Assembly: GCF_030160295.1 (NCBI RefSeq)
Contig: NZ_BSOB01000046.1
Coordinates: 466,962 to 530,961, forward strand
Direction: 5' to 3'
DNA: 64,000 nt
Source: Dyella acidisoli
GTDB taxonomy: Bacteria; Pseudomonadota; Gammaproteobacteria; Xanthomonadales; Rhodanobacteraceae
The translations under genes and the position numbers were made by a program. Below, in pieces: positions 1 through 64,000 of this stretch. The notes under the pieces were generated by a model. That model searched no databases, was not told the origin of the DNA, and saw nothing but the letters and a program-made list of their open reading frames with translations. The stretch's first letter is position 1. Every line of letters starts with the position of its first letter.

Positions 1-214
1 CGACGAAGCGGCCTATTTTCGTGAATACGGGCTCGACGCCCGCCGCCTGGCCAAGGCCGCGCGCGGTTGCCTGGTGATGCATCCGGGCCCGATCAATCGT
101 GGTATCGAAATTGCCCCCGAAGTCGCCGACGGTCCGCAGTCGCGCATCCTCGAGCAGGTGGGTAACGGCGTGTTCGTGCGCATGGCCGTGCTGGGCGAGA
201 TGCTGGCGCGATAA
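1..214 (+). CDS. pyrB: Aspartate carbamoyltransferase, C-terminal end (partial)
   Basis: This is the last 70 codons of a gene that begins before the window; the reading frame starts at base 2 and ends at TAA 212-214. The visible part carries the family's C-terminal signature [12 protein letters not shown] followed by EVADGPQS and ILEQV.NG..VRMAVL, which is characteristic of PyrB, the catalytic chain that joins carbamoyl phosphate to aspartate in pyrimidine synthesis. The HPGP segment helps bind carbamoyl phosphate in known enzymes. The partner genes lie outside the window. A family A repeat follows 11 bases after the stop. Confidence 0.93.
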
Positions 215-225
215 GAGGCCACACT

Positions 226-299
226 TAGGTTGGGGTGCAAACCCTAACGTCGGCGTACACGCGCACATGGCCATGTTGGGGTTTGCACCCCAACCCACG
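226..299. repeat. Family A palindromic repeat, two arms
   Basis: The left arm (226-249) is TAGGTTGGGGTGCAAACCC-type and the right arm (272-299) carries TTGGGGTTTGCACCCCAAC. Each arm is itself a hairpin, and the pair is separated by about 22 bases. The same element recurs at 8093-8154 and 57851-57924, with a single arm at 26646-26667. It sits just after pyrB, like REP-type elements that collect at gene 3' ends. Confidence 0.85.
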
Positions 300-402
300 A
301 CCTGTCGCCATCGAAACGGGAAATGGCGCGCTGCAACCACAGCGGCAACACGCCAAAGCAGGCATAATGCTGCGGTTGAACACGACACCCCTGGGGAAGA
401 AT

Positions 403-2166
403 ATGCGTAGACCCAAGCGCGTGCTGGCGCTGGCGTTCTCCGGCTTGCTGCTGGCCGCCTGCTCGCACAAAGACAAGGATGCCCCCCTGGCCTTCGCGCC
501 GGCGGATACCCCTTACGTGATCGCCAACCTGGACGTGCTGGATGACAGCACGCGCAAGGCCATCCTGGCCCAGGTCGATGCGGAGATGCCCGCGCAAGTC
601 GCACAGATGAAAGCGCAGGCCGACCAGTTGGCCGAGAAAGATCAGGACATGGCGAAATACCTGCGGACTGTTGCCGGCGAATTCGACGGCAACACGGCCG
701 AACAGGTGATCCAGGAAACCGGCCTCAATCCCAAGGGCTACATGGCGCTGTATGGCCTGGGCCTGTCGCCGGTGCTGCGCATGGAGCTGGCAGACGCGAA
801 CGCGTTCCAGCAGTTCGTCGCCAAGCTGCAAAATGATTACGGCAAGAAGTTCGATACAGTGACGCTCGGTACGCAGAGCTATCAGCGTTACGTCACGCCG
901 GCTTCGCATGTGCAGTTCATCATTGCCGTGGTCGGCAAGCACGCCGTGATCGCCATGCTGCCGCAGGATGCCGCCCAGCCACTGCTGCGCCAGGCACTGG
1001 GCCTCGATCGTCCGGCCAAGAGCGTGCAGGACACGGATCGCCTCACGGACCTGGCCAAGTCCAAGGGCTACGCCAAGTGGGCGGTGGGTGAAATCGACCT
1101 GACGCGCTTGCTCCCGCTGTTCGTCAGCGGCCAGGATCCGCTGGCGCAGTCGCTGCAAAAGATGCGCGCAGAAAACGAATCTGCCAAAACCGGCGAACCC
1201 GTGACCAACCTGATGCAGGTTGCGCCCAGTTGCTCAGGTGAAGCCGACCGCATTGCCGCGCGCGTGCCCAGGATGAGCGTGGGCTACACCACGCTGGACG
1301 AAAAACATCGCGACATGCGATTCGATGTGACACTGGCCAACGACATCGTCAGCGCGTTCAACGGTTTGAAGGTGGAGCTGCCCGGCCTCGGCAGCGACCC
1401 CACTGCACCGTTCGAAATGAGCCTGGCGTTGCCAATGCAGCAGATCCGCGCGTTCTGGGGCGCCCAGGCACAAGCGGTCACGGACAAGCCGTTCACTTGC
1501 CCCATGCTGGACAACCTCAACGAAACCTTCAGCAGCCTTGGTGACGCCGTGCAGAAGGCTGCGGTACCGCCGATCGGCGATCTGCTCGGTCTGCACGTTG
1601 CGGTGGACAGCTACACGCCCAACCCAGGTGGCGGCATGCCGAAGCTCTCCGGCCGCGTGGTGATCGGCACCAACAACCCGGCGGGCTTGCTGGCGATGGC
1701 ACAGGTCACCAGCCCCATGCTCAACGGCGTGAAACCCACCAGCGATGGCAAGCCCGTCGTACTGCCTGCCCAGCTTACCAATGCGCTGGGCGAATCAGGT
1801 TGGGCAGCCATGGCCAACAAGTCCATCGGCATTGCGGTGGGCACTGACGAAGACGGCAAGCTGGCCGACACGATCAAGCAGCAAGGCGGTGACGCCGGCG
1901 AGCTGATGCGCGTGCGCCTGGACGGCGACATGTACGCCAACTGGATCACCCTGTTGCAGCAGCGCGCCGAAAACGCCGCCGCCATGGCGGCCACCATGAA
2001 TCCGGACGACAGCAACCCGCAGAACGATGAGAAGACGGCGATCGCCAACACCAAGGCGCAGTTCGAAGCGATGAAGTCGGAAGCGGCGCGCATCAAGGCG
2101 ATCGGCATGCGGGTGCAGATGCAGGATCAGGGCCTGGTGATTACGACGCACACAGAGATGAAGTGA
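403..2166 (+). CDS. Uncharacterised lipoprotein of 587 residues
   Basis: The chosen start, ATG at 403, follows GGGGAAGA and gives a lipoprotein signal: MRRPKR, a hydrophobic stretch, then LLAAC with the lipidated Cys at residue 20. An open frame extends further upstream, but it has no ribosome site and would bury the signal. The mature protein is soluble-looking, with no further membrane segments, and is rich in Ala, Gln and Lys. A helical region near residues 55-105 may be coiled coil. I do not recognise the family. It is followed at once by a strong terminator, so it is probably transcribed alone. Its place is the periplasm or outer membrane by inference from the signal. Confidence 0.8.
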   Translation: MRRPKRVLALAFSGLLLAACSHKDKDAPLAFAPADTPYVIANLDVLDDSTRKAILAQVDAEMPAQVAQMKAQADQLAEKDQDMAKYLRTVAGEFDGNTAEQVIQETGLNPKGYMALYGLGLSPVLRMELADANAFQQFVAKLQNDYGKKFDTVTLGTQSYQRYVTPASHVQFIIAVVGKHAVIAMLPQDAAQPLLRQALGLDRPAKSVQDTDRLTDLAKSKGYAKWAVGEIDLTRLLPLFVSGQDPLAQSLQKMRAENESAKTGEPVTNLMQVAPSCSGEADRIAARVPRMSVGYTTLDEKHRDMRFDVTLANDIVSAFNGLKVELPGLGSDPTAPFEMSLALPMQQIRAFWGAQAQAVTDKPFTCPMLDNLNETFSSLGDAVQKAAVPPIGDLLGLHVAVDSYTPNPGGGMPKLSGRVVIGTNNPAGLLAMAQVTSPMLNGVKPTSDGKPVVLPAQLTNALGESGWAAMANKSIGIAVGTDEDGKLADTIKQQGGDAGELMRVRLDGDMYANWITLLQQRAENAAAMAATMNPDDSNPQNDEKTAIANTKAQFEAMKSEAARIKAIGMRVQMQDQGLVITTHTEMK

Positions 2167-2192
2167 CGCTTCGTCGCTGAAATCATTAAACG

Positions 2193-2220
2193 AAAAAGGA
2201 GCCGCGAGGCTCCTTTTTTT
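2193..2220 (+). terminator. Rho-independent terminator after the lipoprotein gene
   Basis: The perfect stem GGAGCC/GGCTCC with a GCGA loop is followed by seven T and preceded by a run of A, so it may work in both directions. It lies 26 bases after the lipoprotein stop codon. Confidence 0.9.
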
Positions 2221-2261
2221 GGCAAATCCATGCTCTCCAATACGTTCCATCATTACCTCGC

Positions 2262-2281
2262 CGTCATTCCCGCGAAAGCGG
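2262..2281. repeat. Family B palindrome, left fragment cut by the IS
   Basis: CGTCATTCCCGCGAAAGCGG is the start of a family B arm. The arm breaks off where the insertion sequence begins and resumes at 3384, where TCCCGCGAAAGCGG is repeated. Confidence 0.8.
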
Positions 2282-2325
2282 AAAGTTTGCAAAACTAAGC
2301 ATTGCTCCAACGAAGGGCCATAGTG

Positions 2326-3267
2326 ATGCGCAAACAACCGACGATGAGCCTGGTGGATGGTTTAGTGGTAGGTGGTGGTAACGCCCGCCTGGAACGCATC
2401 GACACCTTGATTGACTGGTCCTCGTTGGAGCAAGCGCTGACGCCGCGTGGGACGGCCCGAACGGGTCGTCCGGCGTATCCGGCGTTGATGATGCTGAAGA
2501 TTCTGTTGCTGCAAAGCTGGTATGGCTTGGGTGATCCGGAGATGGAAGAAGCCCTGGGCGACCGACTGTCGTTTCGGCGCTTTGTGGGACTAAGCCTGGG
2601 CGAGAAGGTGCCGGATCATTCGAGCCTGTGTCGGTTTCGCCAAAGCCTGCAAGGGCAAGCCGAAGCGGTGTTTGCGGAAGTGAATCGGCAGTTGGATGCG
2701 CATGGATTGATCTTGCGGCGAGGCACGCTCATCGATGCGACCCTGATTCCGGCGGCGGTGAGCGAACCGCCCAAACAGAAAGGCGGTGGACGTTCGGCCA
2801 CCGATCCGGACGCTGCCTGGACCAAACGCGGCGCGAAGGCGACATTTGGCTACAAGCTGCATGTGGCGGTGGATCGCGATTCGCAGTTGGTGAGGGCGGC
2901 GCAGGTGACGCCAGCGAACGTCAACGAGGTATGCATCGGTCACGCCTTGGTGCAAGGGGACGAAGCGGCGGTATGGGCCGATAAAGGTTACGTAGGTCCG
3001 GCCATGCGCGAGCGACTGCACGCGGCGAAGATCAAGGATCGCGTGCAACGCCGTGCGGCACGAGGCCGTCCGCTTCGCCGCTGGGAGATCGTGCGTAATC
3101 GGCTGATTGGACGCGTGCGTGGTCGAGTTGAAGGGGTGTTTGGAGCGCTGAAGCGATCCTACGGATTGATGCGCATGCGTTACTACGGTTTGGCGCGCAA
3201 TACAGCCGCGACGTTATTAACCCTGACGGCATGGAATCTGGCGCGAGCGGCGGATCGGATCGCATAG
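2326..3267 (+). CDS. IS5-family transposase
   Basis: The enzyme catalyses cut-and-paste movement of its own element. The start ATG at 2326 is preferred (a GTG lies one codon earlier), giving 313 residues, a usual length for IS5 transposases. The N-terminal part has the DUF772-type helices (GRPAYPALMMLKILLLQ, then DHSSLCRFR), and the DDE RNase H-like catalytic part follows: first Asp in LIDATLIPA, second in WADKGYVG, and a final Glu in RGRVEGVFGALKR. All three catalytic residues are present and the frame is intact, so the enzyme could be active. Confidence 0.92.
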   Translation: MRKQPTMSLVDGLVVGGGNARLERIDTLIDWSSLEQALTPRGTARTGRPAYPALMMLKILLLQSWYGLGDPEMEEALGDRLSFRRFVGLSLGEKVPDHSSLCRFRQSLQGQAEAVFAEVNRQLDAHGLILRRGTLIDATLIPAAVSEPPKQKGGGRSATDPDAAWTKRGAKATFGYKLHVAVDRDSQLVRAAQVTPANVNEVCIGHALVQGDEAAVWADKGYVGPAMRERLHAAKIKDRVQRRAARGRPLRRWEIVRNRLIGRVRGRVEGVFGALKRSYGLMRMRYYGLARNTAATLLTLTAWNLARAADRIA

Positions 3268-3272
3268 ATGAC

Positions 3273-3306
3273 TAACGATGGCGACCTCACGAGGTTGCCA
3301 TCGTTA
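3273..3306 (+). terminator. Hairpin at the 3' end of the IS transposase gene
   Basis: TAACGATGGC and GCCATCGTTA form a perfect 10-bp stem six bases after the transposase stop. It has only a short A/T tail (TTAAAAG), so it could be a terminator or a transcript-protecting hairpin of the element. Confidence 0.6.
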
Positions 3307-3383
3307 AAAGACGGCACGCTATGGGCGCTTGTTTCACAATGTGTCGCGGGTGACTGCATGTGAACAGGCAGGTTTTTCAAACG

Positions 3384-3457
3384 TCCCGCGAAAGCGGGAA
3401 TCCACTTTGCTCTGGTGCGAAAAGGCAAATTGAATTCCCGCTTTCGCGGGAATGACG
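3384..3457. repeat. Family B palindrome pair, remainder after the IS
   Basis: The left arm CCCGCGAAAGCGGGAATCC and the right arm ATTCCCGCTTTCGCGGGAATGACG face each other across about 35 bases. Together with 2262-2281 they rebuild one family B element as seen intact at 15971, 23412 and 44818. Confidence 0.85.
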
Positions 3458-3517
3458 ACATCAACATCATGTTATAGCTTGGCTCCTTCCCCTGACGGGA
3501 AAGTGAGTTGAGCTACA

Positions 3518-4687
3518 TCAACGCCGCAGGAACCCTCCACCAATCCCATTCTGGTTGGTGCGATCCTCTTCCAGTTCCACACCTTCCAGGCCTTGCGACA
3601 GCGTATGCGCATCGCCGCCCTGCGACAGCTTGATGCGCAGGCGCACTTCGTTGGCGCTGTCCGCGTGACGCAGGGCATCTTCGTAGCTGATTTCGCCGGC
3701 CTGATACAGCTGCACCAGGCTCTGGTCGAAGGTCATCATGCCGAGGTTGCTGGATTCCTTCATCACTTCCTTGAGCTTGTGAATCTCGCCCTGGCGGATG
3801 TAGTCCTGCACCAGCGGCGTGCCCAGCATCACTTCCATCGCCACACGGCGCGCCTTGCCGTCCGGCGTGGGAATCAGCTGCTGCGCGACGATGCCCTTCA
3901 GGTTCAAGGACAAATCCATGAACAACTGTTGGCGCCGATCTTCCGCGAAGAAGTGCAGGATGCGGTCGATCGCCTGGTTCGCGTTGTTGGCGTGCAGCGT
4001 ACATAGGCACAAGTGACCGGTTTCGGCGAAGTTGATCGCGTACTCCATCGTCTCGCGCGTACGCACTTCGCCGATCAGAATCACGTCGGGCGCCTGACGC
4101 AGCGTGTTCTTCAGCGCGTTTTCCCAGCTATCGGTATCAATGCCCAGCTCGCGCTGGGTGATGATGCAACCCTCGTGCTTGTGCACGTATTCGATCGGGT
4201 CTTCGATGGTGATGATGTGACCGGTCGAATTCTGGTTGCGATAGCCGACCATCGACGCCAGCGAGGTGGATTTACCTGTACCGGTCGCACCCACGAAGAT
4301 GATGATGCCGCGCTTGGTCATCGCCAGTTGCTTGATGACCGGCGGCAGGCCCAGCTCCTCGATGGTGGGGATCTTCGATTCGATCCGGCGCAGCACCATG
4401 CCCACGCAATTGCGCTGATAGAAACACGACACACGGAAACGGCCGACGCCCTGCGCGGAAATCGCGAACTGGCATTCGTGTGTTTTCTCGAACTCTTCAC
4501 GCTGGTTGGGCGTCATGACGTTGATCACCATGTCGCGCGACTGCTGCGCAGACAGCGGGCTCTGGGTGATCGGCACGACGCGTCCCTGCACTTTCATGGA
4601 CGGCGGTACGCCGGCCGTGATGAACAGGTCCGACGCCTTCTTGTGGACCATCAACTTCAGGAATGAGGTGAAATCAAATTCGCTCAT
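3518..4687 (-). CDS. pilU: Type IV pilus retraction ATPase PilU
   Basis: PilU is the accessory ATPase that assists PilT in depolymerising the type IV pilus at the inner membrane, powering twitching motility. The 389-residue protein has an N-terminal PAS-like region and a RecA-like core with Walker A GATGTGKST, an Asp-box (HIITIEDPIEYVH), a Walker B-like segment (DVILIGEVR) and the His-box with LCLCTLHANN. The ATG at 4687 follows GGGAG. pilT ends 28 bases upstream, so the two form an operon, as is usual in Pseudomonas and Xanthomonas. The C-terminal tail after residue 350 is longer than in PilT, which is typical of PilU. Confidence 0.95.
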   Translation of the reverse strand: MSEFDFTSFLKLMVHKKASDLFITAGVPPSMKVQGRVVPITQSPLSAQQSRDMVINVMTPNQREEFEKTHECQFAISAQGVGRFRVSCFYQRNCVGMVLRRIESKIPTIEELGLPPVIKQLAMTKRGIIIFVGATGTGKSTSLASMVGYRNQNSTGHIITIEDPIEYVHKHEGCIITQRELGIDTDSWENALKNTLRQAPDVILIGEVRTRETMEYAINFAETGHLCLCTLHANNANQAIDRILHFFAEDRRQQLFMDLSLNLKGIVAQQLIPTPDGKARRVAMEVMLGTPLVQDYIRQGEIHKLKEVMKESSNLGMMTFDQSLVQLYQAGEISYEDALRHADSANEVRLRIKLSQGGDAHTLSQGLEGVELEEDRTNQNGIGGGFLRR

Positions 4688-4715
4688 GGCGGGCTCCCGT
4701 AGGGGCGTCCCCTAG

Positions 4716-5753
4716 TCACTTGAATACTTCTTTGTTCTTCGCATACCCGATCGCCTGCTGCTTCGCGATCAAACCGCGCTTCACCAGGTCGAGCAGGATC
4801 TGATCCAGCGTTTGCATGCCGTACTGCTGGCCGGTCTGGATAGAGGAATACATCTGCGCAACCTTGTCCTCGCGGATCAGGTTACGGATGGCAGGGATGC
4901 CCACCATGATCTCGTGCGCCGCAATACGGCCGCCGCCGACTTTCTTCAGCAGCGTCTGCGAAATGACCGCACGCAGCGACTCGGACAGCATCGAGCGCAC
5001 CATCGGCTTTTCGCCGGCCGGGAACACGTCGATGATGCGGTCGATGGTCTTGGCCGCCGAACTGGTGTGCAGGGTGCCGAACACCAAGTGACCGGTTTCC
5101 GCGGCGGTGAGCGCCAGGCGGATGGTTTCCAGGTCGCGCAACTCGCCCACCAGGATGTAGTCCGGGTCTTCACGCAGCGCGGAACGAAGCGCTTCGTTGA
5201 AGCCGTGCGTATCGCGGTGTACTTCGCGCTGATTCACCAGACACTTCTGCGAGGTATGCACGAATTCGATCGGGTCCTCGACGGTGAGGATGTGCGCGTA
5301 TTCGTTCTTGTTGATGTGATCGACCATCGCCGCCAGTGTGGTCGACTTGCCCGAACCGGTTGGACCGGTCACCAGGATCAGTCCCTGCGGCTGCTCGATC
5401 AGCTCACGGAACACCTTGGGACAACCCAGGTCGTCCAGCGTGAGCACTTCGGAAGGAATGGTACGGAACACCGAACCGGCACCGCGGTTCTGATTGAACG
5501 CGTTGACGCGGAAACGCGCGAGGCCGGGAATCTCGAACGAGAAATCGACCTCGAAAAATTCTTCATAGTCGCGGCGCTGCTTGTCCGACATGATGTCGTA
5601 GATCAGCGAATGCACCTGCTTATGATCCAGCGCCGGGATGTTGATGCGGCGCACGTCGCCGTCCACGCGGATCATCGGCGGCAAGCCCGCTGACAGATGC
5701 AAGTCGGACGCCTTGTTCTTCACCGAGAAGGCAAGCAGTTCGGCGATATCCAT
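4716..5753 (-). CDS. pilT: Type IV pilus retraction ATPase PilT
   Basis: PilT is the hexameric ATPase that drives pilus retraction. At 345 residues it has the standard length. Walker A is GPTGSGKST, the Asp-box lies in HILTVEDPIEFVH, the Walker B-like segment is PDYILVGELRD, and the His-box is HLVFGTLHTSSA. The C-terminal AIRNLIRE motif, known to be essential for retraction in PilT, is present and helps separate it from PilU. The ATG at 5753 follows GGGGAAACTACT. It is the first gene of the pilT-pilU operon, which runs divergently from proC. Confidence 0.97.
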   Translation of the reverse strand: MDIAELLAFSVKNKASDLHLSAGLPPMIRVDGDVRRINIPALDHKQVHSLIYDIMSDKQRRDYEEFFEVDFSFEIPGLARFRVNAFNQNRGAGSVFRTIPSEVLTLDDLGCPKVFRELIEQPQGLILVTGPTGSGKSTTLAAMVDHINKNEYAHILTVEDPIEFVHTSQKCLVNQREVHRDTHGFNEALRSALREDPDYILVGELRDLETIRLALTAAETGHLVFGTLHTSSAAKTIDRIIDVFPAGEKPMVRSMLSESLRAVISQTLLKKVGGGRIAAHEIMVGIPAIRNLIREDKVAQMYSSIQTGQQYGMQTLDQILLDLVKRGLIAKQQAIGYAKNKEVFK

Positions 5754-6133
5754 CAGTAGTTTCCCCTAGAAACCGATCGTCTTGGTCGAAAGCAGGCCAC
5801 AATCGGGACGACGGCAGGTCACCCGGACAGATGCATAGGTGCAGTACACCTGCCCCACCATTCCCCCGATCCTTTGCAGCGCCCCCGATACTACTCGCGG
5901 GGTGGGGCGGGCAGCCAGTCTTTGGGTGGTCTAATTGCGGGACCGAGCACAGAAAAGCTGGAAACGGGGAATGTGAGGCGTAAGGGAGCGGGTAGCACTT
6001 ATCCCCAAAGACTTAATTTGGCAAGCGTGAAAGACCGGTTGAACTCTGTCCGCTGTGACTCGCACGTTCTCTGTTCCCCATTCCCCAACGTCCAGTAAGG
6101 TATAGACCCGCAAAACCCTGGAACCACCCATAC
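5754..6133. other. Intergenic region between pilT and proC, no gene found
   Basis: These 380 bases must hold the divergent promoters of pilT and proC. No convincing coding frame is present. A loose inverted pair, CGGGGAATG at 5965 and CATTCCCC at 6079-6086, is the only structure I see. A yggS-type (PLP homeostasis) gene, which often sits between pilT and proC in related bacteria, is not here. Confidence 0.6.
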
Positions 6134-6955
6134 ATGACCCGTATCGCATTCATCGGCGGCGGCAACATGGCGCGGAGCCTGATCGGCGGCCTGCTCAAGA
6201 CCGGCGCACCGGCCGCCAACCTGCGCGTAGCCGAACCCATGGCACAGGCGCGTGAAAGCCTGGGCCGCGATTTCGGCGTCGCCACCTTCGCCGACAACCG
6301 GCTGGCCGTGGCCGAAGCCGATGTGCTGGTACTGGCAGTGAAACCGCAGGTGATGCCGGCGATCCATGCCGAACTGCGCGACACCTTGCAACGCAACCGT
6401 CCCCTGCTGATCTCCATCGCCGCGGGGGTACGCATCGATCAGTTGGAACGATGGTTCGGCAATCTGCTGCCCATCGTGCGCTGCATGCCCAATACGCCTG
6501 CCTTGATCGGCGCCGGTGCCACCGGGCTATGCGCCAACCTGCGTGTGACACCGCAACAACGGGAGCATGCGCAGCACATCCTGGATGCGGTCGGCATCAC
6601 GCGCTGGCTCGACGACGAAGCGCTGATGGACACGGTGACCGCGATCTCTGGCTCCGGCCCGGCGTACTTCTTCGCCGTGGTCGAGGCGCTTGAAGACGCT
6701 GCCGTGGCGCAAGGCATGCCGCGCGAGACTGCGCGCATCCTTGCCACACAGACATGCCTTGGCGCCGGCCGCATGCTGGTGGAAAGCAACGAAGCGCCCG
6801 CCACGCTGCGTCAACGCGTCACCTCGCCTAACGGCACCACCCAGGCTGCGCTGGAAAGCTTCAGCGCCGACCAGCTTCCGCGCGTCGTGGCCCGTGCCGT
6901 GGCTGCTGCCACCAAGCGTGGTGCTGAACTTGCCGCCGCGCTGGATAAGGAATGA
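6134..6955 (+). CDS. proC: Pyrroline-5-carboxylate reductase
   Basis: ProC reduces pyrroline-5-carboxylate to L-proline with NAD(P)H, the last step of proline synthesis in the cytoplasm. The 273-residue protein has the normal length. It opens with the Rossmann motif FIGGGNMARSLIGG and carries LAVKPQ, RCMPNTPALIGAG and the C-terminal signature SGSGPAYFF, with LRQRVTSPNGTT in the dimerisation domain. yggT starts four bases after its stop, so the two are co-transcribed, a common proteobacterial arrangement. Confidence 0.96.
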   Translation: MTRIAFIGGGNMARSLIGGLLKTGAPAANLRVAEPMAQARESLGRDFGVATFADNRLAVAEADVLVLAVKPQVMPAIHAELRDTLQRNRPLLISIAAGVRIDQLERWFGNLLPIVRCMPNTPALIGAGATGLCANLRVTPQQREHAQHILDAVGITRWLDDEALMDTVTAISGSGPAYFFAVVEALEDAAVAQGMPRETARILATQTCLGAGRMLVESNEAPATLRQRVTSPNGTTQAALESFSADQLPRVVARAVAAATKRGAELAAALDKE

Positions 6956-6958
6956 TCC

Positions 6959-7534
6959 ATGTCATATCTGCTCAGCGCCCTCGCATTGCTGGTCCAGGTC
7001 GTATTCGGTGCCATCGCCACGCTGTTTCTGGTTCGCTTGCTGGCGGAAGCCAATCGCGCGGACTTCCATAATCCGCTCAGCCAGTTCGTCTACCGTTACA
7101 CCAATCCGATCCTGGCACCCATTCGCCGCGTGCTGCCGAACTGGCGGCGCATCAACCTGACCGCGTTGCTCATCCTGCTGATTACTTTCGTGGTCGAGCG
7201 TACGTTGATTTCCGTGCTGGATGGTTTCCTTCCACCATGGTTGAGCCTGTTGGTGATTTCGCTGGCTGACCTGCTCAGATTCGTGCTCCTGTTCTACATC
7301 GTGGTGATCTTCGGCTGGTCCTTACTCAGCATGTTTTCACCCGACACATATCACCCGATGTACCGACTTGCCGGCACCATCGTGCAACCCTTGCTACGCC
7401 CGCTGCGTGGCAAGCTAGTAGTGGGGAGCATTGATTTTTCTCCCACTGTGGTCGTGATCGTGTTGCTGCTCGCCATGCGGTTGATTGCTGATCCGCTGTT
7501 CGATTTCGGCGCAAGCCTGGCGCGAGGCGGGTGA
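6959..7534 (+). CDS. YggT-family membrane protein
   Basis: This is a 191-residue inner-membrane protein made of two related halves, each with hydrophobic segments: one at residues 1-25, a pair within about 60-115, and one near 160-185. NPLSQFVYRYTNPILAPIRRVLP and the matching DTYHPMYRLAGTIVQPLLRPLR segment are the duplicated YGGT signatures. The molecular role is not settled; the family is linked to osmotic stress and membrane organisation. It follows proC by three bases. Confidence 0.9.
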   Translation: MSYLLSALALLVQVVFGAIATLFLVRLLAEANRADFHNPLSQFVYRYTNPILAPIRRVLPNWRRINLTALLILLITFVVERTLISVLDGFLPPWLSLLVISLADLLRFVLLFYIVVIFGWSLLSMFSPDTYHPMYRLAGTIVQPLLRPLRGKLVVGSIDFSPTVVVIVLLLAMRLIADPLFDFGASLARGG

Positions 7535-7541
7535 CGCCATC

Positions 7542-8090
7542 ATGCGAAAGCGATGGCTTCTGCTCTGCCTTGGCCTCGTCTTTAGTACGTCGGTGATGTC
7601 ACAGCAGCAACCGCCCCAGGTCATCCTGCATGGCACAGTCACCACTGAGAGCGGCGAACATCCCGCGTGGTTCACGCTGATGTGCACGCAAGGTTCCGGC
7701 GGCGCGTTGTCCTTGCAACTGTCGCTGATGAGCGAAACCGCGCCGGGCTTTCCTTTCGATGCATTTGAAGGGCCACGCGCGCCAGCATCATTTCAACCCA
7801 GCGCAGAACTGCGGGCAGGAAACCAGTCCTTCGGGCAGATCGCAGTCTCGGGTTGGTACGGCGGTGATGGTCCGGGCGTATTCGTGTTCGGCATGGCTAC
7901 AACGCCAGGGCAACACAACGCAGCAGCGAGTGCTGCGATGGCATTGAGCAAACCAGGCATGACGTTTACCTGGATTCAGAACAGCGGCAATGCACAAACA
8001 CCGCCGCTAGTGGCGCAGTTTGTGCCGGATGCTGCGCAGCGCCGAGAGCTATCCCGCATCGCCGCACCATGCCTACCTCATCATCGTTAA
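7542..8090 (+). CDS. Small exported protein of unknown function
   Basis: The ATG at 7542, seven bases after the yggT stop, gives a 182-residue protein with a clear signal peptide (MRKRWLLLCLGLVFSTSVMS, likely cut just after). The mature part has the look of a beta-rich domain (HGTVTTESGEHPAWFTLMC, then GQIAVSGWYGG). Two Cys residues could pair in the periplasm. I do not recognise the family. It could share the proC-yggT transcript. A family A repeat begins two bases after the stop. Confidence 0.72.
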   Translation: MRKRWLLLCLGLVFSTSVMSQQQPPQVILHGTVTTESGEHPAWFTLMCTQGSGGALSLQLSLMSETAPGFPFDAFEGPRAPASFQPSAELRAGNQSFGQIAVSGWYGGDGPGVFVFGMATTPGQHNAAASAAMALSKPGMTFTWIQNSGNAQTPPLVAQFVPDAAQRRELSRIAAPCLPHHR

Positions 8091-8092
8091 TT

Positions 8093-8154
8093 CGTAGGTT
8101 GTTGGGGTGCAAACCCCAAGTATGGTCATGTTGGGGTTTGCACCCTAACCCACG
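8093..8154. repeat. Family A palindromic repeat, two arms
   Basis: The arms GTTGGGGTGCAAACCCC and TTGGGGTTTGCACCCTAAC are separated by about 13 bases. The element fills the gap between two convergent genes and may act as a bidirectional transcript end. Confidence 0.85.
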
Positions 8155-8158
8155 ATGG

Positions 8159-8962
8159 TCATTCCTGCTTACGCACCCAATCGGCAATCACGCCATGAAT
8201 CGCATCCAGCCCATCGAACAACGCGGCTGGACCGGGCTGCAGAATGATCGGCGATTTGATTTCGTGCAGGTCACCGTTACGCACCGCTGGAATTGCATCC
8301 CAGCCTGGTCGTTGCGCCACGCGCTCCGGACGAAAGCGCTTGCCGCACCAGGAGCCGAGAATGATATCCGGTGCGCGCCGCACCACTTCACTGCCATCCG
8401 CAAGAATGCGGTACTTGGCCAGCGATTCGCGGGCGAGTTCGGGAAATAGATCGTCGCCGCCGGCAACGCCGATCAACTCGGCCACCCAACGAATGCCGGT
8501 GATGATCGGCTCATCCCATTCTTCGAAGTAAACCTTCGGTCGCTTCGGCCACGCTGCAGCGGCGGCACGCACTTCGGCAAGATGCGCTTCGGCACGCTGC
8601 GCATAGCGCTCGGCCTTTTCGTGTGCACCCACCATCGCGCCAAGGCGACGGATATAGGCGAGGATGCCTTCCACGCTGCGATGATTGCTGATCCACACTT
8701 CGATGCCTGCGTGGATCAGCTCCCGCGCGATATCGGCCTGAATATCGGAAAAGCCGATAACCAGATCCGGTTCAAGCGCAAGGATTTCGCCCAGCTTCGC
8801 ACTGGTGAACACGGATACCTTCGGCTTCTCCTTGCGTGCGCGTGCCGGGCGCACGGTGAAGCCGGAGATACCGACGATGCGATGTTCTTCACCAAGCGCG
8901 TAGAGCACTTCGGTGGGTTCTTCGGTGAGGCAGACGATGCGGTGGGGAAAGGGATCGGACAT
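8159..8962 (-). CDS. Substrate-binding-like protein of the BtuF/cobalamin-binding type, without signal peptide
   Basis: The 267-residue protein matches the two-lobed fold of class III metal-chelate binding proteins: RIVCLTEEPTEVLYALG at the N-terminus, LEPDLVIGFSDIQAD, and an RRAPDIILGSW segment in the second lobe. Family members normally deliver vitamin B12 or iron-siderophore to an ABC importer from the periplasm. Here no signal peptide is visible and no permease or ATPase gene lies nearby, so the role may differ. It lies 46 bases after yjbQ and is probably the last gene of a pdxH-yjbQ operon. Confidence 0.75.
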   Translation of the reverse strand: MSDPFPHRIVCLTEEPTEVLYALGEEHRIVGISGFTVRPARARKEKPKVSVFTSAKLGEILALEPDLVIGFSDIQADIARELIHAGIEVWISNHRSVEGILAYIRRLGAMVGAHEKAERYAQRAEAHLAEVRAAAAAWPKRPKVYFEEWDEPIITGIRWVAELIGVAGGDDLFPELARESLAKYRILADGSEVVRRAPDIILGSWCGKRFRPERVAQRPGWDAIPAVRNGDLHEIKSPIILQPGPAALFDGLDAIHGVIADWVRKQE

Positions 8963-9008
8963 GGAAATGAGATAGCGCTCGTTGGTCTCTTAGAAGAGCC
9001 CGTTGTTT

Positions 9009-9449
9009 TCAGTGCCCAAGTACCGTCACGGTCACCTTGCGTTGATGCGGGTCTACGCGATGCTCCCACAAGTAAATGCCTTGCCACGTTCCGAGCTGTG
9101 GTTTGCCACCGTGTATGGGAAGCGTCAGGCTCACGCCGGTGAGGATGGCGCGTACATGCGAAGGCATGTCGTCAGGCCCTTCGGCGTCGTGCTGGAAGAT
9201 GGCATCGCCATCGGGCACGGCGCGGGTGAACCAGCGTTCCAGATCGGCGCGCACGGCCGGGTCGGCGTTCTCGCTGATCAGCAGCGAACAGCTGGTATGC
9301 GTGGTGAAGATGTTGACGATGCCGGTATGCACGCCGCTGGCCGCTACCAGCTCGACCACCTTCTCGGTGATTTCGCTGAAGCCGCGACCGCGTGTGTGCA
9401 CGGTAAAGCCGTTCTGCGCGACATGTTCCGCGGGGGTAGCTCGGCTCAT
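9009..9449 (-). CDS. YjbQ/UPF0047 family protein
   Basis: The 146-residue protein carries the family signature GIVNIFTTHTSCSLLISEN and the later HGGKPQLGTWQGIYLWEHR with conserved His residues. Members form trimers with a metal site; some show weak thiamine-phosphate synthase activity, but the physiological role is open. The ATG at 9449 is chosen because AAGGAGCGCGCT precedes it and the conserved domain starts shortly after; a longer frame upstream overlaps pdxH. pdxH ends 28 bases upstream on the same strand. Confidence 0.88.
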   Translation of the reverse strand: MSRATPAEHVAQNGFTVHTRGRGFSEITEKVVELVAASGVHTGIVNIFTTHTSCSLLISENADPAVRADLERWFTRAVPDGDAIFQHDAEGPDDMPSHVRAILTGVSLTLPIHGGKPQLGTWQGIYLWEHRVDPHQRKVTVTVLGH

Positions 9450-9477
9450 AGCGCGCTCCTTGGGATGCTCTGATCTA

Positions 9478-10065
9478 TCAGGGATACAACAATCGGCTGG
9501 TCCAGGTCTGGCCGTGGCGGTCCCAGCGCACGCGCTCGTGCAGTCGGAAATTGGCGCCGTACCAGAATTCAATCATGTCGGGCTCCACCACATAACCGCC
9601 CCAATGCGGCGGACGCGGTACGTCGCGATCGGCATATTGCCGCTCGTAATGAGCGACACGCTGTTCGAATGTCTCGCGCACGGCCAGCGTTTGCGATTGC
9701 AACGAAGCCCATGCGCCAATCTGGCTGCCGCGCGGGCGGCTGGCGAAATAGGCGTCGGATTCCTCCGCTGGGGCCTTACGCGTCAGGCCTTCCACGCGCA
9801 CCTGCACGCCCTCGCGCAGACGCTTCCAGTGAAAGCACAATGCGACTTGTGGATGGGCGTCGATCTGCACACCTTTGTCGCTCTCGTAATTGGTGAAGAA
9901 TCGAAACCCGCGCTGATCGGCCCCTTTCAGCAGTACGATGCGCGAGCTGACACGGCCCGCGGCATCCACGCTGGACAAGTTCATTGCAGTAGGCTCAGGA
10001 TCGCCACTTGCCACGGCCTGATCCAGCAGGGTATTGAAAGTGTCAAGAATCTCGGGTTTGAGCAT
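9478..10065 (-). CDS. pdxH: Pyridoxamine/pyridoxine 5'-phosphate oxidase
   Basis: PdxH oxidises pyridoxamine or pyridoxine 5'-phosphate to pyridoxal phosphate using FMN. At 195 residues it is close to other xanthomonad PdxH proteins, which lack part of the E. coli N-terminus. SSRIVLLKG, FFTNYESDKG, the substrate-binding ASRPRGSQIGAW, and the C-terminal EFWYGANFRLHER all match. It heads a probable operon with yjbQ and the binding-like protein. The glycerate-kinase-like gene diverges 52 bases upstream. Confidence 0.95.
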   Translation of the reverse strand: MLKPEILDTFNTLLDQAVASGDPEPTAMNLSSVDAAGRVSSRIVLLKGADQRGFRFFTNYESDKGVQIDAHPQVALCFHWKRLREGVQVRVEGLTRKAPAEESDAYFASRPRGSQIGAWASLQSQTLAVRETFEQRVAHYERQYADRDVPRPPHWGGYVVEPDMIEFWYGANFRLHERVRWDRHGQTWTSRLLYP

Positions 10066-10117
10066 GGGATGGTCTGTCAGGTCTTGAATCGTAGCCAGCG
10101 CACGTCATGATTACGCG

Positions 10118-10948
10118 ATGAAGGATGATGCTAGCACGCAGAACGAGGCCCTCGCCGGCCACCTGCTGGATCATTACGCCGGCCGCATCGCGCGAACGCA
10201 GCGGCCGTACGTACTTGGTCTGTCGGGCCTGCAGGGAAGCGGCAAGAGCACTCTTGCACGGGTGATCAAGACCCAGGCCGAACATCGTGGCTGGCCGACC
10301 GAGGTATTTTCGCTGGACGACTTCTACTACTCGCGCAGTGAACGCGAGGCGTTGGCCCATCAGGTGCATCCGCTGCTGCGCACGCGCGGCGTTCCAGGTA
10401 CTCACGAGATCGAACTGCTGCTGTCTGTGCTAGCTGCCCTGCCGCACGCGTCGGACAAATTTCCGGTGAGCTGGCCGCGCTTCGACAAAGGCCGCGACAC
10501 GCGCACACCGCCCTCACGCTGGCCACGCGCCACCCGCCCGCCACGCTTGGTGGTGCTGGAAGGCTGGGCGCTGGGCCTGAGGCCTCAACTGGAAAGTGCA
10601 CTTGAAGAACCAGTCAACGAGCTAGAGCGTACCGAAGATTCGGATGGCCGCTGGCGGCATTGGGTGAATAAGCAACTGCGCGCCTATCAGCCACTATGGC
10701 GCAAGCTGGACGCCCTGATCGTGCTGCAGGCACCGAACTGGGAAGTAGTGCGCGAATGGCGCAGCGAAACCGAAAAGGAATTGCTGGCGCGCGGCGCGCC
10801 GTTGGCGATGGATGCCACGGCCATGAAACGTTTCCTTGCTCATTTCGAGCGACTCAGTCGGCATGCTCTTTCCACCCTGCCCGTGCTGGCCGATACTTGC
10901 GTGGAATACGACACGAAGCATCATGTGATGGGCCTCAGTCACAGCTGA
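10118..10948 (+). CDS. P-loop kinase of the D-glycerate 3-kinase type
   Basis: The 276-residue cytoplasmic kinase has Walker A GLQGSGKST at about residue 36-44, SLDDFYYS as a substrate or Mg-binding loop, and FDKGRDTR followed by VVLEGWALG. This pattern matches the plant and bacterial glycerate 3-kinase (GLYK) and related uridine-kinase-like proteins. The predicted reaction is ATP-dependent phosphorylation of glycerate or another small metabolite; the substrate is inferred from family only. It stands alone, with no pathway neighbour. Confidence 0.75.
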   Translation: MKDDASTQNEALAGHLLDHYAGRIARTQRPYVLGLSGLQGSGKSTLARVIKTQAEHRGWPTEVFSLDDFYYSRSEREALAHQVHPLLRTRGVPGTHEIELLLSVLAALPHASDKFPVSWPRFDKGRDTRTPPSRWPRATRPPRLVVLEGWALGLRPQLESALEEPVNELERTEDSDGRWRHWVNKQLRAYQPLWRKLDALIVLQAPNWEVVREWRSETEKELLARGAPLAMDATAMKRFLAHFERLSRHALSTLPVLADTCVEYDTKHHVMGLSHS

Positions 10949-11000
10949 AAAACGCCATGCTGCAGGCGCGACACATGCGCGATTTCAGACAAGCCATTTC

Positions 11001-11028
11001 GGAAATGTTCTATGTGTTCGAACATTCC
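11001..11028. promoter_or_regulatory. Imperfect dyad in the gap before the response regulator gene
   Basis: GGAAATGTTC and GAACATTCC are inverted around a nine-base centre. It lies 53 bases after the kinase stop and about 190 before the regulator gene. It could be an operator or the hairpin of a weak terminator; there is no T run. The rest of the 271-base gap shows nothing else that I can support. Confidence 0.35.
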
Positions 11029-11219
11029 GCCCTTCCATAATCGATACACAGCAACGTCAAGTGAAAGCGAACTGTCTCGTTGACAGCTTGCCCAAGCTTT
11101 TTTTGTCGTTGCAGGCCCGACGGCCCATCCCGCTACACGCATATTAGGACGCTGCGTAATCGCCGAACGATCCATGGCACAGCCGGCAGCGTGACCATAA
11201 CCCATCATAGCTGCGCATC

Positions 11220-11945
11220 ATGTCCACGAAATTCGTCAACGACTCCTCTCCGTCCAGCGAACGCACTATCCGCGTGGCTATTGCGGACGATCATCCGCTG
11301 CTAGTTGCCGGTCTGCTGCATGAATTGCGCGGACAGGCCGACATCCGCATCGTCGGCTCCGCTGCGAATTCCACCGCGTTGATCGAATTGCTGGAAACGC
11401 AGACCGTCGACGTGATCATCTCCGACTACGCGATGCCAGGCGGCAGCTATGGCGATGGCATCACGCTGTTTGGCCTGCTGCGGCAACGTTTTCCCAACGT
11501 GCGCTTGATCGCGCTCACCATGATGAGCAATGCCGACGTGATCCGTTCGCTGCTTGCGCAGGACGTAACCTGCATCCTGAGCAAAGCCGATCCGCTGGAA
11601 TACCTCACCACTGCGCTGTATGCCGCGCTCGCCGGCAAGCGTTACCTCTCGCCTGGCATCGAGGCCATCGTGCATCGGCACGGCATTCAGGGCGGCGCAT
11701 CGATCTCACGTACACGCCATTTGTCCACGCGCGAACTGGAAGTAGTACGTCTGTTCGTATCAGGCCTCACCATCAGCGAAATCGCCGCGCGCCTGCATCG
11801 CAGCAAGCAGACGGTAAGCACGCAAAAAATGAGCGCGATGCGCAAGCTCGGTATCAGCCGCGATGCGGATCTCATCAAATACGGCATCGAGGAACACCTG
11901 ACCTCGCAGAACGCCGAACCGCACGCCGAGCCGAAGCAGATCTAG
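11220..11945 (+). CDS. Orphan response regulator, NarL/RcsB type
   Basis: The 241-residue two-domain regulator has a receiver with the acidic pair in IADDHP (residues 23-24), phospho-acceptor Asp69 in VIISDYAMPG and the conserved Lys in CILSKADP. A LuxR-type helix-turn-helix follows (LSTRELEVVRLFVSGLTISE, then AARLHRSKQTVSTQK). It is expected to bind DNA when phosphorylated. The sequence resembles RcsB/BvgA-like regulators. No histidine kinase is adjacent, so the input is unknown. It overlaps the convergent epimerase gene by four bases. Confidence 0.9.
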   Translation: MSTKFVNDSSPSSERTIRVAIADDHPLLVAGLLHELRGQADIRIVGSAANSTALIELLETQTVDVIISDYAMPGGSYGDGITLFGLLRQRFPNVRLIALTMMSNADVIRSLLAQDVTCILSKADPLEYLTTALYAALAGKRYLSPGIEAIVHRHGIQGGASISRTRHLSTRELEVVRLFVSGLTISEIAARLHRSKQTVSTQKMSAMRKLGISRDADLIKYGIEEHLTSQNAEPHAEPKQI

Positions 11946-12772
11946 CTCCGCAAACATTCGGCATACCCATGCCGTGAATCCGGCCAGCAAAGTTCAAAGC
12001 CACTGGCTCGAAGCCGAGCATTACTGAGCCGTTTGCTGCCAATGCCCGCAGGCGCAGGTCCGTCAGCAACAGGTGGCGCACCGATCAAAGCGGCAAGATG
12101 ATCGTAGAGAACGTCCAACGGTAACGGCGTGTTGTCGACGCCTACATAGACGCTCTGCGGATCGTGTAGCGCAAGCAGATGCACGATAGCCGCCGCCGCA
12201 TCATCGACATGCATGCGATTGGCCCAATGTTGCTGACCGTGCGGCGCGCACGCCTGTCCCGCGCGTATACGATCAACGAGCTGCAGCCGCCCCGGCCCAT
12301 AAAGGCCAGCTAGACGCAATACCACGGTCTCAACCGGCTGATTCGAAAGCCATTGCTCCGCTTCCCACAACACTTGGCCGCTGAAACCCGGCGGTGCGGG
12401 TGGTGTTGCTTCATCTACCCATGCATCGCCATGTTCGCCATACACGCCACTGGAAGAGACGAACAGGACACGCTTCAGTGAAGCCGCGTCCAACGCTTCG
12501 AGCACATTGCGCAATCCATCGATATACACCGCTCGGTAAGCCTCCGGCTCTCGTGCCTGCGGTGCCGGCATGTACGCCAATTGGGTGATGCTTGACGGAA
12601 GCGCTGTGAGTGTTTCCGGAGAAGCCAGATCCGCCGCCACCCAGCGGATAGCATCATTGTTACCAGGGGGATGGCGCCGCAGCGCATATACCTCGTCGCC
12701 CTGCTTCAGCAGCAGGCGCGCCACCCGTTCACCCAGGTCGCCGCAGCCGGCGATCAAAATCCGTTCGGACAT
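11942..12772 (-). CDS. NAD(P)-dependent epimerase/dehydratase family protein (YeeZ-like)
   Basis: This is an extended short-chain dehydrogenase of 276 residues. The nucleotide-binding motif is ILIAGCGDLGERVARLL (GxxGxxG with a Cys), and there is FVSSSGVYGEHGD with Ser/Tyr but the Tyr-x-x-x-Lys catalytic pair is replaced, as in the YeeZ subgroup. ANRMHVDDAAAAIVHLL is the usual C-terminal domain mark. Function is unknown for the subgroup; redox or epimerase activity is only a family inference. It diverges from aroK with 34 bases between the starts, so their promoters must overlap. Confidence 0.83.
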   Translation of the reverse strand: MSERILIAGCGDLGERVARLLLKQGDEVYALRRHPPGNNDAIRWVAADLASPETLTALPSSITQLAYMPAPQAREPEAYRAVYIDGLRNVLEALDAASLKRVLFVSSSGVYGEHGDAWVDEATPPAPPGFSGQVLWEAEQWLSNQPVETVVLRLAGLYGPGRLQLVDRIRAGQACAPHGQQHWANRMHVDDAAAAIVHLLALHDPQSVYVGVDNTPLPLDVLYDHLAALIGAPPVADGPAPAGIGSKRLSNARLRASGFELCWPDSRHGYAECLRS

Positions 12773-12806
12773 CCATTCACCTGCTTGTGCTTGCTACTAT
12801 CCACGC

Positions 12807-13349
12807 ATGAACCCTTCGTGCAACCTGTTCCTGGTCGGTCCCACCGGCGCTGGCAAGACGTCGATCGGCCGGCAGCTCGCCGTTCGCTACGACCTGCCGT
12901 TTCTCGATCTCGACCAGGAAATCGAACGAGTCACCGGCGTTCCCGTCAGCACCATCTTCGATATCGAAGGCGAGGCAGGTTTTCGTCGGCGCGAGCGCGC
13001 GTTGCTGGAGGAGTGTAGCGGCCGACGCGGTGTGGTGTTGGCGAGCGGTGCGGGCGCCGTGCTCGATCCGGCCAACCGCCGCACATTGATGGAGCGCGGC
13101 TACGTCGTCTGGCTGCAAACCACGGTGCCGGTGCAGTTGCAGCGGCTTGCACTCGACACCTCGCGCCCGTTACTGGCCGATACCGATCGTCAACGCAAAT
13201 TGGAAGCGATGGCGGAAGCACGCACCTCGCTGTATGAAGAAATCACCGATCTGATCATTCCGCACGGCCACGAACAGGAAGGTGTGGCCGCGGCGAGCGA
13301 ACGCTGTATCGCCCTTATCGATCGGAACTGGAACCGACAAGCCGCATGA
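12807..13349 (+). CDS. aroK: Shikimate kinase
   Basis: AroK phosphorylates shikimate in the chorismate pathway. The 180-residue protein has Walker [10 protein letters not shown] at residues 10-18, the shikimate-binding FLDLDQEIE and GEAGFRRRE segments, and a lid with DTSRPLL. The usual Gly-Gly-Gly shikimate-binding loop reads G81-A82-G83 ([10 protein letters not shown]), a substitution worth noting. The ATG at 12807 fits the family's length; an upstream open frame is not supported. It overlaps aroB by four bases (ATGA), implying translational coupling. Confidence 0.94.
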
Positions 13350-14455
13350 GCACAAGCACAACTACACCATCCGAAACCATTCACGTCACGCTAGGCGAAC
13401 GCAGCTATCCGGTGTGGATCGGCCGCGGCCTGCTCGACGATCACGCGCGTTGGCGCGCTGCATTACGCGGCAAGCATGCGCTGGTGATCAGCAATCACAC
13501 GGTGGCGCCGCTCTATTTGGAGCGCGTGGCACGCGGGTTGGATGGTTTGCACTGGTCTTCGTTCCTGCTCGACGACGGTGAAGCGCACAAGAGCTTCGCC
13601 AATGTGGGACTCGCGCTCGATGCGCTGTCCACGCTCGGCGCGACGCGCGATGCTTGCGTCGTTGCCCTGGGCGGTGGCGTAGTCGGCGATCTTGCCGGCT
13701 TCACCGCGGCCTGCTGGATGCGCGGCATCGACTTCATCCAGATGCCGACTACCTTGCTGTCGATGGTCGACTCTTCGGTGGGTGGCAAGACTGGCGTGAA
13801 TCTTCCCGCCGGCAAGAATCTGGTTGGCGCCTTTCACCAGCCACGCGCGGTAGTAGCCGATATCGGCACCCTGGATAGCTTGCCCGTGCGCGAATACCGC
13901 GCTGGCCTGGCGGAAGTCATCAAGGGCGCAGCGATCGGCGATGAGACCTTCTTCGCATGGCTGGAACAGCATGCCGATGCGCTGGCCGCACGCGACGAAA
14001 ACGCGCTGGTGCAGGCCATCGCCACCAAGGTGCGTTACAAGGCTGGCGTGGTGGCACGCGATGAAACTGAGCAAGGTGAGCGCGCCCTGCTCAACTTTGG
14101 CCACACCTTCGGACATGCATTGGAGACAGCAGGCCACTACACCACGCTGCTGCATGGCGAAGGCGTCGCCGTGGGCATGCTACTGGCCGCACGCCTGTCC
14201 GAGCGCCTGGGCATGAGCGCTCAGGCCGATACCTTGCGACTGGAGCGACTGCTGCTCGCTGTCGGTTTGCCGACAGAGGTGCCGTCCGGCTTTGATCCCG
14301 AACAACTGCTGGCACTGATGCGGCTGGACAAAAAGAACACCGCCGGCACGCTGCGGTTGATCCTTTGGCGCGGTATTGGCCGGGCAGAGATCGTGTCCGG
14401 GGTGAACGAGGCGGAGGTTTTGGCGGTGTTGCGCGAGGCGTGCCATCAACGTTGA
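13346..14455 (+). CDS. aroB: 3-dehydroquinate synthase
   Basis: AroB converts DAHP to 3-dehydroquinate, step two of the shikimate pathway, using NAD and a divalent metal. The 369-residue length is normal. DDGEAHKSF, the NAD-binding [38 protein letters not shown] and the metal His residues in [11 protein letters not shown] and [11 protein letters not shown] are all present. The aroK-aroB order and overlap are the common proteobacterial operon. Confidence 0.97.
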
Positions 14456-14563
14456 GCGGTACCTTTTCCGGCCAATAACCAAGCACCCTCGCTTGCAAGC
14501 CCTCCCGCCCTCTAAAATGCCTTACCTTGCGGCCGCTTAGCCGCACCTCTATTCAGGGACGCC

Positions 14564-14827
14564 ATGCGCCTCTATCTGCAAACCATGCCAGCCTCGGCCG
14601 AGCCGCCGCGCTATGTTCAGATCGTGCTGGAGCAGGATCTGCTCGGCGGCTGGACGCTGTATCGCGAGTCCGGCACGCAAGGTGGCCGCGCCACACTCAA
14701 GCGTGATCAATACCTGGAGCGCGACGAAGCCATCGCCGCCTTCGAAAAAGTGCGCGATGCCCAGCTCAAGCGCGGCTATCGCGTGGTCTTTGCCCAGGGC
14801 GTCGAAGGCCCTTACGGACGCCGATAA
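14564..14827 (+). CDS. WGR-domain protein
   Basis: The 87-residue protein consists of a WGR-like domain: [20 protein letters not shown], then [21 protein letters not shown] and a C-terminal RGYRVVF. WGR domains occur in PARPs and in small bacterial proteins, where binding of nucleic acid is suspected; this one has no catalytic part. In place of Trp-Gly-Arg the motif is degenerate (TQGGRA). It starts 108 bases after aroB and ends five bases before hemE, so it is probably co-transcribed with hemE. Confidence 0.78.
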
Positions 14828-14832
14828 ACAAC

Positions 14833-15903
14833 ATGCCTATGCCGTTGAAGAATGATCGCTTCCTGCGCGCGCTGCGCCGCGAACCCGTCGACACCACGCC
14901 CGTATGGGTGATGCGCCAAGCTGGCCGTTATCTGCCCGAATACCGCGCCACGCGTGCGAAAGCCGGCAGCTTCATGGCGCTGGCGCAGAATCCGGAACTG
15001 GCCTGCGAGGTGACACTGCAGCCGCTGGACCGCTACGAGCTGGACGCGGCCATCCTGTTCTCCGACATCCTCACCATTCCGGATGCCATGGGTCTGGGCC
15101 TGTCTTTCGCACACGGCGAAGGTCCACAGTTTGCGCGTCCCGTGCGTACGCGCGCCGAGGTGGAACGCCTTGGCGTCCCGGACATGGAAAGCGAACTGCG
15201 CTATGTGATGGATGCCGTCCGCGTCATCCGCCGCGAACTCGCCGGCCGCGTGCCGCTGATCGGTTTTTCCGGTAGCCCATGGACGCTCGCCTGCTACATG
15301 GTGGAAGGCGAAGGCTCCCGCGATTTCGCCACCGTCAAGGCGATGTGCTGGAGCGATCCAGCCATGGCGCACATGCTGCTCGAGACGCTCGCGCGTTCGG
15401 TTGCTGCGTATCTCAGTGCCCAAGCCGCCGCTGGTGCGCAGGCATTGATGATCTTCGACACCTGGGGCGGCTTACTCGGCCCGGCGGCATTCCGCGAATT
15501 CTCGCTGCGCTATTTGTCGCAGGTGGTCGACGTGTTGAAGTCGGATATCCACGCGCGCGACCTACCGCTGATCCTGTTCTCCAAGGGCGCCAACGGACAT
15601 CTTGCAGAGATGGCGGCCACCGGCTGTGCGGCACTTGGCGTCGACTGGACTATCGATCTCTCCGATGCACGCAAAGCGGTGGACGGCAAGGTGGCGCTGC
15701 AAGGCAATCTCGATCCGGCTGTGCTGCGTGCCAGTCCCGAAGTGATTCGCCGCGAAGTGCGCCGTGTGCTCGACAGCTACGGCAATCATCCTGGGCACGT
15801 ATTCAACCTCGGACACGGCGTGACGCCGGAGGTTGATCCTGAGCACGTGAAGGTGCTGGTGGATGAAGTACACGCGTATAGCCGCATATTGCGCGCTGCT
15901 TGA
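14833..15903 (+). CDS. hemE: Uroporphyrinogen decarboxylase
   Basis: HemE removes four carboxyl groups from uroporphyrinogen III to make coproporphyrinogen III in heme synthesis. The 356-residue protein shows the two signatures [16 protein letters not shown] near the N-terminus and [16 protein letters not shown] in the middle, plus [15 protein letters not shown] with the catalytic Asp and a C-terminal [11 protein letters not shown]. The ATG at 14833 lies five bases after the WGR gene. A second ATG two codons on is possible. Confidence 0.97.
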
Positions 15904-15970
15904 AACCTTTCCCTCTCTTTTCCAAGAAAGGGGTGAGGCAACACGCCAACCTCACGAGAAAAATCGTCGT

Positions 15971-16071
15971 ACCCTCACGGCCGTCATTCCCGCGAAAGCG
16001 GGGATCCATCTTGCTCTCAAGCAAAAGCCAAAATGGATTCCCGCTTTCGCGGGAATGACGGCCGTGAGGGT
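15971..16071. repeat. Family B palindrome pair with extended outer arms
   Basis: The outer ACCCTCACGGCCGTCATTCC matches the inverted GGAATGACGGCCGTGAGGGT at the other end, and the inner CCCGCGAAAGCGGG and CCCGCTTTCGCGGG form local hairpins. It lies between the convergent hemE and hydrolase genes. Confidence 0.88.
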
Positions 16072-16078
16072 TAGCAGT

Positions 16079-17686
16079 TCAATGTAGCGATACAGTAAGT
16101 GTCGCTGGCGTTGCAGCCGACGAACTGAAACTCACCGCGCTCCCCACCGGCGTCACACCTGCATAGCGAATGTCGCTAGTACCGATGATCAAAGCTAGTT
16201 GATTGCCCGGGCCGATTTCCCAATTCGTCGCTTCCAGATTCATGCTGACGGTTTGTGGCACACCTACCGGCACGTTGCGCAACGTATAAGGTTTCCACGT
16301 GATCAACTGACCAATGCCGGTACTCGCATTCACGCTATAGAGATACGCGATCAAGGTGAGCTGATTCGCCGTTGGCGTGACTGTTACATGCAACGACGGC
16401 ATGCCCATCAGATTCTGCGTCTGCGTGAACACCGGCCCGGTCCAAACACTGGCGTTTGACCGATTCACCAAAGCCAGCTCCACAGGCGGCGGCAATTGCA
16501 GAAAACCCGTCAGTGCGCCGCTCACCAAGGCCACGCCGGTGGTTGCTGTAGTGAGATAACCGCCCGTAATGCCGTATTGCCAATTGCTGCCCGCACCCGT
16601 TGACAAACTGCCGGTAGGAAGAATGCCAAGCCAGCCCTTGGGTTGGGTGAGGCTGTACGTGACAGCACCTTGCTGCACAGCGTTCCAATCCGCGAACGTG
16701 CTCCACGTGCCGGCTTGCGATTTCAATTGCACTGGCAACTGCGTGTCGATGCCATTTTGCACACCCTTGAGGTAGTGCTCGAACCAATCGTTCACCGCCG
16801 TATAGATTTCGTTGGGAAATCCCATCGCGCCGCCCATCTCGGCAGTGGTGTGATCGCCGTGCGCGAGCAACAACATCTTCGGCCCATTGAGCCGGCTGTA
16901 GAAGTTGACGAGCTGGCTAGGCACAAAGAGGCTGTCTTCGAAATCATTTGCCAGCAACACTGCTGGACCGTTTGCGTTGATCGCTGCAATGTCATTGATG
17001 GCCGAACGCCCTGGCGTCGCAGAATCATTTTCCACGGTCTGCACCGCGCCATCAAAGTTTAACGCGAGCACATCCGCATTCACCTTCTGCATCAACGTGC
17101 CCGGCTTGCCGAGATAACTCGCAAACGACAGCAAGCCAATCGCCTGTGAACTGGCCGTCTGGTTGGCATCCAGCGATGCAAGCAGATCTGCCCACGAACT
17201 CAGCGCCGCCACTGCCTTGATGCGCGGATCATGCTCGGCAGCAAGCAGGCTGGTACCTCCGCCGTACGAAATCCCCGAAATGCCGATTTCGTTCGAATCG
17301 GCCGGCGTGTTGCTCAATGCCCAATCGATCACCGTGCTTGCATCGCCTACCGTAAGCGGACCATCGATATCGATATAGCCGCATTGGGGACTCAGCGAAC
17401 AACCCAAGCCGAATCCACGCGAGCTGTAACTGATTACGATGAATCCATCACTGGCGAGCTTGTTAGCTTCGCCCACGTACTCTGTGTCACTTTCACTCCA
17501 GCTCGAAGGCATCACTACGAGCGGGAAAGGCCCACTTCCCGAAGGAACCGCGACATAAGCCTGCAGTTGATAGCCATCCGCTGTAGGAATCGAAACCAAT
17601 GAACCGGGAAGACTTTGAGCTTTCGCCGGCGCATTCACCGCCAACATCGACACCAGCAGGGTAAACACCATAGCAACGTATCGCAT
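16079..17686 (-). CDS. Exported alpha/beta hydrolase of the S15/CocE type
   Basis: The ATG at 17686 follows GGAGGGCGAT and gives 535 residues with a signal peptide (MRYVAMVFTLLVSMLAVNAPAKA). The alpha/beta-hydrolase core carries the nucleophile elbow GISGISYGG, an acid candidate in LLANDFEDSLFVPSQL and His in LLLAHGDHTTAEMGG. The C-terminal third looks like the beta-sandwich (X-Pro dipeptidyl-peptidase C-terminal type) found in CocE-like esterases and peptidases. The substrate is not predictable. It stands alone, with 301 bases to the next gene upstream. Confidence 0.82.
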   Translation of the reverse strand: MRYVAMVFTLLVSMLAVNAPAKAQSLPGSLVSIPTADGYQLQAYVAVPSGSGPFPLVVMPSSWSESDTEYVGEANKLASDGFIVISYSSRGFGLGCSLSPQCGYIDIDGPLTVGDASTVIDWALSNTPADSNEIGISGISYGGGTSLLAAEHDPRIKAVAALSSWADLLASLDANQTASSQAIGLLSFASYLGKPGTLMQKVNADVLALNFDGAVQTVENDSATPGRSAINDIAAINANGPAVLLANDFEDSLFVPSQLVNFYSRLNGPKMLLLAHGDHTTAEMGGAMGFPNEIYTAVNDWFEHYLKGVQNGIDTQLPVQLKSQAGTWSTFADWNAVQQGAVTYSLTQPKGWLGILPTGSLSTGAGSNWQYGITGGYLTTATTGVALVSGALTGFLQLPPPVELALVNRSNASVWTGPVFTQTQNLMGMPSLHVTVTPTANQLTLIAYLYSVNASTGIGQLITWKPYTLRNVPVGVPQTVSMNLEATNWEIGPGNQLALIIGTSDIRYAGVTPVGSAVSFSSSAATPATLTVSLH

Positions 17687-17945
17687 ATCGCCCTCCGCAG
17701 ATATGACCGAGACAGAATGTGATTCCCCGCACACGCGTACATGCACACGTGGCAGCGCGCACATGTGCACTCTCGCGAGTGATATCCGCGTGAACGCTTG
17801 AGAGAAAAAACTCAGCTATCGAACGGAAGTGACGGTGTATATCGAAAATATTGCACGCCACCCACTTGAACAAAGACGGCCATCCACCTGTCCTCGTTTT
17901 GATATTCGCCTAGTGCAAATGCATGCATGCGAATCTGCTTGAAAC

Positions 17946-17982
17946 GCATAAAACGCGCCGACACACTCACATGCCGGCGCGT
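17946..17982 (-). terminator. Terminator after the sugar transporter gene
   Basis: ACGCGCCG and CGGCGCGT form a strong 8-bp stem, followed on the minus strand by TTTTATGCG. It starts six bases after the transporter stop. The rest of the 17687-17987 gap must hold the hydrolase promoter; nothing else is recognisable there. Confidence 0.7.
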
Positions 17983-17987
17983 AGTCA

Positions 17988-19427
17988 TCAGGATGCGCGC
18001 ATATCTTCCAGTTCCATACCGCGCGTTTCGCGCACGGCGCGCATCACAAACAGGAGTGACACGAAAGCAAACAATGCGTACAAACCGTACGCGAAGCTAA
18101 GACCGATCTGCGCCAACCACGGGAACGTGCTGGTGATGACAAAGTTAGCCACCCACTGCGCGGCAGCAGCCACGGCCAGTGCAATCGCACGAATGCTGTT
18201 GGGGAACATCTCGCCCAACAACACCCATACCATCGGCCCCCAGCTCAATCCGAAGCACACGACGTAGGCATTCGCTGCCACCAGCGCGATCATTCCCCAC
18301 GGCGCCGGCAGGCTCATTGCCGCTCCACTGCCGACGGATTGCGAAAAGCACCACGCCATCAAAGCTAAGGTGATGGTCATGCCGGCCGAGCCAATCAACA
18401 GCAACGGCTTGCGCCCGATCTTGTCGACCAGCGCGATGGCCACCAGTGTCACCAATACATTGACGATGGATGTGAACACCGTGATCGAAAATGAATCGGC
18501 CTCACTGAAACCCACTGAGTGCCACAGCGTCGACGAGTAATAGAAGATCACGTTGATGCCGACGAACTGCTGGAACACCGAAAGCAAAATGCCTACCCAT
18601 ACGATCGGCAGCAGGCCCGCACGCGGACCGCGCAGATCCTTCAACGTGGGACGGTATTCCACCTTCAGGCTGTGGGCGATGTCATTGATCTTCGCATCCA
18701 GTGCGTGATCGCTATGCAGATCCAACACTTTCGCCAGCACTACGCGCGCTTCAGCAGGACGTCCACGCGCGACGAGGTAACGCGGCGATTCCGGCACGCC
18801 CAGCACGAGCACACCGTAGATCAAGGCCGGCAGCGTGGCGACCAGGAACATCCAGCGCCAAGCCTCCAGGCCAAACCAGAGCTTTCCCGCTGCGCCACCC
18901 GCCGTGCTCGCCAGCCATGCATCGCTGAGTAGCGCCACGAAAATGCCGAGCACGATTGCCAACTGCTGCATCGAACCGAGCCGTCCGCGCACATGAGCCG
19001 GCGATACTTCGGCGATATACGCCGGTGCAATCACCGAAGCGACACCCACGCCGATACCGCCGATCGCGCGCCAGAACATCAGATCCCACACACCGTGCAC
19101 AAGCCCGGAACCGATCGCGCACAGCACCAGGAACAACGCGGCCACCTGCATGGTGCGCACGCGTCCAAGGCGATCTGCCAACGGACCCGCATACCACGCG
19201 CCCAGTGCAGAACCGAGCAGCGCGCAAGACACTGCGATACCGATCCGTCCCGCGCTCAGGCCGAAACCATGACGCACCGCATCAACCGCGCCATTGATTA
19301 CCGCGGTGTCGAATCCGAACAGAAAACCGCCGATCGCCGCCGCCGCTGCAATCAGCACGACTCTTGCCGTGGTGCGCCCTTCATCCCCCTGCGCCACACC
19401 CGCACTTGTATTGGTATTCATGTGCAT
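17988..19427 (-). CDS. Sugar-porter MFS transporter
   Basis: The protein of about 479 residues has twelve predicted membrane helices. Family marks are GFLFGFDTAVINGAV in helix 1, GPLADRLGR, the PAYIAEVSPAHVRGRLGS signature after helix 4, VPESPRYLVARGRPAEA before the central loop, QQFVGINVIFYYSS in helix 7, and KIGRKPLLL. This matches XylE/GalP-type sugar:proton symporters in the inner membrane. Among several in-frame starts, ATG 19427 has GGGGAG at a proper distance. No sugar catabolic genes are adjacent, so the substrate is unknown. Confidence 0.9.
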   Translation of the reverse strand: MHMNTNTSAGVAQGDEGRTTARVVLIAAAAAIGGFLFGFDTAVINGAVDAVRHGFGLSAGRIGIAVSCALLGSALGAWYAGPLADRLGRVRTMQVAALFLVLCAIGSGLVHGVWDLMFWRAIGGIGVGVASVIAPAYIAEVSPAHVRGRLGSMQQLAIVLGIFVALLSDAWLASTAGGAAGKLWFGLEAWRWMFLVATLPALIYGVLVLGVPESPRYLVARGRPAEARVVLAKVLDLHSDHALDAKINDIAHSLKVEYRPTLKDLRGPRAGLLPIVWVGILLSVFQQFVGINVIFYYSSTLWHSVGFSEADSFSITVFTSIVNVLVTLVAIALVDKIGRKPLLLIGSAGMTITLALMAWCFSQSVGSGAAMSLPAPWGMIALVAANAYVVCFGLSWGPMVWVLLGEMFPNSIRAIALAVAAAAQWVANFVITSTFPWLAQIGLSFAYGLYALFAFVSLLFVMRAVRETRGMELEDMRAS

Positions 19428-19611
19428 ATCGATCATGCTCCCCACATGATGGTTCTTCAGTGATGGCCGATTCTGCGCAGGGCGGCTGATCTTGTCCGCC
19501 TGAATACGTATGCAGGGCAAGACTGTAGCAGTCTGTGGCCGGAGCAACACCCCTACTACCACTGAAGCGCGAGCACCTCTTTCGCCGAAATCACTTCATG
19601 GTGAACAAGCA

Positions 19612-21558
19612 TCACGAAGAAACGGCCGCTACGCCTGCCTGCGGACGTTCAAAGAACCTCTGCACTTCACCAATATCCCGCGTTCGAGGCATCGGCGGCA
19701 GGCTGTTGAGGAACAACTTGCCGTAACCCTTGGTCGTCAAACGCGGATCGCAAAGCACCAGTACGCCGCGATCGTGCACGTCACGAATCAGCCGCCCTGC
19801 CCCTTGCTTGAGCGCAATCACGGCCGAAGGAACCTGCCACCCCATGAAAGGATTGATGCCCGCCTGCTCCAGCGATTCCAGTCGTGCCTGCAGCACCGGA
19901 TCGTCCGGCGCGGCAAACGGCAGCTTGTCGATCATCACCACAGACAGCGCTTCGCCGGCCACGTCCACGCCTTCCCAAAAGCTCGCTGCGCCAAGCAGAA
20001 CGCCATGACCGCTGGCGCGAAAATCCTCCAGCAACTGGTGACGCGGCGCACTGCCCTGCACGAACAGCGGCCAAGGCACGCGATCGGTCAGCAGATCCGC
20101 AGCGCGGCGCAATGCGCGGTGCGAGGTGAATAGCAGGAACGCGCGACCGTTGGAGGCTTCCAGCACAGGCAGCGTGGCATCGATCACACGATCGGTGTAA
20201 TCGCGCATCGCTGGATCGGGAAGACCATCCGGCATGTAACACAAGGCTTGTCGCGCGTAATCGAAAGGACTTTCCAGGCTCAACGTCTGTGGATCGTCTA
20301 AGCCCAGCTGACGCGCGAAGTGGTCAAACTGCCCCGCGACTGACAGCGTCGCCGAGGTATGAATCCACGCCGCATGCGTGCGCTCGCGCATCGCACGCAA
20401 TGGCGCTGCCAGATCCAGCGGCGTGGCATGCAATGCAAACCCGCGTGGAAACAGTTCGTACCAGCGCACGTCCTGCTCGGACGATGTTTCGGCGACGCGA
20501 TCCAGGCGTTCGCTCAGATGCGCTGCTCGCTCGTGTACGTTCATCAGACCGCGCGAACGTTCGGCTTGCGAAGCCAGCGCATCGGTCAGCGCGGCCAGCA
20601 CTTCGCTCAGGTCGCGCAGTGAGGAGGACACGCCGTCGCGTCGCAATAGTTCGTGGAATGGTCCGCGTGTTGGCAGTGTGTCGATCGCCAGGCGGAACTT
20701 GCGTACCGCTTCCTGCAAGGCTTCCACGGGTTCCAGCACAAGACCCATCGCACCGGTGACGCCATTGCATTCGGCGAGCGCATCCTGCGCCAGTTCGGTG
20801 AGCTGCCGTGCGCTGATGCTTTGCGAAAAGAACTGTCCAGCCAGTTCCGGTATCTGATGTGCCTCGTCCAGAATGAAAGCCTGCGCGCCCGGCAGAATTT
20901 CACCGAAGCCCTCCTGCTTCAACGCCAGATCGGCGAACAGCAGATGGTGATTCACCACGACCAGATCCGCTTCCTGCGCTTCACGGCGCGCGGTGACCAC
21001 ATGGCAATCGTCGTAGAACGGACATTCGACGCCCAGGCAGTTTTCTGGCGTGGACGTTACGCGCACCCATAACGGTGAATCCTCTGGCACTTCCGCCAGC
21101 TCCATGCGATCACCACGACGCGTGCGCGCGGACCACGCGCGGATCGATGCCAATTGCGCGGCCTGGCTGCGCTCCATGCTCGAACCTTCGCGTACCGTCT
21201 GATCGAGGCGATACAAGCACAGATAATTGGCACGTCCTTTCAGCAACGCTGTCTTCAGACGCGCACCGAGCACCGAACGCACTTTCGGTATGTCGCGGAA
21301 AAAGAGCTGATCCTGCAGCGCCTTCGTGCCAGTGGAAACAATCACCCGCTCGCCCGACAGCATGGCCGGCACCAGGTACGCATACGTTTTGCCCGTGCCC
21401 GTGCCCGCTTCGGCAATCAGCGTCTCGCATTCGGCAATGGCGTGCTGCACCGCGTGCGCCATTTCCTGCTGCGCGGGGCGTGGGGCGAAATTCGGCAACT
21501 CGCGGGCAAACGGGCCGTCGGCGCCGAGCAGTGCGCCGATGTCGTCGGGGTCGGTCAT
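19612..21558 (-). CDS. DinG/YoaA-family ATP-dependent DNA helicase
   Basis: This is a superfamily 2 helicase of the XPD-like iron-sulphur group, 648 residues. Walker A is EAGTGTGKTYAYLVPAM, four Cys that can hold a 4Fe-4S cluster are in NYLCLYRL and ENCLGVECPFYDDC, the DEAH box is in FILDEAHQIPELAG, and late motifs include GAASFWEGVDV and KQGAGRLIRDVHD. It most resembles YoaA, which unwinds 5'-3' and works with DNA repair. It is monocistronic and transcribed away from the MAPEG gene. Confidence 0.92.
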   Translation of the reverse strand: MTDPDDIGALLGADGPFARELPNFAPRPAQQEMAHAVQHAIAECETLIAEAGTGTGKTYAYLVPAMLSGERVIVSTGTKALQDQLFFRDIPKVRSVLGARLKTALLKGRANYLCLYRLDQTVREGSSMERSQAAQLASIRAWSARTRRGDRMELAEVPEDSPLWVRVTSTPENCLGVECPFYDDCHVVTARREAQEADLVVVNHHLLFADLALKQEGFGEILPGAQAFILDEAHQIPELAGQFFSQSISARQLTELAQDALAECNGVTGAMGLVLEPVEALQEAVRKFRLAIDTLPTRGPFHELLRRDGVSSSLRDLSEVLAALTDALASQAERSRGLMNVHERAAHLSERLDRVAETSSEQDVRWYELFPRGFALHATPLDLAAPLRAMRERTHAAWIHTSATLSVAGQFDHFARQLGLDDPQTLSLESPFDYARQALCYMPDGLPDPAMRDYTDRVIDATLPVLEASNGRAFLLFTSHRALRRAADLLTDRVPWPLFVQGSAPRHQLLEDFRASGHGVLLGAASFWEGVDVAGEALSVVMIDKLPFAAPDDPVLQARLESLEQAGINPFMGWQVPSAVIALKQGAGRLIRDVHDRGVLVLCDPRLTTKGYGKLFLNSLPPMPRTRDIGEVQRFFERPQAGVAAVSS

Positions 21559-21791
21559 GCATCCAGTATCTCGCAGCGAGGGTGGCAGAAACTAGCTACC
21601 GCTCGCTTTCGTCATACACGATGGCACAACCGCAAGACGTGCTTATGAGCGCTTACGCGGTTTTCAAAGAAACGCCTGACTTATAAGTGCGTGTCATCGA
21701 GTGAAATCATTTAAAGGCTGCCTCACGTCGTCATTGCTGGCGCGAGTGACCCGTGAGGTCCACCATAACGCCACCCAACCGGAGATGCGCC

Positions 21792-22181
21792 ATGAACGTC
21801 GAACTGCAGATGTTGGCCTGGAGTATCGTGCTTGGCCTGGTCCAGATCGTCATCGCTGTCAGCGGTCTGATCGGAAAGCGGGGCCTGGGCTGGGCCGCTA
21901 GCCCACGTGATGCGCAGTTGCCGCCCGTCGTCGGCGTTACGGCAAGACTCGATCGCGCCAGCGCAAATTTCCTCGAAACGTTCGTCTTCTTTGCGGCGGC
22001 GGTGCTCGCCGGCTATGTGCTGCAACGTCATTCCGCCATGACCGCCTTGGGAGCGCAGCTTTATTTCTGGGCTCGCCTCATCTACGTGCCTATTTATGCG
22101 CTGGGCATTCCTTATCTAAGGACACTGGTCTGGAGCGTCAGCATCGTAGGCATCGTGCTTTTGCTGATGCCTTTGTTGTGA
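21792..22181 (+). CDS. MAPEG-family membrane protein
   Basis: A 129-residue protein with about four membrane helices. Family marks are ARLDRASANFLETFVFFAAAVLAGY and the FWARLIYVPIYALGIPYLRTLVW segment typical of bacterial MAPEG proteins (related to microsomal glutathione transferases). The catalytic role in bacteria is rarely known. The ATG at 21792 follows CGGAGATGCGCC. The 233-base gap before it should contain divergent promoters with the helicase gene, but I see no clear boxes. Confidence 0.85.
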   Translation: MNVELQMLAWSIVLGLVQIVIAVSGLIGKRGLGWAASPRDAQLPPVVGVTARLDRASANFLETFVFFAAAVLAGYVLQRHSAMTALGAQLYFWARLIYVPIYALGIPYLRTLVWSVSIVGIVLLLMPLL

Positions 22182-22217
22182 CAGGCGATGCCGGTTTCAG
22201 CCCGAGAGGCTAGATGG

Positions 22218-23339
22218 CTACCCCGGCGCATCGACGACGCGGCCGATGCCTTCCGCTTCGATCGCGCTCATTGCCGAGCGCAACGCAAGCGTGTCGCCGT
22301 CCCTGCTCACGCCGATGCGGAACAGCAGATCCCCGTCGGCACTGCGCGAGGAGTGGATGGAATCGAGATTGATGCCACGTTGTTCGAATACGGAAAGCAG
22401 CGCGCGCAACGAGCCGGGGCGATCCACCGGCAAGAACACACTGATGTAGCGCGGCTCGTGTAGATCGGCGAGCAGATAGCCCAGCCGCTCGAATGCATAA
22501 CTGCCTTCGGCTATGGCCTGCTCGCCGACATAGGCACGGCTTTGTTCCAGCAAGGTTTCGCGCATGCGATCGCGCGCTTCATCGTCGCCCTGGCGCACCA
22601 AGTCACGCAGTGTATCCAGATGTGCTGCCAGGCGTTCCAGCATCGGCGCCACATGCGGGTTTTCGAACTGGATGTCCTGATAGATCGCCGGATTGCTGGC
22701 GAGAATGCGGCGTGTCACCGCCACATCCAGTTCATAGCCCACCGAACTGAAAGGGCGGATACCGTCGAGATCGCCGACCGCCGGTGCGAGTTCACGCAAC
22801 ACGGCGCCCTGCGCCATATGCGTGGCATGCACCATGCCTTGCACGAGCGCCATGATGCGATCGTGCTGCTCGGCATCGGCACGCACGCAATCGGCTTCGG
22901 TGGCGGCAAGAAAATCTTCGAGCCACGGACGCCATTTATCCAGGCGCGCTTCGCACACCACCATCGAACGGCCACGCAAGGTGGCGGCTTTGGGCGCGGC
23001 GCTCATCGGATGCAGGCCGACGACTTCGGCTTGCGAAGTCAGCATGACTGCTACCGGCACGGCTTTGATCGAAGTGATGTCCAGCCAGAGCTGCTCGCGT
23101 TCGATGCCAGCCGCCTGGGCGACGTAGTGGCTGATGACGGCGGGTGTCTGGCGGATCGGTGCACAGAAGATCAGTACATCGACGGCTTCGATGAGTGCGC
23201 GTTCGGAGAGCGCCGTGTCGCCGCTTGGATCATGGCCGAAGACGTGCAGACCCATGCGGTCTTCGAAAAAGTGACGCAGCCAGCGGCCGTAGGCGCCTTG
23301 GCTTCCGACGAGGCCGATCCGTGGCTTATCGTTGGTCAT
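22218..23339 (-). CDS. tyrA: Prephenate dehydrogenase with C-terminal ACT domain
   Basis: TyrA oxidatively decarboxylates prephenate to 4-hydroxyphenylpyruvate for tyrosine synthesis. The N-terminal NAD-binding motif is IGLVGSQGAYGRWLRHFF, HPMSAAPKAATLRGR marks the substrate site, and the helical dimerisation part is typical. The final 80 or so residues (YISVFLPVDRPGSLRALLSV) form an ACT domain that probably senses tyrosine. The ATG at 23339 is preferred to a TTG three codons upstream. It runs convergently with the MAPEG gene. Confidence 0.9.
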   Translation of the reverse strand: MTNDKPRIGLVGSQGAYGRWLRHFFEDRMGLHVFGHDPSGDTALSERALIEAVDVLIFCAPIRQTPAVISHYVAQAAGIEREQLWLDITSIKAVPVAVMLTSQAEVVGLHPMSAAPKAATLRGRSMVVCEARLDKWRPWLEDFLAATEADCVRADAEQHDRIMALVQGMVHATHMAQGAVLRELAPAVGDLDGIRPFSSVGYELDVAVTRRILASNPAIYQDIQFENPHVAPMLERLAAHLDTLRDLVRQGDDEARDRMRETLLEQSRAYVGEQAIAEGSYAFERLGYLLADLHEPRYISVFLPVDRPGSLRALLSVFEQRGINLDSIHSSRSADGDLLFRIGVSRDGDTLALRSAMSAIEAEGIGRVVDAPG

Positions 23340-23411
23340 GAGAAGCAATTCCGTAAGGGAGGCGTGCGCAAGATTGTCTTTCCTGTCACGTGATGCACTT
23401 ACTTTAGCCGT

Positions 23412-23519
23412 CCGTCATTCCCGCGAAAGTGGAGGCGCTTTTCAACAGCGAAGCTGGTCAATCCAATTTCAAGTATGCATCAGAGCAAGATGGATTCCCG
23501 CTTTCGCGGGAATGACGGC
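23412..23519. repeat. Family B palindrome pair, one arm degenerate
   Basis: The left arm CGTCATTCCCGCGAAAGTGG has lost part of its stem, while the right arm GGATTCCCGCTTTCGCGGGAATGACGG is intact; about 55 bases separate them. It lies downstream of the small lipoprotein gene and upstream of tyrA. Confidence 0.82.
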
Positions 23520-23615
23520 CATAAGGGAATGGTGATTTTCATAGCAACCTACCCGGCCGCAAGCTTTCCCGGATAGCAGTAGCGAAGGTCTGAATGACGA
23601 GCGACTAGCTCGAAC

Positions 23616-24152
23616 TCAAAGCCGCTGCATACCCGGCTCGCGACATTCGCCCACCCATTTGCTGGCGGACGCAGCTCCCTGCTGATCGTTGGCTTGCAAG
23701 CGAATCTCCGCAATGGTCTGCCAATTGCGCGCGCACAGCGGGCCTTGCTTGGAACCCAAGGTCCACGACTGATGCGCAAGCTTTTCGGCAAGCTGGAAGT
23801 CGCCCATATAGATCGCGACTTCGGCGCGATCCTGCAGCACATCCGGCGCATCGGGATTGCGCTTCAATGCCATATCGAGCTTCGCGGCAGCAGCCTGATA
23901 CTGACCGTTGCGCTCATCCTGGCGCGCAGCATCCTGCAGCGCGGTGATGCCCGGGTCGCTGAGCGGGTGCACGTTGATCACTGACTTATCGCGCTCACCG
24001 GCAGCACGAATCTCATCCACCATCGCCACGTTGGATTTTCCCGGCGGCGGCTTCGGCGCTTCGGGCGCAGGCTGGGCACAGGCGGCGAGCAGGACACCCG
24101 CCAGCGCGGCGAGCAGGAAGGGATGGCGGAGCGAACGGTACGACATGGTCAT
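23616..24152 (-). CDS. Small TPR-like lipoprotein next to mrcB
   Basis: The 178-residue precursor has a lipoprotein signal (HPFLLAALAGVLLAACAQ, Cys near residue 25). The mature part has a proline-rich linker and a pair of TPR-like helices (DERNGQYQAAAAKLDMALKR, then EVAIYMGDFQLAEKLAHQSW). It lies five bases after the mrcB stop, so the two are co-transcribed. By position it might be an outer-membrane partner of PBP1B, in the way LpoB assists PBP1B in enterobacteria, but it shows no LpoB similarity that I can see; this is inference. Confidence 0.78.
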   Translation of the reverse strand: MTMSYRSLRHPFLLAALAGVLLAACAQPAPEAPKPPPGKSNVAMVDEIRAAGERDKSVINVHPLSDPGITALQDAARQDERNGQYQAAAAKLDMALKRNPDAPDVLQDRAEVAIYMGDFQLAEKLAHQSWTLGSKQGPLCARNWQTIAEIRLQANDQQGAASASKWVGECREPGMQRL

Positions 24153-24157
24153 GCTGG

Positions 24158-26494
24158 CTACTGATTAGTGACGGTGGTTGGCGTATCGGAGGAAGGCGCA
24201 GAGGCGCTCTGGCCGGAGCCGAACAGATTACCGATCTTTTGCCAGAAACACCCCTCCGAATCGGTGGACAGGGTACCGGCGATCACCGGCACCTGCTTGG
24301 CGCCCGAACAGGCCGGGTCACTGCGGCGGCCGTCGGAGGGGTTGATCCAGGCCATTTCCAGCCCGTCGCCCGGCGCCGGAGACAGCGGCTGGGTGGGCAG
24401 TTTGCGGAACAACTCTTGCCACGCGCGCAAAGCGCCGGTGGAACCCCACAGATGGCTGGGCTTGTTGTCGTCGCGGCCCATCCAGAACACCGCCAGCCGA
24501 TCGCCGGTGAAACCGGCAAACCAGCTGTCGCGCAGGTCGTTGCTGGTGCCGGTCTTGCCGGCCGTATGCAGGTACGCGAGGCTTCCATCAGCCAGCGACT
24601 TGGCCGTGCCGTAAGTGGCCACTTGTTGCATCGCCCAGGTCATCAGTCGTACCGCGGGCTGGTATTCGCCTTTGCCGCTTTCCACTTCGTAGCGCTTGAT
24701 GGTGCGGCCATTGCCGTCGACCACGCCACTCACTGCCAGCAACGGCAGTGCATGGCCGTCCGACGCGATGTACTGATAAAGCTGCGTCACCTGGATCGGG
24801 GCCAGGTCGACCGCGCCGATCAACAGCGAAGGGCCAGGCTGGATCTGGGTCAATCCGAATGAATCGAGAAACGCCTTGACGCGCGGTACGCCCACGGACA
24901 TGCCGAGGTGAATGGTGGCGAGGTTCCAGGAATTGGCTAGCGCATCGACCATCGGCACCATGCCATGGCTCTGGTTGTCGTCGTTATGCGGCGTCCACCA
25001 CGTGCCATCGGGCTGCTTCATGCTGATCGGCGAATCGTCCAACTGCGTGGCGAGATTCCAGCGATCGGGCTGCGTCAGGGCCACCAGATAGACGAACGGT
25101 TTGATGGTGGAACCGATCGGCCGCTGTGCATCCAGCGCACGATTGAAGCCCTGCTCGTCGGCAAACTTGCTGCCCACGACAGCAAGCACATGGCCGGTCT
25201 TGGAATCGGTGACCACCCCCGCGCCCTGCGTATCCTCGCCGCGCTTGCCGAGATTGTTGATCGCGGTGCTGAGCGACTGCTCGGTATAAAGCTGCGTGGC
25301 CGGATCGAGCGTGGTGAAGATCGACAGGTTGCCCTGCATCAGCGTGTCTTCATCGAAATCATTGGTGATCTGCTGACGCACCAGTTCCATGAAGGCCGGG
25401 AAACGGTTGTGTGGCAATTGACCGTCAGGGATCACGCCTAGCTGTGTCTGCTTCGCGGAGCGGGCCTGTTCTTCCGTGAGCAATCCTGTGCTGGCGAACA
25501 TATCCAGCACCAGGTTGCGCCGCGCCAATGCACGATCGGGATAACGGCGCGGATCAAGCTGGCTGGGGCCTTTCACCAGACCAATCAGCAAGGCCATTTC
25601 CTGCGGGCGCAGATATTCCAGGCGCCGACCGAAATAGAACTCCGCGCCCGCCGCAAAACCGTGCACGGCCTGATTGCCCTGCTGCCCCAGGAACACTTCG
25701 TTGACGTACGCCTCGAGAATGCGCGACTTGCTGTAGTGCATCTCCAGCAGGATCGCCATCAGCGCTTCGTTCAACTTGCGCCCCATGGTCTGTTCGCGAT
25801 TGAGGAACAGATTGCGCACCAGCTGCTGGGTGAGCGTGGACGCACCTTGCACGGCATGGCCTGCGCGCAAGTCAGCGAACAAGGCACGCAGGATCGCGGT
25901 GAAGTCGACACCAATGTGATGCTTGAAGTCGCGGTCTTCCACCGCCTGCAAACCGGCGATCAGCAACGGCGGCACGTCGTTCAACTGTACGTAGCTGCGG
26001 TCTTCCTGCTTGGCGCCATACACGGTGGCGATGCGTGCAGGATCCAGGTGCACTTCGCTCAACGCCTTGTTCGAGCCCACGTCGGCGACCGATTGCACGA
26101 CACCGCTGCCCACCGCAACACGAACGTGCTTGGGCAGTTCGCCACCGTCAGGCCCTGCATAGCCACGCGAGGAAATGAAATAGATGCTGCCCTTTTTCGC
26201 CCAGCTACCCGGGACATCGCCGTGACCGTCGCTCACGTAGCCGGAGAAGGTGAGTTCCACTTCCAAGGTGTTGGGCGTCATCGGCACGCCGGGCGCGAGG
26301 CGCAGCGGCTGCGAGTAGATGCGCGTAGGCACGGCGAAAACAAGATCGTTGAAACGGTTCTGCACGCGCTTGTTGAGGATTAGCGAGTACGGCAGCAGGA
26401 ACCCGAACAACAGGCCCGTGCAAACCCAGAACGGAATGCGTAGCCAGGGCCAGCACGCGCTTGCGATGGATCGGATGCGGCTCAAAGCGTCCAA
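24158..26494 (-). CDS. mrcB: Penicillin-binding protein 1B, bifunctional
   Basis: This inner-membrane peptidoglycan synthase polymerises glycan strands and cross-links peptides. Of 778 residues, one membrane helix spans about 20-40, then a UB2H-like domain (RIYSQPLRLAPG), the glycosyltransferase with Glu in AVEDRDFKHHIGVD and ASTLTQQLVRNLFL, and the transpeptidase with Ser in PIGSTIKPF, the SWN triad and KTGTSND. The apparent start is TTG 26494 with a weak ribosome site, so the N-terminus is the least certain part. The lipoprotein gene follows on the same transcript. Confidence 0.95.
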   Translation of the reverse strand: MDALSRIRSIASACWPWLRIPFWVCTGLLFGFLLPYSLILNKRVQNRFNDLVFAVPTRIYSQPLRLAPGVPMTPNTLEVELTFSGYVSDGHGDVPGSWAKKGSIYFISSRGYAGPDGGELPKHVRVAVGSGVVQSVADVGSNKALSEVHLDPARIATVYGAKQEDRSYVQLNDVPPLLIAGLQAVEDRDFKHHIGVDFTAILRALFADLRAGHAVQGASTLTQQLVRNLFLNREQTMGRKLNEALMAILLEMHYSKSRILEAYVNEVFLGQQGNQAVHGFAAGAEFYFGRRLEYLRPQEMALLIGLVKGPSQLDPRRYPDRALARRNLVLDMFASTGLLTEEQARSAKQTQLGVIPDGQLPHNRFPAFMELVRQQITNDFDEDTLMQGNLSIFTTLDPATQLYTEQSLSTAINNLGKRGEDTQGAGVVTDSKTGHVLAVVGSKFADEQGFNRALDAQRPIGSTIKPFVYLVALTQPDRWNLATQLDDSPISMKQPDGTWWTPHNDDNQSHGMVPMVDALANSWNLATIHLGMSVGVPRVKAFLDSFGLTQIQPGPSLLIGAVDLAPIQVTQLYQYIASDGHALPLLAVSGVVDGNGRTIKRYEVESGKGEYQPAVRLMTWAMQQVATYGTAKSLADGSLAYLHTAGKTGTSNDLRDSWFAGFTGDRLAVFWMGRDDNKPSHLWGSTGALRAWQELFRKLPTQPLSPAPGDGLEMAWINPSDGRRSDPACSGAKQVPVIAGTLSTDSEGCFWQKIGNLFGSGQSASAPSSDTPTTVTNQ

Positions 26495-26645
26495 AGGGTG
26501 TCCAGATGTAGGGAGAGTTGGATCGGCGGTGTCGGGATCATAGGGCTCGCCACCCGGCGGCCGGATGAACGCAGGCCTGTCATAGATGGCACAGGGCGGG
26601 CATTTCGGGGGTTTTCACGTGGCCTCTACTCCGCAAAGGCCCCGT

Positions 26646-26667
26646 GTAGGTTTGCACCTCAACCTAC
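26646..26667. repeat. Family A, single arm overlapping a stop codon
   Basis: GTAGGTTTGCACCTCAACCTAC is one arm only. Its terminal GTAGG, read on the minus strand, provides the TAG stop of the epimerase gene that ends at 26664. Confidence 0.75.
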
Positions 26668-27497
26668 AGCCGCCAGCACTCGGCATCCGGCTGAAACGGC
26701 CGTGGTTGCACGCCAAGCAGCCGTGTCACCTCGGTATTGTCGGCAATAAGATCCGCCTCCAGGCGACTCAGCGGCCCCCGCAGTTTGCCTACTCCGCGAC
26801 TCGCCGTTCGCAACAGCCACGCCGGAAGCGGCAAAGGCACCGTATCGACCGGCAGGCTGCGGCGCACGCGCTGGAACATTTCGCTTACCGGCAGCCGTTC
26901 GCCACCGCCGATCGCGAGAACTTTGCCTGCCGCGGCGGCGTTATCCAGCGCCGCGAGCGCAGCGTGGGCCAGATCCTGCGCATGGACGGGCTGGCGCAAG
27001 CCGCTGCCGGCCGGGAGTGGAAACACCCGCGTGCGCATCGCACGCTGGGCCATCGGCGTGAGGCTTTTATCCATGCCAGCACCATAAACCAACGTAGGGC
27101 GCAGCACTGTCCAGGCACTGCCGTGCTTTTCACAGGCTTCAACCATCACCTTTTCGCTATCGCGAATCAGTTGCGACAGCTCACGCTCCGTATGCACTTC
27201 TGAATCGCGCTTGCTGTCTGCGCTCATCGAACTGACCACCACCACGCGCGGCGCATGCGGCAGTTCAACCTGCTGCAACCAGTCGGCAAGATGGTTCAAA
27301 GGACCGAAGCTGAAAATGGCCGATATGTCTCCGACCACCGGCACCGCGTCAGGAAGACGGCCGGACAGCCACGTCACGTTTTGCGCCGGGGATTGTGCAG
27401 TCCGGCTCAATGCCAAGACCGGCTCATCGCGAGCGGCGAGCAATGGCAGCAAGTAGTGCCCGATCTGGCTGCTGCCGCCAAAGACCAATACCGTCAT
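26664..27497 (-). CDS. NAD(P)-binding epimerase/dehydratase family protein
   Basis: The 277-residue extended SDR protein opens with VLVFGGSSQIGHYLLPLL (Rossmann GxxxxG variant). VVVVSSMSADSKRDSE replaces the usual Ser-Tyr-Lys site, while VLRPTLVYGAGMD is the standard mark of the family. The pattern is close to quinone-oxidoreductase accessory (NDUFA9-like) or sugar epimerase proteins; no substrate can be named. It overlaps the upstream TPR gene by four bases. Its stop codon lies in a family A repeat. Confidence 0.82.
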   Translation of the reverse strand: MTVLVFGGSSQIGHYLLPLLAARDEPVLALSRTAQSPAQNVTWLSGRLPDAVPVVGDISAIFSFGPLNHLADWLQQVELPHAPRVVVVSSMSADSKRDSEVHTERELSQLIRDSEKVMVEACEKHGSAWTVLRPTLVYGAGMDKSLTPMAQRAMRTRVFPLPAGSGLRQPVHAQDLAHAALAALDNAAAAGKVLAIGGGERLPVSEMFQRVRRSLPVDTVPLPLPAWLLRTASRGVGKLRGPLSRLEADLIADNTEVTRLLGVQPRPFQPDAECWRL

Positions 27498-29236
27498 CGA
27501 CTTCCCTGCTGCATGCGTGCAATAAGTTCTCGCACGCGCGGATCGTTCGGCAGCAGATTTCGCCCCTGCTCCAGTGACGAGGCCGCGTTGTTGCGATCAC
27601 CACTGTCAAACTGCTGCTCGGCCTGATCGATCCAGGCGTTAGCCAGGCGCTGGCGTGATATCGACAAGGCCGCATCGCCCGGCTCGAGATTGTCGAGTGC
27701 ATCGAGCAAGCTGCCGGCTTTCTTGAGATTGCCGGCGCGTAAGGCCTGATTGAATTGCTGCTGCACTGCTCCCGGCAATCCTTGCAGTCCAGCCAGCGCT
27801 TCCGGGTTGTTGCCGTCGATGGCGAGCGCGCCGCGATAAAGGTCGTAAGCGCAATCGCCCGGCGGCGACATGATGTCGCCTCGCGCCGTGGCCTGCTTGG
27901 CGCGGCTGACCATATCCGCAACCTTGATTTGCTGCTGCCCTGTCAAAGGCGCTTGTTGCGGTGGCGCGATGCCTTCCTCCTGGCCACCCTTGCTAACCGT
28001 TGGCGCCTTATTGGTGGTCGCCGTAGTGTTGTCGACAACGGGGAGCTGCGCAGGTGTTTGACCCAAACGCGCCCGCGCTGCAACCAGATCGGCCGATCCC
28101 GGCGCGAGCGTTTCGGCCTGATCGAGCAGTTGCTTTGCGTGTTCGGCATCACCGTCATCGATTGCGGCATTCGCTTGCACTACCAGTGCTTGCGCAACTT
28201 GCCCAATCCCAGCCTTGGCCTGTGTGTTGTTAGGATCGATCGCCAGCGCCGCCTTGAAATGCGCGAGCGCGGTGTCGTTGCCATCGCCCGCAATGCGGCC
28301 GGCACGCAACGCATCATTGCCCTGATTGATGGCATCGGTCAGCGCACCGTTGGCTTGCGCCTGCAGTGCGGAAAGCGACGCGCGCAAGTTAGGCAATTGC
28401 GCATAGTTGGGCAGCACAGCCGCGAGACGATCGATGCCGGCGGAAGCGTTGGCGATATCGTTCGCATTCAGTGCTTTCTGGATTTGCGCAGCCATCGCAT
28501 CGCCGACTTGATCCATGCCATGCCGCGCCACTGCGTTATCTGGCTCTGCTGACAGAACGCGTTGGTAGAGCGCGGCGGCGCCGTCCGGACCATCGAGCTT
28601 GTTCTGGCTGAGCGCCTGTTGCGCTTGCGCGACCAAGCTGTCCGTCTGACCCGACGAAACCTGCGCCTTGGCGATGGCCTGCGTAAGGCGATCCACGTCG
28701 CTGCCGCCGCCAAGCAATTCGCGAGCATTGGTCAATGCCTGGGATGCTTCGTCGGGCTTGCCTGCTTGCAAGGCGGCATCGGCGCGCGAAATCTCCGCAC
28801 GCCCCACGTCGTTGAGGCCTTGTCGCGCAGCATCATTATCCGGTTCGAGTGCGCGCGCCGCTTCGAACAGCTCGCGCGCGCTGGTGCCATCGGTGCCATC
28901 GAGGTGACCTTGCTGCAAGGCGACCTGCGCCCGATGCAGCACGTCATCGAAATCGGTGCGCGGTACCAGGCTGCGCAAACGGCTCTGGTTGAACCACAAG
29001 CCGGCGACCGCCGCCAGCAGCACGGCGATCAAGGTGGGTAGGATCCAGTGGCGCTTTTTATAAGGGTCTTTGTTACTGGATGCGTCACGTCGATAAGCAG
29101 GCTCCACCTGAATGCGCGGCAGACCGTCATCCGGCTCGGCAGCCGGATGCGGCCGATCCACCTGGTCCAGGTTGCCCAGTTTCGGTTCGGTTCGGCCGGA
29201 ATTACTCGGGTCGTTCGGGTCGCGTTTTCTGCCCAT
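27494..29236 (-). CDS. Membrane-anchored TPR-repeat protein of unknown function
   Basis: A 580-residue protein: a polar cytoplasmic N-terminus of about 62 residues, one membrane helix (HWILPTLIAVLLAAVAGLWF), then a long periplasmic part of Ala/Gln/Asp-rich helical repeats. Repeat units share the pattern of ARELFEAARALEPDNDAARQ, ALYQRVLSAEPDNAVARHG and ALAHFKAALAIDPNNTQAKA. Such proteins usually scaffold other proteins. A central linker near residues 400-430 is Thr/Pro/Gln-rich. It is translationally coupled (four-base overlap) to the epimerase gene. The role is unknown. Confidence 0.8.
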   Translation of the reverse strand: MGRKRDPNDPSNSGRTEPKLGNLDQVDRPHPAAEPDDGLPRIQVEPAYRRDASSNKDPYKKRHWILPTLIAVLLAAVAGLWFNQSRLRSLVPRTDFDDVLHRAQVALQQGHLDGTDGTSARELFEAARALEPDNDAARQGLNDVGRAEISRADAALQAGKPDEASQALTNARELLGGGSDVDRLTQAIAKAQVSSGQTDSLVAQAQQALSQNKLDGPDGAAALYQRVLSAEPDNAVARHGMDQVGDAMAAQIQKALNANDIANASAGIDRLAAVLPNYAQLPNLRASLSALQAQANGALTDAINQGNDALRAGRIAGDGNDTALAHFKAALAIDPNNTQAKAGIGQVAQALVVQANAAIDDGDAEHAKQLLDQAETLAPGSADLVAARARLGQTPAQLPVVDNTTATTNKAPTVSKGGQEEGIAPPQQAPLTGQQQIKVADMVSRAKQATARGDIMSPPGDCAYDLYRGALAIDGNNPEALAGLQGLPGAVQQQFNQALRAGNLKKAGSLLDALDNLEPGDAALSISRQRLANAWIDQAEQQFDSGDRNNAASSLEQGRNLLPNDPRVRELIARMQQGSR

Positions 29237-29377
29237 GGGTCCTGAGCTAGCGGGTGAATGCGTTCAGCTTAGCATTGCCATGAAGACAGAAACTGACAGC
29301 GAAAAGTTGCGTTCAGCGATGCGAAGACACTCTCTTCTCTGCTGGCGGGGAAGAATTGAACTGAGAGCTTCCGCAAC

Positions 29378-31504
29378 CTAACCCGCCCCTACTCTGCGCG
29401 CCTCCACCACGTTTGGCAGCACGCCCAGCCGGTCCAGCAGGGTGGAAAGCTGCTCAAAATCCCGCACACGCAGCGTGTAATGCATTTCCACCTCGCCGGT
29501 ACGCGGAAACAGCCGGCTGCTGGACGCGATGATGCCGACGTTGGCGTTGCTGATCACGCCGACCACGTCCTTTTGCAAGCCTTTGCGATCGTAGCCGTTG
29601 AGCTGGATGGTGACCTCATAAGCCTGCGCGTCAGCCCGGCCCCAGCTCACTTCGATCACCCGGTCCGGATCACTCCGCGCCAAACGCACCAAACTCGCGC
29701 AATTGGCGCGATGAACGGATACCCCACGCGTGCGCGTGATGAAGCCGCGCACCGGATCGCCGGGCAGCGGCTGACAGCATTTGGCCAGCACCGTAAGGAG
29801 ATTGCCCACGCCTTCGATGGTGATGGCGCTGTGGTCGAATACGGCCGGACGTGCCGTGGGATGCGGTGCACTCGGCGCAGGTTCGGACGGCTGCTGCGCT
29901 TCCTGCAGCACGCGCGCCACCTGCCCCAGGCTGATCTCGCCCAGCGCAAGCGCGACTAACAGTTCGTCTTGCGTCTGCAGATGGAACAGCGCCGGCAACT
30001 TGACGAGATCCACCTCCGGCAGTGCCAGCCGTTTCAGTTCACGCTCCAGCAGTGCGCGCCCCGCGGAGAGGTTGGCTTCATGCGCACTGCGGCGGAACCA
30101 GGCGCGCACCTTGTCGCGCGCGCGGCTGGTATGCAAATAGCCATGGTGCGGCGATAGCCAGTCGCGGCGAGGCTCAGGCACTTTGGTGGTGAGAATCTCC
30201 ACGCGATCGCCGCTGTGCGGCTGATGCGTGAGCGGCACGATGCGCCCGTTGACTTTGGCGCCGCGACAGCGATGACCTACTTCAGTATGTACGTGATAGG
30301 CGAAATCGAGCACGGTGGCGCCGTGCGGCAAGTCGACCACCTCACCCCTGGGCGTGAGCACGTAGACGCGGTCTTCCAGCAACTCGGTCTGCAACTCGGC
30401 AGCCAATTCACCGTCGTCATTGCGCGGCTCGAGCAGCTTGCGTATCCAGGCGATCTTCGCTTCAAAATCCGCATCGCCGCTGCCGCCTTCCTTGTAACGC
30501 CAGTGTGCGGCCACGCCCAATTCGTTGGCGCGATGCATCTCGTGTGTGCGGATCTGCACTTCCAGCGTCTTGCCACGCGGGCCGATCACGGCAGTATGCA
30601 GCGAGCGATAACCGTTGCTTTTGGGGCGCGCCACGTAGTCGTCGAATTCGCCAGGCAGATGCGGCCACAGTGAGTGCACGATGCCAAGCGCGGCGTAACA
30701 ATCCGCCACGCTGTCGACCAGGATGCGCACGGCGCGAATGTCATAGAGATCGGAAAACTCCACCGCCTTGCGCTGCATCTTCTTCCAGATGGAATAGATG
30801 TGCTTGGGTCGTCCGGCCAGGTCAGCGTGGATGCCCACTTCGCGCAACGCACCACCCAGTTCGGCCAGCGCTTCGCGAATGAAGGTTTCGCGATCGCTGC
30901 GGCGTTCGTCCAGCAGCTTGGCGATACGCCGGTAGGTGTCCGGCTGCAGGTAGCGGAAAGCCAGATCTTCCAACTCCCACTTCAACTGCCAGATACCGAG
31001 CCGGTTGGCGAGCGGCGACTGGATGTCGCGCGTGAGTCGCGCCAGTTCCTGCCGCTCCTCCTCGGGCAGGCTACTGGCTGCACGCATGCGGGCGAGTTGG
31101 CGGGACAGCAGAATGAACACCACGCGTACGTCGCGGATGATCGCCAGCAACAGACGCCGCAGACCTTCGGAACCACCCTGCGGCGGCCGTTGTGCATGCA
31201 ACGCCCACACGCGCTCCGCGGCCACTTGGCCGGCGACCAGGCGTTGCAATTCGTCCGGCAGCGATGCCTCACGCTGCTCCCACACCAGCGGATGTGTACG
31301 TGCGAGCTCAAACCACAACGCGGCAGCCTGAGTCTGCGCATCGCAGCCGAGCATGGCGAGCAGATCCAGCACGTCGCCACACTCGTGTTCGTTCACCCCG
31401 TTTTGCGCGCATGCCGCGAGCGCGTCGGCCAGTACGGCGGGCAGCGTGCCCGCTCGTGACTGCCACGCCGCCAGGTGGCTTGCGATAGTGGTGGCGTGAA
31501 CCAT
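29378..31504 (-). CDS. relA: (p)ppGpp synthetase RelA
   Basis: RelA makes (p)ppGpp from ATP and GDP/GTP on ribosomes carrying uncharged tRNA. The 708-residue protein has a degenerate hydrolase domain without the His-Asp metal motif (residues 1-190), the synthetase domain with GRPKHIYSIWKKMQRK, YDIRAVRILVD, RPKSNGYRSLHTAV and EVQIRTHEMH, a TGS domain (VYVLTPRGEVVDLPHGATV), the helical and Cys-containing CC region (KCCQPLPGDP), and a final ACT/RRM domain. The lack of the HD residues makes it the synthetase-only RelA, so a separate SpoT should exist elsewhere. Confidence 0.95.
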   Translation of the reverse strand: MVHATTIASHLAAWQSRAGTLPAVLADALAACAQNGVNEHECGDVLDLLAMLGCDAQTQAAALWFELARTHPLVWEQREASLPDELQRLVAGQVAAERVWALHAQRPPQGGSEGLRRLLLAIIRDVRVVFILLSRQLARMRAASSLPEEERQELARLTRDIQSPLANRLGIWQLKWELEDLAFRYLQPDTYRRIAKLLDERRSDRETFIREALAELGGALREVGIHADLAGRPKHIYSIWKKMQRKAVEFSDLYDIRAVRILVDSVADCYAALGIVHSLWPHLPGEFDDYVARPKSNGYRSLHTAVIGPRGKTLEVQIRTHEMHRANELGVAAHWRYKEGGSGDADFEAKIAWIRKLLEPRNDDGELAAELQTELLEDRVYVLTPRGEVVDLPHGATVLDFAYHVHTEVGHRCRGAKVNGRIVPLTHQPHSGDRVEILTTKVPEPRRDWLSPHHGYLHTSRARDKVRAWFRRSAHEANLSAGRALLERELKRLALPEVDLVKLPALFHLQTQDELLVALALGEISLGQVARVLQEAQQPSEPAPSAPHPTARPAVFDHSAITIEGVGNLLTVLAKCCQPLPGDPVRGFITRTRGVSVHRANCASLVRLARSDPDRVIEVSWGRADAQAYEVTIQLNGYDRKGLQKDVVGVISNANVGIIASSSRLFPRTGEVEMHYTLRVRDFEQLSTLLDRLGVLPNVVEARRVGAG

Positions 31505-31531
31505 GATGCGCGTCAGGTAGGCATAGCCTGC

Positions 31532-31610
31532 GTAGGTTGGGTTAGCGCAGCGTAACCCAACAATACCGCCCCGAACATGTTGGGTTACGCTGCACTAACC
31601 CAATCTACGA
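31532..31610. repeat. Family A variant, two arms, overlapping the hrpA stop
   Basis: TAGGTTGGGTTAGCGCAGCGTAACCCAAC and its inverted partner (TGTTGGGTTACGCTGCACTAACCCAA) face each other over about 18 bases. The right end ...CTACG, read on the minus strand, supplies the TAG stop of hrpA. Confidence 0.82.
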
Positions 31611-34600
31611 TTGGCGGAGGGTTTCGAGTGACTTCGCCAGGCGTTTGGGCGACACCGGCTCGGCCGTCTTCAATTCTTGCGCGAACAGCGATACCCGCCA
31701 TTCCTCGATCAACCAGCGCAGTTCATCCAAACCGTCGCTACCACCCGCGCGATGGTTGAGGTACTCGCGCCAATACGGCAGCACCTGCAGCATGCGCTGC
31801 TGATCCTTGGCCGGATCCTGTCGCAAGCGCTCGGCACGCAAGCGCATGGCTTTCAGGTAGCGCGGGAAGTGCGCAAGTCGCGTAGTCGATAGCTCGCGCA
31901 AAAAGCCGGATGCCAGCAACGCATCGAGCTGCTCACGCAGGTCGTCGTAGCTCGCGCGCGCAAAACCGATCAACGGTGGCTGCAGCCAGGGTTTCAGGTC
32001 GGCCTGCGCCTCAATGATTGGCTCGGCGAGCTTCAATCGCTCCACCGCCGCAGCGAACAACTCACGTGCCGCATGCGTACGCAACACTTCGAATGACGCG
32101 GCACTGCGTACGTTGAGATTCTGCGTTTCCAGCAAATCGGTAAAACCGCCTTCCACCAGGTCTTCGCGCAAGCTATCCACACTGCCCAGCGATGCGTACT
32201 TCAAGGACATGGGATTGGAAATCGGCAGACGCCGACGCGCTTGCTTGACCTCGCTGTCAAGCGAGTTGCGCAGCAGACGTTCCACACCTTCGACGTGTGC
32301 TGCCTTCGCTTCGTCACGCCGTTCAAATACGCGAAAGGCCACTGCTTCGCCGAGATCGACCAGCGCGGGAAACGCCATCAATCCGCCTTCGGAGCGCACC
32401 TGCTCGGGGATTTCCTCAAAATCCCAGCTGGTCACGTCTTCGCGCGTGAGTTCGATATCGGTCTTGCGCGAAAACGCTTCACGCGCCTGCCCTTCCCATT
32501 GCGCACGCAATGCGGCGAGATCGCGACCGGTAGCGAGCGTGCGTCCGCTCTCATCGTGCAGGCGGAAGCGCATCGCAAAGTGCGGCGCAAGTTCCACGGG
32601 TGCGAATTCGCTCGCTTCGATCTCCACGCCGGTCGTGCGCCGCAGGAATGCAGCAAGCACTTTCGCCAACATCTCATCGCGCGGCGCTTCCGCTTCGACG
32701 AAGGCCCGCGCGAAGTCCGGCGCGGGTACGAAGTTGCGGCGCAAGGCCTTGGGCAATCCACGGATCAGCTCCGCCACCTTGTCACCCAGCAAACCAGGCA
32801 CCAGCCACTCGCAGCGTGCGGCTGGCAGCGCATTGAGCATCGCCAACGGCAAATGCAAGGTGACACCGTCGGCCTCGTCGCCGGGCACGAAACGGTATTC
32901 CAAACGATAGCGTTGCGGCGGAATATCGAGCGAAGCGGGAAACGCCTTCGGGTCCAATCCGGCACCGCCCACCATCACGTCATCGATCGACCAGCGCAAT
33001 GCTGCCTGTTCGGTAGGGCGCGCGTTGCGATACCACGCGTCCAAAGCGCGGCTGCTGGCGATGTCTTCAGGCAATTTTCTGCGAAAGAAATCCACCAGTT
33101 CGTCTTCATGGCGGATCAACCCTTCGCGGCGCTGGCGTGCTTCGATGCCGCGTGCGTCTTCCAGCACGCGCTGGTTCGCGCGTATGAAATCCGCACGCGC
33201 TTCGATGTCGCCGCGTGCAAGCGCTTCGCGCAGAAAGATATCGTGCGCAAGGGCTGGGTCCTGCTTCTGGAAAGTCACAGGGCGGCGTTCAACCAGCACC
33301 AGTCCGAACAGACTGATTTGCTCGTACGCCACCACGGTACCGCGCTTGCGCGACCAATGCGCGTCGCGGCAGGCGCTACGCAGCAGATGCGCGGCTTGCT
33401 GTTCGATCCACAATGGTTCGATACGCGCACACATCATGCCCCACACGCGGCCACCGATATCCAGGATTTGCGCGGCGAAGATCCAGTTCGACGGGGTCTT
33501 GGCCAGCGCAGAGCCGGGGAAGACTTGGAAGCGGCGTTCGCGGGTGCTGCGGTAGACGCCCTTCTCGTCTTTATTGCCCACCTGCGTGGGAAGACCGGCT
33601 AGCAAACTGCGGTGGATGGATTCGTAGCGATGTTCGCTCTCGCTGCCGCCTTCGCTCCCTCTCCCCTCCGGGGAGAGGGTTGGGGTGAGGGGTTGGGGCT
33701 TGCCGGAAGACGCATCCCCGCGAGTTTTTTGAGAAGACCTTGCACGCACGTTTGCCGTATCACGCGAGATTGCCCCCTCACCCCGGCCCTCTCCCCGAAG
33801 GGGAGAGGGAGAAGTGGTTGCAGCATCCAGCTTCCACCCGAGCTCCTGCGTCACCAGCAACAACTGCCGATGCAGCTCGCGCCACTCGCGCATCCGCAAG
33901 AAGCTCAAAAAGTGCCGCGTACACCAATCGCGCAATTTCGACTGCGTCAGTTCCTCATGCACGTGGTCGTACTCACGCCAGAGATTCAACACACCGACGA
34001 AATCCGACTTGGGATCGGCAAACGCTGCATGCGCCGCATCCGCCTGCTGGCGCGCATCAGCCGGACGCTCGCGCGGGTCCTGGATGCTGAGAAAGGCCAC
34101 GACCACCAGCAGCTCGCGCAGACTGCCCAGCTTCTGCGCTTCCACCAACATGCGCGCGAGTTGCACGTCGATGGGTAAACGCGCAAGCGTGCGGCCAATG
34201 GGGGTGAGCTGACGCTTGTCGTCGATCGCGCTGATTTCGGCGAGGCGCCGATAGCCATCGGCCACCACACGCGGATCGGGCGATTCAAGGAACGGGAATT
34301 CGTCAACCTCGCCCAACTGCAACGACAACATGCGCAGGATCACATTGGCGAGCGACGAACGCAGCAGTTCCGGATCCGTGAAAGCCACACGCGAGGCGTA
34401 GTCGGCTTCGTCGTACAAGCGATAGCAGATGCCGGGCCCGACACGACCGCAGCGCCCTTTGCGCTGATCCGCGGCGGCCTGCGAGACCGGCTCCACGTGC
34501 AGACGTTCGAGCTGGCTGCGCTGGCTGTAGCGCTTAACGCGTGCGGTACCGGTATCGATCACATAGCGGATGCGCGGCACGGTGAGCGAGGTTTCCGCCA

Positions 34601-35699
34601 CGTTGGTGGCAAGCACCACGCGTCGCTTTGGACCGGGTTTGAACACGCGATCCTGATCGGTGGCGGAAAGACGCGCGTACAACGGCAGGATTTCTGTCTC
34701 GCGATATTGGCGGCGCGACAGCATCAAGTGTGCATCGCGGATCTCGCGTTCGCCGGGCATGAAGACCAGCACGTCGCCCTGTGGATCGTCGTGTGTGATT
34801 TCGTCCAGCACGGCGGCCACGTGTTCGGCACTGCCCTGCTGTAGCTCGCTGTTGCGCTGGTTGCGGCGCGCAGCCACTTCGTCCACCGAGCGCCAACGCA
34901 ACTCCACCGGATAGGCACGGCCTTCGACCGAGACAACCGGCGCGTTGCCGAAGTGTTCGGCGAAGCGCGCAGTGTCGATGGTGGCCGAGGTGACGATGAT
35001 CTTCAGCTCGGACCGCTTCACCGCGAGCCGTTTCAAATAGCCCAGCAGGAAATCGATGTTGAGGCTGCGTTCGTGGGCTTCGTCGATGATCAGCGTGTCG
35101 TAGGCGGACAGCCAGGGATCGTTCTGCGTCTCGGCTAGCAAGATGCCGTCGGTCATGAACTTGATCAGGCTCTGCTCGGACACCTGGTCGGTAAAGCGCA
35201 CCTGAAAACCGACCTTGTCGCCGACTTGGGTGCCCAACTCTTCCGCCACGCGACGCGCTACCGAGCGGGCGGCCAGGCGCCGCGGCTGCGTGCAGCCGAT
35301 CACACCGGCTTCGCCGCGCCCTGCCGCCAGGCACAGTTTGGGTAGCTGTGTGGTTTTGCCCGAACCGGTTTCGCCCGCGATCACCACGACTTGATGCTCG
35401 CGAATCAGCTTCACGATCTCATCGGCACGCGCGGTGATCGGTAGCGATTCGTCCAGGCGAATCTCCGGTTTGCTTTGCGCGCGCTTCTTCCTCCGCTCGG
35501 CAGAAGCGGCAATATCGGTGGCCAGCGCTTCCAGCTTGTTCGCATCCGGATGGCGGGACAGGCCGCGCCAACGGCCCAGCAGGCGGCCGAAATCGCGGCT
35601 TGAAACCGTGTCCAGCGATTTGCGCAGCGCGCGCAAGCGGGTTTCCGGAGAAGCAGTGGAAGGGGTATCGGGTTTGGGATCACTCATGCAGTCGCACAT
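31605..35699 (-). CDS. hrpA: ATP-dependent RNA helicase HrpA, with a palindrome inserted in frame
   Basis: This DEAH-box helicase, linked in other bacteria to mRNA processing and ribosome rescue, has 1364 residues (start ATG 35699; ATG 35687 is an alternative). Walker A is GETGSGKTTQLPK, the helicase box is IIDEAHERSLN, SAT is in VTSATID, and motif VI is QRKGRCGRVGPG. The C-terminal DUF3418 region is present. Residues about 630-682 (TSPSPLRGEGRGEG to LTPTLSPEGRGS) come from a family C repeat pair (33655-33811), placed between LGWKLDA and YESIHRSLLAGL, after the helicase core. The frame is kept. The stop codon lies in a family A repeat. Confidence 0.95.
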   Translation of the reverse strand: MCDCMSDPKPDTPSTASPETRLRALRKSLDTVSSRDFGRLLGRWRGLSRHPDANKLEALATDIAASAERRKKRAQSKPEIRLDESLPITARADEIVKLIREHQVVVIAGETGSGKTTQLPKLCLAAGRGEAGVIGCTQPRRLAARSVARRVAEELGTQVGDKVGFQVRFTDQVSEQSLIKFMTDGILLAETQNDPWLSAYDTLIIDEAHERSLNIDFLLGYLKRLAVKRSELKIIVTSATIDTARFAEHFGNAPVVSVEGRAYPVELRWRSVDEVAARRNQRNSELQQGSAEHVAAVLDEITHDDPQGDVLVFMPGEREIRDAHLMLSRRQYRETEILPLYARLSATDQDRVFKPGPKRRVVLATNVAETSLTVPRIRYVIDTGTARVKRYSQRSQLERLHVEPVSQAAADQRKGRCGRVGPGICYRLYDEADYASRVAFTDPELLRSSLANVILRMLSLQLGEVDEFPFLESPDPRVVADGYRRLAEISAIDDKRQLTPIGRTLARLPIDVQLARMLVEAQKLGSLRELLVVVAFLSIQDPRERPADARQQADAAHAAFADPKSDFVGVLNLWREYDHVHEELTQSKLRDWCTRHFLSFLRMREWRELHRQLLLVTQELGWKLDAATTSPSPLRGEGRGEGAISRDTANVRARSSQKTRGDASSGKPQPLTPTLSPEGRGSEGGSESEHRYESIHRSLLAGLPTQVGNKDEKGVYRSTRERRFQVFPGSALAKTPSNWIFAAQILDIGGRVWGMMCARIEPLWIEQQAAHLLRSACRDAHWSRKRGTVVAYEQISLFGLVLVERRPVTFQKQDPALAHDIFLREALARGDIEARADFIRANQRVLEDARGIEARQRREGLIRHEDELVDFFRRKLPEDIASSRALDAWYRNARPTEQAALRWSIDDVMVGGAGLDPKAFPASLDIPPQRYRLEYRFVPGDEADGVTLHLPLAMLNALPAARCEWLVPGLLGDKVAELIRGLPKALRRNFVPAPDFARAFVEAEAPRDEMLAKVLAAFLRRTTGVEIEASEFAPVELAPHFAMRFRLHDESGRTLATGRDLAALRAQWEGQAREAFSRKTDIELTREDVTSWDFEEIPEQVRSEGGLMAFPALVDLGEAVAFRVFERRDEAKAAHVEGVERLLRNSLDSEVKQARRRLPISNPMSLKYASLGSVDSLREDLVEGGFTDLLETQNLNVRSAASFEVLRTHAARELFAAAVERLKLAEPIIEAQADLKPWLQPPLIGFARASYDDLREQLDALLASGFLRELSTTRLAHFPRYLKAMRLRAERLRQDPAKDQQRMLQVLPYWREYLNHRAGGSDGLDELRWLIEEWRVSLFAQELKTAEPVSPKRLAKSLETLRQS
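33655..33811. repeat. Family C facing pair inserted in frame within hrpA
   Basis: The left arm has CCCTCTCCCC/GGGGAGAGGG with TTGGGGTGAGGGG, and the right arm begins at ACGCGAGATTGCCCCCTCACC and ends with CTCTCCCCGAAGGGGAGAGG. The spacer of about 60 bases contains CCGCGAGTTTTTTGAGAA, resembling the spacer of the intergenic copy at 53191-53343. Confidence 0.92.
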
Positions 35700-35800
35700 G
35701 ATAGCTCGCGACTATCGCCGGCATCTGCTTTATTCATTTCCCCCGTTTCCGGGGCACGGTTAAGCTCAGTATCCAGACTCATAAGATCGGGAACACACGC

Positions 35801-36268
35801 ATGGCCACCAGCATCGGCATTGCCAAGAAAGACCGTGAAGCCATCGCCAAGCAGTTGTCCAAACTGCTGGCCGATACGTACTCGTTGTACTTGAAAACCC
35901 ACAGTTTCCACTGGAATGTGACCGGCCCGCATTTCAACAGCCTGCACACCATGTTCGAAACCCAATACAACGAACTGTGGCTGGCCGCCGATGAAGTGGC
36001 CGAGCGCATCCGAACGCTCGACGTGTTCGCACCCGGTTCCTACAGCCAGTTCGGCAAGCTCACCACCATCAAGGAAGAAGCAGGGGTGCCGGACTGGAAG
36101 GAGATGGTGGAGCAGCTCGTCACCGGCCACGAAATCGCCGCCTCCACCGCGCGCGAGGTGATCAAGGCCGCCGATGCGGCCGGTGATGAAGGCACCGTGG
36201 ACATGGCCACCGGGCGACTCAAGGCGCACGAGAAGACCGCCTGGATGCTGCGTTCGTTGCTGAAGTAA
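35801..36268 (+). CDS. dps: Dps-family ferritin-like DNA-protection protein
   Basis: The 155-residue protein forms a dodecamer that oxidises and stores iron and shields DNA during stress. The dinuclear ferroxidase site between subunits is seen in [17 protein letters not shown] followed by [20 protein letters not shown], the classic Dps signature. The terminal segment [15 protein letters not shown] is also typical. It is divergent from hrpA, with about 100 bases between them for promoters. A G/C-rich hairpin follows the stop. Confidence 0.94.
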
Positions 36269-36275
36269 ACCTCTA

Positions 36276-36307
36276 TCCCCTCTCTCTCCAAAGGGGGGAG
36301 AGAGGGA
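36276..36307 (+). terminator. Hairpin after dps, possibly a degenerate family C arm
   Basis: CCCCTCTCTCTCC and GGGGGGAGAGAGGG pair around AAA. There is no T run, so termination is uncertain; the sequence resembles the core hairpin of family C. Confidence 0.5.
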
Positions 36308-36422
36308 AAGCCCTGACCTTGCGCTGACCACTCCACTCGCAATTTATTGAGCCCCCCGCCGCGAATTGGTTAAGCTCCACGAGATTAACGCGCCTCGTGA
36401 GAGGTGACTTGCGGGGACTTTC

Positions 36423-39041
36423 TTGAGCGCCACATCCACCCAACCCAAATCCGGGCCATCGATCATCTCTGCCATCTTCTTGGCACTCGTGGTCGCCGCG
36501 TTGAACATCGGCCTGTGGTGGTGGGGCAACCGCCCGCACGGTCCCGAGGATTGGCACGGGCAGATCAACGGATTCGCCGTATCGCTATTCCAGCGCTACC
36601 AGAACCCGTTCAACCAAAGCTTCCCCAGCGACGATGAGATCGACAGCGACCTGAAGCTCCTGCGCCAGTACACCGGCCGCATTCGTACGTACTCCATGCA
36701 GGAGAATCCGCAGGTCTACCGCCTGGCCCAAAAAGAAGGGTTGAAGGTGATGGCCAGTGCGCAAATCGACACCCGGCTGGAGAACAACGAAAAGGAACTG
36801 GAAACGCTGATCGCGGTGTCGCGACGCTATCCGGACACGATCGAACGTGTGCTGATAGGCAACGAAGTGCTGTTCCGCAACGATCTGCCCGTCGACAAAA
36901 TGATCACGTACCTGGATCGGGCGCGTGCGCATATCCGCCAGCCGGTGTCGATCGCGGAGCCGGATTACATCTGGCTGAAGTATCCGGAACTGGCCGATCA
37001 CGTGGATTACATCACCATCCACCTGTTCCCGTTCTGGAACGGCCTGCCGGTGTCGAGCGACGAACGATATTCGGTGGCGGTCCATGCCGCCGAAGGCGCC
37101 TACAACGCCATCAAGGAGCGCTTCCCCAACAAGCACGTAGTGGTGGGCGAAGTGGGCTGGCCCTCCAATGGCGATCGCCGCGAACGCGCTTATCCGTCCA
37201 TCTCCAACGAAGCCATCTTTGACCGCCAGTGGCTGATCTGGGCCAAGCACAACAACGTCGACTACTACTTGTTTGAAGCCTTCGACCAGCCGTGGAAGGA
37301 AGGTCTGGGCGAAGGCCGCACCGGTTCCTACTGGGGCGTGTTCAATGCCGATCGCCAGCCGAAGTTCCCCTTCATCGGCCCAGTAACCGAAGACACCGGC
37401 TGGCCGTGGAAGGCGCTGGCGGCGAGCTTGCTGGCGATTGCGCCGATGATCTGGTTCGGCATCCGCTTCAGCCGCTTCAAGCTGACGGGTCGGTTGTTCT
37501 TCGACGTACTGATCCAGCTCGCCTGCGGCCTGATCGTGTGGTCGGTGACGCTGCCGTTCAATTTCTACCTGAGCTGGGTGGACTGGAGCATGTTGGTGCT
37601 GCTGTTCCCGGCGCAGGTGGCGATCCTGGCGATCCTGCTGATCAACGGTTTCGAATTCACCGAAGTGCTGTGGCGGCGCAAATGGATCCGTCACGCAGAC
37701 CTGCTGCCGCCTGATCCGGCTGAGAAGCAGCCGTTCGTCTCCATCCACCTGGCCTGCTACAACGAGCCGCCGGAGATGGTGATCATCACGCTCGATTCGC
37801 TCGCCGCGCTGGAGTACGAAAACTTCGAAGTGTTGGTGATCGACAACAACACGAAAGATCCAGCAATCTGGAAGCCCGTGCAGGAATACTGCGAGAAGCT
37901 GGGACCCAAGTTCCGCTTCTTCCATTTGGAGCCGTGGCCTGGCTTCAAGGCCGGCGCGCTGAACTTCGGCTTGAAGGAAACCAGTCCGCGTGCCGACGTG
38001 GTGGCTGTCATCGACGCCGACTACGTGGTGCGTGCGGACTGGCTGAAAGCACTTACCGGCTACTTCCACGATCCGAAGGTAGCGGTGGTGCAGTGCCCGC
38101 AGGCGCACCGCGACTTCGAACACAACCCGTTCCGCCGCATGACCGCCTGGGAATACGACGGCTTCTTCCGTATCGGCATGCATCATCGCAACGAGCGCAA
38201 CGCCATCATCCAGCACGGCACCATGACGATGGTGCGCCGCTCTGCGCTGGAAGGCACCGGCGGCTGGTCGGAATGGACGATCTGCGAAGATGCCGAGCTT
38301 GGCCTGCGCCTGATGCATGCCGGCTACGAGCTGGTCTATGTCGATGAGCTGATGGGCAAGGGCCTCACCCCCGCCGACTTCAAGGCGTACAAGAGCCAGC
38401 GCTATCGCTGGGCATTCGGCGCGATGCAGATCCTGAAGGGCCGCTGGAGCTGGATGACCAAGAAAGGTCCACTCAGCAGCGGCCAGCGCTTCCACTTCCT
38501 CACCGGCTGGTTCAGCTGGTTCGCCGATGCATTGCACCTGCTCTTCACGCTGATGGCGATCTTCTGGACGGCTGGCATGGTCGGCCTGCCACAGATTTTC
38601 AGCCTGCCAATGCAGCTGTTCCTGATTCCGATCATCGGCTTCTTCTTCGCCAAGGCGATCTTCGGCGTCGTGCTGTATCGCGCGCGGGTGCCCTGTAGCT
38701 GGTACGACACCATCATGGCCTCGCTCGCCAGCATGAGCCTGAGTCACGCGATTGCACGTGGCATTTTGCATGGCCTTACACGGGAGAAGACCTCGTTCGT
38801 GGTGACCGCCAAAAGCCGGCGCCTGGGTGGCAGCAACTTCGCTGCGTTCGCGCCGGTGCGTGAAGAAATGCTGATGTTCCTCGCGCTCACGCTGTGCATC
38901 ATCGGCATGGCAAAGAGTACGGCGGCGCACTTCACCGAAGGGCAGTTGTGGATGTTCATCCTGTCCGCGCAGGCGATTCCGTATATTTCTGCGCTGATCG
39001 GTGCGTGGATTGCGCACCGATCCGGCGATAAAGCAGGTTGA
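36423..39041 (+). CDS. GH17-GT2 beta-glucan synthase, NdvB-like
   Basis: A 872-residue membrane protein with two enzymatic halves. After one N-terminal helix (residues 13-35), residues about 45-310 form a GH17-like domain with acid/base Glu in VLIGNEVLFRND and nucleophile Glu in VVVGEVGWPSNG. Several helices then lead to a family 2 glycosyltransferase with DNNTKDP, DXD in VAVIDADYVV, EDAELGLRL and QRYRWAFGAMQ, followed by C-terminal helices. Pseudomonas NdvB with this layout makes periplasmic cyclic beta-1,3-glucans tied to biofilm antibiotic tolerance; the same product is inferred here. The start is TTG with GGGGA five bases before. Confidence 0.9.
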   Translation: MSATSTQPKSGPSIISAIFLALVVAALNIGLWWWGNRPHGPEDWHGQINGFAVSLFQRYQNPFNQSFPSDDEIDSDLKLLRQYTGRIRTYSMQENPQVYRLAQKEGLKVMASAQIDTRLENNEKELETLIAVSRRYPDTIERVLIGNEVLFRNDLPVDKMITYLDRARAHIRQPVSIAEPDYIWLKYPELADHVDYITIHLFPFWNGLPVSSDERYSVAVHAAEGAYNAIKERFPNKHVVVGEVGWPSNGDRRERAYPSISNEAIFDRQWLIWAKHNNVDYYLFEAFDQPWKEGLGEGRTGSYWGVFNADRQPKFPFIGPVTEDTGWPWKALAASLLAIAPMIWFGIRFSRFKLTGRLFFDVLIQLACGLIVWSVTLPFNFYLSWVDWSMLVLLFPAQVAILAILLINGFEFTEVLWRRKWIRHADLLPPDPAEKQPFVSIHLACYNEPPEMVIITLDSLAALEYENFEVLVIDNNTKDPAIWKPVQEYCEKLGPKFRFFHLEPWPGFKAGALNFGLKETSPRADVVAVIDADYVVRADWLKALTGYFHDPKVAVVQCPQAHRDFEHNPFRRMTAWEYDGFFRIGMHHRNERNAIIQHGTMTMVRRSALEGTGGWSEWTICEDAELGLRLMHAGYELVYVDELMGKGLTPADFKAYKSQRYRWAFGAMQILKGRWSWMTKKGPLSSGQRFHFLTGWFSWFADALHLLFTLMAIFWTAGMVGLPQIFSLPMQLFLIPIIGFFFAKAIFGVVLYRARVPCSWYDTIMASLASMSLSHAIARGILHGLTREKTSFVVTAKSRRLGGSNFAAFAPVREEMLMFLALTLCIIGMAKSTAAHFTEGQLWMFILSAQAIPYISALIGAWIAHRSGDKAG

Positions 39042-39043
39042 TT

Positions 39044-39108
39044 TGTAGGCTGGGATGACAATCCCAGCTTATGGATGCTGAGTGCTGGGATTGCCATCCC
39101 AGCGTACG
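39044..39108. repeat. Family A variant, two arms, after the glucan synthase gene
   Basis: GTAGGCTGGGATGACAATCCCAGC and its partner GCTGGGATTGCCATCCCAGCGTAC face each other. It starts two bases after the stop codon and keeps the GTAGG...GTAC ends of family A with a changed stem. Confidence 0.8.
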
Positions 39109-39221
39109 GACAACGGCGCATGTGGCATCGCGAAATTAGGAACAGCCTTAATGCGCGATGCACACCCGGCTCGCTAAGCTGCTTCACTTGCGATACCCCG
39201 CTAAGGATGGAACCCTAACGC

Positions 39222-40982
39222 ATGCGCCGGATTCGCTATCTGAGCCTGCTCCCGCTGCTACTTGTTCCCGCGTTGAGCCACGCCGGGGTGCAGCTTGTCG
39301 TGGATGGCGTGGACGATCCGCTCAAGACAGCCGTCATCGCAGGCGTGAGTCTTTCCCAGTACGCTTCGCGCGACGTGAGCGAGGCGCAAATCCATCGTCT
39401 CTACGAACGCGCCGATAGTGAGGTCGGCAATGCGTTGCGGCCGTACGGCTACTACGATGCGCACGCCACCGGAAAACTCGAGCACGTCGGCAAGGATTGG
39501 CGCATCAGTTTGCACGTTGTACCGGGCGATCCGGTCAAGGTTACATCCGTCGATATCCAGCTCGATTCCGCTGCCGCTGCCCTGAAGCCGATCCGCTCGG
39601 CAAAACGCGGCGTGGAAAAACTCAAGGGCCAACAGCTGGATGACGCAGCCTACGATTCCGCGCGCGATGCCTTGAACAATGCACTGACTGCTAACGGCTA
39701 TCTCGACGCCAAGCTCACTCTACGTCGCGTGGAGGTGAATCGTGGCGAACATAGTGCGGCCATCCATCTGGCGTGGGATGTGGGTCGTCGCTATCGCTAT
39801 GGTGAGGTCAGTTTCGAAGGTTCGCAGTTCCAGCCGCCGTTTCTCGATCGCTACGTCCCGTTCAAGCCCGGCGACTATTTCGACCAGAACCAACTGCTCA
39901 CCTTGCAGCAGGCGTTGAACGGCGCCGACTACTTCTCCGCTGTCAACGTGATCCCGGAGGTCGACAAGGCAAAGGATGGCGTCGTCGACATCCATGTGCA
40001 GTTGGCCCCCGCCAAGCGCAGGATCTACAGCGCGGGTTTGTTCGTGGGAACCGATACGGGCGTCGGTGTGCGCGGTGGCGTGGGATACCGCTGGATAAAC
40101 CGCTACGGCCATAAATGGACGAACGACATCGTGCTGGCGCAGCGGCTGAAGACGGTGTCCAGCCAGTACACCATTCCATTGACGGGCGACAACCAGCGCA
40201 GCTTGAACTTCGGCGTCAACTATCGCGACGCGAACACCGTCACCTCACAATCGCGCACGCTTGAATTCGTCGCCAACGAAAGCGAGCTGTGGCATGAATG
40301 GGTGCGCACCGTGGGCGTACATGCCCTCACCGGCACTTTCAGCGTCGGCAAGCGCCCTGATGAACCGGAAAGCACGCCCGGGGTGGAGCATGGCCGCAGC
40401 ACGCTCATCTATGCGGAGGGCTCGTTGAGTCGCAAGGTGGCGGACAATCTCGACTTCGTCCGTCGCGGTTGGTCGCTGAACTTCGATGTGCGCAGCACGG
40501 CAAGCGATCTGTTCTCCACCGCGCGCTTCAGCGAGATCACAGCCAGCGGCAAATGGATCCGCTCGTTCTGGCGCACCAACCGATTGATCCTGCGCGGCGA
40601 TGTCGGCCACGTGTGGACCAGCGACTTCCAGGCCTTGCCGCCGCAGCTGCGCTTTTTCGCCGGCGGCGATCAATCCATTCGCGGTTATACCTATCAGGCT
40701 GTTGGCCCACAAAACGGCTACGGCCGCGTGATCGGCGGCAATAGCTTGGCCATCGCCAGCGCCACGGTGGAGCACTACTTCACGCCGCGCTGGGGCATCG
40801 CCACCTTTGTCGACGCCGGCAATGCCTTCAACGGCACCAATGTTCATCCCAAGATCGGCACGGGCATCGGTGTACGCTGGCGTTCACCGGTGGGCATGAT
40901 CCGCTTGGATGTAGGCACGCCGATCAACGATGCACAGCACCGTGGCGTGGAGTTGCACTTGGTGATCGGACCCGACTTGTGA
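39222..40982 (+). CDS. tamA: Translocation and assembly module protein TamA
   Basis: TamA is an Omp85-family outer-membrane protein that works with TamB in inserting outer-membrane proteins and in lipid transport. The 586-residue precursor has a signal peptide (residues 1-21, ending SHA), three POTRA-like domains to about residue 270 (for example YGEVSFEGSQFQPPFLDRY), and a 16-strand barrel ending with the Omp85 marks FFAGGDQSIRGYTYQAVGP (lid-lock RGY) and FVDAGNAF. The final residues GVELHLVIGPDL fit a barrel C-terminal strand. Its stop overlaps the tamB start. Confidence 0.94.
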   Translation: MRRIRYLSLLPLLLVPALSHAGVQLVVDGVDDPLKTAVIAGVSLSQYASRDVSEAQIHRLYERADSEVGNALRPYGYYDAHATGKLEHVGKDWRISLHVVPGDPVKVTSVDIQLDSAAAALKPIRSAKRGVEKLKGQQLDDAAYDSARDALNNALTANGYLDAKLTLRRVEVNRGEHSAAIHLAWDVGRRYRYGEVSFEGSQFQPPFLDRYVPFKPGDYFDQNQLLTLQQALNGADYFSAVNVIPEVDKAKDGVVDIHVQLAPAKRRIYSAGLFVGTDTGVGVRGGVGYRWINRYGHKWTNDIVLAQRLKTVSSQYTIPLTGDNQRSLNFGVNYRDANTVTSQSRTLEFVANESELWHEWVRTVGVHALTGTFSVGKRPDEPESTPGVEHGRSTLIYAEGSLSRKVADNLDFVRRGWSLNFDVRSTASDLFSTARFSEITASGKWIRSFWRTNRLILRGDVGHVWTSDFQALPPQLRFFAGGDQSIRGYTYQAVGPQNGYGRVIGGNSLAIASATVEHYFTPRWGIATFVDAGNAFNGTNVHPKIGTGIGVRWRSPVGMIRLDVGTPINDAQHRGVELHLVIGPDL

Positions 40983-43900
40983 TGAACACGACACAGCCCG
41001 CTCCCCGTCCTCGCCGCCGTTGGCTTCGCGCTATTGGCATTGCGTTACTCGTGTTTTTCGTTCTGCTGGCCAGCAGCCTGTTCTGGCTGCTTTGTACCGG
41101 CTCAGGTTTGCGCTTTGCGCTGGCGCAAGCACAAGGTTTCACGCATGGCGCGTTACAGGTGCAGCAAGCAGAAGGTCGGCTGATCGGCCCGATCGACATC
41201 GCGCTGCTGCGTTATGACGACGGCAAGGGCACTGACGTCGTTATCACACGCACGCACCTGAATTGGAATCTTGCCGCCCTGCTCTATAAGCAGCTCCACA
41301 TCATCGACCTTCGTGTAGAGCACGTGGATGTGGCGCTTCCGGCTTCACAAGAACCTTCCTCTTCTTCCAGCAATTTTTCGCTCAAACCGCCGATCGAGAT
41401 GTTGCTGGATCGCGCGCACGTTGGTCCTGTGACCATCACCGAGCAAGGCAAACCTCTATTTGCTTCCGACCAGCTCGATATCTCTGGTCGCTGGGCCAAT
41501 AGCGGCATCGATGTGAGCACGTTGACACTGCGTGCACCGGATGGACACGTCGACCTCAATGGCAAGCTCGGCGTCGGCCGGCGCTATCGAGGCAAAGGTC
41601 ACGCCGAGATCGCGTGGAAAGTGAATGAGGTCGAGTACATCGGCACGCTCAATGCACAGGGTGATGGCCGCAACGCGCAATTGCAGTTGGCCTTGACGCA
41701 ACCGACGAGCGCGCAGCTGCAGCTTGATGTGGATCAACGCAACAACAATGCATGGACAGCCAAACTCGATGCGCCTGCCTTCAATCCCAAACCTCTACTG
41801 GGCAGCAGTTCGCTGACACGTCTTGGCGTAAGCCTGCAAGGCAGCGGAAACCAGCAAGGCGGCACGCTGACTGGTCAGCTCGATCTCAACGACTACCGCG
41901 TGCTTCTGCAGCCATTGCAGGCGAGCATCGACAAGGATTTCAAGACATTCACCTTGCAGCAGTTGCAACTGGCTTCACCGCAGATCAAAGGTCAATTGAG
42001 TGCCGCCGGCACGATCCATCTCGATGCTCATCCGACCCGTGCGGATCTGATCGTCGATTGGAAGAATCTCGAATTGCCTGCCGACCTGGTTGGCCAGATC
42101 CTCGATAGCCAGGGACATCTCGCCGCCAAAGGCAGCGCAGATGCCTATCACGCCGAAGGTGAAGTGACGATTGGTCCACCCGGCAAACCGGCCAAGCTCG
42201 CCTTGAACCTGGACGGCACACCGCAGCAGATCCAATTGCATACGTTGAGCCTTCTGCAGCCGCAGGGTCAATTCAGCGCGAACGGTTCGCTGACATGGCA
42301 GCCCGATCTCGCCTGGCAATTGCAGGCAACCGCGAACAAATTCGATCCAGGCCAGCTGTTTGTTGGCTGGCAGGGATCGCTCGACGCTGATCTCGCCACA
42401 CAAGGCAAGTTTGCGCAAAAACAGCCTGACGTCACGCTCGACCTGCGCAAATTGGATGGTCAGTTGCGCCAACGCCATCTGCGCGGCACAGGGCGGCTGC
42501 ATGTATCGCCCAACCACGTAGTGGATGGCACGCTGGAACTTGCGTCCGGCAGCAGCAGCATCAAACTGCTCGCGCAACCGGGCAGCAGCAACAACGCGAA
42601 CGTCACCCTGGCCATCGCATCGTTGAACGACTGGCTGCCGCAAGCCACCGGTGCGCTGAATGGCCAGTTCCGCGTACGCGGCAACTATCCTGCACTGGCC
42701 GTCAACGGCACGCTGCAAGGTCAATCGGTAGGCTGGGACAAGCAAAGCGTCCATAGCTTGCAGTTGCAGGCAGACGTGCCGGATATCAGCCATCCAGGCG
42801 GCAAGCTGGAGCTGGATGCAGCGGGCGCCACTATCAGCGGCCTTGCCTTCAAGCAGATTCACCTCAATGGTCAAGGCACGTCAGCGCAGCATCAGTTGTC
42901 GCTTGACGCGCAAGGCCAACCACTGTCCATCTCGCTTGCACTTAGTGGCTCGTTGAAGGCACAGAACTGGAACGGCACGCTTTCCTCGCTCACGCTGGAC
43001 GTGCAAGGCATGCCACGCTGGCATCAGCAACAAGCGACGCAGCTAGGTTGGAACGACGGTAACGCGAGCATTGGCGATTTATGCCTGACGGCGGGCGAGC
43101 CCTTACTTTGTGTCAACGGCAAGCTGGATAAAGCCAGCAACCTCGATGCCGGTTATCGCCTGCACGCCGTACCGCTGACATTGGTGGTCGATGCAGCCGG
43201 TGTCACCAACATGCCGGTGAGCGCCGACGGCCTGCTGGAAGGTAGTGGAAAAATTCGGCGCACCAGCGCTGGCGCACTCACCGGTAATGCGTCGATCACC
43301 TCATCGCAAGGTCGCATTACCTACAACGAACATCCTGATCAGCCGTTGCTCACCTACAAGGATCTCGCCTTGAATGCTGAGCTGTCGCCTGGCAACCAGC
43401 ACGCGACTGTGTATGCAGCGCTCAACGGCAATGGACGTATGGATGGGCAAGTTGCTATCACGGGATTACAACAGGTACTCAATGGCCAAGTTAGCCTGCA
43501 TCTGGACGACCTGGCCTTCATGAGCTTGTTCACCGATACGCTGGCCAACGTCAAAGGCCGTATAAATGGTGACTTCAAACTCGGCGGCACCGTCGCAGAA
43601 CCGGCTATCACCGGCCAGGCAGGCATTGACGGCTTCGCCGCCGAAATACCCGACGCAGGCTTGAAGTTCACCGATGGACGTCTGGTAGCGACCACCACCG
43701 ACGCGCGGGAGCTTCGCATCGATGGCAGCGTGCAATCCGGCAAAGGCGCGCTTGCCATCAGCGGCACGGCAGGGCTCGATGCGCAAACACCCACGACGAT
43801 TACGCTCAAGGGTAACGAAGTCACGGTCATCGACATTCCAGCGGCGAAAGTCGTGCTTACGCCGGATCTGCAGGTTCGCCACGACACACAAGGTCTTCAG

Positions 43901-44764
43901 GCCACAGGCTCCGTACGTCTGGACAGCGCCGATGTGAATCTCGACAAATTGCCAGGCAGCGGCGTCAACAAGGCATCGCCAGATGTCGTGGTCGTGGATG
44001 AGCCTCAACCGGCGGCAAATAGTGGGGCCACGCCCATCAACGCATCGATCAAGGTGGATCTCGGCCAGCGCGCGCATTTGATCGGCATGGGATTGGATGG
44101 GCGATTGGGAGGTGTACTTACCGTCGAGGAACGTCCAGGCCGGGCCACCACCGGTCAAGGGCAGGTCACGGTCACTGGCACGTACAAGGCGTACGGGCAG
44201 AAGCTGCAGATCCAGCAAGGCCAATTGCTGTTCGCCAGCACGCCGATCGACAACCCAGGCCTCAACATCAAGGCGATCCGCAATCTGCAGCCTAACGCCA
44301 CTATCAACGAAGGCCAGCAAGTGGGTCTTCAGATCACGGGTACCGCAAAACGCCCCGTCCTTACCGTATTCTCAAACCCGGTGATGGATCAGTCCGACGC
44401 GCTTTCCTACATGATCACTGGCAAGCCGCTATCGCAAGTGAGCAGCGGCGGTGAAAGTAATATGGTGAACGCGGCAGCGCAGGCACTCGGCTCGGCGACC
44501 GGGAATCTGCTCGCCAAAAGCATCGGCAGCAAGCTCGGCATCGAAGATATCGGCGTAAGCAGCAGCGACGCCTTGAACGGCAATTCTGCTTTCACGGTTG
44601 GCAAATATCTTTCGCCGCGGCTCTATCTGAGCTACGGCATCGGATTGTTCGAGCCTGGCCAGGTCATCACCCTTCGCTATCGGCTCAGCCGACGCTGGAG
44701 CTTTGAAGCGCAGAACGCCACCGATTTCAATCGAGCCAGCGTCAACTACCGTATCGAGAAGTAG
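40982..44764 (+). CDS. tamB: Translocation and assembly module protein TamB
   Basis: TamB spans the periplasm from its inner-membrane anchor (residues about 19-42) to TamA. It has 1260 residues, mostly repeated beta-strands forming a long lipid-holding groove, with the conserved DUF490 domain at the end (VMDQSDALSYMITGKPLSQ, then GKYLSPRLYLSYGIGLFEPG). The tamA stop and tamB start share TGATG, so translation is coupled. Base composition and codon use match the neighbours. A family B repeat lies after its stop. Confidence 0.94.
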   Translation: MNTTQPAPRPRRRWLRAIGIALLVFFVLLASSLFWLLCTGSGLRFALAQAQGFTHGALQVQQAEGRLIGPIDIALLRYDDGKGTDVVITRTHLNWNLAALLYKQLHIIDLRVEHVDVALPASQEPSSSSSNFSLKPPIEMLLDRAHVGPVTITEQGKPLFASDQLDISGRWANSGIDVSTLTLRAPDGHVDLNGKLGVGRRYRGKGHAEIAWKVNEVEYIGTLNAQGDGRNAQLQLALTQPTSAQLQLDVDQRNNNAWTAKLDAPAFNPKPLLGSSSLTRLGVSLQGSGNQQGGTLTGQLDLNDYRVLLQPLQASIDKDFKTFTLQQLQLASPQIKGQLSAAGTIHLDAHPTRADLIVDWKNLELPADLVGQILDSQGHLAAKGSADAYHAEGEVTIGPPGKPAKLALNLDGTPQQIQLHTLSLLQPQGQFSANGSLTWQPDLAWQLQATANKFDPGQLFVGWQGSLDADLATQGKFAQKQPDVTLDLRKLDGQLRQRHLRGTGRLHVSPNHVVDGTLELASGSSSIKLLAQPGSSNNANVTLAIASLNDWLPQATGALNGQFRVRGNYPALAVNGTLQGQSVGWDKQSVHSLQLQADVPDISHPGGKLELDAAGATISGLAFKQIHLNGQGTSAQHQLSLDAQGQPLSISLALSGSLKAQNWNGTLSSLTLDVQGMPRWHQQQATQLGWNDGNASIGDLCLTAGEPLLCVNGKLDKASNLDAGYRLHAVPLTLVVDAAGVTNMPVSADGLLEGSGKIRRTSAGALTGNASITSSQGRITYNEHPDQPLLTYKDLALNAELSPGNQHATVYAALNGNGRMDGQVAITGLQQVLNGQVSLHLDDLAFMSLFTDTLANVKGRINGDFKLGGTVAEPAITGQAGIDGFAAEIPDAGLKFTDGRLVATTTDARELRIDGSVQSGKGALAISGTAGLDAQTPTTITLKGNEVTVIDIPAAKVVLTPDLQVRHDTQGLQATGSVRLDSADVNLDKLPGSGVNKASPDVVVVDEPQPAANSGATPINASIKVDLGQRAHLIGMGLDGRLGGVLTVEERPGRATTGQGQVTVTGTYKAYGQKLQIQQGQLLFASTPIDNPGLNIKAIRNLQPNATINEGQQVGLQITGTAKRPVLTVFSNPVMDQSDALSYMITGKPLSQVSSGGESNMVNAAAQALGSATGNLLAKSIGSKLGIEDIGVSSSDALNGNSAFTVGKYLSPRLYLSYGIGLFEPGQVITLRYRLSRRWSFEAQNATDFNRASVNYRIEK

Positions 44765-44817
44765 CCTCTATTAGGTTAGGAAGGGGTGACCATCTTAGGT
44801 TGCATAAGAGTACACAT

Positions 44818-44916
44818 TCCCTCATGGTCGTCATTCCCGCGAACGCGGGAATCCATGTTCAAAGATGCATCAGAGCACAATGGATTCCCGCTTTCGCGGG
44901 AATGACGGCCGTGAGG
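44818..44916. repeat. Family B palindrome pair after tamB
   Basis: CGTCATTCCCGCGAACGCGGGAATCC and its inverted partner GGATTCCCGCTTTCGCGGGAATGACG are separated by about 30 bases. Outer bases CCCTCATGG and CCGTGAGG extend the pairing as in the copy at 15971. Confidence 0.86.
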
Positions 44917-44946
44917 TATGAGTGGCTTTCATCGCAACTTACCGTT

Positions 44947-45714
44947 TTACAACTCGTAACGCTGCTCCAGTTCGAAACGGCTCTCCACCGGAGATGCAAT
45001 CACGTTCTGCTGCACGCAGCCGGGAAAAATATTCACACTCTCGCTCGCGTGATTGTCCGCATTGTAGAGGTACGGCGTATGCGACCAGCAACGGTAACCG
45101 AGATCCTTGATCGCCTGCACTTCTGCTTCGACCTGCTCGATACCGGAAAGACGGTAGTAAATGATCGGGCGATGCTTGCGAATCGTTTCCGCAGCGCCCA
45201 ATAGCAGATCGATCAGGCTGCCCGACAGATTGATCTTGAGCAGATCCAGGCTATCCAGATTGAGGCTGTCGAGCGTGACGACATTGACCATTTCATCCTC
45301 CTCGCCATCCGGCACGACACCACCGGGCAGCGACGACAGCACAAGCTGTGCATCCGAGCGAGCCAGCCAATGAGAATGCGTATACACGTTCGTGAGCTGA
45401 TTGATGGCGACGTTTGCACAAAGCTGCTGGAACGGTAGACGGCGCGGTTCAGCGACATATACCTTGCCCTTTTCGCCCACCGCCCGGGCGAACCAGAGCG
45501 TGTGCGCACCGTATTCACCACCGAATTCCAGCACGCTCTGCCCGTCCTGGATCAACCCGCTAAGCAGGTTGAGCTCTTGTTCCGACCATTCGCCGTAACG
45601 CTGCAACGAGCGAGCCACCGAGCCTTTGACGGGAACACCTGTCATCATGCCGTAGCGCGTCGACCACAAGCGTGATGAGGATTCCGATGCATTGGCTTTC
45701 TTTTGCGTGTTCAT
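44947..45714 (-). CDS. FkbM-like methyltransferase, degenerate
   Basis: The 255-residue protein has an AdoMet-binding first motif, VLEFGGEYGAHTLWFA, and the acidic end of strand 2 in VYVAEPRRLPF. In the FkbM domain the usual D-L-I-K-I-D-V-E-G reads DLLKINLSGS, losing the acidic pair, so activity is uncertain. FkbM enzymes O-methylate sugars or polyketides. The ATG at 45714 follows AAGAGGTTTGATC. The uncharacterised TPR gene ends 39 bases upstream, so the two likely form an operon. Confidence 0.75.
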   Translation of the reverse strand: MNTQKKANASESSSRLWSTRYGMMTGVPVKGSVARSLQRYGEWSEQELNLLSGLIQDGQSVLEFGGEYGAHTLWFARAVGEKGKVYVAEPRRLPFQQLCANVAINQLTNVYTHSHWLARSDAQLVLSSLPGGVVPDGEEDEMVNVVTLDSLNLDSLDLLKINLSGSLIDLLLGAAETIRKHRPIIYYRLSGIEQVEAEVQAIKDLGYRCWSHTPYLYNADNHASESVNIFPGCVQQNVIASPVESRFELEQRYEL

Positions 45715-45753
45715 GATCAAACCTCTTGAGTATGAAATGAATAGGGGTTCTTG

Positions 45754-47919
45754 CTAACGCATGGCGCTCGCGATGCTGAGTTGCCGCGTCGCCTGTTGCT
45801 GCGCGATTAGCTGCTCTGGCTGAGTGGAAGCGCTGCCCCACTGCCGGCAGGCTTCCTGCCAGGTAGCGAGCAGCGTTGGCGTCGCCCGGCCGTTGCGCCA
45901 GGCTTTTTCGCAAAGTTCGGAGGCGCGGGCGAAATCGGCGTTTCGCAAATAAATCTGTGCCATACGTAGCACCGTTTCCGGGTGCTGCACGTGCAGGGCT
46001 TCCAAGCGGGTGCTCAAACCGATAGCGACATTGCTTTGCACCGACATGCCCGGCAGGTTCTCGTAAGCCCATTGCACGGCAAGCCGGCATTGCAGGCTTT
46101 CGGAGCGAAGATGCAGCTCACCCTCGGCCATGAACGCGTGCATCAATGCATGGGAATACGCTTCTTTGGCCTGCTCGGGCGGTAGTACGTTGCCTCGGGC
46201 GAGTGCGGTAAGCGCGACTGCAAGCGCGTTATCGCCACTAGGGACGCGTTTGTAAAGCAGATCGAGCAACGTTTGCGCGGTATCCAGACTCTTCAGGCGC
46301 GCACCACCTTCCTCAATCGCGGCACGCTGCCGAAGAATGTCGGCACGACGCCGCTGTGCGACATCAGCGCTCGCTGGAAGCTCGCAAAGGTGCACACATA
46401 TCGCCTCAGCCTCACTGTACTTTGCGAGTGCCACGTCACCGAACTGGCACTCGGCCAAGAAAATGAGTGCATCGATCCAGACAAGCAATATGGTCGGCTC
46501 GCCACCCGCCAAATCTTCCGCATAGCGCGACTGCATACCGCGCAGCGAAAGCAGGCGCGAAGCACCCTTCTGGCGCTTCGCGCGGCGGAGATCGATATCG
46601 ATGTGGCGCGCGAGCCATGTTGCAGGCCTCTCCACATCGGAAGCCATGCCCAGATCGATCCACTTCCTCGCTTCTTCATAGAGCGATTCGGCTTCGCGAT
46701 GGTTCGCATTGTCCGCTCGCAACAATAGCGTGCTGACGAGTAGCCACGGCAACGTCAGTGTTTCTGTATCGGGAATGGTTTGCCGCAGCAAACGTTCCCA
46801 TGCCTCCAGAATGAAGCTCTGTGCCGGCTCGCTGCTCATGCCCATCACGTTAGGCAGTGTGCTGTCGCGCTCGATAAGGAGCGCGGGAATATCTTCACCA
46901 TCCGGTATTGCAATGGCTTCCAACTGATCGAACAGTTCGGACAGCGGATTGTCTCTGGAGGCACGCACTGAGACATTTTCATTTTCTTCGACGAACCGCA
47001 CCTCTTCTCCGCCTACGGATTCCAAAGGCAACTCGTCTGCCTCCGGAGTCGCTTGCGCAATATACGCAGACAGGGAAGCGGGGAGAAAGTCGATCGGCGC
47101 CGCAGCGTCCCAATGCTCATATCCTTCGTAATCGAGTGCCTGATACGACCATTCCAGCCACGAAAAATCGATACGACCGGTTTCAACATGCGGGGTCTCT
47201 GAGGCCGTTACAGCTTCAAACCGTACTGGCGTTGCATCCTCAGATGATCTTTCGCTATTTGGTTGTGGTGATGTCTGCACCGATTGCACAGCCACATCAG
47301 TCGCTTCACTACAAGTTTTGCCAAGCGTTTCGACACGCCGCCGGCGATAGTGTGCCGAGCCAGTCCATATCATCGCGATCAAGGCGAGTGCCGCAAGCAG
47401 CCAAAACCATGGAAAATCGGATCCTGACCTTTCGTTGGCAGGCCTGACAATGGATGGCAACGGTGCGTTGCTGGTATCCACTTCGCTCGCCCCGGTAAGG
47501 GGCGCAACGTCGATAGCCGACGCTGATGACAGCGTTACCGAAACATCACCCACGACGCGATCAATCGCTGCTACTGCTTGCTTGCTGTTGCGTCCACGGG
47601 GTGTCGTGTACGCACCGAGGGATGCGTTCACTTGCGCCAGTTCCGTCGATGGTGACGCAGACACAGCTGCTGTATCGAGCGGCGAGTCGTTTTCGGACTT
47701 CAGGCCGACTTGCGCCTTAGCCGCAGTTATCGCGAGCGATTCGGAGACAGCAGTTTTTGCATACAACTTCGTCTTGTCCGGCGCGCGGTAACTGCATGCA
47801 ACCAGCCCCACCAGCAGCGTAAGAATGCTGACACAGCATACGTAGCGATGTCCGATACGAAACGGAAACGCAGCGACCTTGGCCAACATGCGATCAGCAT
47901 TGTCTTCCGAAGTCATCAT
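45754..47919 (-). CDS. Uncharacterised membrane protein with C-terminal TPR-like repeats
   Basis: About 721 residues. A first hydrophobic stretch ends in a possible lipobox (VCCVSILTLLVGLVACS, near residues 28-44). A Ser/Thr/Ala-rich segment follows, then a second helix (FPWFWLLAALALIAMIW, about 170-187) with an Arg cluster after it, an acidic region, and from about residue 350 a long helical part like TPR/HEMIR-type regulators (ESLYEEARKWIDLG; LRMAQIYLRNADFARASELC). I do not recognise a family. The layout recalls FimV-like proteins but lacks LysM. It probably heads an operon with the FkbM-like gene. Confidence 0.7.
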   Translation of the reverse strand: MMTSEDNADRMLAKVAAFPFRIGHRYVCCVSILTLLVGLVACSYRAPDKTKLYAKTAVSESLAITAAKAQVGLKSENDSPLDTAAVSASPSTELAQVNASLGAYTTPRGRNSKQAVAAIDRVVGDVSVTLSSASAIDVAPLTGASEVDTSNAPLPSIVRPANERSGSDFPWFWLLAALALIAMIWTGSAHYRRRRVETLGKTCSEATDVAVQSVQTSPQPNSERSSEDATPVRFEAVTASETPHVETGRIDFSWLEWSYQALDYEGYEHWDAAAPIDFLPASLSAYIAQATPEADELPLESVGGEEVRFVEENENVSVRASRDNPLSELFDQLEAIAIPDGEDIPALLIERDSTLPNVMGMSSEPAQSFILEAWERLLRQTIPDTETLTLPWLLVSTLLLRADNANHREAESLYEEARKWIDLGMASDVERPATWLARHIDIDLRRAKRQKGASRLLSLRGMQSRYAEDLAGGEPTILLVWIDALIFLAECQFGDVALAKYSEAEAICVHLCELPASADVAQRRRADILRQRAAIEEGGARLKSLDTAQTLLDLLYKRVPSGDNALAVALTALARGNVLPPEQAKEAYSHALMHAFMAEGELHLRSESLQCRLAVQWAYENLPGMSVQSNVAIGLSTRLEALHVQHPETVLRMAQIYLRNADFARASELCEKAWRNGRATPTLLATWQEACRQWGSASTQPEQLIAQQQATRQLSIASAMR

Positions 47920-48120
47920 CACGCTTCCCCGGGAAATCTACTTGATTACAAGTCACGACGAACGACATTGCACGCAGCGTCGCTCGTGTTCTCGACAGTA
48001 GGATTGTTCCGTGATCCAAAGATCGACGGGATAGGAGAAATACGAAACTACGGCCGCCTGGCCTTCTACTTCAGATTCGAAGCAAGCAACTCGTGAAGAA
48101 TGGTGTTGCGATCTAATCCT

Positions 48121-49587
48121 TCAGTGCACAGCCGTCGCTTGCTCTCCCGCCGCCGCTTGCGATGTGCGCAAAAACACAGCACCCGCCACAGCCCCCAGCG
48201 CGGCGAAACACGCTCCTACCAAAAAGGCCAACTGATAGCCCGACGTCAGCGCCAGCGTGTCCATGCCACCTGCCGCTGTCACACCCTGCGTACGGGCCGC
48301 TGCCAAACTCGCCAGCACAGCCAGACCCAGTGAACCACCCATCATGAATGCCGTGTTCACAACGCCTGAGGCCAATCCCGATTCGGATGGCCCTACGTCG
48401 TTCATCGCCGCCAGCAAAACAGGATTGAATGCAACGCCAGCGCCGATACCCAGCAGAACCATGCCCGGCAAAATGTCACGCAAGAAGTGGCCATGCTCCG
48501 GCGCATTCGCAAACAACAACAAACCACACGCCGCCATGGCGAGACCGACCACCAACGGACGACGGATACCGAAACGCATCACCAGCTTCGCAGACAGCCC
48601 AAGCGAAAACACCGCCATGATCAAGTTGGCAGGCAGGAAAGCGAGACCCACTTCCATCGGCCCGTAGCCGAGCACGAGCTGCATATACAACGCGGAAAGA
48701 AAAAACCAGGCAAACATCGCCGCCGCCCAAAGCACGCCCACGACGTTGGACACCACCAGATTGCGCAGCCGAAACAGACGTAATGGCATCAGCGGCACGT
48801 GCACGCGCGCTTCCAACCACAGGAACACCACCAACAAAGCGACTGCAATCGCCAACTGCCCCACCGTTCTCGACGAAAGCCAGCCAACTTGATTGCCGTT
48901 GACGATGGCATACACCGCCAGCATCAACGCGGTGGTCACCGTGATCGCACCCCACACGTCCAAATGTTTGGATGCTGCCGTTCCCGTCGCTGCCGGCAGC
49001 AAGCGCAGCGAAGCTACCACCACGCCAATACCGATCGGAAGATTCACCAGAAACACCCAGTGCCAGCTCAAGCTGCTGGTGAGCACGCCGCCGAGCATGG
49101 CGCCAAGACTGCCACCGCCTGCGCACACGAAACCGTACACACCCATGGCCTTGGCGCGATCCTGCGGATCCGTAAACAAATCCATGATCAGCGACAACGC
49201 CACCGCCGTCACCACCGCACCACCCAAGCCCTGTATGGCGCGCGCGACGACCAGCGCGATCTGCGTGGTGGAAAGCCCGCAGGCGAGCGAAGCCAGCGTG
49301 AACGCAGCGATACCGATCAGGAACAGGCGTCGATGCCCGTAGAGATCGCCCAACCTGCCGCCCAACAACAGAAAACCACCGTAGGTGAGCAAATAGGCGT
49401 TCACCACCCAGGCAAGCGTGATGTCGCCGAACTTCAGATCCACTTTGATCGAAGGCAAAGCCACGTTAACGATCGTGGTATCGAGCACGATCATCAACAC
49501 ACCCAAGCAAAGCACGATCAAGGCCAGCCAGCGTCGATCGGGATGCATGGAGATATGAGAATGATGTGCGGCCGGCGAATGCGTCAT
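48121..49587 (-). CDS. MFS drug-efflux transporter of the DHA2 (EmrB/QacA) type
   Basis: The inner-membrane proton antiporter of 488 residues has 14 predicted helices. Motif D1-like LDTTIVNVALPSI in helix 1, the motif A GGRLGDLYGHRRLFLIG, and the motif C-like GGSLGAMLGGVL of helix 5 identify the DHA2 family. ATG 49587 follows AAAGGCATCTC. No membrane-fusion partner gene is nearby. It diverges from the GH92 gene over a 246-base gap that must hold both promoters and shows no clear operator. Confidence 0.9.
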   Translation of the reverse strand: MTHSPAAHHSHISMHPDRRWLALIVLCLGVLMIVLDTTIVNVALPSIKVDLKFGDITLAWVVNAYLLTYGGFLLLGGRLGDLYGHRRLFLIGIAAFTLASLACGLSTTQIALVVARAIQGLGGAVVTAVALSLIMDLFTDPQDRAKAMGVYGFVCAGGGSLGAMLGGVLTSSLSWHWVFLVNLPIGIGVVVASLRLLPAATGTAASKHLDVWGAITVTTALMLAVYAIVNGNQVGWLSSRTVGQLAIAVALLVVFLWLEARVHVPLMPLRLFRLRNLVVSNVVGVLWAAAMFAWFFLSALYMQLVLGYGPMEVGLAFLPANLIMAVFSLGLSAKLVMRFGIRRPLVVGLAMAACGLLLFANAPEHGHFLRDILPGMVLLGIGAGVAFNPVLLAAMNDVGPSESGLASGVVNTAFMMGGSLGLAVLASLAAARTQGVTAAGGMDTLALTSGYQLAFLVGACFAALGAVAGAVFLRTSQAAAGEQATAVH

Positions 49588-49833
49588 GAGATGCCTTTGA
49601 ATGCGGATGTGCTCTTTTGGGTACGTCGAACGAGCCATCCTGAAATCGACATCGCAAGATATCACTCTCGCACCGTTGGCGGCCCGCACTTATCGTGTGA
49701 CGCAGCGATTCCAGCATGAGGCCGCCTGCTCCGGGCGCATGCTGCGCCGCGGTTTGACACGCGTGATTTAGATCGATCAAATTCGGCCTTGGCGTAGCTT
49801 CATCACTCGTACGCAATCTACAGGGGTCATCTA

Positions 49834-52800
49834 ATGCCCGGTTTCACTGCTCGCTCTCGGCAGACACTGCTCTTCCTTGCGCTCGCCTTCTGCACCACCA
49901 TCATCAGCGCAGATGAACATGGGAGCTTCTATACCTCCTTCGAAGCGGGCGAGCCGGCACCGCCAACCAGTGCAGCCAGCGCTGCTTTCAGCATTGAGAT
50001 CGATGGTGGCCCTTCTGCCGAAAATGCCTATACCGCCAAACCCGGTGTCGGCTTCACTGGCCTGCATTCGCTGCACTACGAAGGTCACTCTGGCGGCAAG
50101 CAAGAAGCCGCCCTGTTCGATGTGGATCTGCAGGTGCAAGCAGACACGCAACTGTCGTATCTGTTGTTCCCCTGCATCAGCAAAGGCGATCTGGCCGATC
50201 CTTCTACCTATGTTGCCGTCGATCTGGTGTTCGACGACGGCACGCGTCTTTCTGCCAGCCAAGCACAGGATCAGCATCGCATTCCTGCAAACGCTCACGC
50301 GCTCGGCACCAGCCGCACGGTTTATGTAAACCAATGGAACAAGCTGACGATCGACCTGGGCAAGGTAGCCGCCGGGCGCCGTGTTCGTCATATCGTGCTG
50401 TCGCATGACGGCCCAGCCGGAAAGATCGAAGGTTATCTTGACGATCTGCGCATCGGTCCAGCACCAGCGCCCGCCACAAATGATCGGCCGAGTGACTACG
50501 TGAACATCCTGCGTGGTACGAATTCCGGCTTCACGTTCTCGCGCGGCAACAACGTCCCGGCTGTCACGTTGCCGCACGGCTTCAATTTCTGGGCACCCGT
50601 AACCGACGCCAGCTCGGATTGGATGTACCAGTATCAGCAGCGTAACGACGCCGACAATCGTCCGCGCATCGAAGCATTCTCGCTCTCGCATGAGCCCAGC
50701 CCGTGGATGGGCGATCGGCAGACGTTCCAGCTCATGCCCGCGGCAGCTGCCAGCGGCGCACCCACCGCCAATCGCGAGAAGCGCGCATTGAGCTTCAGCC
50801 ATGCGAACGAAGTAGCTCACGCGCACTACTACAAGGTGGCATTCGACAACGGCATCATCGGCGAAATCACACCGACTGATCATGCCGCGATGTTCCGCTT
50901 CACTTTCCCGAGCAAGCGAGGCCAACTCGTATTCGACAATCGCACGGATCAGGGTGGCATCACGCTCGATGCCGCACATCGCAGTTTCAGCGGTTATTCC
51001 GACGTCAAGAGCAAACTTTCGACGGGCGCGACACGCCTGTTCTTCTACGCCGTGGTCGATCAACCGGTCGCCGAAAGCGGGCAGCTCACAGGCGAAGGCC
51101 GCGATCACGTCGCAGCATGGTTCGGCTTCGACACGTCGAAAACAAAAACGGTGAATGTACGCATGGCCACGTCACTGCTCAGCCTTGAGCAGGCCAAGCA
51201 CAACCTGGAACTGGAAATCACACCGCAGGAAAGCTTCGACGACGTGCGCGAGCGCGCGAAAAAGACGTGGGACGAACAACTTGGCATCGTGCAGATACAA
51301 GGTGCCAGCCACGATGAACGTGTAACGCTGTATTCCAATCTCTATCGCCTGTTCATGTACCCGAATTCTGCGTACGAGAACACCGGCACAACCAGTGCTC
51401 CGGTTTATCGCTACGCAAGCCCCTTCTCACCCGCTATCGAAGAGAACACGCCCACGCAGACGGGTGCGCGCATCGTCGACGGCAAGGTGTTCGTGAACAA
51501 CGGCTTCTGGGATACCTATCGCACAGCATGGCCCGCTTATGCGCTGTTGATGCCACAACAGGCCGGCACGATGATCGATGGCTTCGTGCAGGAATACCGC
51601 GATGGTGGCTGGATCGCGCGTTGGTCATCGCCCGGTTATGCCGACCTGATGGTCGGCACCAGCGCCGACGTCGCTTTCGCCGACGCGTGGCTGAAAGGTG
51701 TACACAACTTCGACGTGCAGTCGTTCTATCAAGCTGCCTTGAAAGACGCCACCGTGGTGAGCCCGCTGCAAGGCATCGGCCGCAAAGGCTTGCAGCGCTC
51801 GATCTTCAACGGCTACACAGACTATGCGATCAAAGAAGGTTTTTCCTGGTCGATGGACGGCTATATCGCTGATTTCGCGATCGGCAATCTTGCCAGCGCG
51901 CTGGCCACGCACCATGGCGAACACGATCCGTATCAATCGCACTATGCGGAAGATGCCGACTACTTCCACGATCGCGCGCTGGATTACGTAAATCTTTTCA
52001 ATCCTGACATCGGCTTCTTCGTAGCCCGCGATGCGCAAGGCCGCTGGCGTTACACCAAGCAGAACTTCGACCCGCTGCGCTGGGGTGACGATTACACCGA
52101 AACGAACGCATGGAACATGGCCTTCCACGCACCGCAGGACGGCGCAGGCCTTGCTGCACTGTATGGCGGACGCGAAGCACTCGGCGCGAAGCTGGATCAA
52201 TTCTTCACCACACCCGGGATCTATCACGTCGGCGGCTACGGCGAGCCGATCCACGAGATGTTTGAGGCACAAGCCGTGCGCATGGGCCAATACGGCCACA
52301 GCAATCAACCATCGCATCACATCATCTATATGTACGACTACGCGGGCGAGCCGTGGAAGACACAGGATAAAGTCCGCGACGTACTATCACGTCTGTACCT
52401 GGGCAGCGAGATCGGCCAGGGTTACCTGGGCGACGAGGACAACGGTGAAATGTCCGGCTGGTGGCTGTTCAGTGCCGCCGGTTTCTATCCGCTGCGCATG
52501 GGCACGCCTGAGTACGTGATCGGCGCACCGTATTTCCCGCACATGGACATCGCACTGGAAAATGGCAAGCACATCGTGATCAATGCGCCATCCGTGAGCG
52601 ATGAAAATCGTTACGTACAAAGCCTGCGCGTGAACGGCCAGCCATGGAACAAACTGACCTTGCCGCACGAATTGTTAGCGCAAGGCGCAACGTTGGATTT
52701 TGTGATGGGGCCGAAGCCTTCCAACTGGGGCAGTGAAGAGCAGGCATTGCCGCCGTCACTGACTACCAGCGACAAACCCTCCCCCATGCATGATCTTGTG

Positions 52801-53181
52801 GGACCTGGCCAAGGCGAGCCTGGCGGCTATCCAGCCCTATCCAATCTCAATGCTTTGTTTGATCACACCAGCGATACCGAGGTGCAGCTGCCCGGTTCGC
52901 AGGCTGCCGTGAGCTGGCATTTCCCCGAGCCGCGCGCGGTAGCAATGTATACGTTCACCTCGGCCAAGCAAGCGCCGGCACCGTCGAACTGGACGTTGGA
53001 AGCTTCCGATGATGGGAAACATTGGAAGGTGCTCGATACGCGCAAGGACGAACATTTTCCGTGGACGCGACAGACGCGGGCTTTCGGCATTCACCAGCCA
53101 GGACCTTATGCGTATTACCGGATTCGGTTCGACAATGACGCGCCGAAAGCGTTGGCAGAGATTGCGTTGTTGGGGCGGTGA
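49834..53181 (+). CDS. Exported GH92-family glycosidase
   Basis: GH92 enzymes are calcium-dependent exo-alpha-mannosidases. This one has 1115 residues: a signal peptide (about 1-25), an N-terminal beta-sandwich domain, the GH92 catalytic region from about residue 220 (NILRGTNSGFTFSRGNN), and a C-terminal F5/8 type C-like domain (SNWTLEASDDGKHWKVLDTR). Family marks FWDTYRTAWPAY and EDNGEMSGWWLFSAAGFYP are present. The GNEPSHH motif, which holds the general acid Glu, reads SNQPSHH with Gln825. This points to altered specificity (see findings). It is intact, and stands alone. Confidence 0.9.
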   Translation: MPGFTARSRQTLLFLALAFCTTIISADEHGSFYTSFEAGEPAPPTSAASAAFSIEIDGGPSAENAYTAKPGVGFTGLHSLHYEGHSGGKQEAALFDVDLQVQADTQLSYLLFPCISKGDLADPSTYVAVDLVFDDGTRLSASQAQDQHRIPANAHALGTSRTVYVNQWNKLTIDLGKVAAGRRVRHIVLSHDGPAGKIEGYLDDLRIGPAPAPATNDRPSDYVNILRGTNSGFTFSRGNNVPAVTLPHGFNFWAPVTDASSDWMYQYQQRNDADNRPRIEAFSLSHEPSPWMGDRQTFQLMPAAAASGAPTANREKRALSFSHANEVAHAHYYKVAFDNGIIGEITPTDHAAMFRFTFPSKRGQLVFDNRTDQGGITLDAAHRSFSGYSDVKSKLSTGATRLFFYAVVDQPVAESGQLTGEGRDHVAAWFGFDTSKTKTVNVRMATSLLSLEQAKHNLELEITPQESFDDVRERAKKTWDEQLGIVQIQGASHDERVTLYSNLYRLFMYPNSAYENTGTTSAPVYRYASPFSPAIEENTPTQTGARIVDGKVFVNNGFWDTYRTAWPAYALLMPQQAGTMIDGFVQEYRDGGWIARWSSPGYADLMVGTSADVAFADAWLKGVHNFDVQSFYQAALKDATVVSPLQGIGRKGLQRSIFNGYTDYAIKEGFSWSMDGYIADFAIGNLASALATHHGEHDPYQSHYAEDADYFHDRALDYVNLFNPDIGFFVARDAQGRWRYTKQNFDPLRWGDDYTETNAWNMAFHAPQDGAGLAALYGGREALGAKLDQFFTTPGIYHVGGYGEPIHEMFEAQAVRMGQYGHSNQPSHHIIYMYDYAGEPWKTQDKVRDVLSRLYLGSEIGQGYLGDEDNGEMSGWWLFSAAGFYPLRMGTPEYVIGAPYFPHMDIALENGKHIVINAPSVSDENRYVQSLRVNGQPWNKLTLPHELLAQGATLDFVMGPKPSNWGSEEQALPPSLTTSDKPSPMHDLVGPGQGEPGGYPALSNLNALFDHTSDTEVQLPGSQAAVSWHFPEPRAVAMYTFTSAKQAPAPSNWTLEASDDGKHWKVLDTRKDEHFPWTRQTRAFGIHQPGPYAYYRIRFDNDAPKALAEIALLGR

Positions 53182-53190
53182 TGCGCGTTA

Positions 53191-53343
53191 CTCCCTCTCC
53201 CCTCCGGGGAGAGGGCTGGGGTGAGGGGGCGAACCTCGCGACATGGTTAGTTCCACGCGAGATTCAAGAGAAAATTTTTACGCACCGAAAATCCCCGCAT
53301 GCCTAACCCCTCACCCTAACCCTCTCCCCGAAGGGCAGAGGGA
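53191..53343. repeat. Family C facing pair without a gene inside
   Basis: The left arm runs CCCTCTCCCCTCCGGGGAG through GAGGGGGCGAACCTCGCGA, and the right arm CCCCTCACCCTAACCCTC ends with CCCCGAAGGGCAGAGGG. The spacer of about 70 bases includes ACGCGAGATTCAAGAGAAAA. It fills half of the gap between the GH92 and M13 genes; the rest (53344-53481) shows only the promoter region. Confidence 0.92.
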
Positions 53344-53481
53344 ACTGGTTTTCGGCACGGTATGCAGCTACCCGCACGTCAAAGCAAAAGCGAACGCACC
53401 TAGCCCGAAAGTCATGCTCACAAGCCCGCCTAAAGCGGGCTATGTTGGGGAACTCGTTCCTCACATATAAAGGTGATCGCC

Positions 53482-55566
53482 ATGCAGCGATTCAGATGGA
53501 TTCTCACCGCCGCGATCTTGAGCAGCACGACGGCCATGGCCGCTTTGCCCGCCACGGTGGGTGGTGCGCCAACGGCAAAATCCAGTCACCCGGATATTGG
53601 CATCGATTTAAAGGGCGTCGATCACGGCGTGAAACCCGGCGATGACTTTTTCCACTACGCCAACGGCACCTGGGTGAAGACCACGCAGATTCCGGCCGAT
53701 CGCTCCAGCACGGGGACCTTCCTGCAAGTTTTCCAACTAGCCGAGAAGCAGACGTCCACGCTGATTCGCAACGTTGCACAAGGTCATGCCGCGCCGGGCT
53801 CCAACGAGCGCAAGATCGCCGACTACTACGCCGCCTACATGGATGAGGCCAACATCGAAAAACGCGGCCTCACACCGCTGAAGTCGGAATTCGCGCTCAT
53901 CGATGCGATCAAGACGCGTGATGACCTCGCCAGCGTGCTCGGCAGCCAGATGCGCGCCGACGTCGACCCGATCAATGCCACCAACTTCCAGACCGAGAAC
54001 TTGTTCGGCCTGTTCGTGACGCAAGGGTTGGAAGATCCCTCGCGCAACATGGCCTATCTGCTGCAAGGCGGTATCGCGATGCCAAGTCGCGATTACTACC
54101 TTTCGCAAGACAAAGATATGGTCGAAGCGCGCGCCAAGTACCAGACATACGTGACCTCGTTGCTGAAGCTCGCCGGCACACCGGATGCCGAAGCGCAGGC
54201 AAAGGCCATCATTACGCTGGAAACCAAGATCGCGCAGGCGCAGGAAAGCCTGGTCGACAGCCAGGACGTGCATAAAGCCAACAACGTGTGGAACGCGGGT
54301 GACTTTGCGCAAAAGGCGCCAGGCTTAAACTGGGATGCCTATTTCAAGGCTGCAAGCCTGGATGGTCAGAAACAGATCGACGTATGGCAGCCATCCGGCA
54401 TCACAGGCCTCGCCAAGCTGGTGGGTAGCGAATCAATCGATACCTGGAAGCAGTTGCTGCGTTATCACGCCCTGGATCAGGCTGCGCCGCTTTTGCCGAA
54501 GGCCTATGCGGACCTCAACTTCCAGTTCTACGGCACCACGCTGCAAGGCACCCCCAAGCAGCGTGAGCGGTGGAAACGTGCTGTCAATGCAACCAACACC
54601 GATCTTGGCGACGCAGTGGGCCAGCTCTACGTGAAGCGCTACTTCCCTGCCTCGTCCAAAGCAAAGATCGAAGAACTGGTGAAGAACATCGTGGCGGCCT
54701 TCGATCAACGCCTCGATACGCTGGCATGGATGACACCCGCCACGCGTGCGAAGGCCAAGGAGAAGATCGCCACGCTGCGCGTAAGTGTCGGCTATCCGGA
54801 TACCTGGCGCGATTACAGCTCACTTCAGATCAGCGCCGATGATCCGATCGGTAACCACGAGCGCTCCGTGGCGCAGGAATACAAGCACCAGCTCGCTAAG
54901 CTCAGCCAGCCGGTGGACAAAGGCGAATGGTGGATGACGCCGCAGACAGTCAACGCGGTCAATCTACCGCTGCAGAACGCGCTCAACTTCCCGGCCGCCA
55001 TCCTGCAACCGCCATTCTTCGATCCGAACGCCGATATCGCTGCCAACTATGGTTCGATCGGCGCAATCATCGGTCACGAAATCAGCCACAGCTTCGACAA
55101 CACCGGCGCCGATTTCGATGCACAAGGCAAGATGGAAAATTGGTGGACGCCTGCGGACGCTGAGCACTTCGAAGCTGCCACGAAGAAACTGGTCAAGCAG
55201 TACGACCAATACGAAGCACTACCCGGCCTGCATGTAAGCGGTCAGCAGACGCTGGGCGAGAACATCGCAGACGTCTCCGGCCTCACCGCGTCGTATGCGG
55301 CTTATCACGCCTCGCTCGGCGGCAAGCCGGCGCCGGTAATCGACGGCCTCAGCGGTGATCAACGCTTCTTCCTGGCCTTCGGCCAAGCATGGCGCTCGAA
55401 GATTCGCGATGCAGCGCAGCGCCAACGGCTTGCCACCGACGTGCACGCACCGGCGGAATTCCGCGCGCTAACCGTGCGCAATATCGACGGCTGGTATGAC
55501 GCCTTCAACGTGAAATCAGGCGAGAAGCTTTATCTCGCGCCGGACGATCGCGTAAAAATCTGGTAA
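53482..55566 (+). CDS. M13-family (neprilysin-like) zinc metallopeptidase
   Basis: An exported oligopeptidase of 694 residues. The ATG at 53482 lies behind AAGGTGATCGCC and gives a signal peptide (about residues 1-24, ending AMA). The M13 N-terminal domain starts at GVKPGDDFFHYANGTWVKT. The zinc site is H532-E533-x-x-H536 in IIGHEISHSFDNTG, with the third ligand Glu in GENIADVSG. FPAAILQPPFFDP is also typical. The C-terminus ends RVKIW, matching the family's aromatic end. It is monocistronic with a strong terminator. Confidence 0.94.
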   Translation: MQRFRWILTAAILSSTTAMAALPATVGGAPTAKSSHPDIGIDLKGVDHGVKPGDDFFHYANGTWVKTTQIPADRSSTGTFLQVFQLAEKQTSTLIRNVAQGHAAPGSNERKIADYYAAYMDEANIEKRGLTPLKSEFALIDAIKTRDDLASVLGSQMRADVDPINATNFQTENLFGLFVTQGLEDPSRNMAYLLQGGIAMPSRDYYLSQDKDMVEARAKYQTYVTSLLKLAGTPDAEAQAKAIITLETKIAQAQESLVDSQDVHKANNVWNAGDFAQKAPGLNWDAYFKAASLDGQKQIDVWQPSGITGLAKLVGSESIDTWKQLLRYHALDQAAPLLPKAYADLNFQFYGTTLQGTPKQRERWKRAVNATNTDLGDAVGQLYVKRYFPASSKAKIEELVKNIVAAFDQRLDTLAWMTPATRAKAKEKIATLRVSVGYPDTWRDYSSLQISADDPIGNHERSVAQEYKHQLAKLSQPVDKGEWWMTPQTVNAVNLPLQNALNFPAAILQPPFFDPNADIAANYGSIGAIIGHEISHSFDNTGADFDAQGKMENWWTPADAEHFEAATKKLVKQYDQYEALPGLHVSGQQTLGENIADVSGLTASYAAYHASLGGKPAPVIDGLSGDQRFFLAFGQAWRSKIRDAAQRQRLATDVHAPAEFRALTVRNIDGWYDAFNVKSGEKLYLAPDDRVKIW

Positions 55567-55590
55567 GCATCAAAACAAGCAGAAAAACAG

Positions 55591-55624
55591 AAAAAAGCCG
55601 CACTCCTTGGAGTGCGGCTTTTTT
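55591..55624 (+). terminator. Rho-independent terminator after the M13 peptidase gene
   Basis: AAAAAAGCCGCACTCC and GGAGTGCGGCTTTTTT form a perfect stem with a TT loop; the A and T runs make it usable in both directions. It begins 24 bases after the stop. Confidence 0.95.
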
Positions 55625-55786
55625 AATCGGGAACAATACGCTCAAAGAATTTTCAGCAAGCCTACTGAAAAGCACATGAAACGAGGACCTGTCAATACGA
55701 AGAACGCTGTCTTTTCCGTAGTACACGTCTTGTTACATTGAGCGCGCAGGGGAAATCTTCCACTACAAACGTAAAGGACACGCATC

Positions 55787-55999
55787 ATGTTCCGCATTAA
55801 CAGCCGTTTTGCCCGTCAAGCCATCGCTGCTTTCGCCTTGACTGTTGGTGTATCGACCATCTCCTTTGCGCAGACAGCGACGAGCAGCACTCCAGCAACG
55901 ACCACTTCGACCACGCAAACAAACGGTGCGACGCAGGCTTTGATTGATATCCTCACCTGCACTTACTGCAACGGCGGCGGAAGAATTGTCGCTAAATGA
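55787..55999 (+). CDS. Small exported peptide precursor with a C-terminal Cys pair
   Basis: A 70-residue precursor starts at ATG 55787 behind AAAGGACACGCATC. A signal peptide (RQAIAAFALTVGVSTISFAQ) is followed by a Thr/Ser-rich linker (about residues 30-47) and a short C-terminal segment ALIDILTCTYCNGGGRIVAK with a Cys-x-x-Cys. The mature peptide would be about 40 residues. The family is not known to me. It converges on the sensor-like gene, whose stop is two bases away, and the gap upstream (55625-55786) can hold its own promoter. Confidence 0.65.
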   Translation: MFRINSRFARQAIAAFALTVGVSTISFAQTATSSTPATTTSTTQTNGATQALIDILTCTYCNGGGRIVAK

Positions 56000-56001
56000 A
56001 C

Positions 56002-57648
56002 TCAGCTAACCCATAAGGGATGCGTGAGCGCCAATGTGCCTTTCTTCACTCTCTGGGCGCTCTCAAATAATAGAGCCGTAACACGCACGCCATCCTTTTC
56101 TTCTCGAATGCGTAGCTCACCATCGAATAGCCGGATGAGATTTCGTAATTCTCGGAAATCCAGCGCGTCGGCGCCCAATTTCGGCGCCACGCGCTCACGC
56201 TCCCCCGCAAGGCTGATATTACGCGCGATCGCCAATTCGCTAAGCACTCCGTCAACACGCAACATAACCCAGCGATGACCCTGCGTACTTCCCTCGCGCA
56301 TAACCACATCAACGGCAGCGCACGTAAGATCCGAGCTCGTACATACGACGGCCGCGCAAGCAACACGATAGATGGCCGCCTGCATGCTTATCGATAGAAT
56401 CTCAGAACGCTGTCCGGTTACCCTGAAGTTATACGTCAAACCGGCCTCGCGCAGCACACGCCCAATCGAATCGCGAAGAGCTGCCTGCAACCCTCCCTGC
56501 CGCCATGCGCTGGGATACATGCTCTCAGCCAGACGATATATGCGTTGTTGAAGCAGGCTGGCCTGCCTGTCGTAGGCTCTCCTCTCCGTATCTGAGGCGA
56601 CATGCCGAAGCTTCTCCGAGACATTCAATTGCTCGACTTCCAGTACCCCCAATAATGATTCCATTGCACGCGATGCCTGCTCAAGACGGCGCTCACCAAA
56701 ATTCAAGCTGTTCTTGGCAGCCTGCTGTGCTTGCAACACATAGGTAGCAACTCCCTCCTTCTGATTACTTTGCGTGGAGATATACGCACCCAGTGCATAT
56801 AGGCAAGTCACCACTATGACCACATAGGCCTGGACCTGCATCATGTCTTCGTCGGGTTTGCAAACAAAAAGCACGCAGAGGCACGTCACAACAAACGTAC
56901 TTCCAAGCACTGAAGCACGCCATCCATACCTGAGCGTGAGCCACACAACAGGCAATAGCATGGCTGCGCGCGCCACTTTCCCAACGCCACCCTGATCAAC
57001 ACAACTCAGGGCCAAAAGCCCTCCCATCGATGGCAACACAACCAGAAAAATATCGCGCGCCATGCGATTGACGAGCAATTGCTTCAACTTGAAACGCCAT
57101 GGCGCCTGCCATTGTTCCAGCCTAGCCAGCAACGCCCACGGCAAAATCGTAATCATGCCTAAATAGTTGCCAAGGAAGTACATGATCGTCCCCACGGCGG
57201 GGGCCACATCTTCTACCGGTTGCAACGGCTTGGCAGTTAGATACAGCAGATAGCTGATAAACGCCCAGATCAAGGACAGCAGCAACAGGCATTGCAACAG
57301 AGCACCTATGTTGACCAAGCGTCGTGACGGAAACAGCGCCAAACGCTTGCGACACCACCACACTATCGGCATTCCCAAGGCAATAGGCGGTATGGATGCG
57401 ACTGCTAGCCAAATCCATCCAAGATCCATCCCTTCTCTATGGTTCCACCACGCCAATGGAAAAATCTCGCCTGCGACCAATGCTGGCCAAAAGCGATAAG
57501 GCATCAGAAGAAGACATGCGACACGAAGTCCTGACGTAAGCGTCCACTGCGCATCGGAGAATGGTCGCATCGCCAAATAAGCAAGCATGTAACCCACGGC
57601 GACGATAATCTGCGTCAGCCACACATTCTCTTGCAATCCCTTTTTCAC
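56002..57648 (-). CDS. MASE1-domain sensor-kinase-like protein, degenerate
   Basis: A 548-residue inner-membrane protein with a GTG start behind AGGAGAG. Residues 1-310 form an eight-helix MASE1-type sensor (MPYRFWPALVAGEIFPL; YFLGNYLGMITILPWALL). The C-terminal part resembles NarX-type kinases (LAESMYPSAWRQGGLQAALRD, then LREAGLTYNFRVTGQR), but no phospho-accepting His is seen in the dimerisation helix (EQASRAMESLLGVLEVEQ) and the ATP-binding Asn box is missing. It may be a non-catalytic sensor or pseudokinase. No cognate regulator gene is adjacent. Confidence 0.82.
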   Translation of the reverse strand: MKKGLQENVWLTQIIVAVGYMLAYLAMRPFSDAQWTLTSGLRVACLLLMPYRFWPALVAGEIFPLAWWNHREGMDLGWIWLAVASIPPIALGMPIVWWCRKRLALFPSRRLVNIGALLQCLLLLSLIWAFISYLLYLTAKPLQPVEDVAPAVGTIMYFLGNYLGMITILPWALLARLEQWQAPWRFKLKQLLVNRMARDIFLVVLPSMGGLLALSCVDQGGVGKVARAAMLLPVVWLTLRYGWRASVLGSTFVVTCLCVLFVCKPDEDMMQVQAYVVIVVTCLYALGAYISTQSNQKEGVATYVLQAQQAAKNSLNFGERRLEQASRAMESLLGVLEVEQLNVSEKLRHVASDTERRAYDRQASLLQQRIYRLAESMYPSAWRQGGLQAALRDSIGRVLREAGLTYNFRVTGQRSEILSISMQAAIYRVACAAVVCTSSDLTCAAVDVVMREGSTQGHRWVMLRVDGVLSELAIARNISLAGERERVAPKLGADALDFRELRNLIRLFDGELRIREEKDGVRVTALLFESAQRVKKGTLALTHPLWVS

Positions 57649-57850
57649 TTCTCACTCTCCTGCAAAGCAGCCACAACGCGATTTCCTTCACACGCGGTGC
57701 GACCCATCACACAACTGCCAAGAAAAGCACGGAATGGTGAAAAACTACGGCATGGCTAAGCCAGACCCTATAAGGGATCATCGAATATGCGTGAAGGCGT
57801 TGACGTAAATTCGAACTAGTCAGAGATAACGGCAACGTAAGCGTACTAAG

Positions 57851-57924
57851 TAGGTTGAGGTGCAAACCCCAACATCCCGATCCTGAAAGACATGGCAATG
57901 TTGGGGTTTACACCCCAACTTACG
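57851..57924. repeat. Family A palindromic repeat, two arms
   Basis: TAGGTTGAGGTGCAAACCCC and TTGGGGTTTACACCCCAACTTACG face each other over about 30 bases. It lies 31 bases beyond the murD2 stop. The rest of the 57649-57955 gap shows only the likely promoter of the sensor-like gene. Confidence 0.85.
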
Positions 57925-57955
57925 CAGTCAGGTGGCCGTGCGCTTGATACGGCGT

Positions 57956-59314
57956 TCAGGCGATTCCCAAGCCTTCGATGCCCGCAATAGCTTGCTCATC
58001 GAACCCCGCCAATCCGGCGAAGCGGCGTCCGCGTTCGGCGTAGTCGTGGAATTGATCGAAACTCGGTGCACCCGGCGAGAGCAATACAGTGCCGCCTTCA
58101 GGTGTGATGATGCGTGCCATTTCTACGGCGTCTGTCAGCTTGTCGACATCACCCATCGGCACGTCCGCCCTTGCAGCGCGCAAGGCAGCGGCGATGCGCG
58201 GACCATTCGCGCCTTGCGTGATGACGCGCAAAGCCGTGCGTGACTTCACCGCATCGACGAAGGGCGCCCAGTCCAGGCCGCGATCATGACCACCGACGAT
58301 CACGGTGACCTCCCTGCCCTGCAAGCTTTCCAACGCAGCGAGCGTGGCTAGTGGTGTCGTGCTGATGGAATCATTGATCCACTGCAAGCCATCGCGTTCG
58401 CCCAATGGCTGCAGGCGATGCGGCAATGGATGGAACGAAGCTAGTCCTTGCGCTGCTGCAACGGCGTCGATACCCATCGCTTCCAGCGCGGCGAGCGCTG
58501 CACACGCATTGAGTGCGTTGTGTGGCCCAGGCACGGCGATGCGCGCCAAGGGAAACACTTCCGTTTGACCGCGGCGAATAAAACCCTCCACCACGTGCCA
58601 GCCCTCGGGTTGTCCGAACAGCAAACGTTGCGAATGCTGGGTTGTCTTCTCCAACAACGAAGGCTGTTGTGCATTCACCAACAGCCGCTGTGCACTGTCG
58701 ACCAGTTTGAGCTTGTCGGCTACATAACGCTCACGCGAGCCATGCCAGTCGAGATGTTCTTCGTAAAGACTGGTGATCACGCCCAACGCCAACGGACCGG
58801 CCTCACTTGTCTGAAAGCTGGACAGTTCGATCGCCCACAAGTCGGCTTGCTGGTCGAGCAGTTCGAGCAAAGGCAAGCCGATATTGCCTGCCAGCGCTGT
58901 GCGTACACCCGACGTACGAGCGAGATGCGCAATCAGCGCCGTCGTGGTGCTCTTGCCCTTGGTGCCAGTGACCGCGATCACGCGCGCCTGCGGATTCTCC
59001 GCAAACCACAATGCCGTACCGGAAGTGAAACGCGTGCCCTGCGCCTGCGCCGTGACGATGGCCGGCTTGTAAGCGGAAATCCCGGGCGACTTGATAACGA
59101 GGTCATAAGCGCTCAGCGCGACAGCATCGGGCTCGCGTGGATAAACGCGCAATGCCGCGTCCAGTGCCTGTGCCTCGGCGGCTTCCGCTTCGCTGCAGTA
59201 AAGCGCCAGCGGCAATTCGGGAAGGCGTTTGCGCAAGGCCTGAATGGTCGCGCGTCCTTCGCGCCCGAATCCCCAGATTGCAACACGCTGTCCGGCAAGT
59301 TCGGCAATACGCAT
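57956..59314 (-). CDS. murD2: UDP-MurNAc-L-alanine L-glutamate ligase MurD2
   Basis: A Mur-ligase of 452 residues. The N-terminal motif VAIWGFGREGRATIQAL binds the UDP part, VIAVTGTKGKSTTTALI is the ATP P-loop, and WAIELSSFQTSE, EEHLDWHGS and HNALNACAALAA follow in the usual order, with INDSISTTPLATLAAL and LLSPGAPSFDQF in the C-terminal domain. Xanthomonas MurD2 is known to add L-glutamate rather than D-glutamate, the epimerase MurL then inverting it. The murL gene directly upstream, one base apart, makes MurD2 the right assignment here rather than classical MurD. ATG 59314 is chosen because it follows the murL stop. Confidence 0.9.
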   Translation of the reverse strand: MRIAELAGQRVAIWGFGREGRATIQALRKRLPELPLALYCSEAEAAEAQALDAALRVYPREPDAVALSAYDLVIKSPGISAYKPAIVTAQAQGTRFTSGTALWFAENPQARVIAVTGTKGKSTTTALIAHLARTSGVRTALAGNIGLPLLELLDQQADLWAIELSSFQTSEAGPLALGVITSLYEEHLDWHGSRERYVADKLKLVDSAQRLLVNAQQPSLLEKTTQHSQRLLFGQPEGWHVVEGFIRRGQTEVFPLARIAVPGPHNALNACAALAALEAMGIDAVAAAQGLASFHPLPHRLQPLGERDGLQWINDSISTTPLATLAALESLQGREVTVIVGGHDRGLDWAPFVDAVKSRTALRVITQGANGPRIAAALRAARADVPMGDVDKLTDAVEMARIITPEGGTVLLSPGAPSFDQFHDYAERGRRFAGLAGFDEQAIAGIEGLGIA

Positions 59315-59315
59315 A

Positions 59316-60665
59316 TCAGCCGATCGCCGCGAGCGCCGCCTGCAAGCGGACCGGTACGCGATGTTCGCCCGAAGCGTGCAGCCACGGCTCCAATGCGAGT
59401 TGTGAAACATCGAGCTGCGGCAGAATTTCGCTACGGAAACGCGCCACCAGCGTATCCTCTTGCCATTCCGGGCGTTGGCTCAACGTGTACATCGCTGCAC
59501 GTGCTTCCGCGCCTTCGCCCACACATTCGAAGGGTTTGTGGTCGTGATACTCAAGCAACGCGTCGAAGCCTGCAGCCTGCGTTTCGTCATCGAGCAAGTT
59601 GCGACCAAAGATGGCGAGCAAGCGCGGCTTGGGCAGGAACGGCGCCAGCGCCAGAAACACGAAATGGCACTTCGGACACTGTCCGCACCAGCGATCCGCC
59701 GGTTTCGGCCCAAGAATCTTGAAGTTGCGGTTGCAGCTGGAAAACGCGTCGAAATACGGCGTTAGCTTGGCGAATGCTCGCGTGATCGCAAGTTCCGAGT
59801 ACGGACGCAACAGGGAGCAGTAATCCAGATCCGAGGCAACGTGGGTATGCAGCCAATCGGTAAGCAGTTGCTCGAAAGCGTAGCCCTTGCTCCACTGATG
59901 ATTTACTTGCTGCCCTTCGTATTCCAGCGTGGCGGCCGAGGCGGAACGCTCGTTGGCGAAGGCAATGCTGTCGAAACCATAGAGCACGGCGGCAACGGCG
60001 AGAATCGCCGAGTTCACCGCCGTCACCGGAATATGACCGTTCCAGGCACCGAGCCGGTTCAATTCGAACAAGCCGGGGGCGAGTTCGCGCTGGATATTGA
60101 GCATGGGCAAACCGGTGCGCTCCGCACACGCGGCAATCAACGGCGAATTGCCTACCCAAACCGCGGTCGCCTCGCCACCGATCTGCTTGATCGCTTCCAC
60201 GGCAACGAGCGAATCCTTGCCACCACCGATCGGCACCAGCGTGCGCTTGGGAAGATGCAAGGCAGCTGCCTCCACCTTCCCCGACGGCTCTCCGGAGCGC
60301 GGGAACGCAATACGGCCACGCAAGTCCAGGCCATTGCGATAAGCAAATTCGGCCAGGCCGTGCAGGTAGAGTGCCTCGAGCAAATCCGCCGTGGCATCGT
60401 CCAGCGGACCATCGGCCACTTCGATCTTCGGTGGCACACCCGCCTTGTAGTAGCTCACACCCGCTATGTAATGCAGCAGCCTGAGCGCGGCATTGAACGC
60501 GTGTTTGCGTTCGGGCGTCAGTGCAGGCGGCGCGGGGAAGCGCACCCGCTCGATCAACTCCTCGCCCTGGTCGAAGGCGTAGACCAACTCAGCCACGCCG
60601 TCGGCGTAGCTGTGGCGTACGAAGCGGAAGACCTGGGTCAGGCGGGGTTGGATCGGGTGGGTCAC
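59316..60665 (-). CDS. murL: UDP-MurNAc-L-alanyl-L-glutamate epimerase MurL
   Basis: MurL converts the terminal L-Glu of UDP-MurNAc-L-Ala-L-Glu to D-Glu in an ATP-dependent way, giving D-Glu for peptidoglycan without glutamate racemase. The 449-residue protein has the PP-loop-like LVPIGGGKDSLVAVEAIK, a long core with FANERSASAATLEYEG, and a Cys set in RWCGQCPKCHFVFLAL that may bind metal. The GTG start at 60665 follows GGAG at good spacing. It is the first gene of the murL-murD2 operon. Confidence 0.92.
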   Translation of the reverse strand: MTHPIQPRLTQVFRFVRHSYADGVAELVYAFDQGEELIERVRFPAPPALTPERKHAFNAALRLLHYIAGVSYYKAGVPPKIEVADGPLDDATADLLEALYLHGLAEFAYRNGLDLRGRIAFPRSGEPSGKVEAAALHLPKRTLVPIGGGKDSLVAVEAIKQIGGEATAVWVGNSPLIAACAERTGLPMLNIQRELAPGLFELNRLGAWNGHIPVTAVNSAILAVAAVLYGFDSIAFANERSASAATLEYEGQQVNHQWSKGYAFEQLLTDWLHTHVASDLDYCSLLRPYSELAITRAFAKLTPYFDAFSSCNRNFKILGPKPADRWCGQCPKCHFVFLALAPFLPKPRLLAIFGRNLLDDETQAAGFDALLEYHDHKPFECVGEGAEARAAMYTLSQRPEWQEDTLVARFRSEILPQLDVSQLALEPWLHASGEHRVPVRLQAALAAIG

Positions 60666-60692
60666 TCAGAAACTCCAAACTGTCTTTAACTT

Positions 60693-60741
60693 TCTCGCGA
60701 GGCTGCCCCTCACTTCAACCCTCTCCCCAGAGGGGAGAGGG
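60693..60741. repeat. Family C, single arm upstream of murL
   Basis: CTCGCGAGGCTGCCCCTCAC leads into CCCTCTCCCC/AGAGGGGAGAGGG. It has the orientation of a right arm and its own left partner is missing. It lies 29 bases from the left arm of the nuclease cassette. Confidence 0.88.
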
Positions 60742-60765
60742 TGCTGGATATGGCAACTTCGCGCT

Positions 60766-61146
60766 CTACTCCCTCTCCCCTCCGGGGAGAGGGTTGGGGT
60801 GAGGGGCCACACTCGCGAGAGCCTCCAAAATCACCTCAAGCACCGCGTAAGTATTCGTCAAAACATCATTGTTCCAAAATCGCAGCACGCGATAACCAAG
60901 TGTCTCTAACCGTTGCGTGCGGTATGCATCCTCTTGCATCTGCTCCGCGTGCTGCCCACCATCCAGTTCGACAATTAATCTCGCATCCGAACAGACGAAA
61001 TCGACAATATAACGATCAATTTCATGCTGCCGGCGGAACCTGTATCCAGACAGCGGCCGACCACGCAGGTGATACCACATCAATCGCTCTGCATCAGTCA
61101 TGCTGCCGCGCAAGTCCCGCGCCTTGCGGACATTCATCCGCTTCAT
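60766..61146 (-). CDS. DUF559 nuclease-like protein inside family C arms
   Basis: A 126-residue protein of the DUF559 group (Vsr-like, PD-(D/E)XK fold). The core is complete: FRRQHEIDRYIVDF with H41 and D49, then LIVELDGGQH with E60, D62 and H66, and VLRFWNNDVLTN near residue 88-98. The group is predicted to cut DNA; no function is proven here. ATG 61146 follows AAGGAACTCAGGG, which begins shortly after the right repeat arm. The last 17 residues (LASVAPHPNPLPGGERE) and the TAG stop lie in the left arm. It is a compact single-gene cassette. Confidence 0.9.
   Translation of the reverse strand: MKRMNVRKARDLRGSMTDAERLMWYHLRGRPLSGYRFRRQHEIDRYIVDFVCSDARLIVELDGGQHAEQMQEDAYRTQRLETLGYRVLRFWNNDVLTNTYAVLEVILEALASVAPHPNPLPGGERE
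60770..60820. repeat. Family C left arm of the nuclease cassette
   Basis: TCCCTCTCCCCTCCGGGGAG through GAGGGGCCACACTCGCGAG. It codes, on the minus strand, for the C-terminus and stop of the DUF559 protein. Confidence 0.92.
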
Positions 61147-61164
61147 CCCTGAGTTCCTTTCTAC

Positions 61165-61216
61165 ATCTGGCGAGGTTGACCCCTCACCCCAGCCCTCTCC
61201 CCGAAGGGGAGAGGGA
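61165..61216. repeat. Family C right arm of the nuclease cassette
   Basis: TCTGGCGAGGTTGACCCCTC then CCCTCTCCCCGAAGGGGAG. It forms the 5' leader of the DUF559 gene and lies 15 bases downstream of lysAC. Confidence 0.92.
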
Positions 61217-61230
61217 GCTAAAGTGCGGCG

Positions 61231-63843
61231 TCACTCGATGACGATCTCTTCCGCCTCATCCCGCAGATTGTACGGCGAGGACATCACCTTTCCGTAAGCG
61301 CCAGCCTGGGCAACCAGCACCACGTCGCCCTCCTGGGCTTCCGGCAGGCGGCGGTCCGAACCGATCACGTCGCCGCTTTCGCAGATCGGGCCGACTACCT
61401 GGTAGAGCGCGGTGGCCGGCTCGTCCAGGCGCGTGAGGTTCACAATCTCGTGCCAGGCGTCGTAAAGCGCCGGACGGATCAGGCTGTTCATGCCCGTATC
61501 CACGCCGAGATAACGCCACGAACCCTTACCCTTCTGTTGCGTCACGCGAGTGATCAGCACGCCCGCATCAGCGACCAGATAACGTCCCGGCTCCATCCAC
61601 AACTGGTAATGCGGATAAGCCGCCTTGACCTTGCGCAGCGTTTCTTCGAGCGCTGCGATGTCGAGCTGCGCCTCACCGGGATGCGAAGGCACGCCGAGAC
61701 CGCCGCCGATATCGAGAAAAGCGACGCTACCGATGCGTTCAGCGATGGTCGCCAGCTGGCTGTACACCTCGCTCCAATGCTTGACGTCGAGAATGCCTGA
61801 ACCCAGATGCGCATGCAGACCACGCACAGTGACGCCATGCGCATCGGCCAGGCGCAGGAACGCATCGAGCTGATCTACCGGCAAACCGAATTTGCTGCCG
61901 CTGCCGCCGGTGCGCACTTTTTCGTGATGGCCCAGGCCGCGCCCAAGATCCAGACGCAGCACGATTTCGCGCCCGCGGAACACATCGCCCCAATGCTCCA
62001 ACGGATAGAGCGAATCCAGCGACACGGTGGCACGCGTGGTGAATGCCCACGCGTAATCTTCGCGCGGCGCGAAGTTGGGCGTGAACAGCAGCGGCGCCGA
62101 TTCGGGCACCACTGCCATCACCGCTTTCAGTTCGCCGGGCGACACGCACTCGAAACCGAAACCTTCTTCGGCGAGTGCGCGCAGGATGGCCGGATGCGTA
62201 TTGGCTTTCACTGCGTAATGCAGGCGATCCACTGCGCCGAGTGTCTTCAGCGCACGCGCCTGCTTGCGCACGGTCGGCAAGTGATAAACGTAGCGCGGCG
62301 TAGCTTCAGCACCGAGCGCAAGCAAACGCTCACGCTCTTGCATGCGCCACCAGGCATCGCTTGCGGCAATCGTTTCACCGCTGCCGTATAGGCTTTGCCA
62401 GCTCGGCCCGAACAAGGCACTGTCATCGGTACGCAAGGCGCCAGCAGCAATCAGCATTTCGTGCAGGCGTGGCACCAGTTCGTCCACCACGCTCTCGTCG
62501 ACCACGAAAGTGAGGTTGAGATTGTTGGACGACTGCGAAATCAGGTGCACGCGCAACTGGCCGAACTCCGCCAGCACACCGGACAAGGTATGAAGCATCG
62601 AACGCATGCCGCGGCCAACCATGGTGATCGCCGCACACGGCGCAATCACCTTGACGCGGCAAACCTTGGCCAGATCGCTGGCGAGCGCGGCGATGGCATC
62701 GGAATCGAGCAGGTTTTCGGTGGGGTCCAGCGAAACGGTGACGTTGGTTTCCGCCGAACTGATCAAGTCCACCGACAAGCCGTGCTGCTTGAAATGCGCA
62801 AACACGTCGGCAAGAAAACCGACCTGCTGCCACATGCCCACCGACTCCATCGAAATCAGCGTGATGCCTTTGCGCGCGCTGATCGCTTTGACACTGGGCG
62901 CGTGCTCGCGCACTTCCGGACCGATCACGGTGCCTTCAAGTTCCGGACGATTCGTATCCTTGATCAGCATCGGCACACGCGGCTCGCGCAACGGCGAGAG
63001 GCAGCGCGGATGCAGCACTTTTGCCCCGGTAGAAGCGATTTCCTGTGCTTCTTCGTAATCAAGTTTCTGCAACAGGCGCGCACCTTGCACCTGGCGTGGA
63101 TTGGCGGTGAACATGCCAGCCACGTCAGTCCAGATTTCCACGCGTTGCGCTTTGAGCAATGCGCCGAAATACGATGCCGACGTATCCGAACCGCCACGGC
63201 CAAGCAGCACGGTGCGGCCTTGCGATTCGCGCGCAATGAAACCTTGGGTTATGAACACTTCGCCCAGCTGCGCCAGACGTTCGTTCAATGCCGGATCGGG
63301 TTTCGCCTCGACCATCGCCGAAAGCAGCTTGGTGCGTTCGTTCTGATTCGGCAGCGCCACCGCGGCCAGACACTCGCGCGCATCCAGCCACTGCGTGGGC
63401 AGATCCGTATGCGAGAGAAACGCCGCACCCAGCGCACTGGACATCAGCTCGCCGTGCGCCTGCACCAGCGCCGACCACGCGAGCTCACCCATCACCGCCG
63501 GACCTTCTTCAGCCAGCTTCGACAGCTCGCGCAAACGCGTGGCCAAGGTATCGGGTACGGACAACTGCATGTGATCGAGCAGATCGTAGTGACGCTGCGC
63601 GATCGCTTTGTATGCCTCGATACGTTTGCCTTTATCTTCCTGGGCGCACAGTTGTTTGAGTGCGTCGGTGATGCCGGTCAGCGCGGACACGACCACCAGC
63701 ACGCGCGCGCCTTCGGCACGACGACTGGCAACGAGTTCGCGGATGTTCTGCCAGCGCGGCAGGGTGGCGACACTGGTGCCGCCAAACTTCATCACGATCC
63801 AGGGTGCGCCGGAGGAAAGCGGCGCGGGGGCGTTCGAGGTCAC
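61231..63843 (-). CDS. lysAC: Bifunctional aspartate kinase / diaminopimelate decarboxylase
   Basis: A fusion of the first and last enzymes of lysine synthesis. The N-terminal aspartate kinase starts at IVMKFGGTSVATLPRWQN and is followed by ACT-type regulatory segments (KGITLISMESVGMWQQ; VTVSLDPTENLL) to about residue 470. The C-terminal decarboxylase has the PLP Lys in LHYAVKANTHPAILRAL, GGGLGVPSHPGE, EPGRYLVADAG and the CESGDV loop. The GTG at 63843 has a weak AGAGAAA site; a TTG at 63876 would add 11 residues. Such fusions are a hallmark of xanthomonads. End-product control through the ACT domains is inferred. Confidence 0.95.
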   Translation of the reverse strand: MTSNAPAPLSSGAPWIVMKFGGTSVATLPRWQNIRELVASRRAEGARVLVVVSALTGITDALKQLCAQEDKGKRIEAYKAIAQRHYDLLDHMQLSVPDTLATRLRELSKLAEEGPAVMGELAWSALVQAHGELMSSALGAAFLSHTDLPTQWLDARECLAAVALPNQNERTKLLSAMVEAKPDPALNERLAQLGEVFITQGFIARESQGRTVLLGRGGSDTSASYFGALLKAQRVEIWTDVAGMFTANPRQVQGARLLQKLDYEEAQEIASTGAKVLHPRCLSPLREPRVPMLIKDTNRPELEGTVIGPEVREHAPSVKAISARKGITLISMESVGMWQQVGFLADVFAHFKQHGLSVDLISSAETNVTVSLDPTENLLDSDAIAALASDLAKVCRVKVIAPCAAITMVGRGMRSMLHTLSGVLAEFGQLRVHLISQSSNNLNLTFVVDESVVDELVPRLHEMLIAAGALRTDDSALFGPSWQSLYGSGETIAASDAWWRMQERERLLALGAEATPRYVYHLPTVRKQARALKTLGAVDRLHYAVKANTHPAILRALAEEGFGFECVSPGELKAVMAVVPESAPLLFTPNFAPREDYAWAFTTRATVSLDSLYPLEHWGDVFRGREIVLRLDLGRGLGHHEKVRTGGSGSKFGLPVDQLDAFLRLADAHGVTVRGLHAHLGSGILDVKHWSEVYSQLATIAERIGSVAFLDIGGGLGVPSHPGEAQLDIAALEETLRKVKAAYPHYQLWMEPGRYLVADAGVLITRVTQQKGKGSWRYLGVDTGMNSLIRPALYDAWHEIVNLTRLDEPATALYQVVGPICESGDVIGSDRRLPEAQEGDVVLVAQAGAYGKVMSSPYNLRDEAEEIVIE

Positions 63844-63960
63844 GGTTTCTCTGTCTAGGGTTGCGGGAAAAGTCAATTCCGCCAGTGTTGCAATGCGTCA
63901 GCCGGAATGCAACCGAAAATTCGGCATAGCGTTTGGATGGCTAAATGCCGGCGCGTTTTG

Positions 63961-64000
63961 CCCCCTCTCCCCTCCGGGGAGAGGGTTGGGGTGAGGGGCC
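63961..64000. repeat. Family C arm at the window edge
   Basis: CCCCTCTCCCCTCCGGGGAG with GTTGGGGTGAGGGG runs into the end of the window, in left-arm orientation, upstream of lysAC. Its partner, and any gene inside, would lie beyond the window. Confidence 0.88.

Follow-up and report, generated by a model that had tools for sequence, protein, structure and literature searches.

A DUF559 gene bracketed by inverted triplex-motif repeats in Dyella acidisoli: a candidate REPIN/RAYT-like system with a predicted nuclease

In REPIN/RAYT systems, as described by Bertels and Rainey (2011, PMC3116915) and Di Nocera (2013, PMC3733652), inverted palindrome pairs disperse as units, and so do the repeats studied here. 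A second point of reference is the intrastrand triplex motif of Holder et al. 2015 (TM-ECO, BoxC or PIT), with the pattern CCCTCNCCCN3-6GGGNGAGGGN3GGGNGAGGG, whose E. coli version that paper studied by CD, NMR and footprinting (PMC4666352). BoxC/triplex repeats have been known since the 1990s, with no function assigned to them (Holder et al. 2015, PMC4666352); the same paper also describes inverted pairs, strain-to-strain instability and hairpin-leaving deletions for the motif and states that in E. coli it was not found with transposons, phages or plasmids. As to enzymes, the substrate of Vsr is described as T:G mismatches (PMC12907096).

Here we analyze a 64-kb stretch of DNA (64,000 nucleotides, hereafter the window) from contig 46 of the 5.34-Mb genome of Dyella acidisoli (G000), in which two palindromic arms face each other across a gene of the DUF559 family. 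DUF559 is widespread and has no settled role. The stretch had previously been read from its letters and open reading frames alone, and this sequence-only reading called the arms "family C".

The DUF559 gene and its bracketing arms

The gene lies at 60766..61146 on the minus strand (381 bp) and codes for a 126-aa predicted nuclease of the PD-(D/E)XK / EDxHD type, with a match to Pfam PF04480 at E 4.1e-42 (142.9 bits against a cut-off of 20.6); the Y1 domain is absent from the protein. Residues E20, E60, D62, H66 and D73 are invariant, and D49 nearly so, among 37 DUF559 sequences. The predicted fold of the catalytic domain is that of the EDxHD homing endonuclease I-Bth0305I and of Vsr, and judged from this fold the protein is a predicted Vsr/EDxHD-like nuclease, as the sequence-only reading had supposed. 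Pfam found no second DNA-binding domain in its 126 aa.

The left arm (60769..60820, plus strand) comprises a hairpin at 60771-60793, a third strand at 60796-60806 that lies toward the gene, and the inner box CTCGCGAG at 60812-60819, and it contains an exact match to the published triplex pattern at 60771-60805 (+). The right arm (61166..61217, minus strand) is an inverted copy, with its hairpin at 61193-61215, its third strand at 61180-61190, an exact match to the pattern at 61181-61215 (-) and an inner box (CTYGC on the minus strand) at about 61170-61174, on the gene side. Together they form an inverted repeat of 52 nt that is 88% complementary, with a spacing of 345 nt, which confirms the earlier description of facing arms of about 50 bp enclosing a 381-bp DUF559 gene, coordinates included. 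The last 17 or so residues are encoded by the left arm, with the stop codon (60766-60768) at that arm's outer end, and a ribosome-binding-like AAAGGA (61155..61160, minus strand) precedes the ATG on the inner side of the right arm; both fit the claim that the ribosome-binding site is just inside one arm and the stop in the other. An extra arm outside the unit (60693..60741, minus strand) has the opposite orientation to the left arm and a partly degenerate third strand. Were arms placed independently, facing arms within 120 bp on both sides of a given gene would arise with a chance of about 8e-6.

The unit is flanked by genes for MurD, MurL (NF041275, 780 bits) and an aspartate kinase/diaminopimelate decarboxylase fusion (NF006515), all within window positions 57956-63876. 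PADLOC and PHROGs gave only weak matches at the locus, and a defence reading is unsupported. The Rfam matches there were all below gathering scores and nearly all to microRNA models, and we took them as generic long-hairpin hits.

Read from outside to inside, an arm consists of CCCTCTCCCC-nnn-GGGGAGAGGG, which forms the hairpin, two bases, GGGGTGAGGGG, a few bases and CTYGC. The purine side of the stem, reversed, is GGGAGAGGGG, and the next tract, GGGTGAGGGG, fits it in third-strand pairing, with G lying on G and T or A on A. On this sequence match, the arms are the published BoxC/TM-ECO intrastrand triplex motif, a hairpin with a third purine tract, and the "family C" of the sequence-only reading is not new as such (Holder 2015, PMC4666352). 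The published pattern has six exact matches in the 64-kb window, as against none in 100 shuffles, one of them a single arm at the window edge (63963..63997, plus strand), and the core hairpin, with up to two mismatches allowed, occurs 249 times in the Dyella acidisoli genome, where a reversed control pattern occurs 0 times. In 36 of the 39 arms read in this genome, the third strand is followed by a CTYGC box no more than 15 nt away, and a control position shifted by another 200 nt has the box in 1 of 39; no mention of the box was found in the accessible text of the triplex-motif paper of Holder et al. (PMC4666352). The earlier claim that the arms share an inner CGCGAG holds only in this more general form, as the gene's right arm has GGCGAG, and CGCGAG is absent from the arms at 33655 (left) and 53343 (right).

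A second palindrome type (CCCTCCCCTGC..GCAGGGGAGGG) is present in 59 copies in the same genome, and the sole DUF559 gene found there has arms of the first type. A gene serving the second type may have been lost or may have gone undetected.

Gene-free pairs and the history of the locus

Two gene-free pairs had been claimed within the window, and both exist. The first (33655..33811), recognized from its arms and the triplex pattern, has an interior of 81 bp, and its orthologous site carries pairs, some of them decayed, in several species of the genus. The second (53191..53343) has an interior of 78 bp and an exact triplex pattern on its left arm only, with related copies on four other contigs of the same genome. 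Among these, the interior of the contig 4 pair recurs at 84% on contig 10, 80% on contig 18 and 77% on contig 5, and its identity to the window pair is 68%, below the reach of the search that found the contig copies, compared with at most 57% for shuffled interiors. Homology among the five copies starts at the left stem and ends about 8 bp beyond the right stem, and the flanks are near background (0.47-0.56, against a shuffled mean of 0.50 and a maximum of 0.53; the right flank of one copy, L228, is not cleanly bounded). As homology is confined to arms and interior between unrelated flanks, the pair has moved as one unit, and whole gene-free pairs have moved, giving five diverged copies at unrelated places of the genome. 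This is how the non-autonomous copies supposed in the sequence-only reading would behave. No target-site duplication was seen by eye in the five aligned copies, which are diverged.

The same arrangement recurs through the genome. Measured for 50 of the 249 hairpins, 11 of 43 neighbor distances are below 1 kb, and all of these are 109-135 bp. Fourteen facing pairs were read in the genome (two of them in the window), with interiors of either 60-64 bp (five pairs) or 78-86 bp (nine pairs). Within 643 kb of the genus, representing one chromosomal neighborhood chosen for its DUF559 site, we counted 19 facing pairs of neighboring arms, 17 gene-free (interiors of 38-86 bp) and two enclosing DUF559; no facing pair in those 643 kb encloses any other gene.

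The MurL gene is present in 16 of 16 genomes of the genus, and a DUF559 gene stands beside it in 9 of the 15 readable ones and is absent from 6 (the remaining genome, G013, ends at a contig end there). In seven of the nine DUF559-bearing genomes an extra arm of opposite orientation separates the start codon from the facing arm, and the gene there belongs to a cluster of three or four arms; the simple two-arm form is seen, within the genus, in the window's genome and in G003. The sites lacking DUF559 all keep something of the repeats: one tagged arm in G002 and G012, a degenerate arm in G014, an arm with an apparent 3' remnant of the gene in G004 (profile positions 92-119, E 0.99, which is weak alone), and a single, excision-like hairpin made from the outer halves of both arms in G005 and G008. 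A hairpin of this last kind is also found in G014 at the site of pair 53191, and a similar hairpin-leaving event in E. coli is called a "palindromic effect" by Holder et al. (PMC4666352). Judged from what is left in them, the six DUF559-less sites look like losses by deletion between the arms. The clean empty sites that had been proposed as a check are not found at these orthologous loci, where all six retain arm sequence of some kind, whether an arm, a degenerate one or a hairpin. With the gene-less sites read as losses, no recent jump of the DUF559 gene is seen at the one syntenic site in the genus (15 readable genomes). Among named DUF559 proteins, 19 of 27 pairs with at least 65% identity have a flanking homologue in common within 3 kb on each side.

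Distribution of arms and gene across genomes

Bracketing elsewhere was surveyed in a relatives' set, made up of 50 loci from 61 related genomes that cover 52 of 60 matches (the other eight being fragments or parts of long proteins), and in a named set, the best 80 of at least 567 confirmed relatives from a scan of 84,980 species. The detector knows only the hairpin and the mirror third strand, and Y1/RAYT loci and shifted windows served as controls. An inverted pair with both third strands facing the DUF559 gene was found at 50 of the best 80 named loci and 26 of the 50 relatives' loci, compared with 0 of 30 Y1/RAYT loci from the same genomes and 0 of 185 shifted windows, so the enrichment of flanking inverted arms that the sequence-only reading had suggested measuring is indeed there. 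The full facing pair was not seen at the other 30 and 24 loci, respectively. A triplex motif of any arrangement lies in the flanks of 72 of the best 80 named and 44 of the 50 relatives' loci (1/30 RAYT, 5/185 shifted), and a plain inverted-repeat test, applied to loci with full flanks only (6 named loci and 1 relatives' locus were dropped), gave scores of at least 20 at 59/74 and 38/49, against 3/30 RAYT loci and 1/629 shifted windows. Among the best 80 named loci, facing pairs occur in six phyla in all: Pseudomonadota (41/66), Thermodesulfobacteriota (4/4), Planctomycetota (2/3) and single loci of Methylomirabilota, Nitrospirota and Chloroflexota. At L112, the only Melainabacteria locus of the set, the pair points outward.

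Some loci depart from the simple form. Three (L032, L130 and L154) have two paired long-stem palindromes on each side of DUF559, a compound arrangement unlike the single arms elsewhere, and in five others (L118, L107, L141, L148 and L157) stem and third strand stand further apart, and the sequence that separates them resembles a small hairpin.

The sequence of the palindrome differs between DUF559 subgroups: the stem GGGGAGAGGG belongs to the subgroup of the window, GCAGGGGAGGG to a second (e.g., L008, L018 and L020), GGGAGAGGGG to a third (L040-L045) and GGGAGGGGG to the Sphingomonas locus L149. Taking one hairpin per side (130 loci, 208 hairpins, 83 distinct stems), stems match their own third strands with a mean score of 7.18, and permuted pairs reach 5.67 (sd 0.15; at most 6.13 in 2000 permutations); because some stems are related, the test does not yield a clean probability. 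Such co-variation would fit triplex formation. The stem type is the same in both arms at 51 of 76 loci, compared with 16.5 on average and at most 28 after shuffling, and it tracks the DUF559 tree with 40 changes over 96 labelled rows, as against a mean of 55.5 and a least value of 47 in 300 shuffles. Across lineages the palindrome varies, with joint changes of stem and third strand, and the arms of one locus tend to match.

Repeats and gene also tend to occur together. Among 114 gammaproteobacterial genera, a strong DUF559 match (E 1e-15 or better) is present in 22, and the hairpin is found in 17 of these versus 16 of the 92 others (Fisher 1.7e-7). The 92 include nine genera whose matches are weaker and lie mostly within long proteins. 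With at least two hairpin copies required, the figures are 14/22 and 11/92. The 61 relatives give a similar picture for at least two copies of palindrome types 1 or 2 (27/31 with strong DUF559 versus 4/30 without), also outside the genus (14/18 versus 1/27). All these figures, for gamma genera and relatives, are inflated by shared ancestry. DUF559 is missing from 83 of the 114 gamma genera, and five genera (G094, G104, G106, G152 and G172) have 9 to 69 hairpins and no DUF559-like gene; the DUF559 profile at E 10 has no match in G094, G106, G152 and G172 and a single chance-level piece in G104. Their hairpins number 36 in G104, 56 in G106 and 69 in G152, and the same third strand is present at many of the hairpin sites read in G104, G106 and G094. 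Several G106 hairpins lie near contig ends. The repeats of these DUF559-free genera may be served by something else, or the gene may have been lost.

The DUF559 gene of E. coli K-12 is ycjD. An exact TM-ECO (L161, 7206-7240) stands 167 bp past its 3' end, which is itself spanned by a degenerate arm; no arm was seen on the 5' side, and the full pair is therefore absent in K-12. A ycjD match is present in 3365 of 5426 E. coli genomes and BoxC-like places in 5376 of 5426 (1 to 31 each, median 17), and at least 2011 genomes without a ycjD match keep at least one such place. Strain IHE3034, to which Holder et al. ascribe one motif (PMC4666352), is without ycjD at the fabI-sapF site, and genes for a TetR-type regulator, RND efflux and MFS lie between fabI and sapF there (NC_017628, 1516685-1524177). 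We do not count E. coli presence and absence for the model, because the ycjD and BoxC counts are separate totals that phylogroup confounds.

Proposed mechanism, alternatives and known systems

Our conclusion is that gene and repeats make up a system of a REPIN/RAYT-like kind whose enzyme is unrelated. It seems to us fairly probable that the DUF559 gene and its two bracketing triplex-motif arms are one unit, whose predicted nuclease cuts the folded arms and spreads arm pairs, both gene-bearing and gene-free, through the genome. The arms would fold when single stranded (e.g., during replication), giving a hairpin with the third strand laid back on it; the nuclease would recognize this folded shape together with the adjoining CTYGC box and make a nick or break. 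PD-(D/E)XK nucleases hydrolyze DNA and do not rejoin it, which is why host replication and repair would be needed to finish copying an arm pair into another place. Gene-free pairs would be non-autonomous and depend on enzyme made from the gene-bearing unit, in the way that REPINs depend on RAYTs, and loss would occur by deletion between the two arms, with one hairpin left. The inferred steps are the cutting of arms, the recognition of their folded form, any role of the CTYGC box and the movement of the repeats by the nuclease. The observations in favor of the model are the bracketed arrangement and its return in six phyla, stems and third strands that change together, repeats that tend to accompany the gene, and a gene-free pair that has dispersed whole, together with the excision-like hairpins and the TM-ECO close to ycjD. 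Against it stand the DUF559-free genera with many hairpins, the 59 copies of a second palindrome type in a genome with a single DUF559 gene, the position of the gene at one ancestral site in its genus, the flanking homologues common to 19 of 27 DUF559 pairs, the extra arm in seven of nine genomes of the genus, the named and relatives' loci at which no full facing pair was seen, the outward arms of L112, the failure to see a target-site duplication, and the E. coli genomes that have BoxC-like places and no ycjD match. On this model, the DUF559 enzyme is the likely agent of spread of the some 250 repeats of the Dyella acidisoli genome, whose role was hitherto unexplained.

A host function for DUF559 is unlikely but deserves weighing first. 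The protein could be a nuclease of the Vsr kind, engaged in DNA repair or structure processing, with the arms as its own substrates for autoregulation or kept by its action, and their dispersal otherwise caused. One would then not expect arms to face the gene in a single geometry in groups as different as Dyella, Sphingomonas, Planctomycetota and Desulfobacteraceae, nor the gene to be absent from 83 of 114 gamma genera. We find it harder still to credit a homing-type endonuclease that cuts arm-free or single-arm sites, with recombination with an occupied copy bringing in the unit and the arms serving as recognition and homology regions, given that hairpins far outnumber the single gene-bearing unit, that homing into a fixed allele does not give gene-free pair copies at unrelated sites without flank homology, and that Pfam finds no further DNA-binding domain in the 126-aa protein. 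That the arms are ordinary terminators or insulators flanking small orphan genes by chance is very improbable: they are G+C-rich hairpins near gene ends, as terminators would be, but their third strand co-varies with the stem, they are inverted about the gene while the two kinds of control used, shifted windows and RAYT loci, are empty, and gene-free arm pairs come in two set sizes. A RAYT or other Y1 transposase moving the arms, with DUF559 as passenger, is hardly credible, as a mere passenger should not turn up in one phylum after another with arms particular to each lineage, even though the window's genome has four Y1_Tnp matches.

Y1 loci were searched directly, and "family C" arms were found at 0 of 30 (the best per genome, from 30 of the 44 genomes with a match) and near none of the four Y1 loci of the window's own genome. 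Other inverted repeats were found at three RAYT loci (L056, L057 and L060), and the inverted-repeat test can therefore detect other flanking repeats. Contig 1 of G003 has sixteen near-equal full-length Y1 transposase matches, an IS200-like expansion, and L052, the one of the sixteen that was read, is without these arms.

Returning to the nuclease model, a broader formulation is that of a miniature mobile DNA that crosses phyla and works with a hydrolytic PD-(D/E)XK-type nuclease (DUF559) and no transposase, as a dedicated partner that recognizes the palindromes as intrastrand triple helices; it would explain where BoxC/TM repeats come from and why they are unstable, also in E. coli, where ycjD would be the partner. 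For this formulation we regard the case for and against as evenly balanced. The parts themselves are known. No paper linking DUF559 or ycjD to BoxC, triplex or REP repeats was found in the open-licence PMC literature, searched mostly by title, and the words DUF and endonuclease are absent from the main text of Holder et al. (2015, PMC4666352). If repeats and gene are tied together, the function of BoxC repeats and of DUF559 becomes testable at once, including in E. coli K-12.

Compared with MITEs, the gene-free pairs are likewise short (about 150 bp) and non-autonomous, end in inverted repeats and have an interior conserved among copies; they differ in that each terminal repeat is a palindrome in its own right and carries a third strand. 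No target-site duplication was seen by eye among the diverged copies, and we know of no DDE transposase source for these pairs. With the EDxHD homing endonucleases (I-Bth0305I) and Vsr, the DUF559 protein shares the catalytic-domain fold, but its unit has no visible intron, intein or long DNA-binding part, and inverted triplex-motif arms bracket the gene. With BoxC/PIT/TM-ECO, the likeness is that the arms fit the published pattern exactly. The resemblance to REPIN/RAYT extends to an enzyme gene in one or a few copies between palindromes, to matched types of enzyme and palindrome, and to inverted doublets dispersed in many copies, as found in the Dyella acidisoli genome. The enzyme differs, being a Y1 HUH transposase there and having a predicted PD-(D/E)XK-type nuclease fold here, and so does the mark on the palindrome, a GTAG tag there and a third strand (39 arms read) with a CTYGC box (36/39) here. 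We would see a new kind in the present system because enzyme class and DNA fold both differ from the REP/RAYT kind; if true, it offers a natural protein that likely recognizes a triple-helical DNA fold and a second, unrelated enzyme solution to the problem that REP/RAYT systems solve.
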